Source: Salinigranum marinum
GTDB taxonomy: Archaea; Halobacteriota; Halobacteria; Halobacteriales; Haloferacaceae
Reading direction: 5' to 3'
Length of the DNA: 64,000 nt
Assembly: GCF_024228675.1 (NCBI RefSeq)
Contig: NZ_CP100461.1
Span: 186,001-250,000, forward strand
This document shows, piece by piece, positions 1 to 64,000 of this stretch. Positions within the stretch are counted from its first letter, which is position 1. The number at the start of each line of letters is the position of its first letter. A model generated the notes under the pieces. It had not been told where the DNA came from. It searched no databases and saw only the letters and a program-made list of their open reading frames with translations. The position numbers and the translations under genes were made by a program.

Positions 1-2
1 TC

Positions 3-878
3 GAGACAGCACAGGGGGACCTTTTCGACGCTGTCGACATCGCCACGAGGTCACGGTTCGTCGACGGCCCGGCGGGACGGATACATGTCGTCGAGGCTGG
101 ACCTCCCGACGACCAACCGCCGGTGGTGTTCGTTCATGGCACGGCTGCGTTCGGTGCGTTCTTCGCTCCCCTCATGACCCAGGTCGAAGACCGTCGGATG
201 ATCGCGTTCGACCGACCGGGGTACGGTCTCAGCGACGCGTTTGTCTACACTGAAGCCAACGTTCGACGCACCGTCGTCGATGTCCTCCTGGAAGTCCTCG
301 ACACGATGGAAGCCGACCGGATCGATCTCGTCGGGCACTCCATGGGCGGTCAGACGGCGATACTGTTCGCACTCATGCATCCGGCACGGGTTCGGCGTCT
401 CGTCTTGATCGGAGCCGTGGTAGGCTTCCCGGGAACGCATCCGCCGTTTCGTATTCGACTCTTGACAGTTCCCGTGCTCAATCGGGTGATACGGCGGCTG
501 CAGAAGTCGGGTGACGAAGGCGTCCTCGATATCGCGGAAACATTCGGAGAACGCGACGCGATCCGGGCCCATCCGGCGTTCATTCGGGCGATCGCAGCCC
601 ACGAAGCCGAGCCGAAATCGGCCGAGGCGGGATTCAGCGAGTTCAACGCGCTCGTCTCGGTACGGGGATGGCGTCCGTCCGTCAGGCTCAGTCCAGACGA
701 GTTACGGAGTATCCAGCCCCCCACGACGATCGTCTGGGGTGAGAACGACACGCTGGGTGGACCCGATGACGTCCGCAACGGTCTCGCGTTGATTTCGGAT
801 GTCCGGTTCGAGACCGTCGACGCCGGACACATCCCCTTTCTGGATCACCCGAAGCGGTGTACAGCACTCCTCGGATGA
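3..878 (+). CDS. alpha/beta-fold hydrolase, 5' end outside window
   Basis: The reading frame is open from the left edge of the window, so the true start lies outside; a GTG at 123 would cut off the first strand and is not needed. The oxyanion strand VVFVHGT, the nucleophile elbow GHSMGG (Ser codon 339-341), a late acid in WGENDT and a C-terminal histidine in AGHIPFL form a complete catalytic set in the order expected of the alpha/beta hydrolase fold. The family includes esterases, epoxide hydrolases, lactonases and dehalogenases, and the substrate cannot be told from this sequence. It has no signal peptide in the visible part, so a cytosolic role is likely. It ends 27 bases before the convergent response regulator gene. 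Confidence 0.85.
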   Translation, partial: ETAQGDLFDAVDIATRSRFVDGPAGRIHVVEAGPPDDQPPVVFVHGTAAFGAFFAPLMTQVEDRRMIAFDRPGYGLSDAFVYTEANVRRTVVDVLLEVLDTMEADRIDLVGHSMGGQTAILFALMHPARVRRLVLIGAVVGFPGTHPPFRIRLLTVPVLNRVIRRLQKSGDEGVLDIAETFGERDAIRAHPAFIRAIAAHEAEPKSAEAGFSEFNALVSVRGWRPSVRLSPDELRSIQPPTTIVWGENDTLGGPDDVRNGLALISDVRFETVDAGHIPFLDHPKRCTALLG

Positions 879-905
879 ACGAGGCGGATGCCTCGGGAGT
901 CGACC

Positions 906-1475
906 TCAGCCGGCCCGGTTGATCGCGGTGAACGTCTCTCGCATCTCGGCGAAGTTCTCCTCGGAGACGGCGAGTTCCTCGCGGAGTTCATCGCTCCGCC
1001 GCTGCATCCGGAGGTACTCACCGGACTCCGCGAGCTGTTCGGACGCGTGCTCGGCCTCGAGCACGGCCAGTTTCGCGGTGAGACTGAAGAAGGCCGTGAG
1101 TGGGTCGTCGTACGACGCCGCCTCCAGTTGCTGATCGACAGCAGCGAAGAGGTCCGCTTTCTCGATCGGTTTGCAGAGGTAATCGTCGAAGGGCATGTCG
1201 GTGATTCCGAACCCGGGGTCGACCGCAGTCACCATGATGACCCGACAGTCGTACCCCTGGTCTCGGAGGTCTCTCAACACCTTGTCGCCCGAGTAGGGCA
1301 TCCGACGGTCCAACAGCACCACGTCGACCGACTCGTCCATCTCCGCGAGCGCTTGCTCGCCACCGTACGCCGTTCGGACGTCTCCGTATCGCGTCCGTAA
1401 CCGGAGCGCGTACGCATCGACGACTTCGCGTTCGTCGTCGACGACGAGAATCGTTCCCTCCCTTTCCTGTGCCAT
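906..1475 (-). CDS. HalX-domain response regulator
   Basis: This 189-residue protein has an N-terminal receiver domain (about residues 7-120) with the acidic pair D13/D14, phosphoacceptor D56 in LLDRRMP, T83 and K102 in CKPIEK. The C-terminal half is a charged helical segment typical of the haloarchaeal HalX domain, with no DNA-binding domain visible. The ATG at 1475 is chosen over an upstream GTG at 1502 because the receiver fold starts directly after it. A membrane histidine kinase is transcribed divergently from 1707, so I infer a cognate two-component pair. A 48-base repeat lies between the two genes. With no output domain, it probably acts through protein contacts or as a phosphorelay intermediate. 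Confidence 0.85.
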   Translation of the reverse strand: MAQEREGTILVVDDEREVVDAYALRLRTRYGDVRTAYGGEQALAEMDESVDVVLLDRRMPYSGDKVLRDLRDQGYDCRVIMVTAVDPGFGITDMPFDDYLCKPIEKADLFAAVDQQLEAASYDDPLTAFFSLTAKLAVLEAEHASEQLAESGEYLRMQRRSDELREELAVSEENFAEMRETFTAINRAG

Positions 1476-1560
1476 GGTATCACACGTAACGGGGTTCGTC
1501 ACTGGAGCTGTTATACTTTCGTGCGAAACTCGAATAGCGGCCTCGTGCTCGAGTTCGTTA

Positions 1561-1608
1561 CTATCCCCTTCGGGGAATCCTCGCCCTTTAGGGCGGGGAG
1601 GATGTCAA
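1561..1608 (-). repeat. 48-base palindromic element end, copy 1
   Basis: Read on the minus strand it begins TTGACATCCTCCCCGCCCT and contains two short hairpins (CCCGCCCTAAAGGGCG and CCCCGAAGGGG). It is identical over all 48 bases to 18772-18819, which lies in the opposite orientation. Sequences of this form commonly mark the right end of haloarchaeal IS200/IS605-type (TnpB) elements. No tnpA or tnpB gene adjoins it, so it is a solitary end or remnant. It lies between the divergent response regulator and kinase genes and may affect their promoters. Confidence 0.75.
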
Positions 1609-1706
1609 CCACGACTGACCCCGCGAGCGTCCGCCTCGAGTGGGTGTGTGCTTCCGCGCCCGGTCCAGTGTGAATCCTTATCGTGCTCCTTGACAACACT
1701 CGACAC

Positions 1707-3515
1707 ATGCGGCTCCGGACGAAGTTCGCGGTCGTCTTCATCGTCGTGACACTCGTACTGAGTGGGTCGGTTCTCGCAGCCGTGGACTTCTACCGGCGCG
1801 ACGCGGTCGAGGAGTCCCGCGTGAACGTCGACGAGACAGCGACCCTGACGGCCGAGCAGATCGACGCATCGATCCGTGACAGACAGGACTACCTGGGACT
1901 CGTCGCGTCCCGGCCGGGCGCACGCCAGTTCGAGCAGCGCGGCCCGTTCCTCGACGCGTTGCTGGTGAACTCCCGGTTCTACGCCGCTCAGATCGTCGCC
2001 GCGAACGGGACCGTCATCGCCTTCCGCGGAGACATCACGGCTCAGCAGCGGCGAGCCGTCCTCGGATCGAACCGGAGCGCCGCGCCCTACGTCAGGGCGG
2101 CGCTCGACGGACGCTCGTTCGTGGGAGAGGGGGAGGCAGTCGACGGCGCCGACAGGCACGTCCTCGTGTTCAGCACGCCCATCTTCGAGGGCGGGGAGGT
2201 CACGGGCGTGCTCGCGGGGGCGATCGATCTCGACTCACAGACCGTTTTCGGCGCACTCCCGCCCCTAGAAACGAGCAGACAGACCGTTCGGGTCGTCGGG
2301 AACGGGATGGAACTCCGCGAGGGAGACCGCCAGTTCGCCGCGTCGATTGAGGCGTCCGCGACCGTCGAGGCGACCGGGTGGACGGTCACGGTCGTTCGGG
2401 ACCGCTCGGCGCTCGACGCCCGACTCCGTCGCCTGGGGCTGTTTCAGCTCGGCCAGCTGGGGATCGTCCTCCTGGTAATGGCCGGGTTCGGCTACTGGCA
2501 GTACGCCGCGAGCCTTCGGCAGACGGAGCGCCTCCTCGGAGGATTCGGCGACCTCGGGGCTGGAGAGTACGACCGTACCGTCTCGCTCAGTGGCGGCACC
2601 GAGTGGGAGCAGATCAGCGACGGGTTCAACGACCTTGCGGCGACGCTCCGAGCGCGCCAGGCGGCGCTTCGTCGACGAACACAGCGACTGGAAGTCATGT
2701 ACCGCGTGGTGCGGCACAACCTCCGGAACCAGCTGACGGTCCTGTTGACGTACGCAGACGTCATCGCCGACGTCACCGACGACGACGAGATACGCAGGGC
2801 GGCCCGGTCTATCGGCGACGCCGGCCGAACGCTCACGCATCTCAGCGAGCGTGCGCGTCAGATCGAGACCGCCCTCGCGGACGACCAGACGCCGTCGCGG
2901 GTCGACGTGAGCGACATCGTCTCCGATGTCGTCGCCGACCTCCGCGAGGCGTATCCGGCGGTGGCTATCGAGACGTCGCTCCCGGACGACGTCTGGGTGC
3001 GCGCCCTCCCCTCGCTCCGGATGGCGATCGAGAGCGTCTGTGAGAACGCCTGCCAGCACAACGACGCCGAGGATCCGCACCTCGAGGTGACCGTCTCCGT
3101 CGTCGACGGAACGGGTGAGCCCGGAACGAGCATAGAAGACTCGACCCGGCCCGACCCCGCCGATCACGGCGTCCAGGGGCCCGACCAGCGCAGTGGTGAG
3201 GCCGTCGAGCCTGCGCGGGACGATGGTGTCGCCGACAGCGAGAGCGACCACTGGGTCCGCGTCGCGGTCGCCGACAACGGCCCCGGTCTCCCCGAACAAG
3301 AGCGAACTGCGATCACCGAGGGACGCGAGACGGAACTCGAACACGCGAGCGGGCTCGGTCTCTGGTTGGCCCACTGGGTCGTCGACCGTTCCGGTGGCCA
3401 TCTCCGGTTCCACGACGCGTCACCTCGGGGGACGGTCGTCGAACTGCTGCTGCCGGGGGTCGCTGCAACGACGGCGACACCCGACTCGGACGGGGGGCCG
3501 GCCGGAGGACGCTAG
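1707..3515 (+). CDS. membrane sensor histidine kinase
   Basis: The 602-residue protein has a first membrane helix (about 8-27), an extracellular region (about 30-240) of likely Cache type, a second helix (about 243-262), a HAMP-like linker and a kinase core. The phosphoacceptor is H337 in RHNLRNQL, an H-box form common in haloarchaea. The ATPase domain shows the N box ENACQHND, the G1 box VADNGPGLP and the G2 box GLGLWLAHW. A polar insertion of roughly 45 residues rich in Asp, Glu, Pro and Ser separates N and G1 boxes, more than is usual. The ATG at 1707 is chosen because it directly precedes the first membrane helix. The divergent HalX regulator at 906-1475 is the likely partner. The signal sensed is unknown. 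Confidence 0.9.
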   Translation: MRLRTKFAVVFIVVTLVLSGSVLAAVDFYRRDAVEESRVNVDETATLTAEQIDASIRDRQDYLGLVASRPGARQFEQRGPFLDALLVNSRFYAAQIVAANGTVIAFRGDITAQQRRAVLGSNRSAAPYVRAALDGRSFVGEGEAVDGADRHVLVFSTPIFEGGEVTGVLAGAIDLDSQTVFGALPPLETSRQTVRVVGNGMELREGDRQFAASIEASATVEATGWTVTVVRDRSALDARLRRLGLFQLGQLGIVLLVMAGFGYWQYAASLRQTERLLGGFGDLGAGEYDRTVSLSGGTEWEQISDGFNDLAATLRARQAALRRRTQRLEVMYRVVRHNLRNQLTVLLTYADVIADVTDDDEIRRAARSIGDAGRTLTHLSERARQIETALADDQTPSRVDVSDIVSDVVADLREAYPAVAIETSLPDDVWVRALPSLRMAIESVCENACQHNDAEDPHLEVTVSVVDGTGEPGTSIEDSTRPDPADHGVQGPDQRSGEAVEPARDDGVADSESDHWVRVAVADNGPGLPEQERTAITEGRETELEHASGLGLWLAHWVVDRSGGHLRFHDASPRGTVVELLLPGVAATTATPDSDGGPAGGR

Positions 3516-3609
3516 AGACGATAGAGATCGGCTCCGCGCTCCCCCGTCACCCGTGGTCAACAGCCCGCTGTGGCCGAGAATCGACCGCATCGCATCGGAC
3601 CGAACTGGA

Positions 3610-5019
3610 CTACCGGTGACGACGGCGGACGGCGACGGAGAGCGCCGCCACGAGCAGTGCGACAGCAGTCGTCCCGAATCCGAGTCCGGGGACGGACTCG
3701 CCGCTCGTGGTCCCACCAGCCTCGGGACGCGCCGTGGGCGCGTCGTCCGTGGTCTCGGCTCGGGGGGTTCCCGTCCGTCCCGGTGTGGATGCACCCGTCG
3801 TCACGGTGTCCCCGGACTCGACCGTCACGTTCCCGACGAACCGCTCGTTGACGTACACCTGATACGTCCCGGGCTCGTCGAAGGAGCGCTCGAAGGTGGC
3901 CTGTCGGGTCCCGTTCGGGGCGATAGATAGCTCCGTGCGGTCCACCACGGTCTCTTCGAGGAGCAGTTTCACCGTGTACGTGCCGTCGGCGCCACCGACG
4001 TTCCGCACGCGGACCCGGACCTCGGTCCCCTGGTGTGTGCTGATCCGTGTGACGGTCACGAGCGCGTCGGTGATGCGGAACTTCGCCTGCTTGACGCCCG
4101 TCGTGAAGTCCGAGAGCCCGGGTGCCCTCGCCTCGAAGAAGTAGTGCGTCTCACCCTCGTCGACGAACCGGGTCGGGAGTTCGACCCACCCGCCCGCCTC
4201 GTGACGGTACAGCGCGACGTCCTCCGGGCCGGTCTCGTTCCCGGCCAGGCGGTCTTTCCGGACACGGACGTGGAACGTGACGTTACCGACGTCCTCGTTC
4301 GCGATGCTGTGATCGACGTGGACGTATCCCGCGGGTTCCGTTCCGTCGGCGGGGGCGAACGCGGGGACGTCGCCGAACCGACTCACGTTCGTCGCCACGC
4401 TGAGCGTGACGGATCCGGCACGTTCGGGCGTGAACGAGAGCGCGTCGACGGCGACGACGTCGTCGCGCGTCAACGGCCACGAGATGTTGAGCGACTGCGT
4501 CGTGTTCGCCTCGGCGTCCGTGATCGTGGCGTTCACTAGCGTCTTCCGCTCTAACACGCGCGACGGCGAGACGTCCGCGACCGTCCGCGTGTTCGTGAGC
4601 CAGACGTTCCGTTGTGGCTCGTCCGGGTCGGTGCTCAGGATGTGCAGCGTCGCGAACTGCGGGCGCGCGGTCGGGGCGTCGAAGGTGACGGTGACGTTCT
4701 GTCGCTCGCCCGGGCCGAGCGTCACCGGCCCCTCGAACGCTCGCTCGAACGACGCCCGGTCGGGCCCCACGATCGCGACCGCGTCGATCGTCAGCGGGGC
4801 GTCGCCCACGTTCCGTATCGAGAGCGTCCGCGCGTCCGACTCGTCCGTCGCGTTCGAGAAGCGGAGCACCTCGGGCTGGACCGCGATATCCGGTGTCGCG
4901 TCGACCTGCCGCGAGACTTGGCGCGTGGGCTGGACTGCCACCCCGACCGCGGCGGTCGAGAGCACGACCGCCACCACGAGGAGCACCCGTACGGTCCACC
5001 CGGGGACGTGTAGGTTCAT
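3610..5019 (-). CDS. surface protein with PGF-pre-PGF region and PGF-CTERM-like anchor
   Basis: The 469-residue protein starts with a signal-anchor helix (VRVLLVVAVVLSTAAVGVAV). An Ig-like domain follows (about 40-140, choice-of-anchor type, IRNVGDAPLTIDAVAI). The middle segment (NVTFHVRVRKDRL to SDFTTG) resembles the PGF-pre-PGF region of archaeal surface proteins. A CARDB-like domain (VTRISTHQGTEVRVRVRNVG) precedes a Thr/Pro-rich stalk and a tail of PGLGFG, hydrophobic helix and RRRHR. That tail matches the PGF-CTERM type of sorting signal processed by archaeosortase A and linked to lipid. Many NxT/NxS sequons suggest N-glycosylation. The ATG at 5019 puts the signal peptide at the start. 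It converges with the kinase gene. Binding function is unknown. Confidence 0.8.
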   Translation of the reverse strand: MNLHVPGWTVRVLLVVAVVLSTAAVGVAVQPTRQVSRQVDATPDIAVQPEVLRFSNATDESDARTLSIRNVGDAPLTIDAVAIVGPDRASFERAFEGPVTLGPGERQNVTVTFDAPTARPQFATLHILSTDPDEPQRNVWLTNTRTVADVSPSRVLERKTLVNATITDAEANTTQSLNISWPLTRDDVVAVDALSFTPERAGSVTLSVATNVSRFGDVPAFAPADGTEPAGYVHVDHSIANEDVGNVTFHVRVRKDRLAGNETGPEDVALYRHEAGGWVELPTRFVDEGETHYFFEARAPGLSDFTTGVKQAKFRITDALVTVTRISTHQGTEVRVRVRNVGGADGTYTVKLLLEETVVDRTELSIAPNGTRQATFERSFDEPGTYQVYVNERFVGNVTVESGDTVTTGASTPGRTGTPRAETTDDAPTARPEAGGTTSGESVPGLGFGTTAVALLVAALSVAVRRRHR

Positions 5020-5098
5020 GATCGTTGCCGTTCGTCGATGTATGCTAACATACGACAAATAGGTTGCCAGAGCGGCCGTAGTGTCTCCGAGTCGGGCT

Positions 5099-5539
5099 CT
5101 AGTACGGGTCCATGTCCTGGGGGAGTCCGTCGGGACCCCGCGACAGCGCGTACGGGTCCATGTCCTGCATCCGGAACGAGATGGTCACGTCGGCGGCGCC
5201 CGCGACGCCGATCGGGTCGGTGTCTCGCACGTCCCAGGGACCCGCGCGGACGGTCACGTTATTGATCGGGAACATGACGGACAGGTTGTCGATCGGGAAC
5301 GCAGCCGGGAACGGGTCGTTACCCTTCCCGTCCAGCACGGTCAGCGGGGTGCCCGTCGCGGCGGTCAGGTTATCGATCGGGAACGCGAGCGCCGACGCGT
5401 GTGGCCCACTCGGTCCGTCCGCGTGGGCCGTCGCGGGTGCGAACCCCACGACACCGGCCGCACCGCTCGTGAGAACGACGCCGACCAGCAGCAGTGTGAG
5501 GGCGATTCCATCGGCGATGTGGGTGTCTTCCATCATCAC
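5099..5539 (-). CDS. small secreted protein with LDGKGND motif and internal repeats
   Basis: About 145 residues with an N-terminal export helix (IALTLLLVGVVLTSGAAG) followed by a low-complexity mature part. FPIDNL occurs twice and MFPINN once, and the segment QDMDPY occurs near the C terminus and again as its last residues, encoded by an 18-base direct repeat (5102-5119 and 5151-5168). The motif LDGKGND also occurs twice in the small secreted protein at 8875-9138. I do not recognise the family, and no enzyme motif is visible. Cysteine is absent. It lies just upstream of, and divergent from, the DUF7331-like gene and the Bat-like sensor genes, which suggests a link to that signalling cluster. 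The first or third Met is the likely start. Confidence 0.6.
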   Translation of the reverse strand: MMMEDTHIADGIALTLLLVGVVLTSGAAGVVGFAPATAHADGPSGPHASALAFPIDNLTAATGTPLTVLDGKGNDPFPAAFPIDNLSVMFPINNVTVRAGPWDVRDTDPIGVAGAADVTISFRMQDMDPYALSRGPDGLPQDMDPY

Positions 5540-5673
5540 ATCTACTGCTCGGTCGGAGACGGCGATGAGAACAGTTGCTCAGTGTTGAGGGAGCCATGAT
5601 TCTCGACACCCTCAGTATCTAGAGGACAGCCGTCGGCGCGGCGGCTCAATACTTCGCAGGTACTGTCAGGGGG

Positions 5674-5892
5674 ATGGTCGACGACCGAACACATGTACCC
5701 GATGGGGACCAGCGCCCCACGACAGGGACGGTGATCACGATGACCTCGAGCCACGACACGCACGACCGGAGCCAGCCCGACGGCCGAATCCACCTCCTGC
5801 CCGCGGACGACGGCGTCGTCATCTACGACGTCGAGACGCCGTCCGGGTGGCTCAAATCCGACCACGCGGTCGCTCTCGCGGACTGGCGGTAA
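5674..5892 (+). CDS. small DUF7331-like protein
   Basis: This 72-residue acidic protein ends in GVVIYDVETPSGWLKSDHAV, which resembles the conserved core of small haloarchaeal DUF7331-type proteins (YDTENPxAWxxSD). The function of that family is unknown. A TATA-like CAATACTT about 27 bases upstream favours the ATG at 5674, although an in-frame ATG at 5740 would still keep the conserved core. It precedes the Bat-like regulator by about 90 bases on the same strand and could be co-transcribed with it. Confidence 0.55.
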   Translation: MVDDRTHVPDGDQRPTTGTVITMTSSHDTHDRSQPDGRIHLLPADDGVVIYDVETPSGWLKSDHAVALADWR

Positions 5893-5980
5893 CCTCGCTA
5901 GCCGATGTCCGGACGGACAGGGCGAGTGCTCCTGCGGGTCGGTCCGAATCTTGACTACTGATACCATCCAACACGGTAGT

Positions 5981-7603
5981 ATGAACGACGCCCTCGATCA
6001 CGTGACCGAAGGCGTGCTCGTCGTCGACGCCGACTGGCACGTCACTCGGGCGAACGCCGTCGCGGCGACCCACCTCGGCCGTGACCCCTCGGAGCTGACC
6101 GGCGTCGACGTCCGCGACGTCTTTCCCCGGTCGGTCGACTCGACGTTCCACGAGTCCGTCGCTGACGACGACTCGGAGCCCGAAGCGGTCGCGTTCGAGG
6201 ACTACTTTCCCGATCTCGAGGCGTGGTTCGCGGTCCGGACGGTCCCCGTCGACGGCGGGGCAGTGGTCGTCTTCCACGACGTCACCGCTCGCAAGGACCT
6301 CGAACGCTCGATCGACGACCGCGAGGCGGAACTGGACCGGCTCACGCGCATCAACGCGACCATTCAGGAGATCATCCGCGAGTTAGTGGGCGCGACGACT
6401 CGCGAGGAGATCGAGCGGACGGTCTGTGACCGACTCGCCGCGAGCGATCTCTACGCGTTCACCTGGGTCGGCGAGCGCGACCCGATATCCGACCGACTCA
6501 TCCACCGGAGTGCCGCCGGCGAGTACGAGGGTGTCGTCGAGTTGCTCGTCGAAGGGAGCGAGACGTCCGATGGGCCGGAGTCGCTCGAACACGCCGTCGT
6601 CCGAACCGGTGAGACACGACTCGTTCGGCAACTCGTCGAGGACGAGTCAGTCCCCGACCCGATACGGCGCGTCGCGTTCGCGCGCGGGTTACAGTCCGCC
6701 ATCGCCGTCCCCGTTCGGTACGGCACCACCACCTACGGCGTCCTGGGCGTGTACGCCGCTCGCCCGGACGCGTTCAGCGAGCGCGAGCGCGAGAGCCTGG
6801 AGACGCTGGGCGTCGCAACGGGGTTCGTCATCAACGCCGCTCGGCAGCGCAACCTCCTCCTGTCGGACACTGTCGTCGAACTCACGTTCCGCGTGACCGA
6901 TCCCGAGGACGCCCTGGTGGCGACGTCGTCCCGACTGGCGTGTTCGCTCGCGGTGGAAGGCATCGTTCCGCTCGCCGAAGGCGCGCTGCGCTGTTTCGTC
7001 AGTATCGAGGGAGCGCCACCCGGAGACGTCCACGAGACGGTGACAGACTCGACGGGGTTCGCGGACGCCCGCGTCGTCCACGAGACCGCAGCCGACGAGG
7101 CGACCGACGGTGGACTGCTCGAACTCTCCATCACTGACGCGTCACCGCTCTTGACCCTGGTGGAGCGCGGCGCAACCGTCCGTACGGCGACGTTCACCGA
7201 AGGTGTCGGCCGGGTCGTCGCGGAACTCGCCCCCGACGAGGACGTCCGCGCGGTCGTCGAGGCCGTCGGCGATCGGTTTCCCGGCTCGGATCTCCTCGCG
7301 AAGCGGGAGCGAGAGCGGGCCGTCGAGACGGCCCAGGAGTTCCGAAGCTCGCTCCACGAGCGACTCACCGACCGCCAGCAGACGGCACTGCGTGTGGCGT
7401 ACCACGGCGGCTACTTCCAGTCACCGCGTGACAGCACGGCCGAGGAACTCGCCGAGGGGCTCGGTATCACCTCGCCCACGCTCCACTACCACCTCCGGGC
7501 CGCCCAGTGGAAGCTGGTCGACGCGTTCCTCGCCGATGACCCGGATCGACCACACCGCGACGAGCGTGACGCGTGGCACGGTGACGAGGAGGATAACCAA
7601 TGA
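5981..7603 (+). CDS. Bat-like regulator: PAS, GAF, bacterio-opsin activator and HTH_10 domains
   Basis: The 540-residue protein has a PAS domain (about 1-105, EGVLVVDADWHVTRANA), a GAF domain (about 130-290, LQSAIAVPVRYGTTTYGVLG), a bacterio-opsin-activator region (about 300-450) and a C-terminal HTH_10 domain (LTDRQQTALRVAYHGGYF, then an ELAEGLGITSPTLHYHL recognition helix). Such proteins are soluble haloarchaeal transcription regulators that sense small ligands, redox state or light. The ATG at 5981 is preferred to a TTG at 5951 because the PAS domain begins there. The stop overlaps the next gene's start by four bases (ATGA), so it is translationally coupled to the kinase. No receiver domain is present, so phosphorylation by that kinase would be indirect. 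Confidence 0.88.
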   Translation: MNDALDHVTEGVLVVDADWHVTRANAVAATHLGRDPSELTGVDVRDVFPRSVDSTFHESVADDDSEPEAVAFEDYFPDLEAWFAVRTVPVDGGAVVVFHDVTARKDLERSIDDREAELDRLTRINATIQEIIRELVGATTREEIERTVCDRLAASDLYAFTWVGERDPISDRLIHRSAAGEYEGVVELLVEGSETSDGPESLEHAVVRTGETRLVRQLVEDESVPDPIRRVAFARGLQSAIAVPVRYGTTTYGVLGVYAARPDAFSERERESLETLGVATGFVINAARQRNLLLSDTVVELTFRVTDPEDALVATSSRLACSLAVEGIVPLAEGALRCFVSIEGAPPGDVHETVTDSTGFADARVVHETAADEATDGGLLELSITDASPLLTLVERGATVRTATFTEGVGRVVAELAPDEDVRAVVEAVGDRFPGSDLLAKRERERAVETAQEFRSSLHERLTDRQQTALRVAYHGGYFQSPRDSTAEELAEGLGITSPTLHYHLRAAQWKLVDAFLADDPDRPHRDERDAWHGDEEDNQ

Positions 7604-8721
7604 CCGAGGACACGAGTGTCGGGTCGGACCGGGACTCGCTTGAGCCTCCGCTGTTCGACGCGTTTCCCGACCCGCTCTTGGTATACGGGAGCGAGCGGGC
7701 AGGCGGGTCGGATTCGAGCCCCGATTCGCTCGTCCTTCGCGCGGCCAACCCCGCGTTCGTCTCGACGTTCGACGTCGAGCCCGACCGGGTCGGCGCGCCG
7801 CTCGACCACGTCGCTATTGCCGGCCGGATCGCGTCCGACACGGACGACGCCGACGTCGACGACAGCAGTTCGGACGACACGACGACCGTGAGAGCGATCC
7901 TCGATGTCGTCCGCGGAACAGCCGACTCGACGCTTCGACTCACGCAGGATCACCCCGGCGATAGCCGTCACTTCCACGTCCGGGCGATCGACGTTCGGGC
8001 GAACGACGCGGAGTCCGACGACGTCGACGGCTGTCTCTGCTTCACCGAGGTTTCGGACCTCGAACGACGTCGACGCGAACTCGTGGCGAGGGTCGACCGC
8101 CTCGAACGAATCGCGGACGTCGTGAGTCACGACATCCGGAATCCCCTCGAAGTTGCCAGCATCCGGCTCGAAGCGGCACAGGAGACGAACGAGGCTGTCC
8201 ACTTCGAGAAGGTCGCGGGCGCGCTCGCCCGCATCGAACAGTTGGTCAGTGACGTCCTCTCGGTCGGTGCGGGGAGGGTCGACCCGACCGACACGGTCGC
8301 GCTGGGGGACGCCGCCGAGTCCGCGTGGGCGACAGTCGACACGGCCGAGGCCACGCTCGTCATCGACCCGAAGGCACCGACCATCCGGGCCGATATCGAT
8401 CGTCTCCGCCAGGTGTTCGAGAACCTCTTTCGCAACGCCGTCGAGCACGCGGGACGCGACGCGACCGTGACCGTCGAACTGCTTCCGGACGGGTTCGCGG
8501 TCGTCGACGACGGCCCGGGCATTCCCCCGGAGATCGGCGAGCGTGTGTTCGAGATCGGTGTGTCGACCACGCCAGGGAGTCGGGGGCTCGGACTCTCCAT
8601 CGTCGATCGAATCGCACGGGAGCACGGCTGGCAAGTATCGGTCGCGTCACCCGACTCCGGGTCGGCCGATTCGGACGCGGGAGCCAGATTCGAGTTCACG
8701 GGCGTCACGCTCGTCGACTGA
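7600..8721 (+). CDS. soluble sensor histidine kinase
   Basis: This 373-residue protein lacks membrane helices. A divergent PAS-like region covers about residues 15-150, followed by a HisKA helix with phosphoacceptor H177 in VSHDIRNPLEVA. The ATPase domain shows the N box NLFRNAVEHA, the G1 box VVDDGPGIPPE and the G2 box GLGLSIVDRIAREHGW. It overlaps the Bat-like regulator by four bases, indicating one operon and probably a shared cytosolic signal. No receiver gene is adjacent, so its partner is encoded elsewhere or is the HalX protein at 906-1475. A small secreted protein follows after about 150 bases. Confidence 0.88.
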   Translation: MTEDTSVGSDRDSLEPPLFDAFPDPLLVYGSERAGGSDSSPDSLVLRAANPAFVSTFDVEPDRVGAPLDHVAIAGRIASDTDDADVDDSSSDDTTTVRAILDVVRGTADSTLRLTQDHPGDSRHFHVRAIDVRANDAESDDVDGCLCFTEVSDLERRRRELVARVDRLERIADVVSHDIRNPLEVASIRLEAAQETNEAVHFEKVAGALARIEQLVSDVLSVGAGRVDPTDTVALGDAAESAWATVDTAEATLVIDPKAPTIRADIDRLRQVFENLFRNAVEHAGRDATVTVELLPDGFAVVDDGPGIPPEIGERVFEIGVSTTPGSRGLGLSIVDRIAREHGWQVSVASPDSGSADSDAGARFEFTGVTLVD

Positions 8722-8874
8722 TCGATCGATGACGACGCGGAGCGAATCACGGTGGGTGATGCGGGTGGAAACAGTCCTCGGGCACGGTCTAGATACCGAG
8801 AGATCACTTCCGAAAACACGCTTCAATACTAAGCATCCGTCTCCATCGAGTACCCCTCCCTGGGTACATCTGTG

Positions 8875-9138
8875 ATGACGGCACTGACTCACACCACGGC
8901 TGGACGCACTGCACTCAGAACACTCCTCGTCGCGGTCGTGCTGACGGCCGGGATCGCTGGCACCGTCGGGACAGTCGCGGCCGAACCCATAGACGGGATG
9001 GGCGACGATCCGCACGGGGATGACCTCTTCGCGTCGCTCGATGGGAAGGGGAACGACGTGTACCCCCCGCCGGGAGTCTACGCATCGCTCGATGGGAAGG
9101 GGAACGACGTGTACCCCCCACCGGGAGTCTACGCGTAA
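8875..9138 (+). CDS. small secreted protein ending in a perfect tandem repeat
   Basis: The 87-residue protein has an export signal (TLLVAVVLTAGIAGTVGTVA) and a short mature region that ends with two identical copies of the 17-residue unit ASLDGKGNDVYPPPGVY plus a final Ala. The two copies differ at only two bases in 51. LDGKGND is shared with the secreted protein at 5099-5539, and the two genes bracket the Bat/kinase operon. I do not recognise the family. The first codon could be GTG at 8872 or the ATG at 8875; ATG is preferred. The gene has about 150 bases of upstream sequence, so it may have its own promoter. Confidence 0.6.
   Translation: MTALTHTTAGRTALRTLLVAVVLTAGIAGTVGTVAAEPIDGMGDDPHGDDLFASLDGKGNDVYPPPGVYASLDGKGNDVYPPPGVYA
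9031..9132 (+). repeat. 51-base tandem repeat, two units, in-frame
   Basis: Units 9031-9081 and 9082-9132 differ at two positions (gcg/gca near the start and ccg/cca near the end) and each encodes 17 residues of the secreted protein. The synonymous differences show that the duplication is slightly older than a fresh slippage event, or that the peptide sequence is under selection. Confidence 0.9.
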
Positions 9139-9304
9139 CACGAGGCAGCCGGGGCTATCGATGGACTAGGTAACCGAAGCCGCAGATGCAGTTGCAGACG
9201 AGTGTGACGAACCCCGCTGGCGCGCGATGTCTTCGCACGACCGCCGTCGGTCGTGAGAGACGGACCACCTCGTCGAGCGCGCGAACCGTTTCACACAAGC
9301 GCAA

Positions 9305-9336
9305 GGCGGAAGCCCACGACTTCAGTCGTGGGTTAC
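9305..9336 (+). repeat. palindromic element end, copy 1 (GGCGGAAGCCCACGAC family)
   Basis: The core is a 9-base inverted repeat, CCCACGACT/AGTCGTGGG, with a 2-base loop, preceded by GGCGGAAG. Related copies are at 21011-21050 (plus) and 30111-30150 (minus), with a half copy at 12743-12761. This motif is typical of the right end of haloarchaeal IS200/IS605/IS1341-type TnpB elements. No tnpB adjoins it. It overlaps the last codons of the HTH_10 gene on the minus strand. Confidence 0.7.
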
Positions 9337-10053
9337 TGATACGCCGTTCAGGTACTCGGTGACGAGCTGTTCTTCGGCGCGTCGCAGTCGGTACGAGAGC
9401 GTCGACCGCGGGATCTCCAGTTTCGACGCCAGTTCCTCGAGCGTGATCTCGCTCGGCGCCCGGTAGTATCCGTGGCGGGCGGCCGCGCGTAACGCCGTCC
9501 GCTGGTTGGGGTCGAGCGAGACCGTCCCGAGCGAGTCGTGCCCCCACCGGTCGGCGTCCCGGAGGTGACCCATGTGGAACGAGAGCTCGGACCGCAAGTT
9601 CGCGCTGAGGGCGTCGTAGAGCAGGCCGACCTTCTCGTCCGACCGCATCAGGATGCGCCACTCGTGTCGGCCCTCCGACCGGCGGGAACAGAGGAGCGAC
9701 CCACGCGGGAGATACTGACCGGCGAGCGTCTGGACGGATTTGCCGCCGCTGATTCTCTCGACGTACGTGTAGAACACCCGCTCCCCGTCTGATCGCTCTA
9801 TGACCTCGTGGTGTTCCGTGGCGAGGCAGTCCGTCTCGGTCACTGACTCCGTCCGGACGTCCTCGTCGAGGTGGAGCCGTTCGACCGCGTCGAGCGCCAC
9901 CGGCGGCCCGCTGAGACGTTCGACGCGCCAGAAGTCATCGTCGTTCACACAGCCGTGTAATCCCCGCGCGACGAGCGACGGGTGGTCGATGAACACGTCC
10001 ATCATCGGATCGGTACCGGCCTCGTAGTCGATGCTGAACGTGAACTCGCGCAT
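9322..10053 (-). CDS. HTH_10 transcription regulator
   Basis: The 243-residue protein has an N-terminal ligand-binding-like region (about 1-180) and a C-terminal HTH_10 domain: LDPNQRTALRAAARHGYYRA followed by the recognition segment ELASKLEIPRSTLSYRLRRAEE. It lacks PAS or GAF domains, so it belongs to the short class of Bat-related regulators. The ATG at 10053 is chosen because the conserved MREFTFSIDYE starts there. The last residues (VSVTHD and stop) are encoded inside a palindromic element end, so the original C terminus was probably replaced by insertion. It is divergent from the methanethiol-oxidase gene and is a plausible regulator of that operon. Confidence 0.85.
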   Translation of the reverse strand: MREFTFSIDYEAGTDPMMDVFIDHPSLVARGLHGCVNDDDFWRVERLSGPPVALDAVERLHLDEDVRTESVTETDCLATEHHEVIERSDGERVFYTYVERISGGKSVQTLAGQYLPRGSLLCSRRSEGRHEWRILMRSDEKVGLLYDALSANLRSELSFHMGHLRDADRWGHDSLGTVSLDPNQRTALRAAARHGYYRAPSEITLEELASKLEIPRSTLSYRLRRAEEQLVTEYLNGVSVTHD

Positions 10054-10154
10054 CACGGACGCTCCGGTTCGTCGTGGAGACTTGGTAACACACCGTCGAA
10101 CTACGCCGGCGAGCCCAAAAGACTTCCCTCCTCGGTTGTCAGTCGACAACTAAA

Positions 10155-10163
10155 CTATTATTT
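10155..10163 (+). promoter_or_regulatory. TATA box of the SBP56 operon
   Basis: The AT-rich stretch ACTATTATTT stands out in GC-rich surroundings and is centred about 35 bases before the ATG at 10194. It abuts the other in-frame ATG at 10164, which could not then be inside the transcript. This decides in favour of the start at 10194. Confidence 0.6.
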
Positions 10164-10193
10164 ATGAGTAATGCGGCCTTGTTGGTGCCTACC

Positions 10194-11597
10194 ATGAGCA
10201 CCGACGAACCCAGTCAGTCGACCGAGGCACACAGCCACGAACATCACGAGGTAGAGGGGCCGGGATATCCGACGCCGGCGGCGATGCGCACCGAGTCCGA
10301 ACGCGAGAAGACTGCCTTCGTCATGGGGCTCCGGGTCGGCACGGACGTGGACGAGCCCGACTTCGTCGGCGTCGTCGACGTCGACCCGGAGTCCGAGACG
10401 TACAGCGAACTGATCGACACGGTCGAGATGCCGAACAAGGGCGACGAACTCCACCACTTCGGCTGGAACACCTGCTCGTCCTCGTGTCACGCCGACGGCC
10501 TGGTTCGGGACCACCTGATCGTCCCCGGCCAGCGCTCCTCTCGAATCCACATCATCGACGCCTCCGACCCGCGGAGCCCGACGATCGAGAAGGTCATCGA
10601 ACCGGAGGAGGTGTTCGAGCACGACCTCTCGGCGCCGCACACGGTCCACTGCGTTCCCGAGGGGAAAATCGTCATCAGTATGCTCGGGAACGCCGACGGC
10701 GAACTCCCCGGTGGCTTCCTCCAGCTCGATCAGGACGACTTCTCCATCGACGGCCACTGGGAGATCGACCGCGGCGACATGGAGATGAACTACGACTACT
10801 GGTATCAGCCCCGACACGGCGTGATGCTGTCGACTGAGTGGGCCGCGCCGGAAACCTACTACCCGGGCTTCGACCTGGACGACGTCGAAGCCGGGAAGTA
10901 CGGCGACAGCATCCACGTCTGGGACTGGGAGACCAAAGAACACCAGCAGACGCTGACGTTCGGCGAGGAGGGGCTCATCCCGCTCGAGATCCGGATGCCC
11001 CACAACCCCGAGGAGACCGAGGGCTACGTCGGCGCCGCGCTCTCTTCGAACATCCTCCGCTTTTGGGAGGCGGAGGACGGACGCTGGGAGTGGGAGAAGG
11101 TCATCGACATCGAAGACCGCGAGCACCCCGACTGGGACATGCCCGTGCCGGGACTGGTGACGGACATCCTCCTGTCGCTCGACGACCAGTACATGTTCTT
11201 CTCGAACTGGCTCCACGGCGACGTGCGGATGTACGACATCAGCGACACGGGGAACCCGCGGTTGGTCGACCAGTGCTGGGTCGGGGGGAACTTCGCCGAG
11301 CGCCAGTCCGTCGGCGGCCACGACGTCCGCGGCGCGCCCCAGATGCTCCAGCTCTCCCGGGACGGCCGACGGCTCTACTGGACCACCTCCCTGTTCTCCT
11401 CGTGGGACAACCAGTTCTACCCCGAGATCGGCGAACAGGGGTCGCTGATGATGAAAGCGGACGTGTACCCCGAGGAAGGCCGGATGGAACTCGACGAAGA
11501 GTTCGTCGTCGACTTCGGCGATGCCCCCGGGGGCCCGGCCCGCGCCCACGAGATTCGCTGGCCCGGTGGCGACTGTACCAGCGACGTCTGGCAGTAG
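10194..11597 (+). CDS. selenium-binding protein 56 family, methanethiol oxidase-like
   Basis: The 467-residue protein matches the SBP56/methanethiol oxidase family over its length. Signatures include ELHHFGWNTCSSSCHADG, LIVPGQRSSRIHIID, the central DYWYQPRHGVMLSTEWAAP, and SVGGHDVRGAPQMLQLS, with the C-terminal GGPARAHEIRWPGGDCTSDVWQ-type ending. Known bacterial members use copper to convert methanethiol to formaldehyde, hydrogen sulfide and hydrogen peroxide. The N terminus is His-rich (HSHEHHEVEG), possibly metal-binding, and no signal peptide is seen. A ferredoxin and a ZIP-like membrane protein follow within a few bases, suggesting one operon for oxidation, electron flow and metal supply. 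The substrate in this organism is inferred only from the family. Confidence 0.88.
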   Translation: MSTDEPSQSTEAHSHEHHEVEGPGYPTPAAMRTESEREKTAFVMGLRVGTDVDEPDFVGVVDVDPESETYSELIDTVEMPNKGDELHHFGWNTCSSSCHADGLVRDHLIVPGQRSSRIHIIDASDPRSPTIEKVIEPEEVFEHDLSAPHTVHCVPEGKIVISMLGNADGELPGGFLQLDQDDFSIDGHWEIDRGDMEMNYDYWYQPRHGVMLSTEWAAPETYYPGFDLDDVEAGKYGDSIHVWDWETKEHQQTLTFGEEGLIPLEIRMPHNPEETEGYVGAALSSNILRFWEAEDGRWEWEKVIDIEDREHPDWDMPVPGLVTDILLSLDDQYMFFSNWLHGDVRMYDISDTGNPRLVDQCWVGGNFAERQSVGGHDVRGAPQMLQLSRDGRRLYWTTSLFSSWDNQFYPEIGEQGSLMMKADVYPEEGRMELDEEFVVDFGDAPGGPARAHEIRWPGGDCTSDVWQ

Positions 11598-11603
11598 CCA
11601 CTG

Positions 11604-11921
11604 ATGCCCCACGCAGTCACTCTGGAGTGGCGTGACGGCCGGGAGGCGACCGTCGAGGTCCGGGAGGGCGAGACGGTCACCGACGCGACCGAGCGTGCAG
11701 GCCTCGGCGTCCCCTACGGCTGTCTGTACGGTGCCTGCGCCACCTGCACCGGACGCCTGCTGGAGGGTGACCTCGTTCACGTCGAACGCCCGCGGGGGCT
11801 GAAACCCCAACACCGACAGGAGGGGTACCTCCTGCTCTGTGTGGCTGAACCGCGCTCTGACTGCCGGATCGAGGTGGGTGCGGAGATCCAGGCCGACCTC
11901 GTGCCGAACCCGTGGAAATGA
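11604..11921 (+). CDS. plant-type 2Fe-2S ferredoxin
   Basis: The 105-residue protein carries cluster ligands C40, C45 and C48 in GCLYGACATC, and C79 in YLLLCVAEP, the pattern of plant-type [2Fe-2S] ferredoxins. It lacks the N-terminal acidic insertion found in the abundant haloarchaeal ferredoxin, so it is a specialised version. It begins 6 bases after the SBP56 gene and is almost certainly co-transcribed. I infer that it carries electrons for that enzyme or its partner. Its stop codon lies in the first copy of a 16-base direct repeat, whose second copy holds the start codon of the next gene. Confidence 0.88.
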   Translation: MPHAVTLEWRDGREATVEVREGETVTDATERAGLGVPYGCLYGACATCTGRLLEGDLVHVERPRGLKPQHRQEGYLLLCVAEPRSDCRIEVGAEIQADLVPNPWK

Positions 11922-11943
11922 GTCCGACCCCGTGGAAATGAGT
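11908..11943 (+). repeat. 16-base direct repeat at a gene junction
   Basis: ACCCGTGGAAATGAGT occurs at 11908-11923 and 11928-11943. The first copy contains the ferredoxin stop (TGA), the second the ATG of the ZIP-like gene. A small duplication may therefore have separated, or created, the start signal of the downstream gene. Confidence 0.8.
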
Positions 11944-12654
11944 TCGATCGCCCGACGCGCGGCCGCCGCCGCACTCGGTGTCGCCCTCCTGTCGACACCG
12001 TCGTCCGCCCACGGCGTGACCGCCGCCGCGACGGGGCTTTCCTTCCCGCTCGTCGTCGCTGGCGTCGTCCTCGTCAGTCTGCTCGGCGGCGGGTTCGTCC
12101 TGGGCGCGTACGGCCGGCTTCCGTGGTCGCCGGGACGAGCGGCGCTTCCAGCTCTCGTGTTCGCGCTCGGCGCCGCGGCGCTGGCGCTCGCCGTCACCCA
12201 GGCGGCGGCAGCGACCCTCGTCGGCCTCGCAGCGGGCGTTGGCGTCGTCTACCTCGCCCGCGGTGCGGCGATCACGGACTGCGGTACCTGTGCGGACGCC
12301 GCGCTGGGGGCCGTCACGCTCCACCGCGGCCTCGAAGGTGTCGTCCTCGCCACCGTCTACGCCGCCGATGCGGCACTCGGGCTGGTGGGCGCCCTCCTCG
12401 TCGCCGGGCACGCCGCCGCCGAGACGGCCGCCGTCGGGTCGCTGTACGCTCCCGCCGGCCGTCGGTACGCCCTCGCCGCGGTTCTCGCCGTCCAGACGGG
12501 GTTCGTCGTCGGTGTCGCGGCGGGGTGGGGAGTCGTCGCCGGCGTGTCGCCCACCGCCGAAGCCGGCCTGCTGGCGCTCGTCGGGGGCGTCCTGCTCGCC
12601 GTCGGCACCCGGGAGGCACGGCGTCGACACGTTGCGAGCATCATGCCGGCGTAG
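11938..12654 (+). CDS. ZIP-like integral membrane protein
   Basis: This 238-residue, Ala/Gly/Leu-rich protein has about seven hydrophobic helices and a possible N-terminal signal sequence. Two segments, LHRGLEGV (H129, E133) and GHAAAETAAVG (H158, E162), are spaced like the metal-ligand helices 4 and 5 of ZIP divalent-metal transporters (HNxPEG and HxxxE). C115 and C118 (CGTC) add a possible metal site just before. I infer a metal or thiol-linked transporter serving the SBP56/ferredoxin pair; homology to ZIP is by motif only. The start at 11938 is 17 bases after the ferredoxin stop. Confidence 0.6.
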   Translation: MSSIARRAAAAALGVALLSTPSSAHGVTAAATGLSFPLVVAGVVLVSLLGGGFVLGAYGRLPWSPGRAALPALVFALGAAALALAVTQAAAATLVGLAAGVGVVYLARGAAITDCGTCADAALGAVTLHRGLEGVVLATVYAADAALGLVGALLVAGHAAAETAAVGSLYAPAGRRYALAAVLAVQTGFVVGVAAGWGVVAGVSPTAEAGLLALVGGVLLAVGTREARRRHVASIMPA

Positions 12655-12742
12655 GTCACCCTTCTCGCACTCATCCCGGTTACGGAAAATTCGGGGCGAG
12701 AGCCTCGCCCGGACGATGAACTGGTCGTGATTCCGCTCGCTC

Positions 12743-12761
12743 GTCAGTGACCCACGACTGA
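12743..12761 (-). repeat. partial copy of palindromic element end
   Basis: GTCAGTGACCCACGACTGA matches one half of the 9305 element (17 of 18 bases, opposite orientation) but stops at the middle of the palindrome. It marks the edge of a region of insertion-sequence debris that continues to about 13.7 kb. Confidence 0.5.
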
Positions 12762-12922
12762 CCAGTAGGTGCCGAACCTCGGAACGGATTCGATCGATTA
12801 CCGACCGAGATGAGTGTATCGAGCTCGACCAACCGGCGTTCGCTCCGTAGCCACACACGTTCGTCAGGCGGTCAGAGAGCCTCGAGAGAGGCTGAAAAAG
12901 CCTTGCCAGTCGGAAGCGGCGT

Positions 12923-12947
12923 GCTGACCCGGGCCGCCCGGGTCAGC
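12923..12947. repeat. perfect 12-base inverted repeat with one-base loop
   Basis: GCTGACCCGGGC is followed, after one C, by its exact reverse complement. The hairpin lies 15 bases past the stop codon of the transposase remnant (minus strand), so it may be a transcription-blocking structure or an insertion-sequence end. No T-run follows. Confidence 0.7.
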
Positions 12948-12961
12948 CGCCGCATCTCTTC

Positions 12962-13464
12962 CTATCCGTCCGGAAGCGACAGCACGAACAGCCGAAACAG
13001 AGCTGTTGACACGGCTGGTCGATCCGTGAGCTCTCGCTTCTCGGCCAAACAGAGACACACTAGAATCCAGAGGTTGTACAACGACACCGCGAACAGAAAC
13101 TCGAACAACCGCACCGCGAACGTCGGCGACGACGTTCGCGGAAGGAACTCACCGATCTTCCGGTAAGACGTCTCTATCCCCCAGCGACGCCGGTACGCCT
13201 CCGCAAGTGGTTCGGCGAACTCAATCGAGACCTCACGGTTTGTGACCAGACAGAACGAGTCGTCGTCCCGCGTGCGGTGCGGGACGACGACGAGTGTCAC
13301 CGAAATTCGTCCGGTCGGAGGGTCTTTCGTACCATCTCGTATTCAGTGACGAACGTGGTTTCCTCGTGGGCGTCAAGCTTGACTATGAGCCTCGGCCGTT
13401 GCCGGTCGTCGCCGAGTTTGAACGCGTCAGAACTCCGGACGATGTCGCCGCGCTCTGGCTGCAT
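12962..13464 (-). pseudogene. broken DDE transposase (ISH3/IS4-like), C-terminal part
   Basis: Two adjacent minus-strand frames together give a transposase C terminus. The first (13464 to about 13310) reads KLDAHEETTFVTEYEMVRKT and continues to RPDEFR before a stop. The second (13300 to 12962) continues as VTLVVVPHRTRDDD, then AYRRRWGIETSYRKIGEFL and ALYNLW-type hydrophobic sequence. A single frameshift near 13303-13312 separates them, since the first frame flows into the second. The YRRRWGIE(T/N)SYRK motif carries the catalytic Glu of haloarchaeal DDE transposases. The N-terminal half is missing, and no terminal repeats are clear. This is inactive debris. Confidence 0.75.
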
Positions 13465-13717
13465 CTACTGCGTGTCCTCGTCTCGTTCGCTCGGATGCGA
13501 TTCCGCTGGGGCTACTGCGTCCCATTCGTCGGCGTCGATGCCGCCATCTTCGTCGTCGAGTCGTTTACTCGTGGTGTGGAGGTCGTAGGCGGCGGCGACA
13601 CGTTTCCGATAACCGAACGGTCCGCCGCGCAGACCGAGACCGCAGGCAAGGTCCACCGCGACACGTCTGGCTCGATCGACTCCCCCTGCGTTCGACCCTG
13701 TGGGATCGTCTCTTGCA
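13465..13717. other. gene-poor stretch beside transposase remnant
   Basis: Open frames here do not resemble any family. It lies between the transposase fragment and the end of the FG-GAP gene and may be a decayed part of the element's N-terminal region. Confidence 0.4.
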
Positions 13718-15274
13718 CTAGCCATCCGACGCAGCGCACCCCGCGTAGACGACGTGGACGCTGGGCGGAGCCTCCCCGAACGGCGCACCGACGACCAGTC
13801 CCGTCGTCTCCTCGCCCGAGACGGCGACGAGTGCGTCGACTCTCCCGACCTGATCGCCGGGAGCCGCACCGGTGAGCGTCGCCGTCGCGTTCGAGGGGGA
13901 CCTCTCGCCACCCGTCCCGCCGGCAACGAGGTACGCCGCCCCAGCGTCTTCCCCGCCGGTATCGTTCCCCGGGGCACCGACCAGGACGTCGTCGGTCCCG
14001 TCGCACGTGACGTCGCCGACGCCGTTCGCCGAGTACCCCGCACGGTCGCCCGGCGCTCCACGGAACTTGACCGCGGCGTCCGAGAGGCTCACCGTCTCCG
14101 GGAGATCAGACGAGCCGTGGACAACGTAGACTGCACCGGCGGTCCTCCCACCAGCATCGCTCAGCGGGGCACCGACGAGGACATCTGCGAGTCCGTCACC
14201 GTTCACGTCACCCGCGCCGGACACGTCGAACCCGGCATCGTCGTTCGAGTCGACCCCGGCGAGCGTGACCGCGGCGTCGGCGAGCGAAGCGCGCTCGGGG
14301 TACGCCGTCGTGGTGACGAGGTAGGCCGCGCCCGATCCGTTCGACGCGCCGTCGGCCCCTCTGGCGCCGATCACGAGGTCGGGATGGTCGTCGCCGTCGA
14401 CGTCGCCAGCGACCTCTACTGCCCGCCCGGCGCGGTCCTCAGCAGTCGCGCCCGAGAAGGTGGCGTCCGCTTGGGTCAGCGATCCCGTCGTTTCCACGTT
14501 CTGTCCGTCGACGAGGTAGACCGCGCCCGAATTCGGGCCCGAATCGTTCGCCCGTGGCGCGCCGATCACGACATCTGCCGCGGCCCCCCCAGTGACGTTC
14601 GCTGCAGCGACCGAGTAGCCGGCGAGCGAGTCGGGTACGGCTCCGGTGAGCGTCGCGTTGGCCGTCCCGAGCGAGGCCGTTCCGTTCAGGTACGGTCCAC
14701 CGTAGACGACGTACACCCCGCCGGGATTGTCGGGACCATGACGGGGTGCCCCGATGATCAGGTCACCGACACCGTCGTCGCTCACGTCGGCGATGGCGAT
14801 GCTGTTACCGGCCCAGTCACCGCGGCCTTCGCCCAGTAGCTGGACGTCAGCGTCTTCGACAGTCAGATCCCCGGGGGCGACCGGTCCGAAGAACACGAAC
14901 ACGGCCCCCGAACGGACTTCGCTGGTGTTGTGAAACGGCGCACCCACGACGAGGTCCGGCGTGCCGTCACCGTTTACGTCACCGACGGCCGCCCCGAAGC
15001 CCAGTTCGTCCGCACCGACACCGCGAACGGTGACGTCCGCGTCGGCGAGGCTCCGCGTCCCGTTGAGGGGCTCAGCCGCTGGCAGTCGGGACACCGCCCC
15101 GTCGACCTGTGCCGCGGTGTCAGCGCTCGCCGATGGCGATGACTGCGCCGCCGGTGTCGACGAATCGGTGGACTTCGATGCGACGCCGGCGAAGCCACTG
15201 CAGCCCGCGAGGACGACCAGTGTGGCGACCACAACGGGTGCGAGGAGAACACGGACGGGCTGGGTCCCAGCCAT
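13718..15274 (-). CDS. FG-GAP repeat (integrin alpha-type propeller) lipoprotein
   Basis: The 518-residue protein has a signal with lipobox LAGC (C25), a Ser/Thr/Ala-rich linker, and about seven FG-GAP blades. Six end in a clear form such as DVNGDGTPDLVVGAP, DVDGDDHPDLVIGAR or DVNGDGLADVLVGAP. The DxDxDG loops bind calcium in known integrin-type propellers, and one blade (NVTGGAAADVVIGAP) has lost the Asp ligands. It is predicted to be a lipid-anchored, outward-facing seven-bladed propeller. Its role could be adhesion or cell-surface protein contact, and no enzymatic residue is evident. The 3' end abuts transposon debris but the last blade is complete. Confidence 0.88.
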   Translation of the reverse strand: MAGTQPVRVLLAPVVVATLVVLAGCSGFAGVASKSTDSSTPAAQSSPSASADTAAQVDGAVSRLPAAEPLNGTRSLADADVTVRGVGADELGFGAAVGDVNGDGTPDLVVGAPFHNTSEVRSGAVFVFFGPVAPGDLTVEDADVQLLGEGRGDWAGNSIAIADVSDDGVGDLIIGAPRHGPDNPGGVYVVYGGPYLNGTASLGTANATLTGAVPDSLAGYSVAAANVTGGAAADVVIGAPRANDSGPNSGAVYLVDGQNVETTGSLTQADATFSGATAEDRAGRAVEVAGDVDGDDHPDLVIGARGADGASNGSGAAYLVTTTAYPERASLADAAVTLAGVDSNDDAGFDVSGAGDVNGDGLADVLVGAPLSDAGGRTAGAVYVVHGSSDLPETVSLSDAAVKFRGAPGDRAGYSANGVGDVTCDGTDDVLVGAPGNDTGGEDAGAAYLVAGGTGGERSPSNATATLTGAAPGDQVGRVDALVAVSGEETTGLVVGAPFGEAPPSVHVVYAGCAASDG

Positions 15275-15379
15275 ATGATGTTAGTTGGCATTTCACTCGC
15301 TTCGTTATACGCCTGCTACTCGATGCTGAAAACGGTCGCAAACACCACAGTTTTGTTTCCCAAATACAACACTAACTCG

Positions 15380-15754
15380 ATGAGCAGTATCCGTCCAGCG
15401 GAACTGGACGACCGTCTCGGGTCGGCGTCGGGAGGCGAGCCGTTCCTCCTCGACATCCGCCCGGAGGCGGCGTTCGACTCGGGTGCGATCGACCGTAGCT
15501 ACAACGTCCCAGTGTATAACGATCTGCGCCGCGGGGACGAGTCGGCACTGCGCGACCGATTAAGCGACATACCGACCGACAGAGACGTGGTCGTCGTGTG
15601 CAAGATGGGCGTCGTCGCCAAGCGGGCGACGAGGATCCTCAGAGACGAGGGGTACGACGCGTCGACGCTACTCGGCGGCATGAGCGGGTGGACCGGGTAC
15701 CAGAACGGCTCGCTGGGCTACAAGCTTCGGTCGCTCCTCTGGAGCCTCCGGTAG
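15380..15754 (+). CDS. rhodanese-domain protein
   Basis: A single rhodanese domain of 124 residues, with LLDIRPEAAFDSGAI near the start and the active-site loop VVVVCKMGVVAKRA holding C74, followed by GGMSGW. The loop CKMGVVA fits single-domain sulfurtransferases that carry persulfide sulfur. The ATG at 15380 begins the domain; upstream in-frame ATGs at 15275 and 15278 would add an AT-rich, poorly coding leader. It lies near the SBP56 group, whose product includes sulfide, but has its own promoter region and is not clearly linked. Confidence 0.85.
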   Translation: MSSIRPAELDDRLGSASGGEPFLLDIRPEAAFDSGAIDRSYNVPVYNDLRRGDESALRDRLSDIPTDRDVVVVCKMGVVAKRATRILRDEGYDASTLLGGMSGWTGYQNGSLGYKLRSLLWSLR

Positions 15755-15940
15755 GCCGTATCGACAGCTCCGTCGGCGGGCGATTGGGTGGCAAGCCACC
15801 GTCTTCGTCCCAGATCAATTGCCCGTCCGCGAGACTGGAACCCACACAACGAACATCGTTAGCTGGTGTACGCAGGGTTCACTCCCTCGACTTCGATGCC
15901 GAACAGCTCTGTCTTGTGCTCGAAAATCTATCCCACGCGA

Positions 15941-15953
15941 AATTATATTATTT
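15941..15953 (+). promoter_or_regulatory. TATA box of the VWD-PQQ lipoprotein gene
   Basis: AATTATATTATTT is centred about 26 bases before the ATG at 15973, the spacing expected for a leaderless archaeal transcript. Confidence 0.7.
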
Positions 15954-15972
15954 CTAGGATAGTACGCGGTGT

Positions 15973-18093
15973 ATGTACAGGGAGGACGGTCAACTACGTC
16001 GGCGGTGGTTGTTGAAAGCGGTCGGAAGCGGGGCTCTCGTGGGCGGGCTCGCGGGCTGTCAGGCCCGTGGGCCGGGCGACGATGGCGGCGGTAGTGACGG
16101 CGACGGCGGATCGGTGAGCGGGTCGGTTGGCCCGCTCACGGTCACTCTCACCGGCGTCGACCCGTGCCAGCCGATACGGGATCTCTTCGAGGCCTACCAC
16201 GAGAACTCCCCGGTCGTCGTGACGGCGACAGGGACGCCCGGCGGCGACGCCGCCGGCACTTGTGGCACGCTGTTCGGTGATCCTCACGTTCGCACCGTCG
16301 ACGGGAACCGGTACGACTTCATGGGCGCCGGCGAGTTCGTCGCGCTCGAATCGACGAGCGACGACCTGGCCGTCCAGGTCCGGATGGAGCCATGGGGCGA
16401 CAGCGAGCGGGTGTCGGTGCTCACGGCGGTCGCCGCCCGGGTGGGTGCGAGCGAGGTCCAGGTGTCCGCCGAGGGCGGGGATCGGGACCTGTTGCTCGTC
16501 GACGGCGTCGCGAGGGTGGTACCAGTCGGCGAGGTCATCGAACTCGACGGCGGGGCCATCCTCCGGAGCGAAGACGTGGTCGGCCTCGTCTGGGCCGACG
16601 GCACCGTGGTCGCTGTCACCGTCGGGCGATCCCTGGACCTGACGGTCGCACACCCCGACGGACGGGCCGGCGAATTCCAGGGGTTGCTCGGGAATGGCAA
16701 CGGAGACGCGGGCGACGACCTCGTCACGCGCGGCGGCGAGGCCGTCGCGGAGACGTTCGAGGGGCTCTACGGCGACTTCGCCGCGGACTGGCGAATCGAC
16801 GCTGAGAGCTCGCTGTTCGCCTACGCCGATGGCGAGTCGACGGCGACGTACACCGACCGCTCGTTCCCCGCGGCACCGCCACCGGAACTCGACGATGAGA
16901 AGCGCCAGGCGGCCGAACGGGCCTGCTTCGACGCGGGCGTCAGGGACCCGGACTTCCTCGGGGACTGCGTGCTGGACGTCGGACTGACCGGTGACGACGG
17001 GTTCGCGGCGCGCGCGGCCGGGGCCCAGCCTCGGCGGGCGACGACCGTTGGCACTGGTCCCGCCTCGGTCGAGACACCCGCCGCGCTCCGACGCGGTGAC
17101 GCGGCTCGGACCGGGTCGATGACAGTCGACGGGCCCATCGAGGGGGCCCTGGAGTGGAGTTCCGAGCGGGACTTCTTTCGCCCCTCGATGCCGGTCGCGG
17201 GTGACTCGGTCGTCGTCGTGGCGGCTGACGAGTCGGTCACGGCACTCGACTCGACGGACGGTACGACCCGCTGGTCCGTGTCTGTCCAGACGCCCGGAGC
17301 GGCGCCGACCGTCGCGGGGCCGGTCGTCTACGCACCGACGCGGGCGGGACTGCTGGCACTCTCGACGGCGGACGGGACCGAACACTGGCGGCTGCGCGCC
17401 TTCGCCGACGAGGACGTGGCGTCGCCGGTCGTGGCCGACGACACCGTCTACGTCTCGCTCGACGTCGACGATGTCGCCGTCGTCGTCGCCGCCGACGCCA
17501 CCACCGGCGCCCTCCGATGGGAACGAGTGCTCGGGCGCGGGGACGTGAGCGCTGTCAGCCTGGCGGACGGGTCACTGTTCATCGCCCACGGCGGGACCGT
17601 CGCGGCCCTCGACCACGAGGACGGCACGGAGCAGTGGCGCACGGCTGCCCCCTTCGGTGTCGGGTCGGCGCTGGCGGTCGCCGACGGAACTGTCTACGCC
17701 ACGGGCACCAACGGGGGCGTCGTCGCGTTCGACGCGGGCACTGGCCAACGAGGCTTCTACTTCGAGGCGGACTTCTGGTGGTCGGCCCCCGCGGTCGACA
17801 CCGACCGGGTGTACGCCGGGAGCGGGGACGTCGCCTACGGTCTGGACCGACGGAACGGATCACTCGTCTGGGAACGCCCGACAGAGTCGATTCTGCGCGA
17901 CCCCATCGTCGCCGGGGGGCGAGTGTACGCGACGACACAGCGCGCCGAGCTCGTCGCGTTCGATGCTGCGGCCGGCGAGGAGGAACTCCGCGTTTCGCTC
18001 CCCGGCCGGGGGGGGATCGACACCGGTCCGTACCTCACTGGTGACCGACTGTACGTCACGAGTCCCGACGGGAACGTACTGGCCTACCGGTGA
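15973..18093 (+). CDS. Tat lipoprotein: von Willebrand type D domain fused to PQQ-like beta-propeller
   Basis: The 706-residue protein starts with a twin-arginine signal (RRRWLLKAVGSGALVGG) and a lipobox ending at C29. A VWD domain covers about 97-255: CGTLFGDPHVRTVDGNRYDF opens it and LLGNGNGDAGDDLV is the calcium-loop segment. A short Cys-containing stretch follows (about 300-335, ERACFDAG and FLGDCVLD), reminiscent of the C8-like segment after VWD domains. The C-terminal half (about 380-706) has repeats of the type ALDSTDGTTRWSV, AFDAGTGQRGF and AFDAAAGEEEL, typical of PQQ-like propellers such as BamB. It is predicted to be membrane-anchored and outward-facing. The combination is unusual; I infer an adhesion or scaffold role. 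Confidence 0.85.
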   Translation: MYREDGQLRRRWLLKAVGSGALVGGLAGCQARGPGDDGGGSDGDGGSVSGSVGPLTVTLTGVDPCQPIRDLFEAYHENSPVVVTATGTPGGDAAGTCGTLFGDPHVRTVDGNRYDFMGAGEFVALESTSDDLAVQVRMEPWGDSERVSVLTAVAARVGASEVQVSAEGGDRDLLLVDGVARVVPVGEVIELDGGAILRSEDVVGLVWADGTVVAVTVGRSLDLTVAHPDGRAGEFQGLLGNGNGDAGDDLVTRGGEAVAETFEGLYGDFAADWRIDAESSLFAYADGESTATYTDRSFPAAPPPELDDEKRQAAERACFDAGVRDPDFLGDCVLDVGLTGDDGFAARAAGAQPRRATTVGTGPASVETPAALRRGDAARTGSMTVDGPIEGALEWSSERDFFRPSMPVAGDSVVVVAADESVTALDSTDGTTRWSVSVQTPGAAPTVAGPVVYAPTRAGLLALSTADGTEHWRLRAFADEDVASPVVADDTVYVSLDVDDVAVVVAADATTGALRWERVLGRGDVSAVSLADGSLFIAHGGTVAALDHEDGTEQWRTAAPFGVGSALAVADGTVYATGTNGGVVAFDAGTGQRGFYFEADFWWSAPAVDTDRVYAGSGDVAYGLDRRNGSLVWERPTESILRDPIVAGGRVYATTQRAELVAFDAAAGEEELRVSLPGRGGIDTGPYLTGDRLYVTSPDGNVLAYR

Positions 18094-18218
18094 GAGACCC
18101 CGTCCTGGGCCCCGGTCAATCGAACTCCACGCAGGTACGTGTGGTCGGAGACACGGCATCGACGAGTATCGGTGTCATCTCCGAGACAGCCCTTACTCAC
18201 ATATATCTGAGAAATACG

Positions 18219-18228
18219 AAAATATATT
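18219..18228 (+). promoter_or_regulatory. TATA box of the winged-helix gene
   Basis: AAAATATATT is centred about 27 bases before the ATG at 18251, consistent with a leaderless transcript. Confidence 0.65.
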
Positions 18229-18250
18229 GATAACGACCACCGAGAGAGGT

Positions 18251-18775
18251 ATGACCGAGTTCGATCCAGCCCCCGAGTCTGATACCCAGCGACGGTGGCA
18301 GACGGGAACAGACACGTTCGATCGCGTCTACGACGTCGTTCTCGGGGTGACGTCTCCGACTGCGTACACCGAGATCGCCGAGCTTGCCGACTGCTCGCCA
18401 AACGCCGCGAAAAAGCACCTCGACCGTCTCACGGAGATGGGCATCGCCCGAGCCAACAGAGAGAGTCGCCCGGCGACCTACGAACGAAACGAGGGATACC
18501 TCGAATGGCAGGACGCCAGCCGGATCGCAACCGAGCTCTCCGTCGAAGCGATCATCGACCGTGTGGAGGCGCTCGAAGCGCAGCGGACGGAGTACGAAGC
18601 ACGGTTCGAGACGAGGGATCCGGCAACTGTCTCGGTGTTCGACCAGGGTGATCACGAAACGATCCACGAGCGGATGACTGCAGTCAGCGAGTGGCAGGGC
18701 GTGATTCGAGACATCCAGCTGTACGAACTCGCGCGCCAGCTCTCCCAGAACGACGGGCATCTGCTTCCGGCTTGA
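18251..18775 (+). CDS. winged-helix protein (DUF7342-like), C terminus altered by repeat
   Basis: The 174-residue protein has an N-terminal winged helix (about 20-80) with EIAELADCSPNAAKKHLDRL as its recognition region, then a charged helical region (VEALEAQRTEYEARF). It resembles the DUF7342-type haloarchaeal regulators, soluble proteins thought to bind DNA. Its stop codon TGA (18773-18775) lies inside the 48-base repeat that starts at 18772. The native C terminus was therefore probably truncated or replaced by the repeat. Function is otherwise unknown, and the target genes are not apparent. It stands alone, between two genes or remnants with no shared orientation. Confidence 0.75.
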   Translation: MTEFDPAPESDTQRRWQTGTDTFDRVYDVVLGVTSPTAYTEIAELADCSPNAAKKHLDRLTEMGIARANRESRPATYERNEGYLEWQDASRIATELSVEAIIDRVEALEAQRTEYEARFETRDPATVSVFDQGDHETIHERMTAVSEWQGVIRDIQLYELARQLSQNDGHLLPA

Positions 18776-18819
18776 CATCCTCCCCGCCCTAAAGGGCGAG
18801 GATTCCCCGAAGGGGATAG
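18772..18819 (+). repeat. 48-base palindromic element end, copy 2
   Basis: Identical over 48 bases to the reverse complement of 1561-1608. On the minus strand, sequence just upstream of it (about 18820-18990) reads as a weak open stretch ending GESSPFRAGRMS, which is like the decayed tail found after haloarchaeal tnpB genes. It supplies the stop codon of the winged-helix gene. Confidence 0.75.
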
Positions 18820-19026
18820 CAACTGACTGCCCCACGTCTCGCGGTTGAATGACGGCTAACCTGCAGTTGTGCGTTCGTTCGAGTACGTGAAGAGATGCGC
18901 TCTGTATCTCCCAGGGTCGAACTTGATCTCCCGGAATACGGTGCGACCGATCATACAGAGTACTGATGGTTTGTGAAGCAGGACGACTCGGCGCGTGTCG
19001 GCCCTTCGATTGTGTTCTTGATCGGG

Positions 19027-19380
19027 TCACAGCACGAGAACAATGTGGAGAGCGCCGAGCAGAGACCCACCGACGATCCAGAACCGGGAGAACCAGTTGT
19101 CGAACTCGATCAGGGGATGACTCCGGAGACCGAGATGCAAGAGTCCGTGGACGATCGCGAACGAAGCCACACCCAGCTGAAACGCTGGTGACTCCGCGTA
19201 CACCAGCAGTAGGACGAACAGCGGCGCGTGCAGACCGATGAACAGCCGATACGCGGTTTCGTCGTCAGTTCCCATCGGTGCGAAGAAGAACCGCCATTCG
19301 CGCTGGCGAATCGCATCGAGTTCGTGGACGAGCAAAAACGCGACCACCCCCGAGAACAGCACTGCTGATACGGTGACCAT
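19027..19380 (-). CDS. small membrane protein, DUF6713-like
   Basis: A 117-residue protein with about four hydrophobic helices. The conserved features LLVHELDAIRQREWRFF and VHGLLHLGLRSHP (His-rich) resemble the DUF6713 family, also described as HXXEE-type membrane proteins. Function is unknown. No partner gene is evident; the quinone reductase beyond is on the same strand but about 100 bases away and upstream. The start at 19380 is the only in-frame one that keeps the first helix. Confidence 0.65.
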   Translation of the reverse strand: MVTVSAVLFSGVVAFLLVHELDAIRQREWRFFFAPMGTDDETAYRLFIGLHAPLFVLLLVYAESPAFQLGVASFAIVHGLLHLGLRSHPLIEFDNWFSRFWIVGGSLLGALHIVLVL

Positions 19381-19484
19381 GTCGGAGAGTTGCTCGCTAA
19401 ATTATAAGAGATTTAGCGGGCAACGTCGGCGCGGCCACAACCACAGGCTCGTTCTCCACGCCAGTGGCTGCCCGAACCCGCCGA

Positions 19485-20456
19485 TCAATCCATCGTGACG
19501 ACGACGCTGCCAGTCTTGTGGCCGACGTCGACGTATCGGTGTGCGTCGGCGATGTCGTCGAGCGAGTACGTTCGGTCGATCACCGGACGGAACTGTCCTC
19601 TTTCGACGAGATCTCGCAGTGCAACGAGGTGTGAGCGTTTCGTGCGCTTCGATGACAGCCCGGTGGCCGCGAAGATCGCCCGCCTGTCGCCGACCACCCG
19701 GGTCCAGACCATCCGGAGCAGGATCCCCACGGAAGGGACCGTCGTCAGGTAGCGACCACCCGTGGTGAGCGACGCTTTGCACTCGGGGTACGAGCGCTTC
19801 CCCACGGCATCGAAGATCACGTCGTACGTCGCACCGGTCGTCGTGAAGTCCGTGCGCGTGTAGTCGATCACCGTCTCGGCGCCGAGCGACCGCACGAACT
19901 CGACCTTCGCGGTACTGCAGACGCCGGTGACCGTCGCACCGAACTCCGTCGCGAGTTGGACGGCGGCCGTCCCGACCGATCCGGACGCGCCGTTGATGAG
20001 GACGGAGTCGCCCGCCTGGACGTGCGCGTGATCTTTCACGAACGCCATCGCGGTCAATCCGCCGTCACAGACGGCCGCGGCTTCGTCGTACGTGAGGTTC
20101 GACGGCATGATCGTCACGGCTCCGTTTTCGGGCAGGCAGAGGTACTCGGCGTGTGCACCGCTTCCAGGCGCGGTCGTGCCGAACACGGCGTCGCCCGGTG
20201 CGAACTGCACGACGTCCTGGCCGACCGCCTCGATCTCCCCAGCGAACACGTCGCCAGGTATCCCGTTGGGTCGTCTCAGACCGCTGAAGAACCGAATCGG
20301 GAAGGGACTGCCCTCGCGCGCGGCCGAGTCTGGCGGCCCGACGACCGCCGCCCGAACCCGAACAAGCACCTCGTCGTCGTCAGGCACCGGCTTCGCCACC
20401 TCGTCCACGTGAAGGACATCCGGTGAGCCGTACGCCCCGGCCACGACGGCTCGCAT
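19485..20456 (-). CDS. NAD(P)-dependent quinone oxidoreductase, MDR superfamily
   Basis: The 323-residue protein belongs to the zinc-independent quinone-reductase branch of the medium-chain dehydrogenases. It has an N-terminal GroES-like half (EVLVRVRAAVVGPPD, GDVFAGEIEAVGQ) and a Rossmann half with NGASGSVGTAAVQLA. The usual zinc ligands are absent. It ends RYVDVGHKTGSVVVTMD, as in the family. ATG at 20456 (MRAVVAGAYGSPDV) starts the conserved core, and an upstream ATG at 20501 would add 15 residues. The substrate, quinone or enone, is unknown. Upstream sequence to 21.0 kb is gene-poor. Confidence 0.85.
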   Translation of the reverse strand: MRAVVAGAYGSPDVLHVDEVAKPVPDDDEVLVRVRAAVVGPPDSAAREGSPFPIRFFSGLRRPNGIPGDVFAGEIEAVGQDVVQFAPGDAVFGTTAPGSGAHAEYLCLPENGAVTIMPSNLTYDEAAAVCDGGLTAMAFVKDHAHVQAGDSVLINGASGSVGTAAVQLATEFGATVTGVCSTAKVEFVRSLGAETVIDYTRTDFTTTGATYDVIFDAVGKRSYPECKASLTTGGRYLTTVPSVGILLRMVWTRVVGDRRAIFAATGLSSKRTKRSHLVALRDLVERGQFRPVIDRTYSLDDIADAHRYVDVGHKTGSVVVTMD

Positions 20457-21010
20457 CTGCGTTCGGCCCTGGGTTGACTTCTCTCCGACACTCGTTGTCA
20501 TCGCGGAGTACGGTACGACGTGTGAGAGCATGAACTCCGCTGCCCTGCTCACGAGTTTTCGTGGCGAAATCGAACAGCCAGATAGATATGCGCAGATAAA
20601 ACAATATAATGGATGGCAATAGCCCGACTGTTAACCCACGGATGACGAACGTAGTTCACCTTCTTCACGAGGGTGATGATTTCATTTTCGATAACGTTTC
20701 GCTCGTCAGTATACAGCCACGCGAATGATTCAGACCGGAAGACAGCGATCACATAAACGTCATCATTGCACGATGACTCGGAGACTGAGAGGCCGTATTT
20801 CTCAGTACGCAGTTGGACACATTCGGTCGCCTAATCGGCCCCATCCCGTTCGAGGAACTGGACACCGTGCAGGAATACTCTCTCGAATAATATTGCGTGA
20901 TTAATTCAAGATCACTGCCCGCAGACTCGGATATCGGTCGCGCCGAACGGCACGAAAATCCGCGCTGCCGTGTTTATAACCTACCCTCTTCTGGTCGGGT
21001 CACAGAAGTT
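20457..21010. other. gene-poor stretch, AT-richer, with one remnant
   Basis: Apart from a short C-terminal remnant at 20789-20890, no gene is supported here. Composition is AT-richer than the neighbouring genes, and the element end at 21011 closes it. It looks like an insertion scar. Confidence 0.5.
20789..20890 (+). pseudogene. C-terminal remnant of unidentified protein
   Basis: The frame ends with LDTFGRLIGPIPFEELDTV and a stop at 20888-20890, preceded by a stop at 20786. The segment looks like real coding sequence, as it has normal codon use and amphipathic pattern. It may be the tail of a MazF/PemK-like toxin, but that identification is weak. Confidence 0.3.
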
Positions 21011-21050
21011 CGAGGCGGAAGCCCACGACGTCAGTCGTGGGTAGTTCACG
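21011..21050 (+). repeat. palindromic element end, copy 2
   Basis: The core CCCACGAC-GTCA-GTCGTGGG is preceded by CGAGGCGGAAG. The first 29 bases are identical to the inverted copy at 30150-30122. It is downstream of the FGGY kinase 3' end, and with the 30111 copy it brackets the PTS region. Confidence 0.7.
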
Positions 21051-21100
21051 CCTGGTCTTCGATCCGGTACACGATCAGTTGAGACCACCAGACTCTCTGG

Positions 21101-22564
21101 TCAGGACTCGTGGCGATAGAGCGTGGCGATATCTCGCCACTGGTCGAAGTACGACTCTCGAGTGTCTGCGTAGTGTTCGGTGATCTCTCGTTCCGGTTCG
21201 ACGATGTCTCGTCGCCGGAGGAGTCGGTCCTTCGCCTCCTCGGGTGAGTTGTACACCGACGAAATGAGCGTCGCCGGAATCACGAGCCCTGCGATGGTCC
21301 GTGGCTCCATCTCGATGATCGAGCGGCCCCAGATCGACGCCCGATGCTCGTTCCACCACTCGTACGTGTCGTCCGGCGTCGGAGCGTCGTCGTTCAGCAG
21401 GCGGACCTCGTCGATGGTCGTGTCGAAGTGTTCTTCGATGAGCGAGATGTACGTCCACTCCGCGAGGATAATGCCCGTCGTGAGCCCGCGAGCCAATTTC
21501 CCGTGAACGGTCTCGGTCGACAGCGACCGGTCATACCGCAGTCCGAGGAGTGAACCCCCGATCCGTTGGTCGAAGAACGGGCCGCGGTTCCCTTCGAGAA
21601 ACATCTCGTACTCTTCGCCGGGAGACGTCGACCGCGCAAGTTCGAGACCGCGCTCTGGCGTGGTCTGGAGAACTCTGTCGAAGAACCATCGCAGCGCCTC
21701 TCCGCTGTCGAACGCCGCCCCCGAGAGATACCCCTTGAGCGGGTGGCGGTGGTAGTACAGCGCCTCGTGTGGTTTGATGGTCTCGGAGACGTACTTCACC
21801 ACGCTCGCTCCGCCGAACGTGACGCTGAAATCGCCCGGTTCGAAACAGCCGTTCGCGAGTACGAACGCGTTTCCGTCGGTCAGGCCCTGAAAGAGACGGA
21901 GGTTGTCCAATCCCGTGCGCTGGGCGAGTTCACTGTCGGCTGTTCCGACAAACGAACCTGGTGGCCGAATGGTCGGTAAGAGCTCTGGGTCGAGGTCGAC
22001 GCACTCGTAGAGAGACTCGAACCACTCGGGAACTGACGCCGTCACGTCAGCTCCGAACTTCAGGGCGTTTGTCCAGTCGGTCTCGATATCTCTCCATCTG
22101 GTGGAACTCCCGTAGTAGAGCCGGTACAACAGCCACGTCGTCGGACTCAGTATCCACTCAACCTTCGCGAACTGCTCGGGGTGTTCCTCTCGGAGACGAA
22201 GTATCTTCGAGAGAGGGGCAGTGGGCGAGAGCGCGATATCCATGCCGCTCACGTCCTCGGTGTCGACCATGGTCTCGAGATACTCGGACTGCTCGGGTGC
22301 ACTCTCGTAGTACATCTGCGGTGGGAATATCGGCTCGCCGTACTCGTCGACGAGGAGCGTCGTCCCGGACGTGCTCGCGACAGAACACACCCCGTTCCGC
22401 GGAAGTGACGGCGTCGCCTCCCGAAGTGCTCGTTCCCACGCGACGGTCGTCTGGTCCGTCACCTCCGCCTTCCCGTTGGCGATCATCTCGCCGTCCAGAT
22501 CGTACGCTCCCACGTGTATGGTAGATGGGCTGAGATAGATCCCTACAAGGTGGGGCGAATCCAT
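21101..22564 (-). CDS. FGGY-family carbohydrate kinase
   Basis: The 487-residue protein has the two-lobe FGGY/actin-like ATPase layout. The N-terminal lobe opens with LVGIYLSPSTIHVGAYDLDG, and the C-terminal lobe holds DFSVTFGGASVVKYVS (a phosphate-binding segment) and RGLTTGIILAEW. It falls between xylulokinase and related ribulo- or erythritol kinases, and the usual catalytic Asp region near GLTDGNAFVLA is present. The sugar is not determined. ATG at 22564 is used because MDSPHLV starts the fold. It lies inside the bracketed island but faces the other way from the PTS genes, with a 1 kb remnant stretch between, so a metabolic link is only inferred. Confidence 0.75.
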   Translation of the reverse strand: MDSPHLVGIYLSPSTIHVGAYDLDGEMIANGKAEVTDQTTVAWERALREATPSLPRNGVCSVASTSGTTLLVDEYGEPIFPPQMYYESAPEQSEYLETMVDTEDVSGMDIALSPTAPLSKILRLREEHPEQFAKVEWILSPTTWLLYRLYYGSSTRWRDIETDWTNALKFGADVTASVPEWFESLYECVDLDPELLPTIRPPGSFVGTADSELAQRTGLDNLRLFQGLTDGNAFVLANGCFEPGDFSVTFGGASVVKYVSETIKPHEALYYHRHPLKGYLSGAAFDSGEALRWFFDRVLQTTPERGLELARSTSPGEEYEMFLEGNRGPFFDQRIGGSLLGLRYDRSLSTETVHGKLARGLTTGIILAEWTYISLIEEHFDTTIDEVRLLNDDAPTPDDTYEWWNEHRASIWGRSIIEMEPRTIAGLVIPATLISSVYNSPEEAKDRLLRRRDIVEPEREITEHYADTRESYFDQWRDIATLYRHES

Positions 22565-23602
22565 GCCGGTAACTCCCACCGGAAACTCATGTACTTTACC
22601 CGGCAGCAGAGGAAACGTTTCGTAGAATCAAATATCAGCAGGCAAATTTAAACGACCAAAATCGTAAAATAATTGAATAATATTTAGAGATACTGTTACT
22701 AATTTGCGGAATAATTAGATATCGTGGTTACTACATGTAAAATACGCACAGACCAAGTATTCACAAAGTAGAACAGCTATTCTGTAATATAAAAACCGAA
22801 TTCACCCGCATTGACCGAGTGGATCACGACGAGATACGACGCAAGGAACTTCGACCACTCGTGATCGATGTCGGCGTGCGCCAAACATTACACCAACATG
22901 GTTGTACAGAGTTCCTGACGCGGTCACCACACCCTCAACTCTCATTCTCGTTGGGGCCCACCTCCTGGGCAGGTGGAGATCAGGATCGAAGTGGAACTTC
23001 TTCGGTGAGAGCGGGCCCCCGATCGTGATCGAGGTCCACATGGTCGCGTCCAGTGCTCACTAATTCAGCACACTCGTTTGATCTCCTATGATCGCCGACG
23101 GAACCGCGGAGTTCGTCCGACTCGTCGCCGGTCGTGACAGTGGGACATTACTAAGCGCACAGATCGTCGGCCCCGAGGCGTCAGAATTGGTCGGCGAAGT
23201 TCGTTCCCGCTGACGACGCGGGTTTCCGATCCTGTGGACAGCAGTGGCTCGTCGTCTGCTCGGGACTGCTCACGGGGATGTCACCCACGACCTTGGTCGC
23301 GTCGTCGCGCCGTTTCGCGGGACCGTGGTAGACCGTCTCCTCCGTCCTCGGGACGGTGTATCTCCCGAACGGCACCGTCCTCACGCGCCTCGATTTCGTT
23401 GGTCACCTCTGAGGATTCGATCAGTGCGATGATGTCTCCGGACCGCCTCCGTCGCGTGCGTCTGGCCGTCCGTGTGGTGGACGCCAGCCCGCGATCTGTG
23501 TTTGATAAAAGAATAATCGTTCTGTATTCGAAAAAAGATTCCCGACGCGGTCAGACGAAGGCATTACAGACGTACGATCGTAAAATACGGGCAGCGTCCG
23601 CG
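22565..23602. other. 1 kb gene-poor stretch with gene debris
   Basis: The part from about 22620 to 22800 is strikingly AT-rich for this genome and has no coding frame. The rest is GC-rich but only short frames occur. One clear fragment (23088-23213) is the tail of a dihydrolipoamide dehydrogenase. Other short frames at 22819-23028 and 23181-23384 match nothing I recognise. Confidence 0.6.
23088..23213 (+). pseudogene. C-terminal fragment of a dihydrolipoamide dehydrogenase
   Basis: Forty-one codons end in FVRLVAGRDSGTLLSAQIVG and PEASELVGEV, the dimerisation-domain signature of pyridine nucleotide-disulfide oxidoreductases such as Lpd. It lacks the FAD and NAD domains, and a stop codon precedes the first Met by two codons. 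The last 40-50 residues of the family are missing. It is a stranded fragment, left by recombination or deletion next to the PTS genes. Confidence 0.7.
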
Positions 23603-24367
23603 TCAGGAGTTCTGGACGTGGAGTTCGATGACGTTCGTCGCGCTCCGCACCATATCCGGGATCTCGTTATAAAACTCGTCGTCGTCCATCCGGGTTACGG
23701 GAACCGAGATACTGACGGCTCCGAGGACGCTCTGGTCTTCACCCATGATCGGCGCACCGATGCAGCGGAGACCGCTGATGTGTTCCTCGTCGTCGACCGC
23801 GAATCCGCGGTCCCTGACCACCTGCAACTGGTCCAGCAGTTGATCCCTGTCGGTGATGCTCTTGTCTGTCTTCGCCGGGAGCCCGTGCCGCTCGACGATC
23901 TCGTCGAGTCGTTCGACGGAGACGTGTGCGAGAATCGCCTTCCCGGAGGCCGTGAGGTGGAGCGGCCGCCGCACGCCGGGATAGATGTCGAGATTGACCG
24001 CCTTGTCGCCTTTTTTACAGACGAGGTAGACGCCGTGGCCGTACTCCTCGACGACCAGGTTCGCGAGTTCACCGGTCTGGGCGGCGAGTCGTTCGATCTC
24101 CGGTACCGAGATACTGTAGAGGGCCTGCTGATCGCGTGCGCGTCCGCCGAACTCCAGGAGCCGCAGACCCAGTGTGTATTCGGTACCACGCTGGACGACC
24201 ATCTCCTCGGACACGAGCGTACTCAGGTGGTTGTGGACGGTGCTCTTGTTCATTTCGACGGCCGATGCGAGTTCTGTCACCCCCGCGCTGCCCATCCTCC
24301 TGAGTTCGTCGAGTAAACGGATCGTTTTCTGGCTCGTCGTGACCGGGTTTTTTGGCTCGTTCTTCAT
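23603..24367 (-). CDS. IclR-family transcription regulator
   Basis: The 254-residue protein has an N-terminal winged helix (about 12-70, ELASAVEMNKSTVHNHLSTL) and the IclR effector domain (about 80-250), which includes NLVVEEYGHGVYLVC, HLTASGKAILAH and VSVPVTRMDDDE. The ATG at 24367 is preferred over one 24 bases upstream, because the helix-turn-helix follows closely. It is divergent from the YjbQ-aldolase-TIM-PTS genes and is the natural regulator of that operon. A nested inverted repeat (24396-24423) lies in its promoter. IclR proteins usually bind small carboxylates or sugar acids, so a catabolic intermediate could be the effector. Confidence 0.85.
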   Translation of the reverse strand: MKNEPKNPVTTSQKTIRLLDELRRMGSAGVTELASAVEMNKSTVHNHLSTLVSEEMVVQRGTEYTLGLRLLEFGGRARDQQALYSISVPEIERLAAQTGELANLVVEEYGHGVYLVCKKGDKAVNLDIYPGVRRPLHLTASGKAILAHVSVERLDEIVERHGLPAKTDKSITDRDQLLDQLQVVRDRGFAVDDEEHISGLRCIGAPIMGEDQSVLGAVSISVPVTRMDDDEFYNEIPDMVRSATNVIELHVQNS

Positions 24368-24395
24368 GAACGTCCCTTTTGATTCAATCATAAAA

Positions 24396-24423
24396 AGTGT
24401 TGTTCTTGCTTTCAGAACACTTG
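24396..24423. promoter_or_regulatory. inverted repeat, candidate IclR operator
   Basis: AAGTGTT (24396-24402) and AACACTT (24417-24423) are exact inverted partners, and within them GTTCT (24403-24407) pairs with AGAAC (24415-24419). It lies about 30 bases upstream of the IclR start and beside the minus-strand TATA-like CTTTTTATGATT, so it could block or recruit the promoter. Confidence 0.55.
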
Positions 24424-24672
24424 TTCAGTATTTCTGCAGTGCGGATCTAGCGACGAACCGATGCGAATCAGAGTCGAACAGTAGTTCGACCGGCGTGAAT
24501 CCGAATGAGAGCCCGTTCTGAAAAAGGAAATGAGGACTCGTCGAGCCGAGTCATGTGGGGGAGTCCGAGCGGTCGGAGATCCGCTCATCGGTGCAGGACG
24601 GCGAAGCCAGGTAACACTCCGGCCGGCGTTGAGACGACAAGTTATTTGTCAGCCGCCCTTGTTCTGAGCGAC

Positions 24673-25098
24673 ATGGAGCTAAGTACGTACCAACTTAGTA
24701 TCTCGAGCGATCGCCGGTTCGAAATACTGAACGTGACGCCGGAGGTCGAAGCGACGCTCGACGAATCGGGCGTGAACGATGCGCTCGTCTACGTTTCGAC
24801 GCCACACACTTCGGCGGCACTGTCCACCAACGAGTACGAGGAGAAACTGCTGGACGACATGATCGACTGGTTCAAAGAGATCGCCCCGCCGGACGACGGC
24901 TATTACCACGATCTCGACCACATCAACGCAGGCGAACAACCGAACGCCCACGCACACCTCCTCTCGGCAGCGATCAAACGGCCCGTCCTCTTGCTCCTGC
25001 GAGAGGGGGAACTTGACCTCGGAACGTGGGAGGAGGTCATGTTCTTCGAGCTGTGTGGGCCGCGTGAGCGAACGATCGAGGTCACGGTACTCCAGTGA
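24673..25098 (+). CDS. YjbQ/UPF0047 family protein
   Basis: The 141-residue protein carries the family motifs YVSTPHTSAALSTNEYE, HDLDHINAGEQPNAHAHLLS and LDLGTWEEVMFFELCGPRER. Family members are small trimers with conserved His and Glu residues that form a metal-like site. They have been linked to a thiamine-phosphate-synthase-like activity and lack an established main function. The start at 24673 follows a TATA-like AGTTATTT. It is the first gene of the set leading into the aldolase, with a one-base gap, so it is co-transcribed and may act on the PTS product's downstream intermediates; that is inference. Confidence 0.8.
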   Translation: MELSTYQLSISSDRRFEILNVTPEVEATLDESGVNDALVYVSTPHTSAALSTNEYEEKLLDDMIDWFKEIAPPDDGYYHDLDHINAGEQPNAHAHLLSAAIKRPVLLLLREGELDLGTWEEVMFFELCGPRERTIEVTVLQ

Positions 25099-25099
25099 G

Positions 25100-25876
25100 A
25101 TGACGGACGCGTCCTTCGGACGATCCGTTATCGTCGCACTCGACCATGGACTCCACTGGGGCGTGTACGACGGCTTCGAAGACCCTGGCGAGACGCTCGA
25201 CCACGTGCTCGAGGCGGACCCCGATGGGATCCTCGCCTCGGTCCCGTTCCTGCGCCGGTTCGAGTCACGCATCGCCGCTGCGGACGTCCACACTATCGGA
25301 ACGATCGACCTGTTGTACGACTCGACGCTCCCTGGCCAGCACGAGGACGCCGAGATTCACACACAGGTGTTCAGCGCCGCGGACGCTGCGGAAGTCGCTG
25401 ACGCCGCGAAGGTCGCGCTCGTCTACGGACGGGACGAGCCCGGCGTCCTGAAAGAAAACGCCGAGTTCGTCGCACGGGCGAGCGAAGCGTGCCGAGCGGC
25501 CGACATCCCGCTCGTCGTCGAACCGACGCTGTGGGGGAACCGTGTGACCGACGAGTTCGATCCCGACTTGCTCGCGCACGCGAACCGTCTCGCCTTCGAA
25601 CTCGGTGCTGACATCCTGAAGAGTCCTTACCCCACGGCCGGATTCGAGCCCATCGCGGCGAACGCGCCACAGCCGATGTACATCGCCGGTGGGCCGGCCG
25701 TCGACACCGATCGTGAGGTCCTCGAGATGGTCCGTGGTGCCTGTGACGCCGGCGCGCTCGGCGTCATGTTCGGACGGAACATCTGGCAACGCGACGATCC
25801 CGCAGCGGTCATCGATGCGCTCTCGTCGATCGTTCACGGCGACACGACGGTCGAGGAGGCTGCCACCCAGCTATGA
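25100..25876 (+). CDS. DhnA-type class I aldolase (fructose-bisphosphate aldolase-like)
   Basis: This 258-residue TIM-barrel protein resembles the archaeal DhnA-type class I aldolases, which act on fructose bisphosphate or related substrates. Features are VIVALDHGLHWGVYDG at the first strand, the Schiff-base lysine K174 in GADILKSPYPTAG, and IAGGPAVDTDREVL as the C-terminal phosphate-binding loop. The family also includes ADH synthase (aminotransaldolase), LsrF and Tag-type enzymes. It follows YjbQ after one base and its stop overlaps the start of the TIM homologue by four bases. I infer that it cleaves the phosphorylated ketose derived from PTS uptake. The substrate is unknown. Confidence 0.8.
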   Translation: MTDASFGRSVIVALDHGLHWGVYDGFEDPGETLDHVLEADPDGILASVPFLRRFESRIAAADVHTIGTIDLLYDSTLPGQHEDAEIHTQVFSAADAAEVADAAKVALVYGRDEPGVLKENAEFVARASEACRAADIPLVVEPTLWGNRVTDEFDPDLLAHANRLAFELGADILKSPYPTAGFEPIAANAPQPMYIAGGPAVDTDREVLEMVRGACDAGALGVMFGRNIWQRDDPAAVIDALSSIVHGDTTVEEAATQL

Positions 25877-26550
25877 ACCTCCCGTATCCACACTTCCAAG
25901 TTAACCTCAAGGTATACCCCGACACCTGGGGTGACCACGCGGTCGCGTTCGCGCGGATGCTCGAACAACTGGAAGCCGAGACCAGCGCACGGTTCGTCCT
26001 CACGCCACAGCTCCCCGATCTGCGGCTGATCGCTGCGGAGACTGACGTGACCGTGACCGCCCCGTTCATGCACGCGACCGAACCCGGACGGGGCATGGGG
26101 AAGATCCTCCCCGAGACGCTCGCCGACGCTGGCGCCGACGGGGTCGTGATCAACCACGCGGAGAACCGCGACACGCTGACCGACCTCGTCTGGAAGATCG
26201 AGCGCTGTCGCGACCTCGGCATGGACTCGATCGTCTGCGTCGACAGCATCGAGATGGGACGCGCCGTCGCCGAGTTCGACCCGGACTCGGTGATCTACGA
26301 GATGCCCGGCGACATCTCCTCGGACCGTGCGATCACGCAGACGCATCCCGACCGCGTCCGCGCGTTCCTCGCGATGATCGACGAGGAGAACCCACGAACG
26401 CGCGTGCTCGTCGGCGGCGGCATCTCGACTGCCGAGGACGTCCGTCTCGCCTTCGAACAGGGTGCCGACGCGACCGGGGCGGCGTCGGCCGTCTCGCTGG
26501 CGACCGACCCGGAAGGACTACTCCGGGAGATCGCCGCCGCGTTCCCCTGA
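25873..26550 (+). CDS. divergent triosephosphate isomerase homologue
   Basis: The 225-residue protein has the archaeal TIM length and keeps the catalytic set: K13 in FQVNLKVYP, H95 in VVINHAENRD and E143 in VIYEMPGDISSD. The phosphate-gripping VLVGGGISTAEDV is also kept. Loop 6, after the Glu, reads MPGDISSD instead of the archaeal PPELIGTG, so the substrate pocket lid differs from a housekeeping TIM. It is likely an isomerase for another short sugar phosphate, as for the erythrulose-phosphate isomerases that descend from TIM in bacterial erythritol pathways. It is translationally coupled to the aldolase (ATGA overlap). Confidence 0.8.
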   Translation: MNLPYPHFQVNLKVYPDTWGDHAVAFARMLEQLEAETSARFVLTPQLPDLRLIAAETDVTVTAPFMHATEPGRGMGKILPETLADAGADGVVINHAENRDTLTDLVWKIERCRDLGMDSIVCVDSIEMGRAVAEFDPDSVIYEMPGDISSDRAITQTHPDRVRAFLAMIDEENPRTRVLVGGGISTAEDVRLAFEQGADATGAASAVSLATDPEGLLREIAAAFP

Positions 26551-26608
26551 CCTCGCCGCGCCGGTACGGGGTTTTATTAGGGGATCTGCCACAGTATGAT
26601 GTGTACAC

Positions 26609-26905
26609 ATGTCGAAAAAGAACGTTCTGGTGGTATGTGGGACGTCCGTTGCAACGTCGACCGTGGTGAAAGAGGCGCTAAAGGAACAGCTCCCCGAGCG
26701 CGGGGTCGACGTCGGCACGATCGCCAAGGGGAAGGCGACCGAGGCACAGAGCAAGGTCTCGTCGGGCGACTTCGACCTTATCGTAACGACGACGTCGCTC
26801 AGCGAGGACCGCTTCGACGTACCGATCATCCAGACGACGGCGTTCATGACCGGTATCGGCGAGGACGAGGTACTCGACGAGATCGCCGCCGCTCTCTCGG
26901 AGTGA
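26609..26905 (+). CDS. gatB: PTS galactitol-type EIIB
   Basis: The 98-residue protein opens VLVVCGTSVATSTVV, placing the phosphorylated cysteine C10 in the conserved loop of galactitol-type IIB. It receives phosphate from IIA and passes it to the sugar during transport by IIC. GTTTTATT (about 26570) lies near 32 bases upstream of the ATG, so it may have its own promoter. It lies 58 bases after the TIM homologue and about 90 before IIC, in the same direction. The sugar may not be galactitol, as this family also carries other polyols. Confidence 0.85.
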   Translation: MSKKNVLVVCGTSVATSTVVKEALKEQLPERGVDVGTIAKGKATEAQSKVSSGDFDLIVTTTSLSEDRFDVPIIQTTAFMTGIGEDEVLDEIAAALSE

Positions 26906-26992
26906 TGCGCTCCGTCGGCCGCGACCTTCACGATCGATAGTAATACTTAACACAGATGTCCTACCTTCGCTAGATGGGTGACAGCATACATC

Positions 26993-28516
26993 ATGGTTAC
27001 ACAGGAGATCCTGCTGCAGTCGGGCATCGATTCGTTGTTGAACTCGATAAACAGCGTCATTCAGGGACTCGGCGTGAGTGTCCTGTTGCCGATCATCATC
27101 TTCGTCATCGCCAAGTTGTTTCGGGTCGACACCGGGAAGGCGGCGCGTTCGTCTGTCCTCATCGGCGTAGGCTTCATCGGGATCAACCTCGTCATCGGAC
27201 TGTTCGCAGAGAACATCAGTCCGCTCGCACAGCGAATGGTGGACGTGAGTGGGATCACGCTCCCAGCGGTCGACGTTGGCTGGCCCGCCGGGGCGGCCAT
27301 CGCGTTCGGGATCGCCGAAATCGGCGTCTGGATGATCCCGCTGTTCGTCGGGTTGAATCTCTTCTTGTTCGCCATCGGGTTTACCTACACGCTCGACGTG
27401 GACATCTGGAACTACTGGCACTTCGCCTTCATCGGCGGCCTCGTCTACATGAGCACGAACAACTGGGTCTACTCGGTCGGAGTGGGGCTGGTGCTCGGGG
27501 TGTTCGTCCTCGTCGCCGCGGACTGGACGCAGCCAGCGGTTGAGGAGACGTTCGACACCCCGGGAATCTCGATCCCGCACGGCCTGTCGGCACCGTTCGC
27601 TGTCGCCGCTATTCCGATCCACTGGGCGGTCGATAAGACGCCGCTCGGCGACATGGAGGCCGATCCCGACGCCATCCAGGACCGGCTCGGGCTCCTCGGC
27701 GAGCCGATCTTCCTCGGACTCGTCATCGGGCTGGTTATCGGGATCGCGGCGTACAGCAACGCGCTCTTCGTGGCAGAGAACTGGTACACGATCCTCGGTG
27801 CTGGCGTTGCGTTCGCCGCGGTCATGCATATCCTCCCGATGATGGTCGGCATTCTCATGGAGGGATTGAACCCGCTGTCGCAGTCGATCCGTGACTACAT
27901 GACCTCCCGGTTCGAGGGCCGCGACATGGCTATCGGCCTCGACTCGGCCATCCTCATCGGCCACGAGTCCGTCATCGCGTCGAGCCTCCTGATCGTCCCC
28001 ATCGCCATCGTCATGTCGGTCATCCTGCCGGGCAACGAGGTCCTCTGGGGCGTCGACCTCGCGACCTTCCCCTTCATGTTCGCGCTGATGGTGCCGATCA
28101 TGAACGGGAACGTGGTGAAGATGGTCGTCACCGGGACGATCCTCCTCATCCCAACCCACTACATCGCGACGGCTGCCGCGCCACTGCTGACCCGCGCCGC
28201 CGGAAGCGCTGGGTTCGACCTCGGTGGACGGAGTCTTATCACCGCACCCCTCGGCGATGCGGGGACACCTGCGACGGGCCTTCTCGCGCTCATCCCCGCG
28301 CCCGTCGGGTTGGTCATCGGCTTCGTCACCGCCATCGGTATCTGGGCCGCGCTCCGGACGTGGCCCAAGCGAATGTACATGGTCGCCGGCGCCTCCGAGG
28401 AGAAGGCCGAGGAGACGGTCCAGCGCCGCCACACGGGCAAGGGCGGCGGCCTCCTCCCGAACAAGATCGGGGGACCGGTCGAGACCACTGGCGCCGAGAT
28501 ACAGTCGGACGACTGA
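26993..28516 (+). CDS. gatC: PTS galactitol-type EIIC, sugar-translocating subunit
   Basis: The 507-residue integral membrane protein has about 10-12 helices. Hallmarks of the galactitol-type IIC family appear in SVLLPIIIFVIAKLFRVDTG, GFIGINLVIGLF, NALFVAENWYTILGAG, HILPMMVGILMEGLNPLSQS and FPFMFALMVPIMNGNVVKM. It binds and moves the sugar while IIB phosphorylates it. The ATG at 26993 is used because MVTQEILLQ starts the family-like N terminus; a GTG at 26978 would add five residues. No EIID or fused IIA/IIB is present. The long charged tail (about 465-507) is cytosolic. Confidence 0.88.
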   Translation: MVTQEILLQSGIDSLLNSINSVIQGLGVSVLLPIIIFVIAKLFRVDTGKAARSSVLIGVGFIGINLVIGLFAENISPLAQRMVDVSGITLPAVDVGWPAGAAIAFGIAEIGVWMIPLFVGLNLFLFAIGFTYTLDVDIWNYWHFAFIGGLVYMSTNNWVYSVGVGLVLGVFVLVAADWTQPAVEETFDTPGISIPHGLSAPFAVAAIPIHWAVDKTPLGDMEADPDAIQDRLGLLGEPIFLGLVIGLVIGIAAYSNALFVAENWYTILGAGVAFAAVMHILPMMVGILMEGLNPLSQSIRDYMTSRFEGRDMAIGLDSAILIGHESVIASSLLIVPIAIVMSVILPGNEVLWGVDLATFPFMFALMVPIMNGNVVKMVVTGTILLIPTHYIATAAAPLLTRAAGSAGFDLGGRSLITAPLGDAGTPATGLLALIPAPVGLVIGFVTAIGIWAALRTWPKRMYMVAGASEEKAEETVQRRHTGKGGGLLPNKIGGPVETTGAEIQSDD

Positions 28517-28540
28517 ACCCGACTGGGGACTGGAGACGTA

Positions 28541-28546
28541 TTTTTT
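28541..28546 (+). terminator. T-run after EIIC gene
   Basis: Six T residues, preceded by a GC-rich stretch, lie 25 bases after the EIIC stop. Archaeal termination often uses such a T-run. It may also form part of the promoter for the EIIA gene downstream. Confidence 0.35.
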
Positions 28547-28605
28547 GCTCGCTGTTGCGCTCTTGATGCGTGGCTTTTTCTGCCGCCTCGGTGAATAACG
28601 AGTCG

Positions 28606-29067
28606 ATGCGAACCGAGAGTATTACCCTAGCCGGCGGAAGTGACGAGGATGTACTGACACGGCTCGGCGAGTACGCCATCGATCGGGGCTACGCCGAGGA
28701 AGGCTACGTCGACGCCCTCCTCGAACGCGAGGCGAACCACCCGACTGGACTCGACGTCCCCACGAAGGGGTTCGGGATCGCGATCCCACACGCCGACCCG
28801 GATTTCGTCACCGAAGCGGCCGCTCTCGTCGGTCTCGCCCCCCCGGGTGAGGTAATCGAGTTCACAAGTATGGACGATCCCGATCAAACGGTCGAGGTCG
28901 AGGTCGTGATCCTCCTCCTCGTGAACGAAACGGAGGGATACACCACCTTCCTGTCGAACCTGGCGAAGTTGTTTCAGGCGGACGAGTTCGCGACGCTCGT
29001 CCGTCGACGCGACGGCGATGGACTATTGGGCCTCGTGGTCGACCGCTGTATCGAGGGCGACGCCTGA
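28606..29067 (+). CDS. gatA: PTS EIIA, fructose/galactitol type
   Basis: The 153-residue protein carries the IIA active site GFGIAIPHADPDFV, with the phosphorylated H62. The fold and length match the fructose/mannitol/galactitol IIA family. It takes phosphate from HPr and gives it to IIB. The ATG at 28606 is chosen over one at 28570 because the domain starts ESITLAG. It lies about 90 bases after IIC on the same strand, and it converges with HPr, just downstream. Confidence 0.85.
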   Translation: MRTESITLAGGSDEDVLTRLGEYAIDRGYAEEGYVDALLEREANHPTGLDVPTKGFGIAIPHADPDFVTEAAALVGLAPPGEVIEFTSMDDPDQTVEVEVVILLLVNETEGYTTFLSNLAKLFQADEFATLVRRRDGDGLLGLVVDRCIEGDA

Positions 29068-29078
29068 GGCACTTCGAC

Positions 29079-29360
29079 TCACCCCTCCAGCTCGAAGTCG
29101 TTCTCGACGAGTTCCACAAGCCGTTCGACGGCGTCTCCACTGTCCGCACCGTCGGCGGTTATCTCTAAGTCTTCCCCCTGCTCGATGCCGAGTGAAAGAA
29201 CCTGGATACTGCTCTTGGCGTCCACCGTCTCGCCGTCGGTCGGCCGGCCGATGCGGATCTCGGAATCGAACCCAGCTGCAGTCTGAACGAATTTCGACGC
29301 TGGACGCGCATGCAATCCCGTCTCGTGTATGACCGTGACGCAGTGCTGTGCAGTAGGCAT
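29079..29360 (-). CDS. ptsH: phosphocarrier protein HPr
   Basis: This 93-residue HPr-family protein has the phosphorylation site H17 in HETGLHARPASKFV and a Ser in the DAKSSIQVLSLGIEQG regulatory region. HPr shuttles phosphate from Enzyme I to EIIA. It converges with the EIIA gene (12 bases between stops) and has its own minus-strand TATA box. No ptsI (Enzyme I) gene is in the window, although the PTS needs one, so Enzyme I must be encoded elsewhere. The ATG at 29360 fits the family N terminus. Confidence 0.88.
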   Translation of the reverse strand: MPTAQHCVTVIHETGLHARPASKFVQTAAGFDSEIRIGRPTDGETVDAKSSIQVLSLGIEQGEDLEITADGADSGDAVERLVELVENDFELEG

Positions 29361-29389
29361 GTGAGCGACAACCAGTGGCAAGTCATTAC

Positions 29390-29402
29390 TAGGATATACT
29401 AA
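29390..29402 (-). promoter_or_regulatory. TATA box of the HPr gene
   Basis: On the minus strand ATTAGTATATCCT lies about 30-40 bases before the ATG at 29360. It is the only AT-rich block in this stretch. Confidence 0.5.
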
Positions 29403-30110
29403 TCTTTCCGGTCGACGAACGGTCCTCCTGAACCGAGTAGGTGATCCAATCAGTATTAGACAAAATAAGTTGGATAAATATCGTCAACTGATATGAGCTA
29501 TCGTATGAATCGACGCGCAGACGTAGACGCTGTAACTTCTCGCGGTTCCCTCAGTGAAGTGCCTGTTGTCGACGCCTTGCTCCCGAGCTTCCGAGGTGGT
29601 GAAGCAAGCGGATCTGCGGTCGTAGCGGTCTCGTCAAGCGGCCGCTAGAGCCGATCCTGAAGCCCGAGAGCGGTTCGATGAGATGGCAAAAAAGACGTGG
29701 GGGTCGACGCCAGCGGATACGTATCGATCGAATCTCGTTCCGTATGAATTGAGCCGTGTGCGACGTGATTTCTCCGCGGTATACGGCCCATCAGTCACAC
29801 TCGTTGTCGGACGAAGCGGCGGGCGTGTCTCGGGCATGGATACCGCGGACGGTGATCGGCGCTGTTTTCAATTTGAGAGTATGCTGCTGCCGAACAGCCG
29901 AACTAGGTCTCTCACTCGAATGTATGAATGATTCCAAAAACATTTGATTGTCTCACTCGACGGTGCGCCGTACTTCGGGGTTCTCTCCAGGCTGTTTCGC
30001 CGTCTGTCAAAGTGGGGATCGATTCTGCGCTCAGCGATATTCGTCGACGTCGATGACCTTCTCCGTGGCCTCGTAGCGTACCTGCGCGTGGAGTTTGGTG
30101 AATTCCCATC
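29403..30110. other. gene-poor stretch between HPr and palindromic element end
   Basis: Short open frames (29502-29648, 29683-29931) have no recognisable family and no clear start signals. On the minus strand a 25-codon frame (30031-30108) shows a weak likeness to a TnpB segment (WEFTKLHAQVRYEA). It appears to be decayed insertion sequence. Confidence 0.5.
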
Positions 30111-30150
30111 GGTCAGTAACTCACGACTGACGTCGTGGGCTTCCGCCTCG
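30111..30150 (-). repeat. palindromic element end, copy 3
   Basis: Read on the minus strand it starts CGAGGCGGAAGCCCACGAC and shares 29 identical bases with 21011-21039 on the plus strand. It is an inverted partner to that copy across 9.1 kb holding the kinase, regulator and PTS genes. Confidence 0.7.
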
Positions 30151-30247
30151 CAATCGTGCGAAACACTGAGGCGGTTACCTTACCACTTCGTATTTCACCG
30201 AAATGATCATCAGAGATACCCACAAACTACTGGATAGCATGTCCTAA

Positions 30248-30461
30248 CCCGACGCCTCCGTACTCTCTCCGACGGGTCAAAGGACTGGCCTCAACCCGAT
30301 TGAGGCGTTCAGTGTCCTCGACGATACGACCCGGGCGAACATCATCGGGACAATTGTCGGCCATCCGAAAGGCACTCCTTCGAAAAAAGAGCTTGAGTAC
30401 TACAATCCAGACCGTCGTCGACGAGCTTGAGACCTACCTCGAGGCACCGAACGAAGAATGA
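30248..30461 (+). pseudogene. winged-helix regulator remnant with frameshift
   Basis: The first frame reads NPIEAFSVLDDTTRANIIGT and VGHPKGTPSKKELEYYN, then stops. The second, shifted by one base near 30396, ends STTIQTVVDELETYLEAPNE and a stop at 30459-30461. Joined, they match a small haloarchaeal HTH protein with the HPKG(x)PSxxELEYxNPxxSxxTI motif. There is no start codon in the first frame. It is broken. Confidence 0.65.
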
Positions 30462-30465
30462 CGGA

Positions 30466-31545
30466 TCACTCTTCGGAGCGCCCGTTCTGCCGTCGCGACC
30501 GGGCGACGCGTTCGAGGCGGTCTTCGTCCCACTCGGGGTGTTCGTGTCGGAGGTAGGCAACGAGGTCTTCGATCTCGGCCGGATCCGCGTCGGCGTCCTC
30601 CTGACCCGACGTGCCACGGACGGCCCTGACAAGTCCCCGTTGACGACTCGCGACCGCGACGGCCGCAACGCCCACTAGTCCCAGAATCGCTTGCAGGGGG
30701 CCCGAGTCACGGATCAAAATAATGGCCTGGCTGAGCGGTGGCAGCGCCTCGTTGTGCGAGTAGTCGAGCACGACACGGTCGTGGTCGGCGAAGACATTTC
30801 GAACGAACTGCTGGTTCCCCGGGCGTTCGAGCATTGCGTTGATCATCATGCTCGGGTCGGCGATGACGATCACGCGACCCGCACCGACCGGTTCGGCCGT
30901 GGCGACGGGACGCGGACCGATCGTCTCGTTCTCGTCGAACGCTGCGTTTCGGTTCTCGTCGAAGTACGCGAACGACGAGGAGTTCACCAGGATCTCCGTC
31001 TCGCTCTCCTCGCTCGTGTTCGCCACGAGTGCCGTCCCGTGGTTGAGCGTGAGCTGGTCGACGCCGGTCGTCAGTTGGCTCTGTTCTACGTCGGTGGCGA
31101 CCGTGATGTTCGGCGACTGGTAGTAGTAGCGTTCGTCACGGAGCAGTCGCCCGTCGACGCTCGTGTTGACGCCGAGTGCGTCGAGCAGCGGGTTCGAGTA
31201 CTGGCCGAAGTCCTCGGCCACGACGAGCGTCCCGCCGTCGTTCACGAACGCTCGCACCCGTGCGACCTCTTGGGGGGTGTACGCCCGATCGGGTGTGAGG
31301 ATCACCGCCACTGTTCCATCGGGGGTGGTCGTTTCGTACACCGAGGTGTTGAGTGCGATCTGACTCTGGGTATCGACCGCCGCGGCCTGCTCTTGGAGTT
31401 GTGACGAGCCGTCCCAGGCGGCGTTGTACGCCCCGAACGCCGCGGTCGACGTGCTCGCGGCGAACACCACTGTACTCAGCATGACGACGAGCAAGACGAC
31501 GAGCAACGCCCGGGGAGACCGGAGCCACGACGGTATGGCTGACAT
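30466..31545 (-). CDS. DUF4350-domain membrane protein
   Basis: The 359-residue protein has an N-terminal membrane helix (ALLVVLLVVMLSTVVFAAST), an extracytosolic DUF4350-like domain (AVILTPDRAYTPQEVARVRA, then FVNDGGTLVVAEDFGQYSNP) and a second helix (about 275-295). The C-terminal tail is cytosolic and highly charged. Such genes usually occur beside MoxR ATPases and DUF58 proteins in haloarchaea, but none is here. It directly follows the 99-residue membrane protein. Function is unknown; a surface-envelope or secretion role is possible. Confidence 0.75.
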   Translation of the reverse strand: MSAIPSWLRSPRALLVVLLVVMLSTVVFAASTSTAAFGAYNAAWDGSSQLQEQAAAVDTQSQIALNTSVYETTTPDGTVAVILTPDRAYTPQEVARVRAFVNDGGTLVVAEDFGQYSNPLLDALGVNTSVDGRLLRDERYYYQSPNITVATDVEQSQLTTGVDQLTLNHGTALVANTSEESETEILVNSSSFAYFDENRNAAFDENETIGPRPVATAEPVGAGRVIVIADPSMMINAMLERPGNQQFVRNVFADHDRVVLDYSHNEALPPLSQAIILIRDSGPLQAILGLVGVAAVAVASRQRGLVRAVRGTSGQEDADADPAEIEDLVAYLRHEHPEWDEDRLERVARSRRQNGRSEE

Positions 31546-31845
31546 CTACACGAGCACCCCCAGTGCGGTCGACACGAGTTCGTCGGGCAGGATGGCGAGG
31601 ATCCGCCGAACGACGATGTAGGCAAAGCCGAGCAGCGCGGGCGGGATGAGCCACCGGATCCGTCGCCGCCACCGTGGCGTGATCTGGAACGGCTCGGTGA
31701 GTTCCGTGACGACGAGGAAGCCGATGAGCGAGACGACGAAGAACAGTTCGTACGAGAGGCTGTCGAGGAGTGCGAGGACGAGCGCCGTGACGAGCATCCA
31801 GGCCGTCTGCGCGTGTACGAACTGCTGCCGTCGGTTCGTTACCAC
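31546..31845 (-). CDS. small membrane protein upstream of DUF4350 gene
   Basis: The 99-residue protein has three to four hydrophobic segments (TAWMLVTALVLALLDSLSYE and FVVSLIGFLVVTEL) and a polybasic turn (PRWRRRIRW). It ends immediately before the ATG of the DUF4350 gene on the same strand, so both are translated from one transcript. I do not recognise a named family. It may be a partner of the DUF4350 protein. Confidence 0.65.
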   Translation of the reverse strand: MVTNRRQQFVHAQTAWMLVTALVLALLDSLSYELFFVVSLIGFLVVTELTEPFQITPRWRRRIRWLIPPALLGFAYIVVRRILAILPDELVSTALGVLV

Positions 31846-32257
31846 ACTCGGTAGTTACGGTCCGCGATTGTTAACGCATCGGTCGAGTGGACAGTGTTCT
31901 GTGGGTATACGATCGACGGTGGATTGTAAAGTCGTGGGTATCCTCCGTTCGTTTTATAAAGACACTGGCTCGGCCTCGGCGTCGCCATCGCCGCGACGGT
32001 GGGGGAGTACTGTGGTTCCGTCGGGACGGAGACCGGGACCGACGCTCGTCACCGAAGTCCCCCTCGTGACCGGAGAGGCGAGAGTACGTCGAGACCCGAC
32101 GATTGCGAAGTTCGCTAATCGAAGTCGCACAGGGTAGCCGTTTCAGGCCGTGAGAGACCTGATTCGCGCGCGCGAGACGCCGTGACAGACGGCGTGAAAG
32201 TCAGTGAACAATCGTTATCTATAAGTGTAGAAATTCAAACGGTAAAGCGGAATCACC
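31846..32257. other. intergenic region with promoter of the ABC transporter
   Basis: No coding frame stands out. The plus-strand promoter motif CGTTATCTATAAG at 32213-32225 precedes the binding-protein gene. Confidence 0.6.
32213..32225 (+). promoter_or_regulatory. BRE/TATA box of the sugar ABC operon
   Basis: CGTTATCTATAAG is identical to 44618-44630 ahead of the epimerase gene. It begins 45 bases before the start codon at 32258 and has a good archaeal TATA core. Confidence 0.65.
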
Positions 32258-33658
32258 ATGACCAAGCCACGTGACACGATCGACCGGCGACGGCTACTCA
32301 AACTCCTCGGCGTCGGTGGCGTCGCCGGTCTCGCAGGCTGTGCGGGGACCGGTGAGGCCCCAGGGACCGAGACGCAGTCTTCCGGCGGGAGCGGCGGTTC
32401 GACCCAGTCGTCGGGCGGCGAGTCGACGGCGTCGTCCGGTGGCGAGTCGACGGAGAGCGGACCGCAGATGGCTTCCGAGATCAAAGTGTGGGGCTGGGAC
32501 GTCGCGGCCAAATCGCTCGACCTCATCGACGAACCGTACGAGGAGGCAAACGGCGGGCAGGTGTCGATCACGCAGATCGGCCGGGCCGACATGAAGGACA
32601 AGTTCAAGTCCACGCTCCTGTCGGGGTCGGGGGCGCCCGCCGCGGCGATGATGGAGAGCGTCGACGCCGCCTCGTGGGTCGACACCGGTGGGTTGCGGGA
32701 CGTCTCCGCGTGGCTCGGCGAGGCCGGGATCAAGGACAAGTTCGTCGCGGGCAAGTGGGGCCCCCTGGAGAAAGACGGCGGCACGTTCGCTCTCCCGTGG
32801 GACATCGGTCCCGTCGGCACGTTCTACCGGCGTGACGTGATGGACGAACACGGCGTCGACGTATCGAGCGTGGAGACGTGGGACCAGTACATCGAGGAGG
32901 GCCAGAAGCTCCCCGACGACCAGTACCTCCTGAACCTCCCGTCGAACGACTACGACGGCCTCTGGCGCATGATGTACCGCCAGATCGGCGGCCAGCCATT
33001 CACCGAGAACGGCGCGGTGAACATCAACTCGGACAAGAGCCTCCAGGTCGCCCGCATCCTGAAGCGAATCCGCGACTCGGGCGTCGCCAACGACCTCGCG
33101 TCGTGGTCGTCGTCGTGGTTCACGGCGTTCGGGGAGGGAACGACCGCGAGCCTCACCGCGGGCGCGTGGATGGAGGGGACGCTCAAGGCGGAACTCGGCG
33201 ACACGTCCGGGCAGTGGGGCGTGTTCAAGCCGCCGGCCATCGAGTCCGGCGGGTCGAGAGCGACAAACTGGGGCGGGTCGAACGTCACGATCCCCCAGCA
33301 GGTCTCCGACGCGAAAGCCCGCCGCGCGTGGGACTACATGGCGTTCACCCTCGGCCAGGCGGAGCACCAGATCACGATGTACGAGGAGTTCGGCATCTTC
33401 CCGGCGCTCCGCCCCGCCTACGAGAACGACGCGTTCGACGCGTCCAACGAGTTCCTCGGTGGGCAGTCCGCCGGGCGACTGTTCGCGGATATCGCGCCGA
33501 ACATCTCGCCGTACCGCTTCACGGTCGACACCCCCGAAGTGACGAAAGCCATCAACACGCACTTCCGCGACATGATGACGGGCAGCAAGACGGCCAAGGA
33601 GGCCGTCGACGCGGCCGCACAGCAGGTCGCCGACCGAACCGGTCGGGACCTCGCCTGA
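32258..33658 (+). CDS. sugar ABC transporter substrate-binding lipoprotein
   Basis: The 466-residue protein has a twin-arginine signal (DRRRLLKLLGVGGVAGLAGC, lipid-modified C28) followed by a Ser/Gly/Thr/Glu linker, then a type-1 extracellular solute-binding domain (EIKVWGWDVAAKSLDLI onwards). The linker contains near-repeat SSGGESTASSGGESTESG. The domain is of the CUT1 class that binds mono- or oligosaccharides. It starts the transporter operon and has a strong TATA box. The sugar is unknown. Confidence 0.9.
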   Translation: MTKPRDTIDRRRLLKLLGVGGVAGLAGCAGTGEAPGTETQSSGGSGGSTQSSGGESTASSGGESTESGPQMASEIKVWGWDVAAKSLDLIDEPYEEANGGQVSITQIGRADMKDKFKSTLLSGSGAPAAAMMESVDAASWVDTGGLRDVSAWLGEAGIKDKFVAGKWGPLEKDGGTFALPWDIGPVGTFYRRDVMDEHGVDVSSVETWDQYIEEGQKLPDDQYLLNLPSNDYDGLWRMMYRQIGGQPFTENGAVNINSDKSLQVARILKRIRDSGVANDLASWSSSWFTAFGEGTTASLTAGAWMEGTLKAELGDTSGQWGVFKPPAIESGGSRATNWGGSNVTIPQQVSDAKARRAWDYMAFTLGQAEHQITMYEEFGIFPALRPAYENDAFDASNEFLGGQSAGRLFADIAPNISPYRFTVDTPEVTKAINTHFRDMMTGSKTAKEAVDAAAQQVADRTGRDLA

Positions 33659-33668
33659 GGCGGTCGCC

Positions 33669-34682
33669 ATGGCGATTCGTGAGACGACGGTCACAGTGCC
33701 AGCCTCGGTGAGCGACAGGGTTCGGTTCCTGCGGCAGGCCGTCTCCGAGCGACTGCCGAGCGCGAGCGACACGACCGTCGGCTACCTGTTCTTGCTGCCG
33801 GCTATCGTCCTCTTCGCCGTCTTCCTCGCCTTCCCCATCGTCTACACGCTCTATCTCTCCTTCTTCCGGTTTCAGGGCGTCGGCGGGGAGACGCTGCTGT
33901 GGATCGACACGCAGTTTCTCTCCTACCGGCTCGTCAGCATCGCCGACCTCCAGTTCGTCGGCCTGCAGAACTACACGGCGATGTTCTCGGACACGCTGTT
34001 CCACCAGGCGCTTTTCAACACCGTGTTCATCCTCGTCGTGCAGGTGCCGCTGATGGTGGCGCTCGCGCTGTTGTTCGCGGTCGCGCTGGACGCGTCGTTC
34101 GTCCGGTTCCGCGGCTTCTTCCGCACCGCGCTCGCGCTCCCGGTGTCGGCGAACCTGGTGGCGTACTCGACGGTGTTCCTCCTGATGATGCAGGACGCCG
34201 GGCTGGTCAACTACCTCCTGACGTCGGTCGGGCTGGGGCCGATCCCGTGGCTCACCAGCGAGTTCTGGTCGCGCATGACCATCGTCGGCGCCGTCACGTG
34301 GCGCTGGACGGGCTACAACATGATCATCCTGCTCGCGGGGCTGCAGAACATCCCCCAGCAGCTGTACGAGGCCGCGGAGATCGACGGCGCGAACCGGATC
34401 GAGAAGTTCCGGTACGTGACCGTCCCGCAGCTGCGACCCGTCCTGTTGTTCGTCTTCGTCACCTCCACCATCGGGACGTTCAAGCTGTTCTCCGAGCCCG
34501 TCATCATCAACGGCGGCGGCGCGCCCCTGGAGTCGACGATCACCATCGTCCAGTACATCTATCAGACGGCCTTTATCGACTTCCGGCTGGGTTACGCGAG
34601 CGCGCTGACGTACGTCCTCATTGGCGTCGTGAGCGTCCTCTCGATGATCCAGCTGCGCGTCGGAGGTGAGGACGGTGCGTGA
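33669..34682 (+). CDS. sugar ABC transporter permease (MalF-like)
   Basis: The 337-residue protein has six predicted helices and the permease EAA loop YEAAEIDGANRIEKFRYVTV, which contacts the ATPase. It starts 10 bases after the binding protein. Its last codons overlap the GTG start of the next permease by 17 bases, which couples their translation. It is the MalF-type subunit of a CUT1 importer. Confidence 0.92.
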   Translation: MAIRETTVTVPASVSDRVRFLRQAVSERLPSASDTTVGYLFLLPAIVLFAVFLAFPIVYTLYLSFFRFQGVGGETLLWIDTQFLSYRLVSIADLQFVGLQNYTAMFSDTLFHQALFNTVFILVVQVPLMVALALLFAVALDASFVRFRGFFRTALALPVSANLVAYSTVFLLMMQDAGLVNYLLTSVGLGPIPWLTSEFWSRMTIVGAVTWRWTGYNMIILLAGLQNIPQQLYEAAEIDGANRIEKFRYVTVPQLRPVLLFVFVTSTIGTFKLFSEPVIINGGGAPLESTITIVQYIYQTAFIDFRLGYASALTYVLIGVVSVLSMIQLRVGGEDGA

Positions 34683-35598
34683 GTCGACCCGTCGGGAGGG
34701 CGCCTGGCAGTTCCTCACGTACACGTTCATCCTGCTGGGGACAGTGGTGACGCTGGTGCCGCTGTACTGGATCTTCGTCGCGTCGACGCTCCCCGAGTCG
34801 GAGTTCCTCTCGTCGACCGACCCGCGGCTCCTGCCCGGGGACGCTTTTCTCTCGAACTTCCAGTCGCTCCAGGCGCGCGAGAACGTCCAGTTCGTCGGTT
34901 CTATCGGCCAGATGCAAGAGTACATCCAGCTCGGCCCGGTCTACTTCGCGTACGACTTCTGGCACCTGTGGAACCCCGGCGCGATCGAGAACAGCGTCTT
35001 CATCGCCGTGGTGTACACGCTGTTGTCGCTGCTTCTGTGTTCGATGGCCGGCTTCGCCTTCGCGAAGTACGAGTTCCGGTTCAAAAAGCCCATCTTCTAC
35101 GCCATCCTGGCGACGCTCATTTTGCCGATTCAGCTGCTGGTGATCCCGTTGTTCTTGCTCATGAGCCAGCTCGACATGACCAACACCTACTGGGCGATCA
35201 TCCTCCCGTGGGCCGCGAACCCGCTGGGGATCTTCCTCATGCGCCAGAACATGAAGTCGATCCCCGACGCGCTGCTCGAATCGGCGCGGATGGACGGCGC
35301 GACGGAGTTCCAGCTGTACTACAAGATCGCCCTGCCGACGATGAAGTCGTCGCTCGCGGCGCTCGCGATCATCCTCTTTCTGTTCCAGTGGAACCTCTTT
35401 CTGTTCCCGCTGGTCATCCTCGAACAGAGCAAGTACACCATTCCCGTGGCGATCAACCAGCTCGTCGGCGCCCAGCGCGTCTACTACGACCAGATCATGG
35501 TCGCGGCGACGCTCTCGGTCGTGCCGATCTTCGTCCTGTTCTTATTCTTACAGAAACAGTTCGTCAGCGGGATCCTCGCGGGGTCGGTCAAGGAGTAA
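34666..35598 (+). CDS. sugar ABC transporter permease (MalG-like)
   Basis: The 310-residue protein has six helices and the EAA-type loop LLESARMDGATEFQLYYKIA, and ends LQKQFVSGILAGSVKE as MalG-type permeases do. It uses a GTG start at 34666, or a second GTG nine bases on, and overlaps the MalF-like gene by 17 bases. It pairs with that subunit in the importer. Confidence 0.92.
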   Translation: MRTVRESTRREGAWQFLTYTFILLGTVVTLVPLYWIFVASTLPESEFLSSTDPRLLPGDAFLSNFQSLQARENVQFVGSIGQMQEYIQLGPVYFAYDFWHLWNPGAIENSVFIAVVYTLLSLLLCSMAGFAFAKYEFRFKKPIFYAILATLILPIQLLVIPLFLLMSQLDMTNTYWAIILPWAANPLGIFLMRQNMKSIPDALLESARMDGATEFQLYYKIALPTMKSSLAALAIILFLFQWNLFLFPLVILEQSKYTIPVAINQLVGAQRVYYDQIMVAATLSVVPIFVLFLFLQKQFVSGILAGSVKE

Positions 35599-35600
35599 CC

Positions 35601-36728
35601 ATGTCAGGAATCCAGTTACAGACGCTACGGAAGGAGTTCGGTGACGGCGCCGAGTCGGTCGTCGCCGTCGAGGACATCGACCTCGAAATCGACGACGGGG
35701 AGTTCCTCGTCCTCGTCGGCCCCTCGGGGTGTGGCAAGACCACGACGCTCCGCTGTATCGCGGGGCTCGAAGACGTGACGTCGGGGACGATCATGTTCGG
35801 CGCGACCGACGTGACGCCGCTCCGCGCGCGCGACCGCGACGTCGCCATGGTGTTCCAGAACTACGCGCTCTACCCGCACATGAGCGTGCGGAAGAACATC
35901 GGCTTCGGGCTCCGGCTCTCGACGCAGTTATCATCCGCCGAGATCGACACGCGCGTCGAGGAGACCGCCGAGATGCTCGGCATCTCCGAACTGCTCGGCG
36001 ACAAGCCCAAGGAACTATCGGGGGGCCAGCAACAGCGCGTCGCGCTCGGGCGGGCGATCATCCGCGAACCCGAGGTTTTCCTCATGGACGAGCCGCTTTC
36101 GAACCTGGACGCCAAACTCCGCGCGCAGATGCGGACCGAACTGCAGGAACTCCAGCACACCCTCGGCACGACGACGGTGTACGTCACGCACGACCAGACC
36201 GAGGCGATGGCGATGGGCGACCGCATCGCCGTCATGAACGGCGGCGTGCTCCAGCAGGTCGGCCGCCCCGAGGAGGTGTACCTCTCGCCCACCAACGAGT
36301 TCGTCGCGGACTTCATCGGCAGCCCGAGCATCAACCTCTTCACCGCGACCGTCGACGGGCGGAGCCTCTCGGGACCGGGCGGGTTCAGCTACGATCTCTC
36401 GGACCCGACCGTGCTCGACGGACACGACCGCGTCAGGGTCGGCATCCGCCCCGAGGACGTGGGACTCGTCCCACACGGCGAGGGCGGCACGGAGGCGACG
36501 GTCACCGTCGCCGAACACATGGGCAACGAGAACTTCCTCTACCTCGAACTCGCCGGACAGGAACTCACCGCCCGCATCGACAGCGCCATCCGCCCGGAGG
36601 CGGGCCAGACCATCCGCTTTACGTTCGAAGAGGAGGCGCTGTACCTGTTCGATCCGGAGACGGGTGCGTCGCTGAAGACGAAGACGGACGACGCGGACGC
36701 CGACGTCGCGGCGCTCGTCTCCGGCTAA
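35601..36728 (+). CDS. sugar ABC transporter ATP-binding protein (MsmX/UgpC-like)
   Basis: The 375-residue protein shows Walker A GPSGCGKTTT, the Q loop VFQNYALYPHM, the signature LSGGQQQRV, Walker B VFLMDEPLSNLDA and the switch H in VTHDQ, then a C-terminal TOBE/OB region (about 235-370). It follows the MalG-like gene after 2 bases and energises the importer. The C-terminal tail is acidic. This class is often shared between sugar transporters. Confidence 0.93.
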   Translation: MSGIQLQTLRKEFGDGAESVVAVEDIDLEIDDGEFLVLVGPSGCGKTTTLRCIAGLEDVTSGTIMFGATDVTPLRARDRDVAMVFQNYALYPHMSVRKNIGFGLRLSTQLSSAEIDTRVEETAEMLGISELLGDKPKELSGGQQQRVALGRAIIREPEVFLMDEPLSNLDAKLRAQMRTELQELQHTLGTTTVYVTHDQTEAMAMGDRIAVMNGGVLQQVGRPEEVYLSPTNEFVADFIGSPSINLFTATVDGRSLSGPGGFSYDLSDPTVLDGHDRVRVGIRPEDVGLVPHGEGGTEATVTVAEHMGNENFLYLELAGQELTARIDSAIRPEAGQTIRFTFEEEALYLFDPETGASLKTKTDDADADVAALVSG

Positions 36729-36747
36729 TCGCCCGCGCGGGGCCGCG

Positions 36748-36752
36748 TTTTT
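36748..36752 (+). terminator. T-run between convergent genes
   Basis: Five T residues follow a GC-rich stretch, 20 bases past the ATPase stop and 25 bases before the end of the convergent sulfotransferase-like gene. Confidence 0.35.
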
Positions 36753-36776
36753 CCCCCGCCCGTCTCGTAGCGTCGG

Positions 36777-38330
36777 TCACTCCCGGCCGCGCCTGTGGTC
36801 GACGACCCCGACGACCACGAGGCCGAGCGAACAGATCGTGACGAGGAGTTGGAACTCGCCGAACCAGATCGGGAGCCGCGGGATCACGGCCTTGATCCCG
36901 ACGAGCAGGAGCGACAGCCCGGGGATGTCGGCGGCGCTGATGCCCGAGTCGCCGTCGGTCTCGGGAGGCGACGGCTGGGAAGTCTCAGTCGGTGACGCAG
37001 ACGTGGACACACCGGTCGCGTCGGTACCGGTCGGGGTCGTTTCGTTCTTCCACGGCGTCGCGTCCGTCACGGGCGGCGTCACGGTCGCCTCGGGCGACTC
37101 GTACGCTCCCGCGGTCTCGCCGACGGGCATCGGGTCGGCCTCGTAGGGGATCAGGGGCGTGCCGTAGCTCCAGACGACCTCGCCCGCGGGCGTCACCTCG
37201 AAGATCCGCCGGTTCAGCGAGTCGGTCACGAGCGTGTTCCCGTTCGGGAGGCGGTCGGCGTCGCGGGGCCACTGGAGCCGGAGTCCACCGGCGTTCGCGA
37301 GCGTCCACGTCTCCTCCCATCCGTCGTCGGTTCGCCGAAGTTCGACGACGCGGTCGTTCTCGCTGTCGGCCACCAGCACCCGGCCAGGCCCGAGCCACTG
37401 CGGGTTGTGCTGGTGGTTCATCACGCTGGGGTCGCCACACCTGACGCGACCGTCGTCGTCGAAGTCGGCGAGCTGTCCGCCCACGGTACACGAGCCGTCG
37501 TCCGTGTCGTCCGTGTCGGCGTTGATCACCTCGACGACGCCCTCGCCGCGTTCGACGATCAGGAGCTGGTTGGCGTTCCGGACGGAGACGAGAAAGCGGT
37601 CCTCGTCGATGACGTCCACGTCGTTGATGTGGAGCCAGTCACGCCGGGTGACGTCGGGCGGGGCGTCGTAGAAGCCGCTGTCGGCGGCGTTCCACTCCCA
37701 CTCGATGGTCCCGTTCTCGACGATCGCGATGCGCTCGTACTCCATGTCGGCGAACACGAACCGGCCGTCACCGAGTGGCTCGACGTCGTGGACCTCGCTG
37801 TGGGTCGGCCCGCGGAGGGGAAACGTGAACTCCGAAACGACGGGTGGGGGCGAGCCCGCCGAGGGGTCGATGACGCGGAAGCCAGTCTTCGTGCACGGGG
37901 GCTCGTACGGGTCACAGCCCGTCTCGTAGCCGTTGTGCATGAACGCCGCGACGACGTTGCCGTTTTCGAGTCGTGTGACGTCGAAGTAGCTGTCACGGTC
38001 GTTGAGCTTCCAGACCACCTCGTGATCGTCGAGCAGGTAGACGCTCCCCTGCTTCTGCCAGTTCGTGCCGCCGCCCTGTGAACCGACGAGGACCTGTGGG
38101 CCGCGCGCGTCACTCGCAGTGGGCGTCGTGGCCGATGGGTCGCTGGGGTCGGTCGCCTGTCCGTCCGCGGAGGAGTACGATCCAGGGTCGTCGCTACTGT
38201 CGGTCGCCGAGACGCCTGGCGTGCGTGCGGAGACGTCGCGCGACGGTGCCGTCGCGGCACTGGCTGCGAGCGTCGTCGAGAGGACGAGACAGCCGACGAG
38301 GACGAACACCACACCGCGGGAGAGTCTCAT
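36777..38330 (-). CDS. arylsulfotransferase (ASST)-like surface protein
   Basis: The 517-residue protein has a signal peptide, a disordered Ser/Thr/Asp stretch (25-75), then a propeller-like domain. Motifs NGYETGCDPYEPPCTKTGF, HSEVHDVEPLGDGRFVFAD, HINDVDVIDEDRFLVSVRN, HQHNPQWLGPGRVLVAD and RDADRLPNGNTLVTDS match arylsulfotransferase-type repeats. Known ASST enzymes use an active-site His. The C-terminal part has a Thr/Pro stalk and two hydrophobic helices, so it is outward-facing and membrane-anchored. It converges with the ABC transporter. Substrates could be phenolic or glycan sulfates, which is inference. Confidence 0.75.
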   Translation of the reverse strand: MRLSRGVVFVLVGCLVLSTTLAASAATAPSRDVSARTPGVSATDSSDDPGSYSSADGQATDPSDPSATTPTASDARGPQVLVGSQGGGTNWQKQGSVYLLDDHEVVWKLNDRDSYFDVTRLENGNVVAAFMHNGYETGCDPYEPPCTKTGFRVIDPSAGSPPPVVSEFTFPLRGPTHSEVHDVEPLGDGRFVFADMEYERIAIVENGTIEWEWNAADSGFYDAPPDVTRRDWLHINDVDVIDEDRFLVSVRNANQLLIVERGEGVVEVINADTDDTDDGSCTVGGQLADFDDDGRVRCGDPSVMNHQHNPQWLGPGRVLVADSENDRVVELRRTDDGWEETWTLANAGGLRLQWPRDADRLPNGNTLVTDSLNRRIFEVTPAGEVVWSYGTPLIPYEADPMPVGETAGAYESPEATVTPPVTDATPWKNETTPTGTDATGVSTSASPTETSQPSPPETDGDSGISAADIPGLSLLLVGIKAVIPRLPIWFGEFQLLVTICSLGLVVVGVVDHRRGRE

Positions 38331-38414
38331 TGAACCGGTGATTGTCGGTCAAGCGGTGTGATCTTTCTGATCGGTCGTCGCGGCTGGGGCCCACCTGGAG
38401 CGTGAGGACGGTCG

Positions 38415-39332
38415 TCAGTTCGGATACCCCGTCGCGCTGGGAATCGACTGAGCGACCTCCTCCGGGGGTGGATCGAACCGCTCGGCGTGGAGGAGACCGG
38501 CGAGATGTTCGAGCGTGTCCACGAGCCGCGGACCCGGGCGGTTGACGTAGTGATTGCCGTCCATCGCGTGGACCCGGCCGTCCCGGACGGCCCGTAACTC
38601 GTTCCAGCCGTCGCGGATCCGGAGGTCGTCGAACGCGTCGACCGTCCGGGCGAGCGAGAAGCCACAGGGCGCGGCCACGAGTACCTCCGGGTCGGCGTCG
38701 CACAGGGTCGCCCACTCGACCGGTCCCGAGCGTTGGCCGGGGTCGGCGAGGAGGAACTCGCCGCCGGCGAGGTCGACGAGTTCGGGCATCCAGTGGCCGC
38801 TGACCATCACCGGATCGAGCCAGTCGAGAACCGTCACGGTCGGCGTCTCCACTCCCTCGGTCGACGCCCGAACCCGATCGACGCGCGTCCGGAGCTCCGA
38901 GACGAGCGCCTGCGCCCTCGACGTTCGATCGATCGCCTGGCCGATCCGCTCGATGTCGTCGAAGAGATCCGACAGCCTGTGGGGATGGGTGGCGATGATA
39001 TCGGCGTCGAGTCCGAGGTCGGCGACGGTCTCGCGGACGACCGTCTCGTCGACGGCACAGACGTCACAGAGCCCCTGGCTGATGACGACCTCGGGATCCA
39101 ACTCGCGAAGGCGCTCACGGTCGAGTTCGTAGACGCCACCGTCGTTCGTCGCGTCCTGTACCTGGTCGTCGATGGCCTGGCTCGACCCGGTCGTGTCGAT
39201 CGTCGAGTGGACGACCGTCGGGAGTGTTTCGACGTCCGGTGGGTAGTCGCACTCGTGGGTGACGCCGACGGGATCGACGCCGAGCGCACGGACGATCTCG
39301 GTCGCCGAGGGGAGGAGCGAGACGACGCGCAT
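38415..39332 (-). CDS. btuF: cobalamin-binding protein, BtuF-like
   Basis: The 305-residue protein has the periplasmic-binding type-3 fold (RVVSLLPSATEIVRALG, THECDYPP, EVVISQGLCDVCAVDE, PGPRLVDTLEHLAGLL). It lacks a signal peptide and a lipobox, unlike BtuF of bacteria, so it may be cytosolic or be exported through a non-classical route. In haloarchaea such proteins are annotated as cobalamin-binding proteins. The transporter subunits BtuC and BtuD are not in the window. Confidence 0.8.
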   Translation of the reverse strand: MRVVSLLPSATEIVRALGVDPVGVTHECDYPPDVETLPTVVHSTIDTTGSSQAIDDQVQDATNDGGVYELDRERLRELDPEVVISQGLCDVCAVDETVVRETVADLGLDADIIATHPHRLSDLFDDIERIGQAIDRTSRAQALVSELRTRVDRVRASTEGVETPTVTVLDWLDPVMVSGHWMPELVDLAGGEFLLADPGQRSGPVEWATLCDADPEVLVAAPCGFSLARTVDAFDDLRIRDGWNELRAVRDGRVHAMDGNHYVNRPGPRLVDTLEHLAGLLHAERFDPPPEEVAQSIPSATGYPN

Positions 39333-39435
39333 GCGGGCTATCGGGAGGCGAAGATCAAAAGTACGGCGAGTCGTCCTGTCGGAGAGTCAGGAGGGCGACG
39401 CCCGGGGTGCTCACGTCTTCAGACGAGAGAGGATG

Positions 39436-41298
39436 TCAATTCGGCGCTGCAGTCGGTCCGTCGACCGCCGCCAGCCGTTCGACAGCGGGCATTTCCAGGA
39501 ACGAAAGCAAGGTGTACAGCTCGAAGTGGTTGTCTTCCCCGTTCAGGTGTTCCTGATAGCAACGCTCCGCATCCTCGCGGCTGAGGAACGGGAGCGCGTC
39601 GAGGATCGGGCCCTTCTCGCGGAGTGTCTCCTCGACGAACGAGTGCGAGCGGATCAGTCCGTTGGCATCGAGCCACGGCCCGTGTGACAGGTGCGGTTCG
39701 GGCGGCTCCTCCGACGGGAAGAACCTCCGTCTGAAGTGAGTTGCATGGCTCCACAGGAACGTAACAGGGAACGACTGTGTGAGCGGAACGCCGGTATAGC
39801 TATGAGGGATTTTGGCGATCGACTCGTCGAGTTCCGCCGTCGTCGCGTTGATGATATTCCTGCGTCCCCGGTGTTTCAGCGGCATTTTGAGCGCGATGTC
39901 GACGAGCCGATTGTCGAAGAACGGGCTCCAATGTGGCATTATTCCGTTCAACGCGTGGTAGAAGTGGTCAGATTTATTCGAAAACGGATAGAAGTCGTCG
40001 AAGAAGACGAGTTCGTTGACCGAGTCGTACGCAACGCCGTGGTGTGAGATACCGTCTCCGGCAGTGATATTCCGCTCTAGAATCTCCGTCAAGCTCTCGG
40101 TGTGCTTGAGGTACGCAGGCAGCTCTTTCGCGCGGTTCGAGACGAACTCTTCGACGCTCGTGACCTCCTTCACAGTCGGAAGTTGGATACCCCCGAGCGG
40201 GCCGAGTTCGATCCGTGAGACCGGATAGGCGTGATCTCTGAACAGCGTATCCGCTCCGTGCCCGGAGATGAGAACGTCGACTTCGTCACGGAGTTGCTCG
40301 TCGAAGGTGGTTACGTGTGCCTCACAGAACCGTCCGATGAAATTCATCGTTTTGGGGACGGTTTCGAGCATTCGCTCGTGTGAGTCACGGTCGTGCGTGA
40401 GCAATCGGAACTCACGGCCTGCGGCGTCCGCCACCCGCTTGGCAGTCCGTGTCTCGCGACTCTGCCACCCCGTCGAGTGGTACGTACGTAGGTCGATATC
40501 GTCGTCGAGGCCGGCCAGTACCGCCCGCGAGTCGCTCCCGCCGCTCAGCAGTAACCCGTACCGTAGATCGGGATCAACGCGTTCCGAGAGGACCTTTTCG
40601 AACCGGTCGACGAACTGGTCGACGAAGTACGAAAACGGCTCGTCGAGCGGTTCGATCCGTGGTCGCCAGTAGCGCTCCGTCTCGACATCGCCCGTATCGA
40701 GATCGATAGCCGTCACCGACGACGGAAGCAACTCCTCTACGCCGGTAAACGGCGTTTTTGTTCCCCCGATCGATCCGAGCGAGAAGTACTCGCTGAGATA
40801 CTCGACATCGAACCCTGCCTCGACACTGGGATAGGTGGGAAGCGACTGGATGTGTGTCGAGAACACGAACTCGCCGGAACTGGGTCGAGCATAGAAGACG
40901 GGGCGCGTCGCCAGACGGTCCGTGACGATGTACACAACGCTGGCTGCCTGGTCGTAGAACACGGCCATGAACGTCCCGTTCAGTCCTTCGACGAACTCGA
41001 TTCCGTCCTCGCGATACCGTCGGGCACAGAACTGTTCGACCGTCTCGGGGCCGCCACTCTGACGGGCGTGATATCCCGTCGAGTCCTCGTACCCCCAGAT
41101 GTTCCCGACGACCCACACGAGTGTCTCGCCTCCGGTCGTGGCCAATGGACTTGGCACTGGGCTCGAATGGTGGCGGGTCCGGATCGCGAGACGGGCGTCG
41201 CTGTACGAGGTAGTCACCTCGTCACTGGTCGTCACCAGTGCGTCGGTCAACGCATCGATCGAGTGCTCGCGATCGCCGACGATACCACACAGACCTAC
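39436..41298 (-). CDS. asparagine-synthase-like protein
   Basis: The 620-residue protein resembles asparagine synthase B-type proteins used in glycan clusters. The N-terminal part (about 1-190) is glutaminase-like, but it starts MVGLCGIVG: Cys follows three extra residues, whereas active enzymes need Cys2. The C-terminal synthetase half has the PP-loop LLLSGGSDSRAVLAGL and ISGHGADTLFRDH. It could amidate sugar acids or be a non-glutamine-using synthase. The ATG at 41298 is used. The next gene on this strand is the BtuF-like gene, with about 100 bases between. Confidence 0.75.
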   Translation of the reverse strand, partial: VGLCGIVGDREHSIDALTDALVTTSDEVTTSYSDARLAIRTRHHSSPVPSPLATTGGETLVWVVGNIWGYEDSTGYHARQSGGPETVEQFCARRYREDGIEFVEGLNGTFMAVFYDQAASVVYIVTDRLATRPVFYARPSSGEFVFSTHIQSLPTYPSVEAGFDVEYLSEYFSLGSIGGTKTPFTGVEELLPSSVTAIDLDTGDVETERYWRPRIEPLDEPFSYFVDQFVDRFEKVLSERVDPDLRYGLLLSGGSDSRAVLAGLDDDIDLRTYHSTGWQSRETRTAKRVADAAGREFRLLTHDRDSHERMLETVPKTMNFIGRFCEAHVTTFDEQLRDEVDVLISGHGADTLFRDHAYPVSRIELGPLGGIQLPTVKEVTSVEEFVSNRAKELPAYLKHTESLTEILERNITAGDGISHHGVAYDSVNELVFFDDFYPFSNKSDHFYHALNGIMPHWSPFFDNRLVDIALKMPLKHRGRRNIINATTAELDESIAKIPHSYTGVPLTQSFPVTFLWSHATHFRRRFFPSEEPPEPHLSHGPWLDANGLIRSHSFVEETLREKGPILDALPFLSREDAERCYQEHLNGEDNHFELYTLLSFLEMPAVERLAAVDGPTAAPN

Positions 41299-41602
41299 CA
41301 TCTGTGATATTCCACGGTGCTGTCTCAAAAGTCTTGTTTTATCGATGAATTGACCCTACACGAACTCCTCCCCCGAATGGCGACATATATCCAACTATAC
41401 CGGGCACAAGACCGACAAAAGCGCTACTGATCAGTTTATTTCGTATGGAAACAGTTAGCTTCTCGGATAGTGAAATAACATTGAAACTATCTCGTGAGTT
41501 AATTATTTGATAATATCCGTTTGCTAACTCGTGGCCTGAGCGGGTCTGGGCGTCCCACCACTGTCGTCTCTCCGAACGGTGCGTTCATGTGAGAGCCACC
41601 AC
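41299..41602. other. intergenic region between divergent genes
   Basis: The stretch is AT-rich for the genome (41380-41520) and holds the promoters of the divergent asparagine-synthase-like and OB-fold membrane genes. No repeat or coding frame is seen. Confidence 0.6.
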
Positions 41603-42148
41603 ATGCTCACACCGATGGGACAAGCCCTCCAACAGGCCGTCGCGGTGGTGGTGCTTCTGGGTGTTCTCTTCGGCCTCTGCGTTTGGTTCGGATCGCTCGC
41701 GCCCGATCCGACGGTCGGCGCGTACCCCGATGCGAGTGATATCGGTCCCTCACCGGCGGAGTACGTGGGAACCGACGTCGAGATCGGCGGCCGAGTGGTC
41801 GCGACGGATCCGGTCGTGATCGAGCTGTCGTACGGAACGGCGAGCCGACGTGTGACTGTCACCGACGTCTCACACCCCGTCGCGGAGGGGGACACGCTGA
41901 GGGTGTTCGGCACGGTGAGGGAGTCGGGGGCCGTCCGTGCGACGAACAGCTTCGCCGTGTCCCCGGCTGGTGCGCTGTACACCTACTCGATCTCGTTTCT
42001 CGCGGGACTGTGGGTGCTCGCTCGGCTCGCCACACAGTGGCGGTTCGACCCCGCTCGTGGGCTGGTCCGACGGACGACACCGCGACGGCCCGTGCGCTGG
42101 CTTCGTCGCCGGTTCGCCCATGAGGAGGTGACCGACTCGGATGCCTGA
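41603..42148 (+). CDS. membrane protein with OB-fold-like domain
   Basis: The 181-residue protein (ATG at 41603, possibly 41615) has a membrane helix near the start (VAVVVLLGVLFGLCVW), a beta-rich extracytosolic domain (about 55-125, VEIGGRVVATDPVVIELS and DTLRVFGTVRESG) and a second helix (about 130-150), with a polybasic tail. The beta domain resembles the OB fold of membrane NfeD/CcmE-like proteins. Function is unknown. It overlaps the next gene by eight bases. Confidence 0.65.
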   Translation: MLTPMGQALQQAVAVVVLLGVLFGLCVWFGSLAPDPTVGAYPDASDIGPSPAEYVGTDVEIGGRVVATDPVVIELSYGTASRRVTVTDVSHPVAEGDTLRVFGTVRESGAVRATNSFAVSPAGALYTYSISFLAGLWVLARLATQWRFDPARGLVRRTTPRRPVRWLRRRFAHEEVTDSDA

Positions 42149-42644
42149 CTTGCTGTCTCACGCGCTCATCGCGTACGCGCTCGCGACTGCCCTGTCGTGG
42201 CGGCTCCGCTGGCTCTCACCGGCGTACGTCACGGTGGCGATGGCCGGCGCGTTCGTCCCGGACCTGGTGAAGATCAGCCTCGTCGTCGACAGTGACGTCG
42301 CCGCCACGGCGCTCGGGATCCCGTTCGAGTGGTCCGCGCTCCACACGCTCGGTGGTAGCGCCGTCTCCGTCGCCGTCGGCGTCGTCCTCGTCACGGACCG
42401 GGAACGCCGGCGCGTCGCCGCCCTCTTGGGGATGGGTGCGGCGTCGCACCTCCTCGCGGACGCGTTCTTGTTGAATCCCTCGGGCCGCTCGTATGCGGTC
42501 CTGTGGCCGATCTCGCGTCTGCATCCGCCGACCCCGGGGCTGTATCTGAGCACGGATCCCGAGCCGACGGTCGTCGCTGCGCTGGTCGCCCTCGGCGTCT
42601 TCGTCGTCTCGCGTATCCGTGATCGGACAGGAGGCCAGGAGTAG
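42141..42644 (+). CDS. YdjM-family membrane metal-dependent hydrolase-like protein
   Basis: The 167-residue protein has four to five helices and the family motifs PDLLSHALIAYALA at the start, FVPDLVKI and SHLLADAF, in which His and Asp residues are spaced as in the YdjM/LexA-binding inner-membrane protein family. Members are called metal-dependent hydrolases, but an activity is not proven. It overlaps the preceding membrane gene and forms a two-gene unit. A similar gene is at 63179-63730. Confidence 0.75.
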   Translation: MPDLLSHALIAYALATALSWRLRWLSPAYVTVAMAGAFVPDLVKISLVVDSDVAATALGIPFEWSALHTLGGSAVSVAVGVVLVTDRERRRVAALLGMGAASHLLADAFLLNPSGRSYAVLWPISRLHPPTPGLYLSTDPEPTVVAALVALGVFVVSRIRDRTGGQE

Positions 42645-42730
42645 CCTCTCACGAGGACGCTTCGGTGTTCGAGACAGGAGTAGCATGACGCACATCCCTG
42701 GCCGCGACTGGCACCACCAACCGTCGCGTC

Positions 42731-43867
42731 TCAGGACTCTCCAGGCTGTGCTCGGGCGCGCTGGCGGAGTTTGAACAGGGCGAATCCGAGCGCGCCGAAC
42801 GCCGCGCCGTACCAGAGCGTCCCGACGCGGACGACGATCGTGGCGCTCGCGGCCGTCGCACGTTCGTAGCCGAACGCGACGAGCAGGCCGGCGATGCTCG
42901 CCTCCGCGGCACCGAGGCCGCCGGGGAGCATGCTCACGCCACCGACGACCGAGCCGATGCCGAACACGGACAGCCCGACGAGCGGGTTTGCGGGCACGTC
43001 GAATCCCCTGAGGACGAACCAGAGGCTCATCCCTTCGGTCACCCACGCGAGGAGGCTCAGCCCGAACGAAGCCGAGAGCGGCCGGAGTTGGAACAGCGTG
43101 TAGGAGTCCTCGTAGGCGGTCACCAGTGGGTCGGCGTGGTCGCCGACGACGGGAAGCGACCCGAGCCCCTCCAAGACGGCGAGGCAGAGCCCGCGCCACT
43201 GGACGACGAGGATGATCGCGAGGAAGAACGCGACGAGCACGCCGACGGCGACGGCCGACCGGTTGTACAGCACGACGCCGATCGACGCCAGTGCGGACAG
43301 CGCCAGGAGGTCGGTCGCCCGCTCGGCGACGACGACGGAGACGACGCGGCTGATCGGGACGTCGTCGGTGTCCTTCAGGAGCCAGCCCTTCCAGACGCCG
43401 CCGCCTTTCATCGGCGTGATCACCATCATCAGTCCACTGACGAACACGAGCAGGCTCGTGACGAGCGGGACACGGATCCCCAGCTTCCGAAGGAAGTACT
43501 CCCACTTCCAGAAACGGAAGACGAATCCGCCAGTCGTCAGGGCCATGATCACGGGCAGGACGCGCCAGTCGAACCGTCGGAACGCCGCACGGACGGCCCC
43601 GGCGTCAGCGGCGACGACGAGCGCGAAGAAGATGGTGACCCCGAAGACGACCGTGAGTTCGACGCCGTGGTCGCGGAGGAACCTCCCGACCCGTGAGTGG
43701 AGGTAGGTCCCGCCGTCGGGTTCGGGCTTGGCGGTGGTGGCGTTTGGATCGGGAGCATCTTCGGAGTGGGGAGTCGACGCGGCTCTCGCGTTTCGGTCTC
43801 GAGCCCGCGCGGACGACGGGGTCGGTTCGTCGACGCCCTTTTTTTGCCCGTCGTCTCCGGGACTCAT
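42731..43867 (-). CDS. UPF0104/LPG-synthase-TM flippase-like membrane protein
   Basis: The 378-residue protein begins with a long charged disordered tail (about 1-60), then seven to eight helices of the lysylphosphatidylglycerol-synthase transmembrane type. Signatures include TPMKGGGVWKGWLLKD, ERATDLLALSAL and VSMLPGGLGAAEASIAGLL. Archaeal members are related to AglD/AglR-like proteins that move dolichol-linked sugars. It overlaps the PHP gene upstream by four bases. In this glycan region a lipid-carrier flippase role is inferred. Confidence 0.8.
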   Translation of the reverse strand: MSPGDDGQKKGVDEPTPSSARARDRNARAASTPHSEDAPDPNATTAKPEPDGGTYLHSRVGRFLRDHGVELTVVFGVTIFFALVVAADAGAVRAAFRRFDWRVLPVIMALTTGGFVFRFWKWEYFLRKLGIRVPLVTSLLVFVSGLMMVITPMKGGGVWKGWLLKDTDDVPISRVVSVVVAERATDLLALSALASIGVVLYNRSAVAVGVLVAFFLAIILVVQWRGLCLAVLEGLGSLPVVGDHADPLVTAYEDSYTLFQLRPLSASFGLSLLAWVTEGMSLWFVLRGFDVPANPLVGLSVFGIGSVVGGVSMLPGGLGAAEASIAGLLVAFGYERATAASATIVVRVGTLWYGAAFGALGFALFKLRQRARAQPGES

Positions 43868-44511
43868 CGCGAGAGGGCCGTCCGGAACTGGTGTGCTTTC
43901 GTCGCCGCGTGTCCCGACAGGTAGCCGCCTCGCCCAGCGGGCCGGACGTCACCCCGTCTGATCGCGTCGAGGAGGCCTCCCTCTCCTTCGACTTCGGTGT
44001 ACGCCCGCCCGACTTCCATCGGAAAGTGTGCGTCGCTTCCCCCCGTCGTCGGCAGTCCGTGCGCCACGGCGAACGAGCGCGCGCGGCGGTTGAACTGCGG
44101 GAGGACGCACCGGGAGTTGATCCCCTCGACCGCGTCCACCGCGCGGGCGATCGCGGGGAGATCGGTGTCGTACCACTGTCGCAACGTATCGAAGGGGTGA
44201 GAGAGGACGGCGACGCCACCGTGGTCGTGGACCCAGTCGATGACGTCGAGCGGGTCGGCCATCGGCGGTGCGTCCTCGACGCCGAGCGCGAGGAGGTGGC
44301 CCTGCGTCGTCGTCACTTCGACCCCCGAAACGACGTCGACCGTGGCCGGCGCGAGCTCACGGACGGCCGCGACGTTCGCCACCGTGTCGTGGTCCGTCAC
44401 GACGATGCCGTCCAGTCCCGCGGCCGTCGCGGCAGCGACGACACGCTTTGCCGGCGTGCTCGAACACGGGGAGGCGTCGGTGTGCACCTGCAGGTCGTAC
44501 TGGCGAGTCAT
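43864..44511 (-). CDS. PHP-domain phosphoesterase
   Basis: The 215-residue protein has PHP metal ligands in order: LQVHTDASPC, VVTDHDTVAN, GVEVTTTQGHLLA, VLSHPFD and GGSDAHFP. PHP domains bind three metal ions and cleave phosphoesters. It overlaps the flippase-like gene by four bases and is co-transcribed with it. The substrate could be a sugar-phosphate or lipid-phosphate; this is inference. Confidence 0.82.
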   Translation of the reverse strand: MTRQYDLQVHTDASPCSSTPAKRVVAAATAAGLDGIVVTDHDTVANVAAVRELAPATVDVVSGVEVTTTQGHLLALGVEDAPPMADPLDVIDWVHDHGGVAVLSHPFDTLRQWYDTDLPAIARAVDAVEGINSRCVLPQFNRRARSFAVAHGLPTTGGSDAHFPMEVGRAYTEVEGEGGLLDAIRRGDVRPAGRGGYLSGHAATKAHQFRTALSR

Positions 44512-44617
44512 TGCGTGTGAGCCGTGTCGAGTCGATCATCTGTCCTCTCCTCAATAAACCCGTCTACTCCTCCACGTTCTTCCACAAAAGATGAAAATAG
44601 AACAGCGGTAGGCGATC

Positions 44618-44630
44618 CGTTATCTATAAG
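44618..44630 (+). promoter_or_regulatory. BRE/TATA box of the epimerase-UbiA operon
   Basis: CGTTATCTATAAG is identical to 32213-32225 and starts 39 bases before the ATG at 44657. Confidence 0.65.
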
Positions 44631-44656
44631 GTTTGCAGTAATAACGTCAGTGATAC

Positions 44657-45658
44657 ATGACGATTCTCGTGACGGGCGCTCCCGGATGGCTCGGGAACGA
44701 ACTCGTCGCTCGCCTAGACGCTCTCGACGAGGAAGTCCGGTGTCTCACTCTCCCTGGCGTCGACACCTCGCCGATCGACTCGTACGACGTCGACATCTAC
44801 TACGGTGACATCACCGACGTCGACACGCTCGACGACGCGTACGAAGGCGGCGTCGACACCGTCTACCACTGCGCCGGCATCATCCACCCGCCGAAACTGC
44901 TCGGGGTGGAGCTGTTCTACGACATCAACACGCGGGGGACCCGCAACATGCTCGAGGGGGCGCGGAAACACGGTGCGGACCACTTCGTCTACATCTCCTC
45001 GAACGCCGCCCAGGGGTTCAACGACTCGCGCGACGAGCCGATGACCGAGGGGATGCCCTGCCGTCCGGAGAGCCCGTACGGCCGCTCGAAGCATCTCGCC
45101 GAGGAGCACGTCCGGGGGTACGAACGCGAGTACGGCATCGACTTCACCGTCCTCAGGCCGTGTTGGTACTACGGCCCGGGCCAACCCGCCCGGATGGACA
45201 CGCTCATGGAGATGATCGCCGAAGGGAACCCGATCATGTTCGGCGACGGCGAGAACCTCCGGAGCATGACGTACATCCCCGAACTGGTCGACGCGATGCT
45301 CCTGGTAAGGGAGGCGTCGACCGCACGGGGGGAGACGTACTGGATCGCCGACGAGGAGCCGTACACGACGAACCACATCTACCGGACGATCGCGCGGCTC
45401 CTCGGCGTCGAACACCGGTTCAGTCCGCGTCGGATCCCGAAACCCCTCTCGCAGCTCCTGGAGATCGGCGACAAGCTCCTCGCGCAGGTCGGGGTGTACG
45501 AACAGAACGTCCACGTCGGTGGAGAGATGAGCCGGACGATCGCCTGCGACGTCACGAAAGCGAAAGAACAGCTCGGGTTCGAGCCCGTAACGGAACTGGA
45601 GCCGGGGATGCGCGAGAGCATCGAGTGGGCGCGCGACCACGGCGAACTCACGGTGTAA
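44657..45658 (+). CDS. NAD-dependent epimerase/dehydratase
   Basis: The 333-residue extended SDR protein opens with the Rossmann loop TGAPGWLG and has the catalytic pair Y141/K145 in SPYGRSKHLAEE, with SSNAAQG ahead of it. It is the sugar-nucleotide or polyprenyl-sugar epimerase type. It is followed after 3 bases by the phosphoribosyltransferase-like UbiA gene, which suggests the sugar attached to the polyprenyl phosphate is modified by it. The substrate is unknown. Confidence 0.85.
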   Translation: MTILVTGAPGWLGNELVARLDALDEEVRCLTLPGVDTSPIDSYDVDIYYGDITDVDTLDDAYEGGVDTVYHCAGIIHPPKLLGVELFYDINTRGTRNMLEGARKHGADHFVYISSNAAQGFNDSRDEPMTEGMPCRPESPYGRSKHLAEEHVRGYEREYGIDFTVLRPCWYYGPGQPARMDTLMEMIAEGNPIMFGDGENLRSMTYIPELVDAMLLVREASTARGETYWIADEEPYTTNHIYRTIARLLGVEHRFSPRRIPKPLSQLLEIGDKLLAQVGVYEQNVHVGGEMSRTIACDVTKAKEQLGFEPVTELEPGMRESIEWARDHGELTV

Positions 45659-45661
45659 CGC

Positions 45662-46600
45662 ATGAGTGACGGACTCCGAACAGAGCGATTGACTACGACG
45701 TCGGTCCTGACCGGACTCGCGTACTCGCTGCGGCCCTGGCAGTGGTACAAACAGCTCATCATTCTCGTCCCGATCGCCTTCTCGTTCCAGTACTTCGACG
45801 TGTTCGACATCACGGTCTGGGTCCGCGTGATCACGGGAGCAGTGGTGTTCTCGCTCACCGCCGGCTGCGTCTACATCATCAACGACATCATGGACGTGGA
45901 GGAAGACCGCAACCACCCGCGGAAGAAACACCGCCCGATCGCGAGCGGCCAGGTCCCGGTCGCCGTCGCGGCCGGCGTCGCCGTTCCCGTGCTGTTCGCC
46001 GGACCGCTCGCCGGCTGGTGGCTCACGCCCGCGTTCGGTGGTCTGCTCGGCTTTTACGTGTTACAGAACCTCCTGTACAGTGCAGGGTTGAAAGACCTCG
46101 TCTTCGTCGATCTCCTGATCATCGGGATGGGGTTCGTCCTCCGCGCGATCGCCGGCGTCATCCTCGTCGGGGCGCCGATCAGTCCGTGGCTCGTCCTCTG
46201 TACGTTCCTGACGGCGCTGCTCCTCGGGATGGGAAAGCGACAGGCCGAACTCAGCGTCGTCGGGGACGACAACGGAACCCGCGAGAGCCTCTCGGAGTAC
46301 TCGTCGGATCTCTTGCGCGTGATGTTCATCAGCGTGAGTAGCGTGCTGTTGATGTCGTACTCGCTGTACACCTTCTTCGTCCGATCGGACGCGATGATGC
46401 TCACCGTCCCGTTCGCGCTGTACGCCGTGTTCAGATACGGCTATCTCACGATCGAGGAGGGAATGAAACAGCCCGAGCGGATGTTCCTCGACAAGCCGAT
46501 GCTCGTGAATCTGGTCGTCTGGGCGCTGATCGCGCTGTTCATCCTCTACCTGTTCCCGGCGGCGACGTTCGACCAGTTCCTGACGACGCAGGCGCTCTGA
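45662..46600 (+). CDS. decaprenyl-phosphate phosphoribosyltransferase-like UbiA protein
   Basis: The 312-residue protein has about eight or nine helices and the double Asp motif NDIMDVEEDRNHPRKKHRPI. A second motif, VFVDLLIIGMGFVLRAIAG, and ISPWLVLCTF and MGKRQAELS follow. These fit the DPPR synthase branch of the UbiA family (as in Rv3806c), which adds phosphoribose from PRPP to polyprenyl phosphate. I infer a polyprenyl-phosphate-pentose donor for surface glycans. It starts 4 bases after the epimerase. Confidence 0.85.
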   Translation: MSDGLRTERLTTTSVLTGLAYSLRPWQWYKQLIILVPIAFSFQYFDVFDITVWVRVITGAVVFSLTAGCVYIINDIMDVEEDRNHPRKKHRPIASGQVPVAVAAGVAVPVLFAGPLAGWWLTPAFGGLLGFYVLQNLLYSAGLKDLVFVDLLIIGMGFVLRAIAGVILVGAPISPWLVLCTFLTALLLGMGKRQAELSVVGDDNGTRESLSEYSSDLLRVMFISVSSVLLMSYSLYTFFVRSDAMMLTVPFALYAVFRYGYLTIEEGMKQPERMFLDKPMLVNLVVWALIALFILYLFPAATFDQFLTTQAL

Positions 46601-46673
46601 GGCGGCATGGAAGGCGGCTCGGCCGCTCCGGGCGACGGGGACGGGAGAGACGAAGCACACCGTCCGATCCCGC

Positions 46674-47837
46674 CTATCCACGCGACACGTACGCACCGTC
46701 CGGAACGTGACCGTCGACGTTCGTTCCCCCTTCGACGGTCACCCCGTTGCCGACGATCGAGCCGGCACCCACGAAGACGCCGCCGCCGACGATCGTCCGA
46801 TCCCCGAGGAGGCAGCCGAACTGGACGTCCTCGATGACCTCGCCGTGGTACGTGATGTCCAACTCGCCTCCGACGAGCGACGAGGACTGCCCGACGGTCG
46901 CGCCGGAGCCGACGATGCTGTCGGTGACGACGGCCCCTGGACGGATCGTCACGTCGTCGAGGACGATCGAGTTCGTCACCACCGCGTTCGCCCCGACCGA
47001 GACGTTCCGTCCGACGACCGTGTTCTGCAACGCCCGGGCTCCCGGCTGGAGGACGGATTGGGACCCGACGACGGACGGGGCAGTGACCGTCGCGGTCTCG
47101 TGCACGACGGCGGATTCGTCGACGTCGACGACTGACTCGGCGAGGTGTTTGGCGTTCAACGCCAGGAGATCCCAGGGAAACGAGAGTTCGTGCCACGGGC
47201 CGTAGTACCGAACCGCCCGAAGCGGGTGATCGGTGATGTACTTGTCGAGCGTGTCCGTGAGCGCCAACTCCCCGTACGCGTTCGTCCGCCGGATGGCCGC
47301 GAAGATCTCCGGGCCGAACGCGTAGGCACCGACGTTCACCATGTTCGACGAGACCGAGTACGCGGGCGGCTTCTCGCGAATCTCGACGACGCGATCCCCC
47401 TCGGTCGTGACGACGCCGTACTCGCTCGGGTTGTCGACCGAGGTGACGCCGATACAGGCGTCTCCCGTCTCCAGAAAGCGCTCACGTAAGTCTTCGAGAA
47501 GAGTCGCATCAACCAGCCGATCCCCGTTGATCACGATGAAGTCCTCGGAGATCACGTTCTCCGCCTGCAAGAGCGCGTCACCGGTCCCGAGCAGCTGGTC
47601 CTGCACCACGTATCTGATGGACAGGCCCCAGTCCGAGCCGTTCCCGAAGTAGTTCTGGATCCGCTCTCGCTTGTGCCCGACGACGAGCACGATGTCGTCG
47701 ATACCGCTCTCGGAGATCGTCTCGAGGATGCGCTCTAAGAGGGGCCGCCGACCGATCGGAAGCATAGATTTCGGCCGGTTGTGTGTGAGCGGCTGCAGTC
47801 GCCTTCCTTCACCAGCCACGAGAACAACTGCTTGCAT
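46674..47837 (-). CDS. sugar-1-phosphate nucleotidyltransferase with acyl-hexapeptide repeats
   Basis: The 387-residue protein has an N-terminal NTP-transferase domain (VLVAGEGRRLQPLTHNRPKS, MLPIGRRPLLE) and a C-terminal left-handed helix of hexapeptide repeats (about 245-385, VVGSQSVLQPG through GNGVTVEGG). This is the layout of bifunctional GlmU-type enzymes or glucose-1-phosphate thymidylyltransferase with an acetyltransferase-like tail. It makes an activated sugar for glycans. It is followed by glmS upstream on the same strand, an arrangement that fits UDP-GlcNAc synthesis. Confidence 0.85.
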   Translation of the reverse strand: MQAVVLVAGEGRRLQPLTHNRPKSMLPIGRRPLLERILETISESGIDDIVLVVGHKRERIQNYFGNGSDWGLSIRYVVQDQLLGTGDALLQAENVISEDFIVINGDRLVDATLLEDLRERFLETGDACIGVTSVDNPSEYGVVTTEGDRVVEIREKPPAYSVSSNMVNVGAYAFGPEIFAAIRRTNAYGELALTDTLDKYITDHPLRAVRYYGPWHELSFPWDLLALNAKHLAESVVDVDESAVVHETATVTAPSVVGSQSVLQPGARALQNTVVGRNVSVGANAVVTNSIVLDDVTIRPGAVVTDSIVGSGATVGQSSSLVGGELDITYHGEVIEDVQFGCLLGDRTIVGGGVFVGAGSIVGNGVTVEGGTNVDGHVPDGAYVSRG

Positions 47838-47934
47838 GTCGTTGGCAGTAGCGTTGGCTCCTTCCGGTGATAGTCGTACTGGTCACTGACCGTGAAAGAA
47901 GAGAGAAACGAGCCACAGATCGGTCAGAGTGGGG

Positions 47935-49731
47935 TCAGTCGACCGTGACACTCTTCGCGAGGTTCCGGGGCTTGTCGATGTTGCGCCCCTTCGTTTTCGC
48001 GACGTGGTAAGCGAAGAGTTGGAGGGCGACGTTCGCCGCGAAGGGCTCCAACAGGCCGATCTCCGGGACGTCGATGACGTGATCGCAGAACGACTGGGCC
48101 GTCCCGTTCGACGAGAGCCCGATGACGGGCGCGCCGCGCGACTCGACTTCCTTCACGTTGTTGAGCGTCTCTGCGGGCGCGGTTCCCTCGGTGAGTATCG
48201 CCATGACCGGGGTACGAGGTGTGACGAGCGCCAGCGGGCCGTGCTTGAGTTCACCCGCGGCGAACCCTTCGGCGTGGTCGTAGGAGATCTCCTTGAGCTT
48301 CAGCGCGCTCTCCAAGGCGACCGCGTGCCCCGCCTTGCGTCCGATGAAGAAGAACGAGTCGCCGTCGGCGTACTCGTGTGCGAGTTTGCGGATCTGTCGT
48401 TCGTCGTCGAGGATCTCCTGGACTGCACTCGGGAGCGAGCGGAGACTCTCGAGGATCGTGGTCGCCTCGCTGGCCGTGATCGTCTCACGTTTCCGGCCGA
48501 GGAAGACCGCGAACAGCGTCGCCGTCGCGACCTGCGAGAGGAAGGTCTTCGTCGCCGCGACCCCGATCTCCGGCCCGGCGTTGATGTGTACCGTCTCGTC
48601 GACTTCCCGGGTGACGGTGCTGCCGACCGTGTTCGTGATGGCCATCGTCGTCATCCCGTAGCCGATCGCCGTCCGGATCGCCGCGAGCGTGTCCGCCGTC
48701 TCGCCGCTCTGTGTGATCGCGATCGCGATCGTCGTGTCGGGATCGAACCCGTCGTGTACCTCGTACTCGCTGGCGATCGTCACCGTCACCGGGACGTCGG
48801 TGACGGATTCGATGAGCCGCTTCGCACACAGCCCCGCGTGGTAGGAGGTCCCACAGGCGACGACCTGGACGTGTTCACACTGCGTGAACACCTCGTCTTC
48901 GAGAGAGACGTCGAGATCGACCTCGCCGGCGAGCGTGTCGATGCGGCCGGAGAGTGCCTGTCGCAGCGCGTTGGGCTGTTCGTGGATCTCCTTGTGCATG
49001 TAGTGGTCGTAGCCGGCCTTGCCCGCCGACGAGGCGTCCCAGTCGACGGTTTCGACGGGGCGATCGACGCGTTCCCCGTCGTTGAACACCTCGAACCCGT
49101 CCGAGGTGATGTGGGCGATGTCCCCGTCGTGGAGGTACGACACGCGTTTCGTGTAGTCGATGAACGCGGTGACGTCGCTCCCGACGTACATCTCGTCCAC
49201 GTCGTGGCCGACGACGAGCGGGCTGTCTTGCCGAGCGACGATGATCCCGTCCGTCTCGGCGTGTGCGACCGCGATCGCGAAGCTCCCTTCGAGACGGGAG
49301 AGCACGCGCTTGACAGCAGGGAGCAACTCGGCACCCGTGGTGAGTTGCTCCTCGATGAGGTGAGGAATGACCTCCGTGTCGGTGTTGCTCTTGAACACGT
49401 GACCGGGGAGCTCTGCTTTCAGGTCCTGATAGTTGGCGATGATCCCGTTGTGAACGACGGCGACGTCCCCCGTACAGTCCGTGTGCGGGTGTGCGTTCTC
49501 GTCGGTCGGTTTGCCGTGCGTCGACCAGCGCGTGTGCCCGATGCCCAACTGCGCCTTCGCACTCGGGATGCGGAGGTCGTCGATCGTGCCCTCCTGCTTG
49601 TAGACGTCGACGCCGTCTTCGATCAGCGCGATCCCCGCCGAATCGTAGCCCCGGTATTCGAGGTTCTTCAAGCCGGTCGCCAGTTTCCCCGCGCTGTTCT
49701 CCCCGCCGATGTAACCGATTATTCCACACAT
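47935..49731 (-). CDS. glmS: glutamine-fructose-6-phosphate aminotransferase (isomerizing)
   Basis: The 598-residue protein starts MCGIIGYIG with catalytic Cys2, followed by the Ntn glutaminase domain (RWSTHGKPTDENAHPH) and two SIS isomerase domains (CGTSYHAGLCAKRLIE, ITQSGETADTLAAI and SALKLKEISYDHAEGF). It converts fructose-6-phosphate and glutamine to glucosamine-6-phosphate. It ends with RNLAKSVTVD, as in GlmS. The ATG at 49731 gives the required Cys2, against an upstream ATG at 49746. Together with the nucleotidyltransferase it supplies UDP-GlcNAc. Confidence 0.95.
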   Translation of the reverse strand: MCGIIGYIGGENSAGKLATGLKNLEYRGYDSAGIALIEDGVDVYKQEGTIDDLRIPSAKAQLGIGHTRWSTHGKPTDENAHPHTDCTGDVAVVHNGIIANYQDLKAELPGHVFKSNTDTEVIPHLIEEQLTTGAELLPAVKRVLSRLEGSFAIAVAHAETDGIIVARQDSPLVVGHDVDEMYVGSDVTAFIDYTKRVSYLHDGDIAHITSDGFEVFNDGERVDRPVETVDWDASSAGKAGYDHYMHKEIHEQPNALRQALSGRIDTLAGEVDLDVSLEDEVFTQCEHVQVVACGTSYHAGLCAKRLIESVTDVPVTVTIASEYEVHDGFDPDTTIAIAITQSGETADTLAAIRTAIGYGMTTMAITNTVGSTVTREVDETVHINAGPEIGVAATKTFLSQVATATLFAVFLGRKRETITASEATTILESLRSLPSAVQEILDDERQIRKLAHEYADGDSFFFIGRKAGHAVALESALKLKEISYDHAEGFAAGELKHGPLALVTPRTPVMAILTEGTAPAETLNNVKEVESRGAPVIGLSSNGTAQSFCDHVIDVPEIGLLEPFAANVALQLFAYHVAKTKGRNIDKPRNLAKSVTVD

Positions 49732-50234
49732 TTTTCTCTCTCCCACCCACGACAGACCGTGATTCGTGTGAGTTCTACATCGATCGATTCGGTATAATAC
49801 TATTGATTTCTGGTAGTATTAGCCGGTTAGTATGTCTGTAACGACGTATCGTCGCGGTTTAACGGAGGCCTAAAACACGCATTCTCGACAAAATTTTACC
49901 TCAATTTTGAATTGTATACATTATTCTGGGTGAGAGAGGATTCCGGCCCTCGCGAGCAGTCGAGTTACTATACGATACATTTATATATTGGTTTTCGGCC
50001 CCTGACCGCGCGCACCTGCCCGCGCCGGTCGCACAAGGCTTCGCGCACGTCTTCGATTCACCCACTGTCGCCGTCGTGGAGGCCGACCGACCGGGCGATA
50101 TTAACGCCGATAACGATCGAACGCCGCGTTTCCGTTCGCTGGCCGCTGGCGACCGATCGCGAGAGCAGGCGGCGTGGGGCAGCGTGAAGAACGTACTCGG
50201 TACATTGATACGCACGATGGACACTGCTTAGACG
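49732..50234. other. divergent promoter region, glmS and wecB
   Basis: The region is AT-rich for this genome around 49790-49990 with several TATA-like blocks (ATTTATATATTGG at 49979-49991). No coding frame is supported. The AT-rich stretch near 49800 is on the glmS side. Confidence 0.6.
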
Positions 50235-51323
50235 ATGCGTGAGAGCCACATCGCGATCGTTCTCGGTACCCGCCCGGAGATTATCAAGCTCTCCCCAGTG
50301 ATTCGCGCGGCCGAGAGCCGAGACCTCCCGTTCACGCTCATCCACACGGGACAGCACTACTCCGAGGAACTCGACGAAGTGTTCTTCGAGGAACTCATGC
50401 TCCCTCGCCCTGACTACAATCTCGCAGTCGGCTCTGCCAGCCAGGGAAAACAGACGGGGGAGATGCTCGCGGGCATCGAGGACGTGCTCACCGACGACGG
50501 AGCGGACGTAGTACTGGTACAGGGCGACACGAACTCCGTCCTCGCGGGGGCGATCGCCACCGCGAAACTCGACCCGAAGCTGGGTCACGTCGAAGCGGGA
50601 CTCCGAAGCTACGACCGCGACATGCCCGAGGAAGTCAACCGGGTGTTGACCGATCACGCGAGCGATTACCTCTTCGCTCCGACCGAGAGTGCCGCGGAGA
50701 ACCTCCACGGCGAGGGAGTTGACGAAGAGCGGGTATTCGTGACCGGCAACACGATCGTGGACGCGGTACAACAGAACCGAACGATCGCGGCCGACCGCAG
50801 TTCAGTTCTCTCGCGCCTGGGGCTCTCCGAGGGGGGGTTCGTGCTGATGACCGCCCACCGGGCCGAGAACGTCGACGACCGCGACCGGTTCGTCGACATG
50901 CTGGCCGGCGTCGCACAGGTCGGAGCCGAGTTCGACCTCCCGGTGGTCTATCCGATCCACCCACGCGCCAGAGACCGGATCGATCAACTCGAGATCTCCG
51001 TCCCCGACTCTGTCCGACTCGTCGATCCCCTCGACTTCCTCGACTTCCTCCGTCTCGAAGACACCGCCAAACTCGTGTTGACTGACTCGGGCGGCGTACA
51101 GGAAGAGACCTGTATCCTCGGGACGCCATGCGTGACGATGCGTGACTCGACCGAACGTCCCGAGACCGTCGACGTCGGGGCGAACGTCCTCGTGGGCACC
51201 GACTCACGGGCGATCCTCGGCGGAGCCGAACAGATGATCGACCAGTCCGGTGCGTGGCCGAACCCGTTCGGCGACGGCACCGCTGCGGAGGAGATCCTCG
51301 ACGTGATCGTCCAGCACGGCTGA
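50235..51323 (+). CDS. wecB: UDP-N-acetylglucosamine 2-epimerase (non-hydrolysing)
   Basis: The 362-residue protein matches the non-hydrolysing family: GTRPEIIKLSPVI, HTGQHYSEEL, VQGDTNSVLAGAI, HVEAGLRS, PEEVNRVLTDH, TAHRAENVDD, YPIHPRARD, TDSGGVQEE. It converts UDP-GlcNAc to UDP-ManNAc, a precursor of amino-sugar acids in surface glycans. It lies next to glmS, which feeds UDP-GlcNAc. Confidence 0.93.
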   Translation: MRESHIAIVLGTRPEIIKLSPVIRAAESRDLPFTLIHTGQHYSEELDEVFFEELMLPRPDYNLAVGSASQGKQTGEMLAGIEDVLTDDGADVVLVQGDTNSVLAGAIATAKLDPKLGHVEAGLRSYDRDMPEEVNRVLTDHASDYLFAPTESAAENLHGEGVDEERVFVTGNTIVDAVQQNRTIAADRSSVLSRLGLSEGGFVLMTAHRAENVDDRDRFVDMLAGVAQVGAEFDLPVVYPIHPRARDRIDQLEISVPDSVRLVDPLDFLDFLRLEDTAKLVLTDSGGVQEETCILGTPCVTMRDSTERPETVDVGANVLVGTDSRAILGGAEQMIDQSGAWPNPFGDGTAAEEILDVIVQHG

Positions 51324-51355
51324 GCGAGAGTGCGGAAGCAGGCGGCATCAGATCC

Positions 51356-51712
51356 TCACTCCTGAGTGAGGACGCGTCGCTGGCGACGGATCGCGAGTTC
51401 GGTGGCGGCGAGAACGACCAGCAGGGCGGCCCACATCGTCATCGAGTAGACGACGCGGTCGCCGGGGTCGGCCCGGTCGATCACGCGGTGGAACCAGAAG
51501 ACGTTCGCGAGCGCCGAGTCGTGGAGGATCGCCAGCCAGGCGGACTGGATCGCGGGTACTGGGTCCATCACGTGATGGAAGTCGGGAATCACCGCCCAGA
51601 AACCGCTCACGGCGATCACGAGCCGCCGGGCGGGAAGTGTGGGTGCGAGCAGGAACAGGACGAGCGCCGTCGTGATGCCCGCGACACCGATGTGGACGCC
51701 CCAGTAGGACAC
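51356..51712 (-). CDS. small His-rich membrane protein
   Basis: The 118-residue protein has three helices with charged His/Asp motifs near their ends (PDFHHVMDP, LHDSALANVFWFHRVIDRAD). The spacing resembles the membrane metal-hydrolase YdjM class in miniature, but no family is certain. The cluster of His and Asp suggests a metal site. It lies between wecB and the first large permease. Confidence 0.6.
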   Translation of the reverse strand: MSYWGVHIGVAGITTALVLFLLAPTLPARRLVIAVSGFWAVIPDFHHVMDPVPAIQSAWLAILHDSALANVFWFHRVIDRADPGDRVVYSMTMWAALLVVLAATELAIRRQRRVLTQE

Positions 51713-51778
51713 GTCGATAGTTGGATGGGGAGGAGAATAAGGCTGACGCGGGGCGGGGCAGACAGAGTGCAGTGGAGG

Positions 51779-54700
51779 TCACTCCGAGAGCCGGAGCAAC
51801 TGAACGGGCGACGCGCGGAGGTACTGAAGCCCCCCGACGACGACGCTGACGACCGACAGCGCCACGCCGCCGAGCGCGACCATCACGAGCAGCCACGGAA
51901 CCGTCGGGACAGTCAGTCGGATGCCGAACACCACCAACAGCCGAGCGGCTTCGAGCAGGAACATCGCCGCGAGCGCGAGCGCGACGGCCGCGACGGTCGA
52001 TGGAACGGCGATCCGGCAGGCGTCGGCGACGAGGATCCGGAGGATCTGTCGGTCGGTCGCGCCGGTCGCCCGTCGGATCCCGATCGTCCGCCCGCGGGCG
52101 TGGACCGCGTGGGCGAACGCCGCGGTCGTGCCGCCGACGGTCGCGAAGCCAGCGAGTACGACGATCGCGCCGAACAGCACCTGCACGTTGCCGAAGACGT
52201 TCTCGATCGCCTGACCCACGGGTGTGCCCTGGGCGTAGCTGCCGCCGCTCGCGACGACCGACAGCACCCGGTCGTCGCCGCGGACCCGATAGGTCGCGTT
52301 CGCGAGCGTCCGTGTTTGCTCACCGGTCGACGACTCCAGCCGCAGGCCGTAGCTGCCCGGGGGGAGCCGTCGGTCGAGCCCGGCCTCGGTCGCGGAGACG
52401 TTCACGCGGGTGATCTCGCCGGCCTCCAGTTCGACCGTCCTCGTGAAGCGCTCACCGGGCGAGACGAGCGTGAGGGTTCGGTTGAGCGGTCGATCCCAGG
52501 GGTTCGCCACTCGGATGTCGACCCGCGGCCGCGTGAGCGCGTTTCCTTCCTCGGGGCGGACGCGAAGACGGGCCGAGAGTTCGCGAGTGGCCCCCTCGCG
52601 GATCGTCAGTTGCGTCGTCGTACCCGCGTAGCCGTCCTTTTGCACCCCAAGCTGGTAGGTCCCTGGCTCGTCCGGAAGCCTGACTACGGCGACGCCGTCC
52701 ACCCCGGTCTGGGCCGACCGCGACCCGACCGTAACCGTCGCGTTGGAGACGAACGAGCCGTTCGGTGCCGCTGCCGGGACGAGTAGTATCGCGCTGGGTG
52801 GCGCGCGATCGGGCAGTTCCTGCGGGATCGAGAGCGATTGCGGGTCGAACACGCGAACCGTCGTCGTGAACTCGCCGGCCGAGAGCCGCTGGGAGCCGGT
52901 CGCGTCGAGCCGGGTCGAGAACGTGACGTCGCGCTCCGCACCGGGGTCGAGCGTCACCGACTGTCGATGAACCACGGATACGCCGTCGGTCCCGTTCGCC
53001 CGGGCGACGACCGTCGTCCCCTCCCGCGTGTCGTTCAGGTTCCGGAGCGAGACGGTCACGTTGAACGGTTCACCGCGGGCGATCTCGGTCGGTGCGTCGA
53101 CGCCGGTGACGACGACGCCACCCCGACCGCCCGAAAGCAGTTCGGCCTGTGCGGCCGAGAGGTCCTCCGTCCGAATGAGGTGGGCTCGGTTCTCGCCGCC
53201 GACCGAGAGGCCAGACGTGGCCGCGAGCGGGACGACCATGACGTCGTCGAGCGTCCCGTCGGCCTCGAACACGCCGACGACGGTCACCCGACGCACGCCG
53301 GGCGTGACGCTCCCGCCGAGGAGCACCGTCTCGCCGATGCCGACGTCGAGCGTCTTCGCTAACTGGTGGCCGATGACGGCCTCTTCGACCGTCCGTGGCT
53401 CCCGCCCGTCGACGAGTCGCGCGTCGGTGACGGACGCGAAGGCGGGATACTCCGCCCCGCGCACCAGATACGGCTGGCCGTCCGTGACGGCCGCGTAGAT
53501 GACCTCCGCGCTCGCGTTGATCCCCTGCGATCGGAGCAACTCGGCCGAGGTGGCGTCGACGCGGCTGTTGAGCGGATGGGCCGCCCCGGACTCGACGATC
53601 GTCCCGCTCCCGGTCTGGGTGAGGGGGACGAACGCCCCCGAGAGCGAGCCGACGAGGAGGACGACGAAGACGAAGACCGCGAGCGTCGCAGTGGTCGGGA
53701 TAGCCGCCCGTGGCTCCAGCAGTGTGGGCCGGAGTCGTTCGCCGACCCGATGTCGGAGACCGGCACTCGTCTCGGACGTCTGAGACGGCGAGCGGTCGGC
53801 CGACGAGTGGTCTCCGGCAGACCCGCCGTTCGACCGGCCACCGTCCGTGAGTCGCTCGCGGGCGCGCGCGATGGTTCCACGCGATCCCCGTGATTCCTCC
53901 CGTGTCGCCCCGGTTCGGACGCGCGACCGGAGCCGGGCAGGCGGGGTTCGCACGGCCGGCCAGGCGGCGAGCACCCCCGCGACGAGTCCCGAGAGGATCA
54001 ACACCCCCGCGAGCGTGGCCAGGAGCTGTGCCACCGCGGGGGTGACCGTCCCTTTCAGCGTGACGGGGAGTCCCGCGACGACCGCCAGGTTCGTGATCCC
54101 GTTCGTGAACACGATTCCGAGCGCGTACCCGAGGGCGACCCCGGTGACGACGAGTCCGACGGATCGCGCACAGAGGACGGCGAACAGTCGTCGTGGCGAC
54201 CCACCCGTCGCGCGGACGACGCGGATGTCGTCGTGTCGGTCACGGATCGACATGCGCGTGACGCTGTAGACGACGACCAACACGAGGACGCCACCGCCGA
54301 ACGCGGCGACCGACAGCACCGACAGCAACTCGCGGACGCCGGCGAGGAGGAACGGCAACGCGGCGATCAACGGCGTGCCCGACGACGCGGACCGCCCAGT
54401 CGGCACCGCACCGCCGCTCCCGCCGTCGGCGTCGAACACGATCGCGCCCGAGACGCCGAGTCGCTCGACCGTCGAGACCTCGACCGCGTACCACCACGGG
54501 GGGAAGATCGTCTCCCTCTCGTCGTCAACCGTGGACGGGGCCGGTCGGACGGTCGTGTCGACGCGGCCCGAGGCACCGACGAACGTCACCGTCCGCGTCT
54601 CGTTCACCGGACCGGTCGGTCCCTCCGAGACGGACGGGAAGCGCGCCTGTCGCCACTCGACGGACGCCCCCGAGAGGACGCGCGGGGCGTCAGCCGGGAT

Positions 54701-54982
54701 CCCCGCGACCGTGACCGGTTCGCCATCGCCAACGGTCTCCGCACGGGCCAGTGGGACGACGATATCGTCCTCGGCCGCGGCCGCCCGCGCATCGGCGAGA
54801 GAGTCGTACTGGGTCGCTGTCGCGGTTCCCGAGAGGTCGTCCTCGAGCGTCTCGGTGTACGCGCCCGCGCTCGCGAGGAGGAACGCGGTCCCGAGGAGGA
54901 ACGCGGCGGTGATCGCCACGACGAGCACCGTCAGCCACTCGCGGCGTGACCAGCCACGGAGGAACACCCGTGCGTAGCTCAT
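51779..54982 (-). CDS. FtsX/MacB-type ABC permease with long extracytosolic domains
   Basis: This 1067-residue protein has a first helix (about 17-40), a MacB-like extracytosolic domain, a three-helix FtsX bundle (about 210-345), a disordered loop (345-420), another helix at about 430, and a second extracytosolic part that includes a CARDB-like domain (GEPFNVTVSLRNLND), a carboxypeptidase-regulatory-like unit (VSNATVTVGSRSAQTGVDGV) and another sandwich. It ends with an FtsX helix bundle (about 945-1055). It matches exporters driven by LolD-type ATPases. The ATPase gene is upstream at 55052. The cargo, probably lipid or lipoprotein, is not known. Confidence 0.8.
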   Translation of the reverse strand: MSYARVFLRGWSRREWLTVLVVAITAAFLLGTAFLLASAGAYTETLEDDLSGTATATQYDSLADARAAAAEDDIVVPLARAETVGDGEPVTVAGIPADAPRVLSGASVEWRQARFPSVSEGPTGPVNETRTVTFVGASGRVDTTVRPAPSTVDDERETIFPPWWYAVEVSTVERLGVSGAIVFDADGGSGGAVPTGRSASSGTPLIAALPFLLAGVRELLSVLSVAAFGGGVLVLVVVYSVTRMSIRDRHDDIRVVRATGGSPRRLFAVLCARSVGLVVTGVALGYALGIVFTNGITNLAVVAGLPVTLKGTVTPAVAQLLATLAGVLILSGLVAGVLAAWPAVRTPPARLRSRVRTGATREESRGSRGTIARARERLTDGGRSNGGSAGDHSSADRSPSQTSETSAGLRHRVGERLRPTLLEPRAAIPTTATLAVFVFVVLLVGSLSGAFVPLTQTGSGTIVESGAAHPLNSRVDATSAELLRSQGINASAEVIYAAVTDGQPYLVRGAEYPAFASVTDARLVDGREPRTVEEAVIGHQLAKTLDVGIGETVLLGGSVTPGVRRVTVVGVFEADGTLDDVMVVPLAATSGLSVGGENRAHLIRTEDLSAAQAELLSGGRGGVVVTGVDAPTEIARGEPFNVTVSLRNLNDTREGTTVVARANGTDGVSVVHRQSVTLDPGAERDVTFSTRLDATGSQRLSAGEFTTTVRVFDPQSLSIPQELPDRAPPSAILLVPAAAPNGSFVSNATVTVGSRSAQTGVDGVAVVRLPDEPGTYQLGVQKDGYAGTTTQLTIREGATRELSARLRVRPEEGNALTRPRVDIRVANPWDRPLNRTLTLVSPGERFTRTVELEAGEITRVNVSATEAGLDRRLPPGSYGLRLESSTGEQTRTLANATYRVRGDDRVLSVVASGGSYAQGTPVGQAIENVFGNVQVLFGAIVVLAGFATVGGTTAAFAHAVHARGRTIGIRRATGATDRQILRILVADACRIAVPSTVAAVALALAAMFLLEAARLLVVFGIRLTVPTVPWLLVMVALGGVALSVVSVVVGGLQYLRASPVQLLRLSE

Positions 54983-55051
54983 CGGAGCGGAGAGAGCCGC
55001 GGGAGGGAGAGAGTTCGTCGCGCGGTCGACTCTGGGGGGACCATCTGGAGA

Positions 55052-55732
55052 TCAGCTCTCGGGTGTTCGGAGGCGTTCGCGGCTGAGCGTGCCGTCTTCG
55101 AGCGTCAACGTCTCGGGGAACCGGTCGGCGAGTCGGCGGTCGTGGCTGATGACGACGAGCGCGGTTCCGGCGCGTTCTTTCGTCGTGAACAGCAGATCGA
55201 GCACCGCCTCTGCCGTCTCGGGATCGAGTTGGCCCGTGGGCTCGTCCGCGAGGACGACCGCCGGCCGGTTCGACAGCGCCCGCGCGATGGCGACGCGCTG
55301 TTTCTCCCCGCCCGAGAGCGTCGGGGGGTACTGGTTCGCCAGGTCGGAGATGCCCAGTGCGTCGAACAGCCGATCGAGCCACTGGTCGTCGCGCTCGCCG
55401 GCGTGTTCCTGCGGGAGGCCGGCGTTCTCGCGGACGGTGAGGTCGGGGATGAGCTGGAAGTCCTGAAAGACGAAGCCCACGAGGTCGCGTCGGAGAACCG
55501 CTCGCTGGCGCTCGGAGAGCGAACTCGCGTCCCGGCCGTCGATGTAGAGCGATCCGCTCGTGGGGACGTCGAGCAGGCCGAGGACGTTGAACAGCGTCGT
55601 CTTCCCCGCGCCGCTCGGCCCCTGGACGAGGAGCGTCGCGTCTGCGGGCACGTCGATGGAGACGCCGTCGAGGATGCGCTCGCCCGTGCGTTCGACGACG
55701 AGATCGACACCCTGGAGGACCGGGTCAGCCAT
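55052..55732 (-). CDS. LolD/MacB-type ABC transporter ATPase
   Basis: The 226-residue protein has Walker A VQGPSGAGKTTLFN, signature LSGGEKQRVAIARAL, Walker B VVLADEPTGQLD and the switch His in VISHDRRLADRF. It is the ATPase family used with FtsX-type permeases. The ATG at 55732 is used; an upstream ATG at 55792 would add 20 atypical residues. It precedes the 1067-residue permease by about 70 bases on the same strand and could serve both large permeases in the window. Confidence 0.9.
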   Translation of the reverse strand: MADPVLQGVDLVVERTGERILDGVSIDVPADATLLVQGPSGAGKTTLFNVLGLLDVPTSGSLYIDGRDASSLSERQRAVLRRDLVGFVFQDFQLIPDLTVRENAGLPQEHAGERDDQWLDRLFDALGISDLANQYPPTLSGGEKQRVAIARALSNRPAVVLADEPTGQLDPETAEAVLDLLFTTKERAGTALVVISHDRRLADRFPETLTLEDGTLSRERLRTPES

Positions 55733-55951
55733 AGATACACCCAGGTATCTCTCCACGGTACCTAATACTGTCGTCATTTCGAGGAACTCCACGTTCGGTA
55801 CCGATCAGCCGCTTCGTCTCGTCGGTGAGGGGGAGGCGTCCCGCAGACACCTCTCTTGATCCCGATCCCAACGGTGCTCACTGTTCCGATTACGACATAA
55901 CGACGGCAAGGCGAAAAGTTAACAATGATATTAAATCTATGTAAATTCATC

Positions 55952-56809
55952 ATGTTCTCCGGCTCAGTTCCCCGGTCTGTAGACGCCCAGCAGGTAGAAC
56001 AGGGTCACTACCCGGTGGACGGGCCGACGGACCCGGGATGGATCGGATTCGGGATGGACGTGCCCGGGCTCGTTTCGCCTGTCGGCTTTATCGACCTCTT
56101 GCTTCCGTACGCTGGCCTCGTCGTTCCACTGTTCTTTGTTGGCTTCTTTGTCGCGACGTTCGTCGGGATCCTGGCCAGCGAGAACACGTACGTCCGGCGC
56201 ACCTACATTGGTGGATTCATAGCGCTGCTGGTACTGTCGAATCTCCTGGTGCCGGCCGTTCCTGCGCCGATTACTCAGTGGCACAAGTTCTCCGAACTGC
56301 GGCCGACCGAACAGACTCATTACCAGTTTCGGATCGTCGACGCGAGCGGGAACGAGATCGTGTACGACGACAAAGCCATATGGAGCGTCGGTGGAATAAG
56401 CATGCGCTTCGCTCACGATCAGATACTCGAGGGAGCGACACAGGAGGAGAGAGACGAGGCTGCCAGATATTTGCTCTCGGAGGCGCGGGAGTATCGTGCG
56501 CACCTCCGCGATCGCTCGCCGGGACACTTCCTTCGGTTCCCGCCGCACGGAGTGGCAGGGACATGGAGCTACAGTGACGTCGAACCGTACGACCGATTCG
56601 TCGGGATTCGGCTCTATCGCTTGGAGATAGAGACGTCGGCGGATGGAACCGAGATCGTCGAGCACTCCGAGGAAGCGGTCTACGAGTACAGGCTGAACGA
56701 AACTGAGATGGACGCGAGCGAGTCCACGGTGCGGACTCCGATTGTAGAGACCGATGAGACGCGTCCGCAGGTTGCACATCTGGGGACACCAACGGCGGTG
56801 GGAAGATGA
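55952..56809 (+). CDS. membrane protein partner of HTTM-DCC fusion
   Basis: The 285-residue protein (from ATG 55952; an upstream ATG at 55925 sits in AT-rich, promoter-like sequence) has two helices (about 55-80 and 90-110) and a C-terminal extracytosolic domain (about 120-285) with QFRIVDASGNEIVYDDKA and VGIRLYRLEIETSADGTEIV. I do not recognise its family. It overlaps the HTTM gene by four bases, so the two act as a unit. Confidence 0.65.
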   Translation: MFSGSVPRSVDAQQVEQGHYPVDGPTDPGWIGFGMDVPGLVSPVGFIDLLLPYAGLVVPLFFVGFFVATFVGILASENTYVRRTYIGGFIALLVLSNLLVPAVPAPITQWHKFSELRPTEQTHYQFRIVDASGNEIVYDDKAIWSVGGISMRFAHDQILEGATQEERDEAARYLLSEAREYRAHLRDRSPGHFLRFPPHGVAGTWSYSDVEPYDRFVGIRLYRLEIETSADGTEIVEHSEEAVYEYRLNETEMDASESTVRTPIVETDETRPQVAHLGTPTAVGR

Positions 56810-58077
56810 GGCTCGGATTCGTCAATTACGCTCGCCGCCCGACTCGGGAGACGCCGATCAACGACGCGGTTGCCCGGTTCATCCTCGGGGGATATCTGAT
56901 CTGGAAGACCGTGTGGTACGACTGGAACGAGGTACTCGAGACACCGTTTCTCCCCTACCAGAACTACTCCCTGCTCATCCCCGAGTCGGCAACGGTACTG
57001 ATCGTCGAGAAGTACCTCCTCGTCGTCACGCTCCTCGCGTTCATCCTCGGGTACAGATTGCGCCTGTCGGCGTTCGGAAGCGCGCTCCTGGTCAGCCATC
57101 TCGGCGTCGTCCGATACGTGTACAACACGAGTGGTGGGGTGACCTCGCTGTTCATCGCCACGTACTTTCTCGTCTTCTTCGGTCTCTACCACCACCGCAG
57201 CGAACTGTCGCTGGATGGGGTGCGACGGACGCGCAACGAACAGCTTTCGGCGCTCGTGGGGCGGTTGAAGTCGTCGGCTCGAGAGACCTACCGGATGGAC
57301 ACGCTCCGGTGGAACCTCCTGATATTCGCGGTGATCTACTTCGGCTCCGGCTTCGACAAGTTGCTCCAGAGCGGGCTCGCGTGGATCGGCTCCGAGAACC
57401 TGAGTCGGATCATCGTCGTGCAGGATTTCCTCTACGAACAGACGCTTCCGATCGGTTCGTCCGAGGTGGCAACGCCGTTCGGGGTCTGGATGGTGCAGTA
57501 TCCGGAGCTCGTCTGGGCGTCGACAGTTGGCACGCTCGTGGTCGAACTCGGGCTCTTGCCCGCGGCACTCCTCGGTGTGAGCATCACGCCGCTCGTTCTC
57601 GGCCTCTACGGCATGACGACCGTGATCTGGCTCACGATGGGCATCCTCTTCGGTGACGTCTACATCTTCGTCGCGATGTTCTTCACGTGGGACGTGGTTT
57701 ACGAGCGACTGGTCCGCGACCGTGAACTCGACTTGGTGTTCGACGAGCGGTGTTTCTTCTGTGCGCGAAGTCTCTACCTGTTCAAACTGCTGGACGTCAA
57801 CGACACGGTCAATTTCTACACGCAGTCGGACGCCCCAGCGCGCTACCGGAACCGAGACGGCGTCGACTTCGAAGACGCGATGTACGTGTTCGACGATGGT
57901 ACCGCTCACCGTGGCTACGGTGCCTTCCGCAGGTTACTCGATCAGTTCAGAGTGTTCACCGTCTTCGTCTGGCTGATGCGGCTTTCGCCTGTCGAACAGG
58001 TCGGTGAACGTGTCTACCGCTACGTCGCCGACAACCGCAGCCGATACTTCGTCTGCGGAGTCGACGCCGACAGCTGA
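56806..58077 (+). CDS. HTTM-domain membrane protein fused to DCC (DUF393) domain
   Basis: The 423-residue protein has an N-terminal HTTM (vitamin-K-dependent gamma-carboxylase-like) region of about eight helices (1-300) and a C-terminal DCC/DUF393 thioredoxin-like domain (about 305-400, LVFDERCFFCARSLYLFKLL, then GYGAFRRLLDQF). The CFFC pair is a redox site as in DCC-type thiol-disulfide proteins. HTTM-DCC gene pairs are known in bacteria and archaea, and here they are fused. The role could be membrane redox or carboxylation chemistry, which is inferred only. It is coupled by a 4-base overlap to the partner gene. Confidence 0.8.
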   Translation: MRLGFVNYARRPTRETPINDAVARFILGGYLIWKTVWYDWNEVLETPFLPYQNYSLLIPESATVLIVEKYLLVVTLLAFILGYRLRLSAFGSALLVSHLGVVRYVYNTSGGVTSLFIATYFLVFFGLYHHRSELSLDGVRRTRNEQLSALVGRLKSSARETYRMDTLRWNLLIFAVIYFGSGFDKLLQSGLAWIGSENLSRIIVVQDFLYEQTLPIGSSEVATPFGVWMVQYPELVWASTVGTLVVELGLLPAALLGVSITPLVLGLYGMTTVIWLTMGILFGDVYIFVAMFFTWDVVYERLVRDRELDLVFDERCFFCARSLYLFKLLDVNDTVNFYTQSDAPARYRNRDGVDFEDAMYVFDDGTAHRGYGAFRRLLDQFRVFTVFVWLMRLSPVEQVGERVYRYVADNRSRYFVCGVDADS

Positions 58078-58180
58078 CGTGCGGACCGCGGTTGTGGATG
58101 GGAGCCGCGAAATACGGGTTTCGGTCGTGTGGCGTTCGGCATCGGTTGTGGTCGGTGCGCCCGATCACCAAACAGGCAGG

Positions 58181-59935
58181 TCAGCAGCCACCGCTGGCCG
58201 CCGTCGCGGGCACGGAGACGGTGACGGGATCGCGTCCGGTGTTGGCGTAGACGACGCTCCGGCGGTCGAGCCAGCCGTCGTACCGCGCCTCCGAGATCGT
58301 CTCGGGCGCGAAGGGGAACAGGTGCGCCCCGGTCGTCGTCCAAGAGGTCTGTGAGACGACGGGACAGGTCGGACTCGTCCCACCGGAGAGGAAGCTCGCG
58401 GCCGCCTCGACCGAGACGTCGCTTCGGAAGTAGAGGATCCCGACCCGCGAGAGCGAGTGGTCGGTCGTCCACGGCTCCGACGTCGCCTCCGAGGCGAACT
58501 GCACGCCGCGGAACTCCGAGTCGAACGTGGTGCTGGGGTACGCACCGGTGTCGAGGACGAGATACGCGAAGGGGAGGCTCGCGACGGCCGCGACGAGCAC
58601 GAGCGCCACGAGCAGATACCGACCGGTTCGTCCGCGACTGGGGGCGTCGATGGCGGAGCCGACGCGGCGAGAGACCAGCCCCGAGAGCACCAGCCCGGCC
58701 AGGATCGCGACCGGGAGGTGACCGAACGTCTGGGCGCGGATCGCCGTGTTGACGTACTCGGGTGTCAGCGACGCCGTCAACGAGAAGCCGACGATGGCGA
58801 GCGGTCCGGCGAGGAGCGCGAGGACCATCGCACCCGAGGGGCGACCCGGCGAGAGCTGGCTCATGCCGAGCCCGCCGACGAGAACCGGAACGAACAGCGC
58901 CACCACGGGGAGAAGCACGATCAGTGGCGTCCGGGGCGTCCCGGGGTAAACAGAGACGAACACGTTCACCACGGTCACCGCGTAGAGCGCGAGGATCGGG
59001 AGGACGAACGCCGCGACGCGTGCGCGCCGCGTCGTCGTCAACACCCACGCGGCACCGACGGCGAGGATGATACCCCACGCGAGGAACAACCCGGGGAACG
59101 CGGTCACGCGGTCGACGTACGGGACGGTCACGGACGTGGACTCCGCGAGCGCGTAGTAACTCCCGAAGGAGAGCCAGAAGCCGACCGTCACGACGCCCCC
59201 GCCGAGGACGGTTCGTCGCGTGGGTGAACGGACGATGTGGGCCACGACGAGCGCGAGGAGCGTCAGGCCGAGGACGAGCGTCGACAGGACGTGAAACGGC
59301 GGGAAGACGAAGAGGAAGAGGAGAGAGAGCACGCCCCACGCGCGGCTTCCCCGTCGCCCGGAGAGCCACGAGTGGATCGCGAGGACCGCGAGCGGGAGGA
59401 GGACGTACGCCATCACCTCCTCGTCGGCCACCATCGTCCGGCGCAGGTAGATCCCGTCGACGGCCAAGAGTAGCCCCGTCGCGATCGTCGCGACCGTCAC
59501 GCGACGGCGCGACCAGCCGAACGACCCGGCGACGTGGCGCGCGAGGGCGATCCCGACGAATACGCCGCCGACGCCGACGAGCGACGAAAGCGGCTGGGTG
59601 AGCCGAATCGGAACCACCCCGAGGACGCCCGACACCACGGCGATGAGGCCGGTGTAGACGAAGCTGTCGACGCGGAACTCGCTGATGGGGTACGAGCCGG
59701 TCGCGAGCGCCTCCCGAGCGAACCACGCGTACTGGAAACCGTCGAGGGTCGCGGGGTGGGGGCTCCAGTACAGCGGGACGATGCGAGCCAGGGCCGCGAG
59801 CGCGAGGAGGGCGACGATCGCGAGCGTGCGCCGGCCGCGGAGACTGGCGCCGTGCGACGAGCCGAAGGCATTGCTCATCGACGACCGGGTGTCGGACCGC
59901 GTCGGGTTGGTTCGGTCGCGGTCGTACTCAGTCAT
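58181..59935 (-). CDS. multi-pass membrane protein, GT-C-like
   Basis: The 584-residue protein has about 12-13 helices. The first extracytosolic loop, YWSPHPATLDGFQYAWFARE, has the Asp and aromatic residues typical of GT-C glycosyltransferases and oligosaccharyltransferase-like proteins. The C-terminal soluble domain (about 470-584) contains two Cys. No known enzyme is matched. It overlaps the upstream 1010-residue permease by eight bases, so it is in its operon. The role may be glycosylation of exported cargo, inferred. Confidence 0.65.
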   Translation of the reverse strand: MTEYDRDRTNPTRSDTRSSMSNAFGSSHGASLRGRRTLAIVALLALAALARIVPLYWSPHPATLDGFQYAWFAREALATGSYPISEFRVDSFVYTGLIAVVSGVLGVVPIRLTQPLSSLVGVGGVFVGIALARHVAGSFGWSRRRVTVATIATGLLLAVDGIYLRRTMVADEEVMAYVLLPLAVLAIHSWLSGRRGSRAWGVLSLLFLFVFPPFHVLSTLVLGLTLLALVVAHIVRSPTRRTVLGGGVVTVGFWLSFGSYYALAESTSVTVPYVDRVTAFPGLFLAWGIILAVGAAWVLTTTRRARVAAFVLPILALYAVTVVNVFVSVYPGTPRTPLIVLLPVVALFVPVLVGGLGMSQLSPGRPSGAMVLALLAGPLAIVGFSLTASLTPEYVNTAIRAQTFGHLPVAILAGLVLSGLVSRRVGSAIDAPSRGRTGRYLLVALVLVAAVASLPFAYLVLDTGAYPSTTFDSEFRGVQFASEATSEPWTTDHSLSRVGILYFRSDVSVEAAASFLSGGTSPTCPVVSQTSWTTTGAHLFPFAPETISEARYDGWLDRRSVVYANTGRDPVTVSVPATAASGGC

Positions 59936-62900
59936 CGGCCGTCGCCTCCGAACGCGAGGACCGTCCGCCGACGGTCTGACTGGGAGGGCGGCGCTGCACC
60001 GGCTTCAGGAGCGTCGCGGGCGAGACGGAGACGAGCGAGACCGTGGCGACGGCCACGCTGACGAGCGCGAGCAAGAGCGCACAGGTCGCCGCCGCGACTA
60101 GCAGTGCGGGCGAGAACGTGGGACGGAGGGCGACGCCGAACAGCCGCAGTTCGCCGAGCGTAAGCAAACCCCAGACGATGGCCGTGGCGAGTCCCACCGC
60201 GAGCACCGTGCTCACGCCGCCGACGCGGAGGGCGTCGCCGAGGACGAGCCGGTAGATCCCGCCCGGCGAGGCACCGACCGCGCGGCGCACGCCGATCTCG
60301 TCGCGTGCGGCGTGGATACTCCTGGCGAACGACGCGGTCGTCGCCCCGATCGTCATCACGCTCACCAGGAGGACCATCGAGGCGACGAGCACGCGGATGT
60401 TGCCGAAGACGATGCTGACCGCCTGTGCGATGCCGCCTCCGCTCGACTGCCGACCGCTGCTCGCGAGCGCCGCGGCCAGCCGTTCGTCACCCTGGACTTC
60501 GTACGTCGTCGAAGTCGTGTTCCGCCCGTTCTGAAGCACGGAAACGGTGTAGCTGCCCGCGGGACGGTACGGCAAGCGGACGCGGAATCGGTCGGTCCCA
60601 CCTGGGGGGACCGTCAGATCGCGTTCGGCGACACGGTCGGCGTGGAGGAGGGTCACGGTACGCGTGACCGGTTGCCGCCAGGGGTTCTTCAGCGTGACGA
60701 CGGCCGCCGGTCGGGTCGCGATCGAGGGCTGTTCGGGCGAGATGGAGACGGACGCGACCAACTCACGGTCGAACTGCGGGTCGACATCGACGGTCGTCCG
60801 GGCCCGTGAGTCCCCGGTCGTCGCGTCCAGCGTGTAGTTCCCGGTGTCGGGGAACGAAACACGGGCGACGCCGTCGTCGTTCGTCTGCCAGGTCTGGTTC
60901 GCACCGGCGAGGCTGACGGTCGCACCCGAAACCGGCTGACCGTTCCGCGTCACGACCACGGCCGGCTGCCCGTCGATCGGGATCCGCTCGGGGACCTCGA
61001 TCGCCAGCCCGTCGTCCGACGCCTGGCCGACCTCGACCGTCTGGGTGACACCCCCCACCTGTAGTTCGTACGCACCGTCCGGGCGCGGGGGGAACGTGGC
61101 CGCGACGCGCTGTTGTCGACCCGAGTCGATGTCGAGATCGACGCGCCGTGTGTCGTCGCCGAGTCGAACAGCGACAGGTCCCTCGACGGGCGAGAGCCCG
61201 TAGTTCTGCAGCCTGAGTTGCACCCGCGTCTGGGTGTCGTTCGACTGGATCTGCGTGTCGAGCACGGAGATCGTCGGGCCCGCGCTGTCGGTCTCCGAGA
61301 GCGCCTCCGTTCTGACGAAGTTGACGACGCCGTCGCCTCGTCCGGTGAGGCTGCTGGCCGTCTCCAGCGAGACGAGAAGCTGGTCGTCTTGGATCCCCCG
61401 GCCAGTGAACACGCCGACGACCTGCACTCGGGTGAACGCCGGCACCGTACTCCCCCCGAGGGTGAGCCTGTCACCGACCTCGACGCCGAGCGTCTGGCGC
61501 AGGTCCGCACCGATCACGGCTTCGTCGGGGGCCCGGGGTGTTCTCCCGCGAACGATCGTCGGATCGGAGAGCGAGGCGTACGCGGGGTAGTCGACACCGC
61601 GGACGACGAAGGGTTCGTTCCCGACCGTCTCGAACAGCAGGAGTTCGGGACTCGCGGTGACGCCCTGCTGTTGGAGCGTTTCGGCGTACGAGGCGGGCAC
61701 GCTACTGGCGATCGGGTGCGGGGCGTCGGCCTCCGTGATGGTCTGTTCGTCGGCCGCCGTCAGCGGCGTGATGACGCTCCCGGCCGCGGCGATCAGCAGG
61801 ACGAACAACACGAACACCGCAAGCGTCGCAGTCGACGGGACGAGCGCGTCCCACCCGAGGATCGTCGGCCGGACCCGCCGGCGAACAGCCGTGGGAATCA
61901 CGCGACTGAGGACGCCCGACCGGTCGTCGGGCGTCGGTCGGTCCGGGCGCACGACGGTCGCCGGCGGTGGTCGGACGGCCGGGCGGGCAGCGAGGACGCC
62001 GGCGAGTCCGCCGACGAACACGAGCACGACGCTGATGGGGACCAGCAACCGGGCCGCCCCCGACGAGACCGCGACAGTCAGCGAGGTGGGCGCGCCGGCG
62101 AAGACGGCCGCGTTGACGACGCTCCGGACGAGCACGAGCCCGACCGCGTAGCCGAGCGCGACGCCGACGGCCGAAAGGAGCGCCGCGCGGACGCCGAACA
62201 GCGCGTAGACACGGAGGGGCGTCGCGCCGGTCGACCGAACGACGGAGATCGTCTCACGGCGGTCTTCGACAGCGACCCGCGTGACGCTGAAGGCCGTGAC
62301 CGCGACGAGCACACAGCCCGCGAGGCTCATGACGAGGAGGAGATCGACGAGTTGTCGCGTCCCGAGGACGAAAAACGCGAGCGCCGAGAGGAGGGGGACG
62401 GCGTCGCCCGGCGGCGTGGTCTGGGCGTCGAGCGTGGGCGTGACGACGAACGCGCCCGTCGAGCCGAGGCGATCGACGGTGTCGACGCTCGTGACGTACC
62501 ACCGGTCGGGGACCACCTGCCCCTCGGGACGCGGTGTGAGGGTGACGCGCTCCGCCCCGGATGGTGCCTCGACCGTCCGCTCGACCGATCCGGGCTGGTT
62601 CGCCGCGGCGAGCGTCCCCGACTGCCCCTGTGGGAACTCGAAGGTGCGCTCGCGGACGCTCAGCGTCGGGAGTGCCGACGGGACGCCGACGACGGTTCGC
62701 TCGCTCCCGCCGACCGTGACGGTCGTCGTCGGGAGGACGAACGCGTCCGCCCCTGCCGCGGTCCGTGCCCCGTCGGCCGACGAGTAATGTTCGACCGTTG
62801 CCTGGCTCCCCAGACCGGTCGCGATCGCGGTCGTCTGGCTGCCCATCGCGAGTCCGAGCAGTGTGACTCCCGTCAGGAACGCGATGGTGACGGCGACGAC

Positions 62901-62960
62901 GAGGACTGCCAGTCGGTCACGCCGTGACCAGCGGAGGACGAGCGCCTGACGATATCCCAT
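59928..62960 (-). CDS. second FtsX/MacB-type ABC permease with long extracytosolic domains
   Basis: This 1010-residue paralogue of the permease at 51779-54982 has the same order: helix (about 15-35), MacB-like domain, FtsX bundle (about 190-330), linker, helix at about 375-395, CARDB-like part (RVQLRLQNYGLSPVEGP), regulatory-like unit (NGQPVSGATVSLAG) and C-terminal FtsX bundle (about 885-990). Its N terminus MGYRQALVLRWSRRDRLAVL is close to that of the first. No ATPase gene adjoins it, so it probably uses the one at 55052. It is coupled to the GT-C-like gene. Confidence 0.8.
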   Translation of the reverse strand: MGYRQALVLRWSRRDRLAVLVVAVTIAFLTGVTLLGLAMGSQTTAIATGLGSQATVEHYSSADGARTAAGADAFVLPTTTVTVGGSERTVVGVPSALPTLSVRERTFEFPQGQSGTLAAANQPGSVERTVEAPSGAERVTLTPRPEGQVVPDRWYVTSVDTVDRLGSTGAFVVTPTLDAQTTPPGDAVPLLSALAFFVLGTRQLVDLLLVMSLAGCVLVAVTAFSVTRVAVEDRRETISVVRSTGATPLRVYALFGVRAALLSAVGVALGYAVGLVLVRSVVNAAVFAGAPTSLTVAVSSGAARLLVPISVVLVFVGGLAGVLAARPAVRPPPATVVRPDRPTPDDRSGVLSRVIPTAVRRRVRPTILGWDALVPSTATLAVFVLFVLLIAAAGSVITPLTAADEQTITEADAPHPIASSVPASYAETLQQQGVTASPELLLFETVGNEPFVVRGVDYPAYASLSDPTIVRGRTPRAPDEAVIGADLRQTLGVEVGDRLTLGGSTVPAFTRVQVVGVFTGRGIQDDQLLVSLETASSLTGRGDGVVNFVRTEALSETDSAGPTISVLDTQIQSNDTQTRVQLRLQNYGLSPVEGPVAVRLGDDTRRVDLDIDSGRQQRVAATFPPRPDGAYELQVGGVTQTVEVGQASDDGLAIEVPERIPIDGQPAVVVTRNGQPVSGATVSLAGANQTWQTNDDGVARVSFPDTGNYTLDATTGDSRARTTVDVDPQFDRELVASVSISPEQPSIATRPAAVVTLKNPWRQPVTRTVTLLHADRVAERDLTVPPGGTDRFRVRLPYRPAGSYTVSVLQNGRNTTSTTYEVQGDERLAAALASSGRQSSGGGIAQAVSIVFGNIRVLVASMVLLVSVMTIGATTASFARSIHAARDEIGVRRAVGASPGGIYRLVLGDALRVGGVSTVLAVGLATAIVWGLLTLGELRLFGVALRPTFSPALLVAAATCALLLALVSVAVATVSLVSVSPATLLKPVQRRPPSQTVGGRSSRSEATADD

Positions 62961-63178
62961 TCGATGGAAAACAGTCGCGGTGACAGGAATAAAAGTGTAC
63001 CAGATCGGACGGGACGGTCAGGGCGGCGTGTTCGTGACGGTGTGCCGACGATCGTACGAGCCCCTGCGACGCGTGGTGTCGATCGTCGCGTTCAGCGTCT
63101 CAGCGGGTCGAATCCGCGCAATTGGAGTGTCGTGGGAACCGAAGGGGACTTCGGCGCTGGTCGCGAATCGAGTCTCGA

Positions 63179-63730
63179 ATGCTCCCCTGGGCCCACGCGG
63201 CGTTTGGCTATCTCCTCTTTACTGGAAAAAGTGGGGTCCGCCCCGCCGGCGTTCCCGTCCTCGCACTCGCCTTCGGCACCCAGTTTCCGGACCTCGTCGA
63301 CAAGCCACTCGCGTGGACGTTCGGTGTCCTGCCATCGGGTCGAAGCCTCGGCCACTCCGTGTTCGCGCTGGTCGTGATTTGCGGCCTGCTGTACGTGGTC
63401 GTGAGCGAGTCCAGACGGCGTGAACTGCTCGCGTTCGCCATCGGCTACGCGTCGCACCTGCTCGGTGACGGGATCGCACCTGCCGCCGAAGGAGAGTTCG
63501 CACAGTTCGGCTTCCTGTTCTGGCCGCTCACGTCCGCTCCGCTTTCGGACGAGGGCATGGCGTTCATCGATTTCTTCACCACGCTCGAGTTCTCCGGGTG
63601 GTTCGTCTTCGGCGTCGGTCTCACCCTCCTCGGACTCTTCGTCTGGGCCCGAGACGGATATCCGGGCGTCCGCGACGTCCTCCTTCCACTGATCACGGGG
63701 AGCGTCGACGATCACGACATCAGGTCGTGA
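63179..63730 (+). CDS. YdjM-family membrane protein
   Basis: The 183-residue protein (ATG at 63179, MLPWAHAAFGYLLF) has four to five helices with the family His and Asp residues (FGTQFPDLVDKPLAW, LGHSVFAL and YASHLLGDGI). It is related to the metal-dependent hydrolase-like protein at 42141. Its function is unproven. It is divergent from the second permease. Confidence 0.75.
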   Translation: MLPWAHAAFGYLLFTGKSGVRPAGVPVLALAFGTQFPDLVDKPLAWTFGVLPSGRSLGHSVFALVVICGLLYVVVSESRRRELLAFAIGYASHLLGDGIAPAAEGEFAQFGFLFWPLTSAPLSDEGMAFIDFFTTLEFSGWFVFGVGLTLLGLFVWARDGYPGVRDVLLPLITGSVDDHDIRS

Positions 63731-64000
63731 ACGGCTCCGAGTCGCCGCGTCGATAGCGGTTCCTCTGAGATGGGAGGGTTGCACAACACGACACGATACG
63801 CGGGACGACGGGAACTGCGACCGCACACGAGGGGAGCTGGTTCACGAGCGACGTGAGTGAGGACCGAGACGGCAGACACTGACGATGTCGGCTCTGAGAA
63901 CGGTCGACTGACATCCCGCATTGCTCCGCGCTAGTGAAGGACCCTCGCGACGACCAGGCCGAGCAGCGCACCAGCGCCGTCAGACCCGGATATCTACGGT

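Follow-up and report, generated by a model that had tools for sequence, protein, structure and literature searches.

What do two small genes of the haloarchaeon Salinigranum marinum, placed on either side of an operon for a Bat-like regulator and a histidine kinase, do for the cell? We addressed this question within a window comprising a 64,000-nt stretch of the genome, in which an initial annotation had described two small proteins sharing an LDGKGND motif around that operon and had proposed that they are peptide signals or the precursors of such signals. The reading that we prefer, at a probability of roughly 55%, is that the two proteins, termed A and B here, are exported, disordered repeat-motif proteins and the transcriptional output of a conserved Bat-like sensory cluster. 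Both open reading frames exist as described, and their layout is as follows:

5099 to 5539, minus strand: gene A, 146 aa, with relatives in other species
5102 to 5119, minus strand: second QDMDPY of A, its last six residues and exact C-terminus
5150 to 5167, minus strand: first QDMDPY of A, aa 125-130
5315 to 5335, minus strand: LDGKGND motif of A, aa 69-75, single copy
8872 to 9138, plus strand: gene B, 88 aa, with a Sec-type signal (VAA before EP)
9034 to 9135, plus strand: two tandem ASLDGKGNDVYPPPGVY units of B, 17 aa or 51 nt each

The motif counts and the duplicated end segments given in the initial annotation held as well, since A contains LDGKGND once and B contains it at aa 56-62 and again at aa 73-79, QDMDPY occurs twice in A, and B ends in two 17-aa units, the 51-nt DNA copies of which are identical at 49 of 51 positions. 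In addition, A carries three FPI(D/N)N-x-T/S units, starting at aa 53, 81 and 90. An 18-nt DGKGND pattern has five exact matches in the 4.9-Mb genome, all within A, B and a second B copy (G000:C1:1933444-1933830), while the reversed pattern, used as a control, has none. The reported lack of cysteine is true of the A and B proteins of the window but is no family trait, because the relatives P0007, P0008 and P0016 have one cysteine each.

Comparison across species indicates that A and B are real, related genes selected at the protein level. Between A of the window and its counterparts in two congeners, pN is 0.04-0.06 against a pS of 0.41-0.42, and the constraint among orthologues (pN well under pS) is greatest at the C-terminus of A; together with the cross-species conservation, the low pN rules out that the genes are spurious open reading frames. 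In a sample with one genome per species, A was identified in 6 of 170 Haloferacaceae genomes, namely in all four Salinigranum genomes examined (including G001, Salinigranum salinum, a congener of the window), in G049 and in G061 (Halogranum amylolyticum), and the same six genomes encode B. A further A gene is present in G210, a genome from another family of the same order. The genome G007 was considered as a seventh Haloferacaceae carrier and set aside, its weak match lying inside a 411-aa open frame and being taken as chance.

Since the N-terminal segment and the FPIDN unit are common to A and B, the two are paralogues, and by these shared features they constitute two branches of one lineage-restricted family. 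All seven A proteins end exactly in QDMDPY, which they contain once or twice, following a hydrophobic segment, the N-region of which is acidic, and one to four FPI(D/N)N-x-T/S units. The B proteins contain two to five DGKGND-type units spaced 15-18 residues apart, followed in six of the seven by one FPI(D/N)N-type unit and GRGGGSGKPSF. The number of motif copies thus varies among family members, and DGKGND is absent from A of three genomes (G001, G049 and G061). B of the window is atypical, as it lacks the FPINNVTV...GRGGGSGKPSF C-terminus that the other six B proteins keep.

That the proteins belong to no named family was borne out by the searches. Neither A nor B matched Pfam or PHROGs; NCBIfam returned a single line for A (E 0.13, far below the cut-off) and holds no family that fits A or B; the best hits among PDB chains (E 0.031 and 0.075) were no credible relatives; plasmid and viral collections contained no relatives, and a literature search on the motifs of A and B gave no match. 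The motif and its neighbourhood do, nevertheless, recur in other haloarchaea, as the profile search proposed in the initial annotation was meant to establish. The genes around A are:

906 to 1502, minus strand: HalX response regulator, kept in the cluster in six Haloferacaceae genomes
1683 to 3515, plus strand: membrane histidine kinase with an extracellular dCache_1 sensor domain, kept in the cluster in six genomes
3610 to 5058, minus strand: surface protein downstream of A (choice-of-anchor-D domain, PGF-pre-PGF domain), with 5019 as the likely ATG start
5674 to 5892, plus strand: small DUF7331 protein, encoded between gene A and the regulator gene
5951 to 7603, plus strand: Bat-like regulator P0003, PAS-GAF-BAT-HTH_10 (alternative ATG start at 5981)
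7600 to 8721, plus strand: soluble histidine kinase, HisKA-HATPase, overlapping the Bat-like gene by 4 nt

The GAF, BAT and HTH_10 domains of P0003 were recognized by Pfam (PF15915, 3.9e-44; PF04967, 5e-19; PF13185, 1.2e-13). In all six Haloferacaceae carriers, A and the Bat-like/kinase operon are in divergent orientation and A adjoins the gene for the PGF-pre-PGF surface protein, beyond which the dCache kinase and the HalX regulator follow in conserved order, so that by gene order A is linked to this cluster. Orthologues of the Bat-like protein are 69-83% identical in the sampled A carriers and at most 47% identical elsewhere (89-genome sample), with the Halogranum orthologue at 61%. B adjoins the operon kinase in three of the six genomes (G000, G002 and G003) and is located elsewhere in G001, G049 and G061, as is the second G000 copy; the flanking genes of these dispersed copies are not shared. 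No DUF7331 homologue was detected at the corresponding place in the relative locus L051, and in G210 the A gene and its promoter are present with the Bat operon not linked. The initial annotation spoke of two soluble sensors, which applies to the Bat-like protein and the operon kinase but not to the cluster as a whole, because its third sensor, the dCache kinase, is a membrane protein and has a domain outside the cell.

Several further features lie near the A and B genes. Directly after B, positions 9322-10149 (minus strand) encode a second HTH_10 regulator, of the HVO_2928_N type, which is outside the conserved set, as only its HTH region matches in related clusters. Positions 9300-9335 hold GAAGCCCACGACTTCAGTCGTGGGTT, an inverted repeat present also near the B gene of L056, which looks like one end of an IS200/IS605-type element. 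A 33-nt dispersed repeat, 94% identical, occurs near two otherwise unrelated B loci (L049:7971-8003 and L053:7645-7677), and one B copy lies downstream of a tRNA-Thr gene, at a distance of about 330 nt. A mobile cassette was considered for the B copies and rejected: they have no flanking genes in common and their homology spans the promoter and the gene, and in the L055/L056 pair reaching beyond them by about 120 nt in either direction.

The new element that ties these genes together is a common two-box promoter with near-fixed spacing, present before all 14 A and B genes. In the window, its copies are:

5577 to 5623, minus strand: promoter boxes of A, TCTAGATA ... ACACTGAGC
8788 to 8834, plus strand: promoter boxes of B, TCTAGATA ... 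AATACTAAGC
5616 to 5653, plus strand: element facing the DUF7331, Bat-like and kinase genes, TATCTAGAG, 20 nt, CTCAATACT

The design consists of a TCTAG-N4-CTAGA-like element, then ATACTnAGC, then GTGATG. A TCTAGnTA-like box lies at about -84, an nACTnAGC-like box at about -45 and a CATCG-like stretch at about -28, ahead of GTGATG; these positions are constant in 14/14 genes, with shifts of no more than 2 nucleotides, and upstream of -90 the conservation drops to background. The element at 5616-5653 has box 1 in common with the promoter of A, a similar arrangement is seen in G001, G002, G003 and G049, and the region between A and the Bat operon bears the same elements in both directions, most strongly in the three closest species. 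The promoter profile R1 matches the three family genes and nothing else in the 4.9-Mb genome; across 197 relatives it matches family genes and, weakly, one gene for a Tat-type exported protein. Likewise, among 125 loci, the perfect TCTAGNNNNCTAGA is confined to sites preceding B genes, the A gene of G210 and the Tat-type gene. Box 1 is degenerate in several A and B genes, that of the G061 A gene retaining the CTAGA half, and within the window alone the TCTAG-N4-CTAGA palindrome is not beyond chance; the case for the promoter therefore rests on its cross-species spacing. No RNA structure was predicted in the leader. This shared divergent promoter region and the co-occurrence of the genes support a regulatory link between the Bat-like/kinase operon and A/B.

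The Tat-type gene (L052:2859-3350 and L054:2365-2901, both plus strand; about 165-180 aa, with an SRRSVL motif) adjoins the HalX regulator of the same cluster behind a perfect TCTAG-N4-CTAGA, one case being in S. salinum, and nothing comparable was seen at the equivalent position of the window. It is possibly a third target of the system. Another near-palindrome, GTATGYTARCATAC, lies at 5040-5053 between A and the surface-protein gene, and since G002 and G003 retain a similar TGTTAGCATACA, that gene may have a promoter of its own.

Because no other protein of the conserved cluster has a recognized DNA-binding domain, the Bat-like protein, with its HTH_10 domain, would be the binder of the TCTAG-N4-CTAGA-like box. 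The kinases would sense a cue, upon which the Bat-like protein would switch on A, B and its own operon through the shared divergent promoter. A precedent is found in Bat, the bacterioopsin activator of Halobacterium salinarum, a sensory regulator that acts on a few promoters via an upstream activator sequence and has the PAS/GAF-BAT-HTH_10 domains in common with the Salinigranum regulator (PMC3184054). The system described here differs from it in its proposed targets, an unnamed exported repeat family, in the histidine kinase within the operon and in the candidate TCTAG-N4-CTAGA-like promoter box.

Features of the N-termini support the view that A and B are exported, presumably by Sec. The claim of export signals suits B best: all seven B proteins have A-x-A before E/DP, which is a textbook Sec signal. 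In A, inspection of the sequence reveals a hydrophobic segment but no evident cleavage site; the N-region is acidic, which makes membrane anchoring rather than release possible. Type IV pilins were considered too, as a class III signal (a charged residue and G/A before the hydrophobic segment) is present in some members; in P0017 and P0018, two divergent A proteins, as well as in several of the B proteins, it is disrupted, and this assignment was rejected. All 19 N-x-S/T sequons of the A and B proteins lie inside the FPI(D/N)N unit, B of the window having none, and A and B may accordingly be glycosylated on their FPI(D/N)N-x-T/S units. AlphaFold models show an N-terminal helix followed by disorder at low confidence, which, given input alignments of only one and three sequences, is weak evidence for disorder. 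The short motifs (DGKGND, FPIDNxT/S and the C-terminal QDMDPY) could then serve for multivalent recognition, either on the surface of the cell or in its medium.

A special case of this explanation is that A and B are structural or adhesive proteins of the surface or matrix with no part in signalling, i.e. glycosylated disordered linkers or multivalent ligands of the cell envelope or biofilm, in which recombination tunes the number of repeats. The confinement of the sequons to repeats (19/19), the variable repeat number and the neighbouring PGF-pre-PGF surface-protein gene are in line with it, and we regard it as a tenable, if tentative, alternative. However, the proteins are very small, with about 50-110 residues beyond the N-terminal segment, and a simple linker would not need the invariant exact C-terminus of A. 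Haloarchaeal surface glycoproteins of the S-layer or PGF-CTERM type resemble A and B in export features and N-glycosylation sequons, whereas A and B are tiny, lack the PGF-CTERM anchor and match no such family.

The signal precursors of the initial annotation would yield short secreted peptides, such as QDMDPY or the DGKGND unit, in an autoinduction loop: extracellular proteases would free the peptides, and the dCache kinase, or the soluble sensors after import, would detect them. The multi-copy short motifs are indeed better conserved than the spacers, and the promoter is held in common with a sensor/regulator operon. Small exported-type proteins with repeated motifs next to sensor or regulator genes also recall the yeast alpha-factor and the RRNPP-type propeptides of Firmicutes (PMC10075063), from which A and B differ in having neither conserved processing sites nor an RRNPP receptor. 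Thus, the exported-type N-termini and the repeated motifs of the earlier proposal stood, but no conserved protease site was found between the motif copies or flanking QDMDPY or DGKGND across relatives; the adjacent residues vary, those preceding QDMDPY being RM, RL, LP, LG and PG. Moreover, the dCache domain varies no more than does the kinase part of the same protein, giving no sign of co-diversification with a ligand, and the second B copies are far from the sensors of this cluster. dCache domains usually bind small molecules, which also counts against a peptide ligand. Although an N-glycosylation-competent, motif-rich region would fit a surface or matrix role and a signal role equally well, the missing processing site combined with the sequon pattern favours a glycosylated, multivalent surface role over signal precursors. 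The invariant C-terminus of A and the linked extracellular sensor keep the precursors under consideration, and from these sequence features a peptide-signal role is possible but unproven; overall, we judge it improbable. Even less probable, in our estimate, is the specific claim that A and B form a first archaeal multi-copy peptide signal system, in which the linked kinase would read the motifs through its extracellular sensor and the Bat-like regulator would amplify the response via the shared promoter.

Halocin-like antimicrobial peptides under sensory control would likewise be small, exported, lineage-restricted and encoded by dispersed copies, but A and B are acidic and disordered, their motifs evolve slowly and neither an immunity gene nor an exporter is conserved beside the B copies, the flanking genes of which are not shared, making this very unlikely. 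RTX-type or EF-hand-type calcium sites can be practically dismissed, for although DGKGNDVY looks to us like the RTX nonapeptide GGxGxDxUx and GKGND-like motifs do recall RTX repeats, the units lie 15-18 residues apart at one to five per protein instead of 9 in tandem, Pfam gives no match, and A of G001, G049 and G061 lacks DGKGND altogether.

Returning to the preferred reading, the family itself, its exported-type N-termini, the variable repeats, the promoter before 14/14 genes and the linkage of A to the cluster are the parts established at the level of sequence. Should any of the repeated motifs turn out to be released as a peptide, this would count as evidence of archaeal peptide signalling, which is not described in the literature searched. 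Bat-like HTH_10 regulators are abundant in haloarchaea, and only for a minority of them are natural targets and promoter elements known; the locus described here would offer a compact set of regulator, promoter and targets with a defined DNA element that is directly testable.
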